From: a bacterium
Lineage (GTDB): Bacteria; JALSQH01
Assembly (NCBI GenBank): GCA_026985515.1
Contig: JALSQH010000262.1
Location: forward strand, 1-15,456
Direction of reading: 5' to 3'
Length of the DNA: 15,456 bases
A program made the position numbers and the translations under genes. The notes under the pieces were generated by a model, which saw only the letters and a list, made by a program, of their open reading frames with translations, ran no database searches and was not told where the DNA came from. Position 1 is the first letter of the stretch. Each line of letters starts with the position of its first letter. Shown piece by piece: positions 1 through 15,456 of this stretch.

Positions 1-1285
<1,285 letters not shown>

Positions 1286-1287
<2 letters not shown>

Positions 1288-1293
1288 GGAGGT
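1286..1293 (+). promoter_or_regulatory. Strong Shine-Dalgarno site for the hydrolase gene
   Basis: AAGGAGGT overlaps the ligA stop codon and lies 4 bases before the ATG at 1298. It decides the start: the in-frame GTG at 1292 sits inside this site and would have no ribosome binding site of its own. Confidence 0.8.
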
Positions 1294-1297
1294 GAAG

Positions 1298-2272
1298 ATG
1301 GAAGAATTTAACGAGGGTTATGTGAAGAGTCCAGTTGATGGAACAAGAATCTGGTACAGATTCTATCCTGAAGGGGAAAAACCTGTGATAATCTTCTCCA
1401 ACGGAATAGCGTGCGATACCTCCTACTGGAGGTATCTTGTCAGAGATTTTATGGGGAAACATCCCATGCTGATATGGGATTACAGGGGGCATGGTAACTC
1501 CGATTTACCTTCCGACTTCACAAAATCCTCAATGGATATTCTTGTGGAGGATCTTCATGCGATTGTAAAACACCTTGAACTTAATAATTACATCCTTGTT
1601 GGCCACAGCATGGGAGTTCAGTTTAACTATGAGTACTACAAACATTATCCAGAAGATGTAGTGGGCCTGGTTCCTATTCTGGGAACATACGGCTATCCCT
1701 TTAAAACTTTCTTCGATATGGACATAATGGAGAAGATCTACCCCACCCTGCTCTACCCCTTTCTGAAAAAATTTGGAAACCTGCTGATTTCAACAATAGC
1801 ACCGATTGCTTCAACATCCATTCCTTTTTACATTGGTCTGGCACTGAAAAGTATCAATCCATGCCTCTCTTCAAAGGAGAAAATGAGACCCTACTTTGAA
1901 CATCTTGCAAAACTCAATATGGAATTTGCAGCTGAAATGTTTTTACATATGAGCAGACACACAGCTGAGGATGTACTTCCTGAAATAAAAGTTCCGGTGC
2001 TTATAATTGCTGGAGAAAATGATACATTTACACCTCTCTGGCTTTCTCAGAAAATGAAAGATATGATTCCCACAGCTGAAATGATAATCCTTGAAAAGGG
2101 AAGTCACGCTGCACTGGTTGAATACCCTGACCTCATTCACTGCAAGATAAAGGAGTTTATTCAGGAAAGAGTGATTCCATACATACAGCAGCAGCACAAG
2201 ATTTTGAAAATGCCTCAGCAGAAGAACAACATAAGAACCAGAAAAACCCGCAGGGGAAGGGAGGAAAAATGA
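1298..2272 (+). CDS. Alpha/beta-hydrolase fold protein
   Basis: A 324-residue single-domain alpha/beta hydrolase, probably cytoplasmic because no signal peptide or membrane helix is seen. The DYRGHGNSD motif (61-69) follows the oxyanion-loop region (N35-G36, where many relatives have His-Gly). The nucleophile elbow is GHSMG with Ser104. The acid is Asp242 in AGENDTFTP, and the base is His270 in KGSHAAL. The triad is therefore complete. Between the elbow and the acid there is a long hydrophobic cap (about 130-190). The last ~30 residues are rich in Gln, Lys and Arg and look like a disordered basic tail. Substrate is unknown; esterase, lipase, epoxide hydrolase and haloperoxidase-like relatives all share this layout. 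It overlaps lemA by ATGA, so it is probably translated together with the membrane-protease genes, which hints at a lipid- or envelope-related substrate (inference). Confidence 0.88.
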   Translation: MEEFNEGYVKSPVDGTRIWYRFYPEGEKPVIIFSNGIACDTSYWRYLVRDFMGKHPMLIWDYRGHGNSDLPSDFTKSSMDILVEDLHAIVKHLELNNYILVGHSMGVQFNYEYYKHYPEDVVGLVPILGTYGYPFKTFFDMDIMEKIYPTLLYPFLKKFGNLLISTIAPIASTSIPFYIGLALKSINPCLSSKEKMRPYFEHLAKLNMEFAAEMFLHMSRHTAEDVLPEIKVPVLIIAGENDTFTPLWLSQKMKDMIPTAEMIILEKGSHAALVEYPDLIHCKIKEFIQERVIPYIQQQHKILKMPQQKNNIRTRKTRRGREEK

Positions 2273-2823
2273 ACCCGGGATGGATAATTTTAGGCTTAAT
2301 CATTCTCGCAATTCTATGGGTGGTGGTCACCTACAATTCACTTGTTGCACTGAGAAACAGGGTCAGGAACGCCTGGAAACAGATCTCTGTGCAGTTGAAA
2401 AGAAGATACGACCTTATTCCCAATCTTGTGGAAACAGTGAAAGATTACATGGAGTATGAAGAGGAAACACTTGAAAAAGTTATCAAGGCAAGGAACGCAG
2501 CAACATCTGCCACTACCCCGGGGGAACAGGCAAGGGCTGAAGGAGCAGTTACAGCCGCACTGAGACAGTTATTTGCAGTTGTTGAAAATTACCCCCAGCT
2601 GAAGGCAAATGAAAATGTGGCACAGTTGATGGAAGAGCTCACTTCAACTGAAAACAAAATAGCCTTTGCCAGACAGCTCTACAACGACCTTGTGATGAAG
2701 TACAACACACGGATTGAGCAATTTCCCTCAAACATAGTTGCAAACTGGTTCGGTTTCAAGCCCTTTGAATTTTTTGATATACCGGAAGAAGAAAAAGCTG
2801 TGCCGAAAGTAGATCTGAGATGA
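2269..2823 (+). CDS. lemA: LemA family membrane protein
   Basis: A 184-residue protein with one N-terminal membrane helix (about 4-22) and an outside-facing helical-bundle domain. The YNSLVALRNRVRNAWKQI segment followed by LKRRYDLIPNLVETVK is the hallmark of the LemA family. The family's exact biochemical role is unsettled, but in many bacteria lemA sits next to htpX-like M48 proteases, as here. Its ATG overlaps the hydrolase stop (ATGA), with a good GGAGG site 4 bases upstream. Its stop overlaps the next start in the same way. Length and domain content are normal. Confidence 0.95.
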   Translation: MNPGWIILGLIILAILWVVVTYNSLVALRNRVRNAWKQISVQLKRRYDLIPNLVETVKDYMEYEEETLEKVIKARNAATSATTPGEQARAEGAVTAALRQLFAVVENYPQLKANENVAQLMEELTSTENKIAFARQLYNDLVMKYNTRIEQFPSNIVANWFGFKPFEFFDIPEEEKAVPKVDLR

Positions 2824-3893
2824 GTCTGGAAGACAGAATTCCCTGCCCCCACTGTGGCTTTCTGAACAAACCTGACGCCGAATATTGTGAACTCTGCCAG
2901 AAGCCTTTAAAAAAACAGGCTTCGAAGAGTAAGAGAATCAACTTTGCTGCAATCCCGGGGGCTCCTGTAAAACATGGAAGAATTGATTTTTACCAGGTAA
3001 TATCAAAAAATAAAAGAAACACATTTCTTTTAGTCACTCTTTTTGTTATTCTTTTTGCATCTGTTGGAGCTGCCATTGGATATCTCAATGGTAGTTACGA
3101 AACGGGCATTATTATTTCAACTGTAATTGCAATTGTATGGGTCACTGTTTCTCTATTATTTGGTGACAAAATATCTCTTAAGTTTATGAATGCACACAAA
3201 ATATCTCACGATGATGAACCACGACTTTTCAATGTAGTGGAGGAGATGTCAATTGCAGCTGGCATACCCATGCCTGAGATCTATGTCATTGAATCCGATG
3301 GAATGAATGCCTTTTCTGTTGGTTTTAAACCGGAAAAATCTGCCATAGCAGTCACACGGGGATTGCTGAAGAACCTCACAAGGGAGGAACTTCAGGGAGT
3401 GATTGGTCACGAAATCTCCCACATAAGATTCTACGATACAAGATTGATGGTAACAATCTCGGTTCTGGCAGGAATCATTGTTATTTTCTCTGATGTGGCT
3501 CTGAGAAGTTATTTTGGCTTTGGAAGAAGAAGGTACTACCGTAGAAGCAGAGAAAGAACAGGGGAGGGAAACATTTTAATCCTGGTTCTCATGATAATAT
3601 TCATTGCAGTTTCACCAGTTATCGCCACCATCCTTCAGATGGCTATTTCGAGGAAGAGAGAGTACCTTGCAGATGCAGGTTCAGTGGAACTCACAAGAAA
3701 TCCAGCAGGGCTGAGAAAGGCTCTGGAAAAGCTTAAAAACGGAAATGTCTATATTGACACTGCAAGCAGAGGCAACCAGCACCTGTTTATTGTTAACCCC
3801 CTTAAAGCAGACAGAGATATAAGGGACACACTTTTTGAAACTCATCCCCCAATTGATAAAAGAATTGAGATTCTGAGAGCCATGGAAGCCTGA
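2820..3893 (+). CDS. htpX: HtpX-like M48 membrane metalloprotease with N-terminal zinc ribbon
   Basis: A zinc metalloprotease of the inner membrane that, by family, degrades damaged or misfolded membrane proteins. Residues 9-26 form a zinc ribbon (C9, C12, C23, C26), which classic ~290-residue HtpX proteins lack. This explains much of its 357-residue length. Membrane helices are at about 69-89 and 96-115, with further hydrophobic stretches at about 211-230 and 252-275. The active site is HEISH (H197, E198, H201), and the likely third zinc ligand is E281 in REYLADAG. A basic Arg/Tyr-rich loop (about 235-250) separates the last two helices. There is no strong ribosome binding site, so translation probably depends on lemA through the ATGA overlap. 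The ribbon may bind a partner or sense metal or redox state (inference). The symbol is used in the family sense only. Confidence 0.93.
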   Translation: MSLEDRIPCPHCGFLNKPDAEYCELCQKPLKKQASKSKRINFAAIPGAPVKHGRIDFYQVISKNKRNTFLLVTLFVILFASVGAAIGYLNGSYETGIIISTVIAIVWVTVSLLFGDKISLKFMNAHKISHDDEPRLFNVVEEMSIAAGIPMPEIYVIESDGMNAFSVGFKPEKSAIAVTRGLLKNLTREELQGVIGHEISHIRFYDTRLMVTISVLAGIIVIFSDVALRSYFGFGRRRYYRRSRERTGEGNILILVLMIIFIAVSPVIATILQMAISRKREYLADAGSVELTRNPAGLRKALEKLKNGNVYIDTASRGNQHLFIVNPLKADRDIRDTLFETHPPIDKRIEILRAMEA

Positions 3894-3918
3894 ACTTTTC
3901 ATTTATAAATTTGTCATA
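3891..3918 (+). promoter_or_regulatory. Candidate ECF-type promoter for the sigma factor gene
   Basis: TGAACTT (3891-3897) resembles the GGAACTT -35 element of sigma-E-type promoters. After 15 bases comes GTCATA (3913-3918), similar to the family's GTC-containing -10. A start about 6-8 bases later falls on or next to the GTG at 3926. The same stretch also reads as a weak housekeeping -10 (CATAAT, 3915-3920). The match is by eye only, in AT-rich DNA; the -35 overlaps the htpX stop codon. Confidence 0.35.
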
Positions 3919-3925
3919 ATTTAAC

Positions 3926-4558
3926 GTGAATGGGGAATTGATAGAATTGACAATTAACAGATTAAATGATCCAGATTTCGAGCTGGTCAATGCAGCCAAA
4001 AGGGGTGAAGAGGAAGCCTTTACAATGCTGGTGGAGAAATACTCTCATCAGGTTTTTTCTCTTAGCATGAGAATGTTAAACGATTATGGTGAGGCTGAAG
4101 ACCTGACGCAGGAAGTTTTTCTCAAGGTTTTTAAAAACATCAAAAGATTTAAAGGGAAATCAAAATTTTCCACCTGGCTATATCAGATAACACTTAACGC
4201 CGCTATAAACCGAATAAATTACCTTAAAAAGAGAAGACACTATGATTCTGATAGTGTTAACCAGACCTCTGCAAGAGGTAACGACGAAAATTATGGAGTT
4301 GATCTACCTGATCTTTCTCCATCGTCGGAAGATGAGGTGATAGGAAGAGAAACTTACACGAAGATCCTTGAAGAAATAAACTCTCTTCCAGAAGAATTCA
4401 GAGTGGTGATAGTATTGAGGGATCTCGAAGAGAAATCATATCAGGAAATTGCTGAAATTCTCAATATACCAGAGGGAACTGTCAAATCCCGGATTCACAG
4501 AGCAAGGGAAATATTAAAAAAGAAACTTGAACCATACCTGACAGGTGAAAAGAAATGA
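3926..4558 (+). CDS. ECF-family RNA polymerase sigma factor (RpoE-like)
   Basis: A sigma-70 family, group 4 factor of 210 residues that directs RNA polymerase to stress promoters. Region 2 spans about 30-105 and includes the DLTQEVFLKVFKNI core-binding segment and the FSTWLYQITLNAAINRI -10-recognition segment. After an acidic linker (about 108-140), region 4 runs from LPEEFRVVIVLRDLEE through the helix-turn-helix SYQEIAEILNIPEGTVKSR. The GTG start has no ribosome binding site. A TTG at 3947, ten bases after GGGGA (3932-3936), is an alternative giving 203 residues. If the promoter candidate is right, the GTG start would make a leaderless mRNA. Its stop overlaps the anti-sigma start by ATGA, the usual arrangement for a sigma factor and its inhibitor. 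Confidence 0.95.
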   Translation: MNGELIELTINRLNDPDFELVNAAKRGEEEAFTMLVEKYSHQVFSLSMRMLNDYGEAEDLTQEVFLKVFKNIKRFKGKSKFSTWLYQITLNAAINRINYLKKRRHYDSDSVNQTSARGNDENYGVDLPDLSPSSEDEVIGRETYTKILEEINSLPEEFRVVIVLRDLEEKSYQEIAEILNIPEGTVKSRIHRAREILKKKLEPYLTGEKK

Positions 4559-5340
4559 GAAAGGAAGAACTCCTTGAAAAAGTTGATCTTTACCTCGAAG
4601 GAGAACTGAGCGAAAAGGAGATGACAGAATTTGAAAAATTGCTTAACTCATGTCCAGAGTGCAGAGAGGAGGTTGAAAAATACAGAAAACTGCTGATGAT
4701 CACAAGAGTTATTGCAAGGAAAAAGCCCCTCCCTCCCCCGGATCTCAAAACCAAAATTCTGAATCAGATCGAAGCAGAACTTTCATCAAATGGAAGATTC
4801 ATTTTTCTGAAATTAGCTGCACTTACCCTTTCCCTGGTAATTGTGGTCTTTGGCATTACATACATTCCTGCAATTCTGAATCAGGGCGGAGAAAGGAGAG
4901 TTACAACCACATTAACAGATGCTGGATCTTCTCATTCATCTGGTAAAAGAACTGTTCAGAATCCACTAACAGCTGAGAATGTAATGCAGGTTTCTCCTGA
5001 AATTCTGAAACTCGCAAATGATCAGTTCGTTTCTTACACATCTGAGGTTCAGAAAAGATTAAACCAGACATCTTCATACACCTATATTGTACCTATCACC
5101 TCCTCTGAATCGTGGAAAAAAGTTGCAAAATTTCTCAGACTCTACAGAAACGGCTACAGAGTTGCCGTTAAACCTATAATCAGAGACAGAAGAAGCAACT
5201 ACAGAGATGTAATAGCTACCCTTAACCGGGTGAAAGAGGAAAACCCCGGTGTAACCGTTGAAGATGTATCATTCAATCCTTCATACTCCGCCGGGAATTA
5301 CAACGCAGGAGTGATACTTCAAATCAGCGTTCAGAGATAA
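4555..5340 (+). CDS. Membrane-anchored anti-sigma factor, zf-HC2-like
   Basis: A 261-residue protein that probably binds and silences the sigma factor encoded just upstream. Residues 1-50 form a small helical cytoplasmic domain like the zinc anti-sigma (ZAS) fold, with C33-P-E-C36. The histidine expected four residues before the first cysteine in the usual HxxxCxxC motif is replaced by Leu29. A proline-rich stretch (58-62) and a linker lead to one membrane helix (about 83-105). The remaining ~155 residues lie outside the membrane. They have a Ser/Thr-rich stalk and a compact basic domain (about 165-261) that I do not recognise and that may be the sensor. A ribosome binding site (AGGTGA) lies 6 bases before the ATG, which overlaps the sigma stop. 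The 3' end overlaps the convergent rluB by 17 bases. Confidence 0.85.
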   Translation: MRKEELLEKVDLYLEGELSEKEMTEFEKLLNSCPECREEVEKYRKLLMITRVIARKKPLPPPDLKTKILNQIEAELSSNGRFIFLKLAALTLSLVIVVFGITYIPAILNQGGERRVTTTLTDAGSSHSSGKRTVQNPLTAENVMQVSPEILKLANDQFVSYTSEVQKRLNQTSSYTYIVPITSSESWKKVAKFLRLYRNGYRVAVKPIIRDRRSNYRDVIATLNRVKEENPGVTVEDVSFNPSYSAGNYNAGVILQISVQR

Positions 5341-6052
5341 GTCTTTTTAATTCCCTGACATATCTCAACTCTTCTCTGCTGAACTTTCTCAGTTCGCCTT
5401 TTCTCATATCATCAAGGTAAATTTCTCCAAAAGAAATCCTTATTAACCTTAAAATCCTGTATCCAAGGACTCCAAAAACTTTTCTTATCTCATGATATTT
5501 TCCTTCATGGAGAGATAACTCATACCAGCTGGTATTTTTCAGAATTCTCACAGGGGCTATTGCATCAAATCTTCCCGTTACACCTCCTCCTATTTTAACC
5601 CCTGTTACCATCTTATCAAGATCCTCTTCACTTACTACACCCCTTATTTTAACTTTGTATCTCCGGGGTATTTCAAATTTAGGGTGTGATAGAACATATG
5701 AAAACTCACCATCATTTGTGAGAATAACAAGACCTTCCGTGTTAACATCCAGCCTCCCCACAGGGAAAACTCCCCTGGGGAGCTCAACCAGGTCAGATAA
5801 GGCAGGTATATCACCTCTCCGATTTATAACAGTTTCATAACCAGCAGGTTTAAATAGCTTCAAATAGATCTTTTTCTTCTGAGGCCTTATGATATTGCCT
5901 TCTATCTCCACAATATCTTTTTCTTCGTTCACATCATACCAGGGTTCCGTAACTACTCTGCCGTTAACTTTAACTCTTCCATTAAAAATCAGATCATCTG
6001 CTTTTCTTCTTGAAGCATACCCTGAGGCTGCTATAAACTTATTCAATCTCAT
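5324..6052 (-). CDS. rluB: RsuA/RluB-family rRNA pseudouridine synthase
   Basis: Converts a uridine in ribosomal RNA to pseudouridine; the RluB branch acts on 23S rRNA in the peptidyl-transferase region. It has 242 residues. An N-terminal S4 RNA-binding domain (about 1-48, MRLNKFIAASGYASRR) is followed by the catalytic domain. Asp102 in GRLDVNTEGLVILTNDG is the family's catalytic aspartate. The C-terminal EGKYHEIRKVF motif is also typical. The ATG overlaps the end of scpB by 14 bases, with AGGAG 10 bases upstream. It is the last gene of the trpS-scp operon. RluB is the likeliest branch given its place next to scpB, but RsuA or RluF-type specificity cannot be excluded from sequence alone. Confidence 0.92.
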   Translation of the reverse strand: MRLNKFIAASGYASRRKADDLIFNGRVKVNGRVVTEPWYDVNEEKDIVEIEGNIIRPQKKKIYLKLFKPAGYETVINRRGDIPALSDLVELPRGVFPVGRLDVNTEGLVILTNDGEFSYVLSHPKFEIPRRYKVKIRGVVSEEDLDKMVTGVKIGGGVTGRFDAIAPVRILKNTSWYELSLHEGKYHEIRKVFGVLGYRILRLIRISFGEIYLDDMRKGELRKFSREELRYVRELKRLISER

Positions 6053-6599
6053 CTATGGATAACTCCTGCTGAACCGGTCTGTCTGCCAGTGCAAGTTCTT
6101 TCAATTCTTCAAATGAAGGAAGGTCCTTTACAGATTTTAAATTGAACATCTTCAAAAAATTGTCTGTAACCGCAAAGAGTTGTGCACCACCAGAGCCGGG
6201 TTTCTTACCAACTATTTTGAGAAGATTTCTCTCTACTAATTGTTTTACAACTGCATCGGAATTCTGTCCCCTCAACTCATTTATCTCAGCCCTGGTTACC
6301 GGCTGTTTCAGAGCCACTATTGCAAGCACTTCCAGTGCTGCTCTACTCAGTTTAATTTTCTTAATATCCCGAATTTTTCTTATCCATGGTGAAAATTCTT
6401 CAGCAGTTACAAAGTGGTAGCCATTTTCAACCTTAATAATCCTTATTCCCCTCTTTCGGTACTCCCCCTCAAGTTTACGCAGTGTATTTTCCACCAGCTC
6501 TGCACTTTCTTCCACGATTCTGCTTATCTCTGATACACTGAGAGGTTTAGGAGAAGCGAAAAGCAAGGCCTCAATCAATTCTTTTAAATTTTCTTTCAC
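6039..6599 (-). CDS. scpB: Segregation and condensation protein ScpB
   Basis: Partner of ScpA in the Smc condensin complex, which compacts and separates chromosomes. It has 186 residues, the usual size, with two winged-helix domains. The first is at about 1-80, starting LKELIEALLFASPKPLS. The second is at about 85-165 and contains the conserved segment ALEVLAIVALKQPVTRAEI and the RGQNSDAVVKQLVERNLL helix. A Glu/Asp-rich tail follows. It starts with GTG in a GTGA overlap with the scpA stop; GGGGAG lies about 8 bases before this GTG and supports the choice. smc itself is not in the window. Confidence 0.95.
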   Translation of the reverse strand: MKENLKELIEALLFASPKPLSVSEISRIVEESAELVENTLRKLEGEYRKRGIRIIKVENGYHFVTAEEFSPWIRKIRDIKKIKLSRAALEVLAIVALKQPVTRAEINELRGQNSDAVVKQLVERNLLKIVGKKPGSGGAQLFAVTDNFLKMFNLKSVKDLPSFEELKELALADRPVQQELSIDEIE

Positions 6600-7378
6600 A
6601 GTGAAATCTCCCCTATTCCTTTACACTCATTAATCTTGGGGGTGGGAAGAATCAGGATTTCTCCATCAATACTTTCCTGAATAACTCTTATAGCCCCTCT
6701 TTTTATCAATTCAAGAAGAGCAAGAAAAATTTCAATTATGTCCCTCAAGGCTGGAGAGTCAGGCAGTAACCGTGAAAAAAATTCTGAGTTTTTCTCCCTG
6801 AGAATTTTAATAAGCTCAAGAATTCTCTTTTTAATATCAATGGCATCATCCTCAATAACTTCGCCAGGATTTGATACTGATTCCACTCTTTCCACTATTC
6901 TTTTGACAGCAAGGAAAAGATCATTAAGATTGTGGGTGTAATTTTCATCAACCCCAAGTTGAGCTTTCCATGAGGGAAAATGGTCCCAGAAAAGTTTATT
7001 TTTTCTTTCAAAAAAATTCACAAGAACTTCTAAATTTTCCCTGAACTTCTGTTCTTCTTCATTCCTTTCCTTTCTCGACTTTATCTCCTCCTTTAGCTCC
7101 TCCTGAAAAGCAATGATTTCATCATTTTTCATTTTCCATCTGGGCAGTAACATTTTTGCCTTTAGCTTTATCAACTTTGCAGCAAAAAGCATGTAAATGC
7201 TTTCAACTGCAAGATTTTCCCCCTGCAACATTCGGACATAATCCAAATACTGATCAATTATTTTGACGAGGGGAAGATTGTCTATATCATACTTGTTTTT
7301 CTCAACTATTTCAACTAAAACATCAAGTGGTCCCTCAAATTCGTCGAGTATAACTCTAAACTTTGCTCCCTCATTCAT
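6596..7378 (-). CDS. scpA: Segregation and condensation protein ScpA
   Basis: The kleisin subunit that bridges the Smc heads and binds ScpB. It has 260 residues. The N-terminal signature FEGPLDVLVEIVEKNKYDI (about 14-32) is diagnostic, followed by the helical YMLFAAKLIKLKAKMLLP segment. A charged, coiled middle (about 85-190, many Lys/Glu) leads to the C-terminal winged helix (about 195-255), which contacts an Smc head in the family. The ATG overlaps the trpS stop (ATGA). No ribosome binding site is evident, so translation probably follows from trpS. Its stop overlaps the scpB start by four bases, consistent with balanced production of the two subunits. Confidence 0.95.
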   Translation of the reverse strand: MNEGAKFRVILDEFEGPLDVLVEIVEKNKYDIDNLPLVKIIDQYLDYVRMLQGENLAVESIYMLFAAKLIKLKAKMLLPRWKMKNDEIIAFQEELKEEIKSRKERNEEEQKFRENLEVLVNFFERKNKLFWDHFPSWKAQLGVDENYTHNLNDLFLAVKRIVERVESVSNPGEVIEDDAIDIKKRILELIKILREKNSEFFSRLLPDSPALRDIIEIFLALLELIKRGAIRVIQESIDGEILILPTPKINECKGIGEISL

Positions 7379-8361
7379 AGATCAAGCAGAGAAACTGCCT
7401 CCCTGACCTCTTCCATAGTTTTTGATGCAACTTTCCTTGCTTTTGAAGTACCTGTCCGTATTATATCAATGAGATCATCTTTTCTTTTCAAATAATCTTC
7501 CCTTTTTTCTCGTATGGGTGCAAGGACACTTTCAATTTTTTCAAATAACTTTCGCTTGCATTCAACACATCCAATAGTACCTGCCCTGCAGTTCTTTTCT
7601 ATCTCTTCTACCTCCTCTTTAGAAGAAAATAGAGAGTGGTAGTGAAAGACATTGCAAACCTCGGGATGTCCAGGGTCATGTCTCCTCACTCTGGCAGGAT
7701 CTGTTACTGCATTCATTATCTTTTCCTTAACAACCTCAGGTGGATCTGAAAGGTATATGGCGTTGTTATAAGATTTACTCATTTTCCTTCCATCAAGCCC
7801 CCTGACCCTTGCCGCTCTGTTTATCAATTCCTGTGGTTCAACAAAAATTTCCTTTTTAAAAATATAATGAAAGCGCCTTACAATTTCCCTTGTAAGCTCA
7901 ATATGAGGGACCTGATCCTCTCCAACTGGCACATATCTGGCTTTGTAAATAATAATATCCGCTGCCTGTAAAACTGGATAACCAAGAAAGCCATAGGTGT
8001 TAAGATCTTTTTTGAGCTGAGCTTTGAGCTCCTTATATGAGGGAACCCTCTCGAGCCAGGAGATAGGGGTTATCATTGAAAGTATGAGGTGCAGTTCAGC
8101 ATGCTCTTTAACCTGAGACTGAACGAAGAGTGTACTTTTTTCGGGATCCAGACCCGATGCCAGCCACTCAGCGATTATTTCAAGGGTGTTTTCCTTTATT
8201 GCAGTGACATTGTCATACTCTGTCGTGATTGCATGCCAGTCAGCAATAAAATAGAAACATCTGTACTTTTCCTGAAGTTCCACCCAGTTTTCCAGAACCC
8301 CTTTTAAATGACCTATGTGAAGATTACCAGTGGGTCTCATTCCACTTAAAACAATGTCCAT
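7375..8361 (-). CDS. trpS: Tryptophanyl-tRNA synthetase with a probable iron-sulfur site
   Basis: Charges tRNA(Trp) with tryptophan. A class I synthetase of 328 residues. The HIGH-type motif is HIGH itself (15-18, in MRPTGNLHIGHLKG) and the KMSKS motif is at 193-197. Four cysteines, C236, C258, C265 and C268, are spaced C-x21-C-x6-C-x2-C in the anticodon-binding half. Thermotoga maritima TrpRS binds a [4Fe-4S] cluster through nearly the same pattern (as I recall, x22-x6-x2), so this protein probably does too. The ATG at 8361 is chosen because AAGGAGGT lies 4 bases before it and because MDIVLSGMRPTG matches the family's start. A GTG at 8376 would overlap the M50 stop (GTGA) but lacks its own site. 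Its stop overlaps scpA. Confidence 0.95.
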   Translation of the reverse strand: MDIVLSGMRPTGNLHIGHLKGVLENWVELQEKYRCFYFIADWHAITTEYDNVTAIKENTLEIIAEWLASGLDPEKSTLFVQSQVKEHAELHLILSMITPISWLERVPSYKELKAQLKKDLNTYGFLGYPVLQAADIIIYKARYVPVGEDQVPHIELTREIVRRFHYIFKKEIFVEPQELINRAARVRGLDGRKMSKSYNNAIYLSDPPEVVKEKIMNAVTDPARVRRHDPGHPEVCNVFHYHSLFSSKEEVEEIEKNCRAGTIGCVECKRKLFEKIESVLAPIREKREDYLKRKDDLIDIIRTGTSKARKVASKTMEEVREAVSLLDL

Positions 8362-8365
8362 CTTA

Positions 8366-8373
8366 ACCTCCTT
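8366..8373 (-). promoter_or_regulatory. Strong Shine-Dalgarno site for trpS
   Basis: AAGGAGGT on the minus strand, 4 bases before the ATG at 8361, with its first base being the last base of the M50 stop codon. It favours the ATG over the in-frame GTG at 8376. Confidence 0.8.
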
Positions 8374-9080
8374 CACAACAGGATGGAAAGAGCAAGGGAA
8401 ACAATTGGATTCAAAATAGATGAGATAAGTCCGGGAACAAGAAAGAGAATTAAAAGAAGAATCATCATACCATACGGTTCAAGTCTTGCGTAAAATATTC
8501 CAACAGATGGTGGAGCAAGTCCCACTACTATTCTGCTCCCATCAAGTGGTGGAAATGGAATCAGGTTAAAAAAGGCAAGAAAAAGATTAATAATCACCCC
8601 GAAAAAGGCCATCTGGGTAAGAGGAAGAAGTATCCTGATAAGAACAGGAGCATCTGAAAAATTTATGTACCCGGGCATCCTCAGGTAGTAACCAAGTGAA
8701 GGTTCAATGAGAAAAAAAGCTCTTATTAGAAGTGCATAGACAACCGCCTGAATTATATTGGCAGCAGGACCAGCTGCGGCAACATATACCATATCTCTCT
8801 TGGGATTTCTGAGAGCCAGAAAATTTATCGGAACCGGTCTGGCCCATCCAAAAAAGATTCTTCCCACTGTCAGGAGTTCAAGTAGTGGTAATATAATTGT
8901 GCCCACAGGATCAATATGATGAAGCGGATTCAATGTGAGCCTGCCCTTTAATTTTGCAGTGTAATCCCCCAATTTGTAAGCCATCCATCCGTGTGCTATT
9001 TCGTGCAACACCACCGCAAATAATAGAGGAATACCATACAAAAAGAGTTTAACAATAAATGCGCCAATTCCGTGTCCCAT
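8373..9080 (-). CDS. Compact site-2-type intramembrane protease, peptidase family M50
   Basis: A zinc protease that cuts within the membrane. It has 235 residues and about six hydrophobic segments. The zinc-binding HEIAHG motif (H26, E27, H30) lies in the first helix, NPLHHIDPVGT follows at 51-61, and the third ligand is Asp180 in NLIPFPPLDG. No PDZ domain is present, so it belongs to the short M50 group often found beside trpS, not to the RseP type. Substrate is unknown. It could process signalling proteins such as the anti-sigma factor about 3 kb away, but nothing in the sequence shows this. It is the first gene of the operon with trpS, scpA, scpB and rluB. There is no Shine-Dalgarno site before the ATG, and a promoter candidate ends only about 7 bases upstream. 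Confidence 0.93.
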   Translation of the reverse strand: MGHGIGAFIVKLFLYGIPLLFAVVLHEIAHGWMAYKLGDYTAKLKGRLTLNPLHHIDPVGTIILPLLELLTVGRIFFGWARPVPINFLALRNPKRDMVYVAAAGPAANIIQAVVYALLIRAFFLIEPSLGYYLRMPGYINFSDAPVLIRILLPLTQMAFFGVIINLFLAFFNLIPFPPLDGSRIVVGLAPPSVGIFYARLEPYGMMILLLILFLVPGLISSILNPIVSLALSILL

Positions 9081-9087
9081 AGATATT

Positions 9088-9115
9088 AGAATACCATTAT
9101 TTCAGATTCAGTCAA
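9088..9115 (-). promoter_or_regulatory. Candidate sigma-70-type promoter for the M50-trpS-scp operon
   Basis: On the minus strand TTGACT (9115-9110) and TATTCT (9093-9088) are separated by 16 bases, matching -35 and -10 at 5/6 and 4/6. Transcription would start at about 9081-9080, directly at the ATG of the M50 gene, giving a leaderless or almost leaderless mRNA. The lack of a ribosome binding site there fits this. Confidence 0.5.
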
Positions 9116-9124
9116 TGAGAGGAA

Positions 9125-9146
9125 CCCCGTGACGATCGCCACGGGG
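9125..9146. other. GC-rich perfect hairpin in the spacer
   Basis: CCCCGTG and CACGGGG form a 7-base-pair stem around an 8-base loop containing the palindrome CGATCG. It lies 10 bases upstream of the promoter candidate. On the minus strand it is followed by TTCCTCTCATT, a poor U-rich tract, so it may be a weak terminator for the large surface-protein genes. It could instead be an operator or part of a structured RNA. Confidence 0.5.
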
Positions 9147-9160
9147 CCAGGTGGGGCAAG

Positions 9161-9183
9161 AAGGCGGGAAATTTTAAGGCGGG
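9161..9183. repeat. Short direct repeat AAGGCGGG x2
   Basis: AAGGCGGG occurs at 9161-9168 and 9176-9183, 15 bases apart start to start, separated by AAATTTT. With the nearby hairpin it makes a GC-rich island of about 65 bases in an AT-rich spacer. The role is unknown; a protein-binding site or an RNA element is possible. Confidence 0.5.
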
Positions 9184-9238
9184 CACAAACTATATACAAT
9201 ACTCATGCCATCGTTTTCTCATCCTGTAATGAAATTTT

Positions 9239-9275
9239 CTGAAAAAATTTCAGCAAAAAGTGACAAAAAATGTCA
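9239..9275 (-). terminator. Two AT-rich inverted repeats after the lipoprotein gene
   Basis: Two small perfect inverted repeats lie 3 to 39 bases past the lipoprotein stop: TGACA/TGTCA (9261-9275) and CTGAAA/TTTCAG (9239-9253). On the minus strand the first is followed by CTTTTT and the second is T-rich on both sides. The stems are short and weak, so terminator function is only possible. Confidence 0.3.
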
Positions 9276-9277
9276 AA

Positions 9278-12200
9278 TTATCTTATGGGAGGGGCAAGTC
9301 CTTCAAATTTCACAAAATAGATTTTGTGCCCAGTAACGGAATATTCTCCAGATCCTATTATTGAATAGTAGAAAAAGTTTCCAGGATGCTGCGGATCTGG
9401 GGAAACGAAAGTATCTATAACAGTAGGTGAAAAACCTTTGTTATCCGCAACTATTTCTGGATGCTCGTAATTGGAAATGTCAAAAACAAACAACCCAATG
9501 GAACCAAGGGAAACAAAGAGATACTGAGCAGTTTTATCAATTGACTTGATAACAGCCCCCTGGGTCTGCTCCTGCTGATTCAGATAATCGTTTATATCAA
9601 TTTTGCTCAAAAGATAGGGTTGAGATGGATCGGAAATATTGTAAAGAAAAATTGTTTTTGAAGTGGCAGTTATCAACAGATCCCTCTGAATATAGTTGTC
9701 AACCACAGAACTATTCGCCGCTTCCCCTGACAGAAATGTCACAACTGGTGGAGCGCTGAGGGTGTAGGAAAGAATACTTCCTGAGATAGTGATCAAATTA
9801 CTGTTGTCCCTGGCCACATAGATGGGGGCATCCTGCCTCATACAGTAGGAATACCCACCAACTATGGAAGGATTCATCTCTGCTCCCAGTCTCTGATAGT
9901 AAAGTCGAGGGGAAGTGTTGCTGTCATCACAGAAGAATACAAAGTTTGAATTATCACCGGAAAGTTTTTTAATTTTTTTATCAGGTCCCCACTGATTCAA
10001 AAATACAGGTTTACGGAAGTTTCTGAAGTCGTATTCGTAAACTCCATAATTGTTTGAAGCAATGTAAAGATGGGAGCGGGAACGATCAAAATAGAGTCCG
10101 GTTGCTTCACCATCTATGTCAATATGGGAAACAACTTCCGGGTGAGATATGTCAGTTATATCAATCAGGTCAACACCACCATAACCCTTTGCTGCGAAAA
10201 CATAATTCTTACCAAAACTTTTAAATGACTGGAAAGCGAAGGGAATACCACCAATATTTATCTCTCTGCGAATATTATAACTACTGTCAATTACCGAGAG
10301 TCCTCTGTAATAATTTGATGCATACTTCATATCTGAGAAATCCTGCATATCAGTAAAATCATTTGCGGGACACTTTCCATTAGTGGAGTAACAATCTGAA
10401 ATGGGACCCGCATCTGTCCAGTTGTCAGTTTCCGCTACGAAAATTCTATTATCTGAATGCCAGTTTATATCAGGTGTGGCTGGTTGATAGGGATCAGACA
10501 CATTCAGAAATCTCAACTCATTTCCAGAGAATGTATATGCAATGGGCCATGCAACCCTTATGGGATCAATAAATAATCTATCCACAGAACCGAGATAATC
10601 TTTGTACTCTTTCACTCTACAGGAAGAAGGATCAGAAACAGGTTTGTTCAGACAATTACCATTTAAAAATAAAGGCCTGTCAGGTTCAGTGACATCTATT
10701 ATAAAAAGTGGAACACTATGGTGATCAGGAGGGTAGTTCTCACTGGCATTTATTCCAACGAAAAGGAGATCAGCCTTTTTATATGAGGCAGTATAATATG
10801 CCCATGGATCCCTCAGATAGAATAATGGATCAACCGCAACTCTCTTTTCATCAATGAGATGCCAGTACTCTCTCGGCACCTCAATACCATTTCTGTAAAG
10901 GATAAAATCCTCTGGAGAAGTAACATGGGCAACATACTGGATTCTGGCAATGTAGGAGTGATATTTATCACTGTAATTGAAATAGAGGGGTTCATCTTCA
11001 ACCTGTCCCCCTTTCAGCAGGAAAAGAGAATCTGCAATCCAGTAACTCATAAAAGGAGGTCCTCTGTAAGAATCATAGGGTCCCACAGTTATGAACCTTG
11101 GCTGGAAACAGCTGTAACCAGCTGGACAAATGGATGAATCTTTGACCGCGTAACATCTGGATCCCTGAGGGCATTTCGTCAGAATATCTTTCATACTCAC
11201 AATAACAAGGCCATATTTGTCCGCTGCAATAAAAAAATGTTTTTTAAAGTAAAGGGAATCAAGTATCCTGGAACAGAAGATATCCTGTACATTAAATGGA
11301 CATACTTTCACCTGTTTTACCACATCAAACAATCCTGACGATTTTTCAACACAATCCGGGATGCTGAAATTGGAAATATTCAGTGCTCCAACAACATTTC
11401 TCGCTGAGAACCAGGAAGCATAAACAAAACTCCTGCCGTTATAAAATCCGATGCCTGAGTGACCATGATAATTAAATGATCCCTGTGCATTTGTAAAGAG
11501 ATTGGTATCCTTTACCACAGGTGAAGTTATCCCGTTTTTGAAACTAACAGAAAGAGTTGTGTAAGGTTCTCCAGATTCACCACCTCCACCAGAGACAATA
11601 AGACATCTGTCTCTGTAAAACATTGATACTGCCCCACCTCTCTCTGTATAACTCAAAGGCACCCGGAATCTCTTGAGAAAATATATCGAGCCGGGATCCT
11701 CAGGATTATTCATATAGAAGACATCGATGTTACCATATGATTCACCTAAAAAAAGGAGGTAGTACTTTCCAAGACCGATTCCCTGGAATTCCGGCGGCAG
11801 AATGTTTCTATCATAAAAGGGGCCGGTTACCAGTACCGAATAGGCAAAGGAATCAAGGTCCATGTATCTGGAAACCATCACCGGTGATACATAGACTCTT
11901 ACCTTTGTCCTTCCAGTTACAGATGCGCCACTATCATCATATATTTTCACAATGATTGAAAACTCTCCCGGGCTTGTATAGGCCCAGGAAAGGTTGAGAT
12001 TGGATGGACGATTCTTGACATAATCCACCACCCCGTCGCCATTCATGTCATACTCTACTTTCTCAATTTCTCCATCGGGGTCATGAGCCGATAGATACAG
12101 CATGACGCTCAGCTTTCCATTTGAAAGTGAACCTTCCCGTGGAGAAACATAAAAGGAGTCAATCACCGGTGGCTTATTGCTGGTGACCTTTATAACTTTT

Positions 12201-12586
12201 TCCGGTGGAGTAGCAACAGTGCCCGTCTTCTTATCCTTGATCAGGGCCCTTAAGTTGTACTCTCCAGGCAACTTATATGTGTATGAAACATTCAAACATT
12301 CGCTTCCAGTGTAATCCCACTTCCCATCACCATTAAAATCGACATAATAGGCAAGATCTGTGAAACTTCTGTATTCCTCACCGGCAATCTTTCCAATGAG
12401 AGTAACCTTTACAGTGAGGGGTGCCTTACCCTCCAGGGGATCAACTGTAAAGGCAGTGATAAGAATCACTTCGTTTGAAACTGGCGGTGTTATACGTCCA
12501 TCATTATCTTCCCCTTTCTTTTTACAACCCGATGATATTGAAATTAAAGTTAGAAAAATAGCAAAAAGAAATGTTACTCTTTTCAT
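9278..12586 (-). CDS. Large lipoprotein with PKD-like domains and an LVIVD-type beta-propeller region
   Basis: An 1102-residue exported protein of unknown function. Residues 1-20 are a signal peptide ending in ISSG before Cys21, a lipoprotein cleavage site followed by a Lys-rich linker. Two PKD-like domains follow (about 41-135 and 139-233), each with a DxNGDGxxD loop (83-91 and 180-188) that may bind calcium. The rest (about 240-1102) is beta-rich. It carries about eight repeats of the type 'hydrophobic-D-I-S-x-x-x-x-P' near 288, 399, 627, 691, 805, 850, 978 and 1031, resembling LVIVD beta-propeller blades. Cysteine pairs, such as CPQGSRC at 472-478 and CPAGYSC at 487-493, suggest disulfides outside the cytoplasm. 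The ATG lies 47 bases after the stop of the preceding surface protein, with no strong ribosome binding site. The two are probably co-transcribed. Confidence 0.8.
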   Translation of the reverse strand: MKRVTFLFAIFLTLISISSGCKKKGEDNDGRITPPVSNEVILITAFTVDPLEGKAPLTVKVTLIGKIAGEEYRSFTDLAYYVDFNGDGKWDYTGSECLNVSYTYKLPGEYNLRALIKDKKTGTVATPPEKVIKVTSNKPPVIDSFYVSPREGSLSNGKLSVMLYLSAHDPDGEIEKVEYDMNGDGVVDYVKNRPSNLNLSWAYTSPGEFSIIVKIYDDSGASVTGRTKVRVYVSPVMVSRYMDLDSFAYSVLVTGPFYDRNILPPEFQGIGLGKYYLLFLGESYGNIDVFYMNNPEDPGSIYFLKRFRVPLSYTERGGAVSMFYRDRCLIVSGGGGESGEPYTTLSVSFKNGITSPVVKDTNLFTNAQGSFNYHGHSGIGFYNGRSFVYASWFSARNVVGALNISNFSIPDCVEKSSGLFDVVKQVKVCPFNVQDIFCSRILDSLYFKKHFFIAADKYGLVIVSMKDILTKCPQGSRCYAVKDSSICPAGYSCFQPRFITVGPYDSYRGPPFMSYWIADSLFLLKGGQVEDEPLYFNYSDKYHSYIARIQYVAHVTSPEDFILYRNGIEVPREYWHLIDEKRVAVDPLFYLRDPWAYYTASYKKADLLFVGINASENYPPDHHSVPLFIIDVTEPDRPLFLNGNCLNKPVSDPSSCRVKEYKDYLGSVDRLFIDPIRVAWPIAYTFSGNELRFLNVSDPYQPATPDINWHSDNRIFVAETDNWTDAGPISDCYSTNGKCPANDFTDMQDFSDMKYASNYYRGLSVIDSSYNIRREINIGGIPFAFQSFKSFGKNYVFAAKGYGGVDLIDITDISHPEVVSHIDIDGEATGLYFDRSRSHLYIASNNYGVYEYDFRNFRKPVFLNQWGPDKKIKKLSGDNSNFVFFCDDSNTSPRLYYQRLGAEMNPSIVGGYSYCMRQDAPIYVARDNSNLITISGSILSYTLSAPPVVTFLSGEAANSSVVDNYIQRDLLITATSKTIFLYNISDPSQPYLLSKIDINDYLNQQEQTQGAVIKSIDKTAQYLFVSLGSIGLFVFDISNYEHPEIVADNKGFSPTVIDTFVSPDPQHPGNFFYYSIIGSGEYSVTGHKIYFVKFEGLAPPIR

Positions 12587-12633
12587 CTCATCTGATTATT
12601 ACAAAATGCGTGCCAGACCAGAGTAGTTGTAAA

Positions 12634-15456
12634 TCAATTTTTTATCTTTCTAAACAGTCCATAACCGGTAAGCCACAGGAAAGTAAGAAGAATTATTACT
12701 ATGTAACCTGCAGGATTTCCAGAGGTACAACCAAACCCCTCAGACCTGATCTCAAAAACCAGACCTTTCTCTGAAACATTTCCTGCCTCGTCACGGGCTC
12801 TGACAATTAATCTGTGAGTTCCGCTTTTTAAACCATCAAGAGGAATGATCCTTGAAGTTGTCCAGGGTGAAAAATCTCCATTATCTATCTTCCATGAAAT
12901 CGTTACATCAGACATATCTTCGGTACCAACAACGATAGAGTCACCATTTGAAAATACAGTTTCAGGATTAAGGAATGAAATTTCAGGTGGAGTTCTGTCC
13001 ACAATAAATTCAACCTTTGCAGGTGTGTAGTCCATCCATGTATACCCGGCATAGGATTGAATGGCTGCAACCTCAAGAGTGTGTTTTCCGTCAAGAAGTC
13101 CCTTTAAATTTACCGAAACCTCTTTTGTTTTGACGGGTGGATGCCATAATCCTCCATCCAGTCTGTATGTGTAAAGAAGATTATCTGGATCAACGAGTTT
13201 ACTTGAACCATTGTATTTGAATATCAATTCATCTTTGTTGGTCACAAATTTACTCACATATGAAGCTGGCAGAAATACCTCATCCCCCTGGGCACCGGGT
13301 ACCTCAATCGTTGTATCTGGATGCAAATCAGCCGGCGACGCACCGGAAAGAGAAAGATTACCCAGGAACTGAAAAATGTTAACATTACCGAGCAGAGTTA
13401 TATACAGACTGAACCACTTATTATCTGGTCCATCTGGACCAGAATAGTGAAGGTCAAAAGTTAATCCCGCCAGTCTGAATCTTGTTTCAACATAAAACTG
13501 AACATATGAGGACATGAGAACAGGAATCAAATTGGAAAATTGATCTTTCAACAGTGAAGTATTAACATCTATTTCAGATGATACCACTTCTATGGGGGTT
13601 ACTCCATAGCTGATAAGAGAGGGACTGTTTATCTCTCCGTAAAGCATTATATAGCCCGGGACATAATCTGGCAAATAATCGTAATTGGGATCACACTCAG
13701 GCTGTCCATAGTAGGGATCAAGGGGACTGCAACCTTTGTGAAATTCAAGATCAAATCCCGCTGTAAGGTTCCACCTCAACGTCATTATTCGTTTCTTGAC
13801 GTTATATTTATCAGTAAACCAGAACTCAAAATCAAGTGCGGGGAAATAAAAGGCAACATCAAATTTCCCGGTCATCCCCTGACCGGGCCCACTGGAATTG
13901 TTGTAGGTTCCAACTCCAACTGCAGCAGTGGGAGTAGCTCTCGGCACCATTTTGATTTCAACATATGAATTATCTTTTGCAAGTCTTCCCAGGACCGGTA
14001 TAAGATTCTTCCATACATCTACTTTTAGAAAATCTTTAAAAGGTGTTTCCTTACCATTTTCATCGTATGGAGTCATCTCAAACTCCACTATTCCTGCTGC
14101 AAAGGCTGCATAGAGGACCTGCTTGAGAAAGTTCTCATGGATTGAAAGAGCCATATCGTAATTGAATACATTTGATGAACCATCATCCTTAATCCCATTA
14201 TGATTGGCATCATACATTACTGTCCTGAAGCCTCCCCAGGTGTTTACTCCATACTTTATGAGAGTCAGACTACCAAGAGATGGAGGAGTCACATTGGGTG
14301 GAGGAACATCTGATTTGTCTATAAGCGGTGGACCAAAATCTGTGGGACCGGAATCATCATCAAACTGCTGGTCCTCGTCAACTCCATCGTTGTGATTGTA
14401 AAGTGCACAAATTCCAAAGAAATCTGTTGGTTCAGGATTATTTAAGTCAATATCCCTGGAGCAATCCGCATTAAACAGAATTGGTTCAGCTGCTGCGTTC
14501 AAACGAATATCCATTGCACAATTTGTGTATGTGGAAGGCTTCCACAATCCATTGGAGTCGTAAGTTCCATTTACTTCATGATACTGCGTACTTGAACTGT
14601 ATGAAGAATCCACCACATCAGGATTCTGACCGTAGAGACCAACATCTACCAGTCCCTTTCCTATTTTCCATGGATCACCCAGGAGATTATTCATATCAAT
14701 GGGTAGTGCACCAGCAAGTGCGCTTTTAAGGCTGTTATTCAGGATATTTTGAAATTTACTTTCTAATATAGGTTTTAACAAATTTAACAAATCATCAGTC
14801 AATGAACCCGGATCAATATTCAAATCAAATTTTGCATCTTTTAAATTACTTAATATCACATCAGTAACATTAATATCAACATCCAGAGCATCAGGATTAT
14901 AAATTCCATCATTTGAATTATCAAAGAAAAAGAATTTCATTGAGGCAACTATATCAAAATAATACCACTCTACAAAACCTCCTCCTCTACCGATTGTATC
15001 ACCCGCGTCTATGCCTAACTCCGCATAAACATCTGGAATACTGATCCTGAATACTATTGAATCTGCTGGAAAATCGCCACAATTGCCAGGCCCAGTACAA
15101 AACCCAAATTTTGTTATATCTGCACCATCCCAGACATTATGACAGGGAGAAGGTTTTGGATAATTATAACAACTTCTTCCGTTAGATTGCCTCGGACCAG
15201 GAAAAGTATAACCGCTGTGATAGGGAGGAGTGTGATGAAAATCCCTCAAAGTTTCATATGATCCATCAGCTTTTAATACAGTAGGACTATTAGTCCATGT
15301 AAAATATAAATGGGTCTCGTCCACATATACTGCCTGGTCATCACCAGGAAAGCAATAGTAGCCATCCGTATTATCTCCTCCTCCATGTTCATAATGAGAA
15401 GAACAATAACAACAGGAATAACCATAACAGCTTCCGCTACAATGACCCCTACAACT
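12634..15456 (-). CDS. Giant surface protein: Cys-rich start, possible TULIP-like core, two Ig-like domains, C-terminal sorting signal (5' part outside window)
   Basis: The frame stays open to the window edge, so the gene begins outside; 940 residues are visible (numbered from the edge). A GTG at 15324 is not needed as a start. Residues 2-35 hold seven cysteines among Gly, Ser and Tyr. More cysteines are at 96, 105, 120 and 126. The middle (about 215-705) has amphipathic segments at 220-250 (ending NSLKSALAGALPID) and 436-461 (SIHENFLKQVLYAAFAAGIV) that resemble BPI/TULIP lipid-binding proteins by pattern. Asp/Pro-rich linkers lie at about 350-390. Two tandem Ig-like domains follow (about 724-820 and 821-905), with matching YRLDGGLW and WKIDNGDF strands. 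The end is Cys910 (FGCTSG), a membrane helix (916-934) and RKIKN: a sorting-signal layout like MYXO- or Synerg-CTERM. Function is unknown. Confidence 0.75.
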   Translation of the reverse strand, partial: SCRGHCSGSCYGYSCCYCSSHYEHGGGDNTDGYYCFPGDDQAVYVDETHLYFTWTNSPTVLKADGSYETLRDFHHTPPYHSGYTFPGPRQSNGRSCYNYPKPSPCHNVWDGADITKFGFCTGPGNCGDFPADSIVFRISIPDVYAELGIDAGDTIGRGGGFVEWYYFDIVASMKFFFFDNSNDGIYNPDALDVDINVTDVILSNLKDAKFDLNIDPGSLTDDLLNLLKPILESKFQNILNNSLKSALAGALPIDMNNLLGDPWKIGKGLVDVGLYGQNPDVVDSSYSSSTQYHEVNGTYDSNGLWKPSTYTNCAMDIRLNAAAEPILFNADCSRDIDLNNPEPTDFFGICALYNHNDGVDEDQQFDDDSGPTDFGPPLIDKSDVPPPNVTPPSLGSLTLIKYGVNTWGGFRTVMYDANHNGIKDDGSSNVFNYDMALSIHENFLKQVLYAAFAAGIVEFEMTPYDENGKETPFKDFLKVDVWKNLIPVLGRLAKDNSYVEIKMVPRATPTAAVGVGTYNNSSGPGQGMTGKFDVAFYFPALDFEFWFTDKYNVKKRIMTLRWNLTAGFDLEFHKGCSPLDPYYGQPECDPNYDYLPDYVPGYIMLYGEINSPSLISYGVTPIEVVSSEIDVNTSLLKDQFSNLIPVLMSSYVQFYVETRFRLAGLTFDLHYSGPDGPDNKWFSLYITLLGNVNIFQFLGNLSLSGASPADLHPDTTIEVPGAQGDEVFLPASYVSKFVTNKDELIFKYNGSSKLVDPDNLLYTYRLDGGLWHPPVKTKEVSVNLKGLLDGKHTLEVAAIQSYAGYTWMDYTPAKVEFIVDRTPPEISFLNPETVFSNGDSIVVGTEDMSDVTISWKIDNGDFSPWTTSRIIPLDGLKSGTHRLIVRARDEAGNVSEKGLVFEIRSEGFGCTSGNPAGYIVIILLTFLWLTGYGLFRKIKN

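Follow-up and report, generated by a model that had tools for sequence, protein, structure and literature searches.

Eukaryotic TULIP proteins carry lipids within a tube, and two of them, the animal defence proteins BPI and LBP, bind lipopolysaccharide (PMC5507252). In bacteria, the known TULIPs are YceB, P47/OrfX2, DUF4403, DUF2140, and DUF2993 (PMC6791001, PMC5507252). Among these, DUF4403 was the strongest link between bacterial and eukaryotic TULIPs found by Levine 2019 (PMC6791001). In a literature search of incomplete coverage, we met no account of bacterial proteins that combine this surface architecture with similarity to BPI/LBP at the level reported here. We analysed a 15,456-nucleotide stretch of bacterial DNA (called the window) encoding part of a protein that we read, with a probability of roughly 0.8, as a secreted, surface-anchored two-module TULIP of the BPI/LBP/CETP type; from this we infer, with less confidence, that it binds a hydrophobic ligand.

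Results

A truncated BPI-like protein at a contig edge

Contig C262, one of 268 in a 2.36 Mb assembly, makes up the whole window, and because of this the reading frame of interest has no start inside it. Its closest paralog in the same genome (L014, contig C219) is 51% identical and opens with an apparent signal peptide, MGRKVLKFILNFSLVVLLVSSLQA. Judged from this paralog, about 200 residues are absent from the N-terminus of the window protein. A sequence-only reading of the window had proposed a BPI-like core on the basis of several quoted motifs, and every one of these is present in the reading frame. Elsewhere, window positions 3926-5340 hold genes for an RpoE-type sigma factor and a likely anti-sigma factor, adjacent and on the opposite strand.

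Table 1 Features of the window protein and its neighbouring gene
Feature	Positions	Strand	Basis or remark
BPI-like protein, C-terminal 940 residues	12634..15456	(-)	5' end lost at contig edge
N-module long helix, residues 212-254	14695..14823	(-)	aligned to BPI/LBP GWLIQLFHKKIESAL... / GWLLNLFHNQIESKL...
Motif NSLKSALAGALPID	14695-14736	(-)	
Post-helix stretch LVDVGLYG ... MDIRLNAAAEPILF	14473..14652	(-)	profile alignment to BPI N-module closing strands
Motif LVDVGLYG	14629-14652	(-)	
Motif NGTYDSNG	14548-14571	(-)	
Proline-rich inter-module linker	14257..14361	(-)	aligned to BPI linker NPPPFAPPVMEFP
C-terminal TULIP module (predicted)	13387..14169	(-)	profile A2; family profiles match BPI/LBP from module start
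C-module helix motif SIHENFLKQVLYAAFAAGIVEFEM	14074-14145	(-)	first element of the module; long strands follow
C-module C-terminal helix	13477-13539	(-)	after the long strands; closing strands follow
Two Ig-like repeats	12751..13188	(-)	OmpL47 / Big_13 / PKD-like, none reaching its curated cut-off
MYXO-CTERM-like sorting tail	12637..12738	(-)	GFGC, hydrophobic helix, basic end (RKIKN)
Lipoprotein, 1102 residues	9278..12586	(-)	lipobox ISSGC; 47 bp downstream, same strand

Throughout the family both modules keep their core motifs, and the insertions between core elements are long and variable. Family-wide, the C-module opens with a helix motif approximating YxIGLALHxNxLxxLLYxxxxxGxLC, after which come a conserved LxTxxFxxxxPxL and another proline pattern. 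In the N-module, the paralog L014 gives a weak match to PF01273, the BPI N-terminal domain (E 0.03), at the position of the long helix. A VVRLT-type motif is widespread at the N-termini of family members, and the corresponding part of the window protein lies beyond the contig end. Used by itself, a profile of this N-terminal strand-helix motif gave no match to BPI.

Behind the core, the Ig-like domains and sorting tail that the sequence-only reading had assigned to this protein were both recovered, the former as two sub-threshold repeats. Ig-like repeats occur in most relatives, whose C-termini are 33-37% identical in this region. A simple scan found a like tail in 24 of the 32 family members having an intact 3' end. 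The window protein tail did not match the curated MYXO-CTERM models; those of a few family members do so weakly. No protein of the same genome reached the model threshold, a search in which the controls were equally silent. In Myxococcus, MYXO-CTERM proteins are cleaved by a CPBP protease and thereby anchored on the cell surface (PMC11980579). Like the window protein, these proteins (TraA type, PMC11980579) end in a cysteine, a hydrophobic helix, and a basic segment. The genome encodes two CPBP-family proteins; such proteins are common, being present in 11 of 14 control genomes.

The core profile of the family matches only BPI and LBP in the PDB

On its own, the window protein gives nothing significant in Pfam or the PDB over the core region, and neither PF01273 nor PF02886 rises above its curated cut-off. 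The PDB matches that follow come from profiles built from family members. With eight members (profile A1) BPI entries (1ewf, 1bp1) were the sole matches, at E 0.05, and with 34 members (profile A3) the best match was LBP (4.9e-5) followed by BPI (7.5e-5). Profile A8, consisting of 35 rows of trimmed cores, was searched against 177,635 PDB sequences and gave only three matches at E <= 10, these being BPI (9.5e-9 and 1.3e-8) and LBP (5.3e-8). The alignment is colinear: it starts in the strands of the N-module, takes in the long helix and the linker rich in proline, and continues into the C-module.

Note that much of this signal comes from five members that are short or BPI-like (L092, L094, L095, L096, and L097). 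When a fresh alignment of 30 long members was made without them (A10), the default HMMER pipeline returned no PDB match. With filters off and at full database size, BPI was matched by A10 at E 3.6e-4, by A8 minus the five short members at E 1.2e-4, and by A3 minus its four short members at E 1.9e-3. A profile restricted to the C-module (35 rows) also had BPI as top match, at an E value of just 0.05, and hhalign comparison of alignment A7 with BPI/LBP did no better than controls. Profile-profile comparison of only three sequences (the window protein, L014, and L037) with BPI/LBP scored 37.5, the match falling on the long N-module helix. The controls reached at most 27.3 (99 column-shuffled profiles) and 20.0 (reversed), values far below 37.5, indicating that the resemblance to BPI is beyond chance. 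Both segments earlier singled out as BPI-like held up: the N-module helix is the site of this three-sequence match above all controls, and the region of the C-module opening motif is matched to BPI/LBP by the family profiles.

These scores bear on the possibility that there is no TULIP here at all, and that the helix and strand motifs of a surface protein built from beta-sandwiches and linkers match BPI by chance. The lack of any significant match for the window protein alone would permit this, as would its own structural model, which cannot be interpreted. The real comparison nevertheless scores well above the shuffled and reversed controls, and the family profile agrees with the bridging Pfam match and with the fold modelled for a relative (both given below), making a chance match very improbable.

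A bridge protein in a sister genus

A protein of genome G001 (contig C42), which belongs to a sister genus and shares its GTDB family with the window genome, passes the curated cut-off of PF02886, the BPI C-terminal domain, with 36-39 bits versus the 23 required. Profile A2, from which this protein was absent, matches it with E 1.4e-5. Its counterpart in the window genome is a 705-residue protein on contig C168 (L096). The BPI Pfam matches (PF01273 / PF02886) of four other loci, L014, L036, L092, and L094, are sub-threshold. The proteins encoded by L096:1348-3462 (own genome, C168) and L097:1-1395 (G001:C42) are compact, and at both loci a similar gene lies upstream on the opposite strand.

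Predicted structure of a relative

Modelled by AlphaFold from its single sequence, the window protein reached a pLDDT of 33, too poor to interpret; the best Foldseek match of this unusable model had an E value of 0.044, to unrelated folds, and no TULIP was returned. The fold evidence comes from the model of a relative, L098, on the MAG contig JAJYUJ010000020.1, which is the same stretch as G021:C38. This protein is a family member by profile (E 3.9e-46, with a profile that contained the sequence). The model was made from a thin alignment of five rows, the window core among them. Its N-module has pLDDT values mostly of 60-77 and consists of a helix, long strands, and a 34-residue helix in that order. 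The C-module is weaker, with pLDDT under 50 and a similar order of elements. The hallmark by which a TULIP would be recognised, a curved sheet wrapped around a long helix, is present in the L098 model; it has not been shown for the window protein.

Searching the PDB with the L098 model by Foldseek gave CETP (5.2e-9), BPI (2.3e-8, 6.2e-8), and LBP (7.6e-7, 1.4e-6) as the top five matches, followed by OrfX2 (6.8e-4); JHBP, SPLUNC, Takeout, and further entries ranked lower. The best match (E 5e-9) covers about 520 columns and both modules. VIA-align of the model with BPI gave Z 10.3 over 315 residues across both modules at an rmsd of 13 A, and all rows with Z >6.7 were TULIP proteins without exception. 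Superposition over the two modules together gave no better than 10-13 A, so the mutual orientation of the modules is not fixed. Taken by itself, the N-module reached Z values of 8-10 against Der p 7, SPLUNC, and JHBP, with an rmsd of about 4-6 A.

Such N-module alignments, which also score with P47 and YceB, raise the question of whether the likeness to BPI exists at the level of fold only, the family being part of another TULIP branch (DUF4403, YceB, or P47/OrfX2). Bacterial two-module TULIPs are already known in the form of DUF4403 (PMC6791001). Against this, the core sequence profile matches BPI and LBP only, the bridge protein passes the PF02886 cut-off, and Foldseek places CETP, BPI, and LBP orders of magnitude above OrfX2. 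DUF4403 is not listed in single Pfam scans of 15 family members. A DUF4403 search of the window genome gave no match, with equally silent controls. Membership in another branch seems quite improbable. The two-module BPI-like architecture put forward by the sequence-only reading is instead supported by the family profile against the PDB, by the Pfam bridge in the sister genus, and by the modelled fold of the relative. That the window protein has a TULIP fold is very likely in our estimation, and BPI/LBP/CETP are in all likelihood its closest kin among known TULIPs.

Distribution of the family

A first search of a set of genome contigs with the window protein found no relatives. Relatives were sought in 59, and later in 386, varied genomes. 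The C-module profile A2 has matches in 20 of the 386. Profile A8, which covers the full core, has matches in 22, which fall into 14 GTDB families and often have several paralogs per genome. With a single exception, the other genomes with relatives share only the domain level with the window genome, indicating that the family spans more than one phylum. No family member was matched in viral contigs searched with four queries. A 30-bp DNA match on contig C55 was taken as chance, as the reading frames of that contig include no family member.

Family members differ greatly in size. The BPI-like cores of L089:5029-11409 and L090:1900-8382 lie within proteins that exceed 2100 residues and are the longest members encountered, and L092, a short member of 510 residues, retains the core and has no sorting tail.

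Lipoprotein genes beside BPI-like genes

The lipoprotein encoded downstream of the window protein contains two PKD stretches and weak LVIVD repeats. Homologous lipoprotein N-terminal parts adjoin BPI-like genes on contig C175 of the same genome and in G015 and G049, and together these form a first, PKD/LVIVD-like type (window, C175, G015:C118, and G049:C171). The second type comprises 370-620 residues with SYYDxxxxxLKYA repeats and looks like a beta-propeller. Lipoproteins with these repeats are encoded beside BPI-like genes at L079:5707-8213, L080:9703-12113, L033:6763-7950, L040:2351-3454, and others. A single BPI-like gene in G049:C171 is followed by lipoprotein genes of both types. By hand count, a same-strand lipoprotein gene is adjacent or two genes away for about 20 of 36 family genes, a figure for which no background rate was computed.

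The G021 group has a conserved gene run of BPI-like protein, OmpA-like protein, propeller-like lipoprotein, and another lipoprotein. This run is seen in L098, L099, and L100 (JAJYUJ010000020.1, JAKAHI010000041.1, and JAJYYW010000042.1), the last gene of L100 being cut by the contig end. The tie of the propeller-like proteins to BPI-like genes is not exclusive: profile matches occur in 86 of 386 genomes, and for close matches in G000:C231, G001:C144, and G306:C1 no BPI-like neighbour was present in the DNA seen. In L082, L083, and L084, which belong to one GTDB family, pseudopilin-like genes (FTLIE motif) follow the BPI-like gene and there is no lipoprotein gene at that place.

The sequence-only reading had suggested the lipoprotein as a partner of the window protein. 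A working partnership, inferred from the gene pairs and without evidence of interaction, remains tentative.

The same neighbourhood can be taken differently. The protein could be a TULIP tube that transfers no lipid and serves as a structural surface adhesin or envelope scaffold, contacting surfaces or cells by means of its fold and Ig-like repeats. Consistent with such a role are the very large size, the Ig-like repeats, the surface tail, the several paralogs per genome, and the long variable insertions, and the propeller-like and PKD domains of the neighbouring lipoproteins are typical contact domains. The family-wide conservation of the core motifs of both modules argues otherwise, as do short members such as L092 that keep the core without such a tail. 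We consider a purely structural role unlikely; lipid binding, itself inferred without ligand evidence, is somewhat favoured.

Discussion

If the window protein is a surface-anchored lipid-binding TULIP, it would be exported and anchored through its tail to the outer surface, where the two modules may form a hydrophobic tube containing a lipid or other greasy molecule. The tube would take up, present, or hand over this hydrophobic molecule; neither the ligand nor the direction is known. The Ig-like repeats could act as a spacer keeping the tube off the membrane, and the co-encoded outer-membrane lipoprotein might accept or present the ligand or serve as its dock. All of these steps are inferred.

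A broader proposal is that no known proteins are more closely related to eukaryotic BPI/LBP/CETP than this multi-phylum family, that it may even represent their bacterial stem, and that it captures or presents lipids at the surface together with a propeller-like or PKD outer-membrane lipoprotein. Taken as a whole this is speculative and we would not yet bet on it. As plain profile matches to BPI and LBP extend over both modules, the origin of the two-module BPI fold becomes testable with sequences. The animal BPI/LBP fold may have close, possibly ancestral, bacterial relatives, and the data suggest that little-studied bacteria handle lipids in a layer at their surface, for which the lipoproteins are candidate partners.

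Comparison with known TULIP proteins

YceB/DUF1439 and P47/OrfX2 share with the window family the TULIP fold in bacteria. They gave no sequence match in the family profile searches, and the L098 model aligns with YceB (Z 6.9) and P47 (Z 7.4) less well than with BPI (Z 10.3). DUF4403 (PF14356) is likewise bacterial and was predicted by Levine 2019 to be a pseudo-dimeric BPI-type TULIP; in the part of that article available (PMC6791001) neither Ig-like repeats nor a GC-TM-basic tail is mentioned for it, unlike the window family. With BPI, LBP, CETP, and PLTP (PF01273 plus PF02886) the family shares two modules in the same order, and with BPI/LBP specifically the long N-module helix, the proline-rich linker, and the C-module opening motif, which are colinear in the alignment. 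Identity in structural alignments is about 9-14%. In contrast to these four proteins, the members of the window family are bacterial, mostly two to four times longer, and interrupted by long insertions, and they add Ig-like repeats, a membrane-sorting tail, and neighbouring lipoproteins to the shared two-module core.
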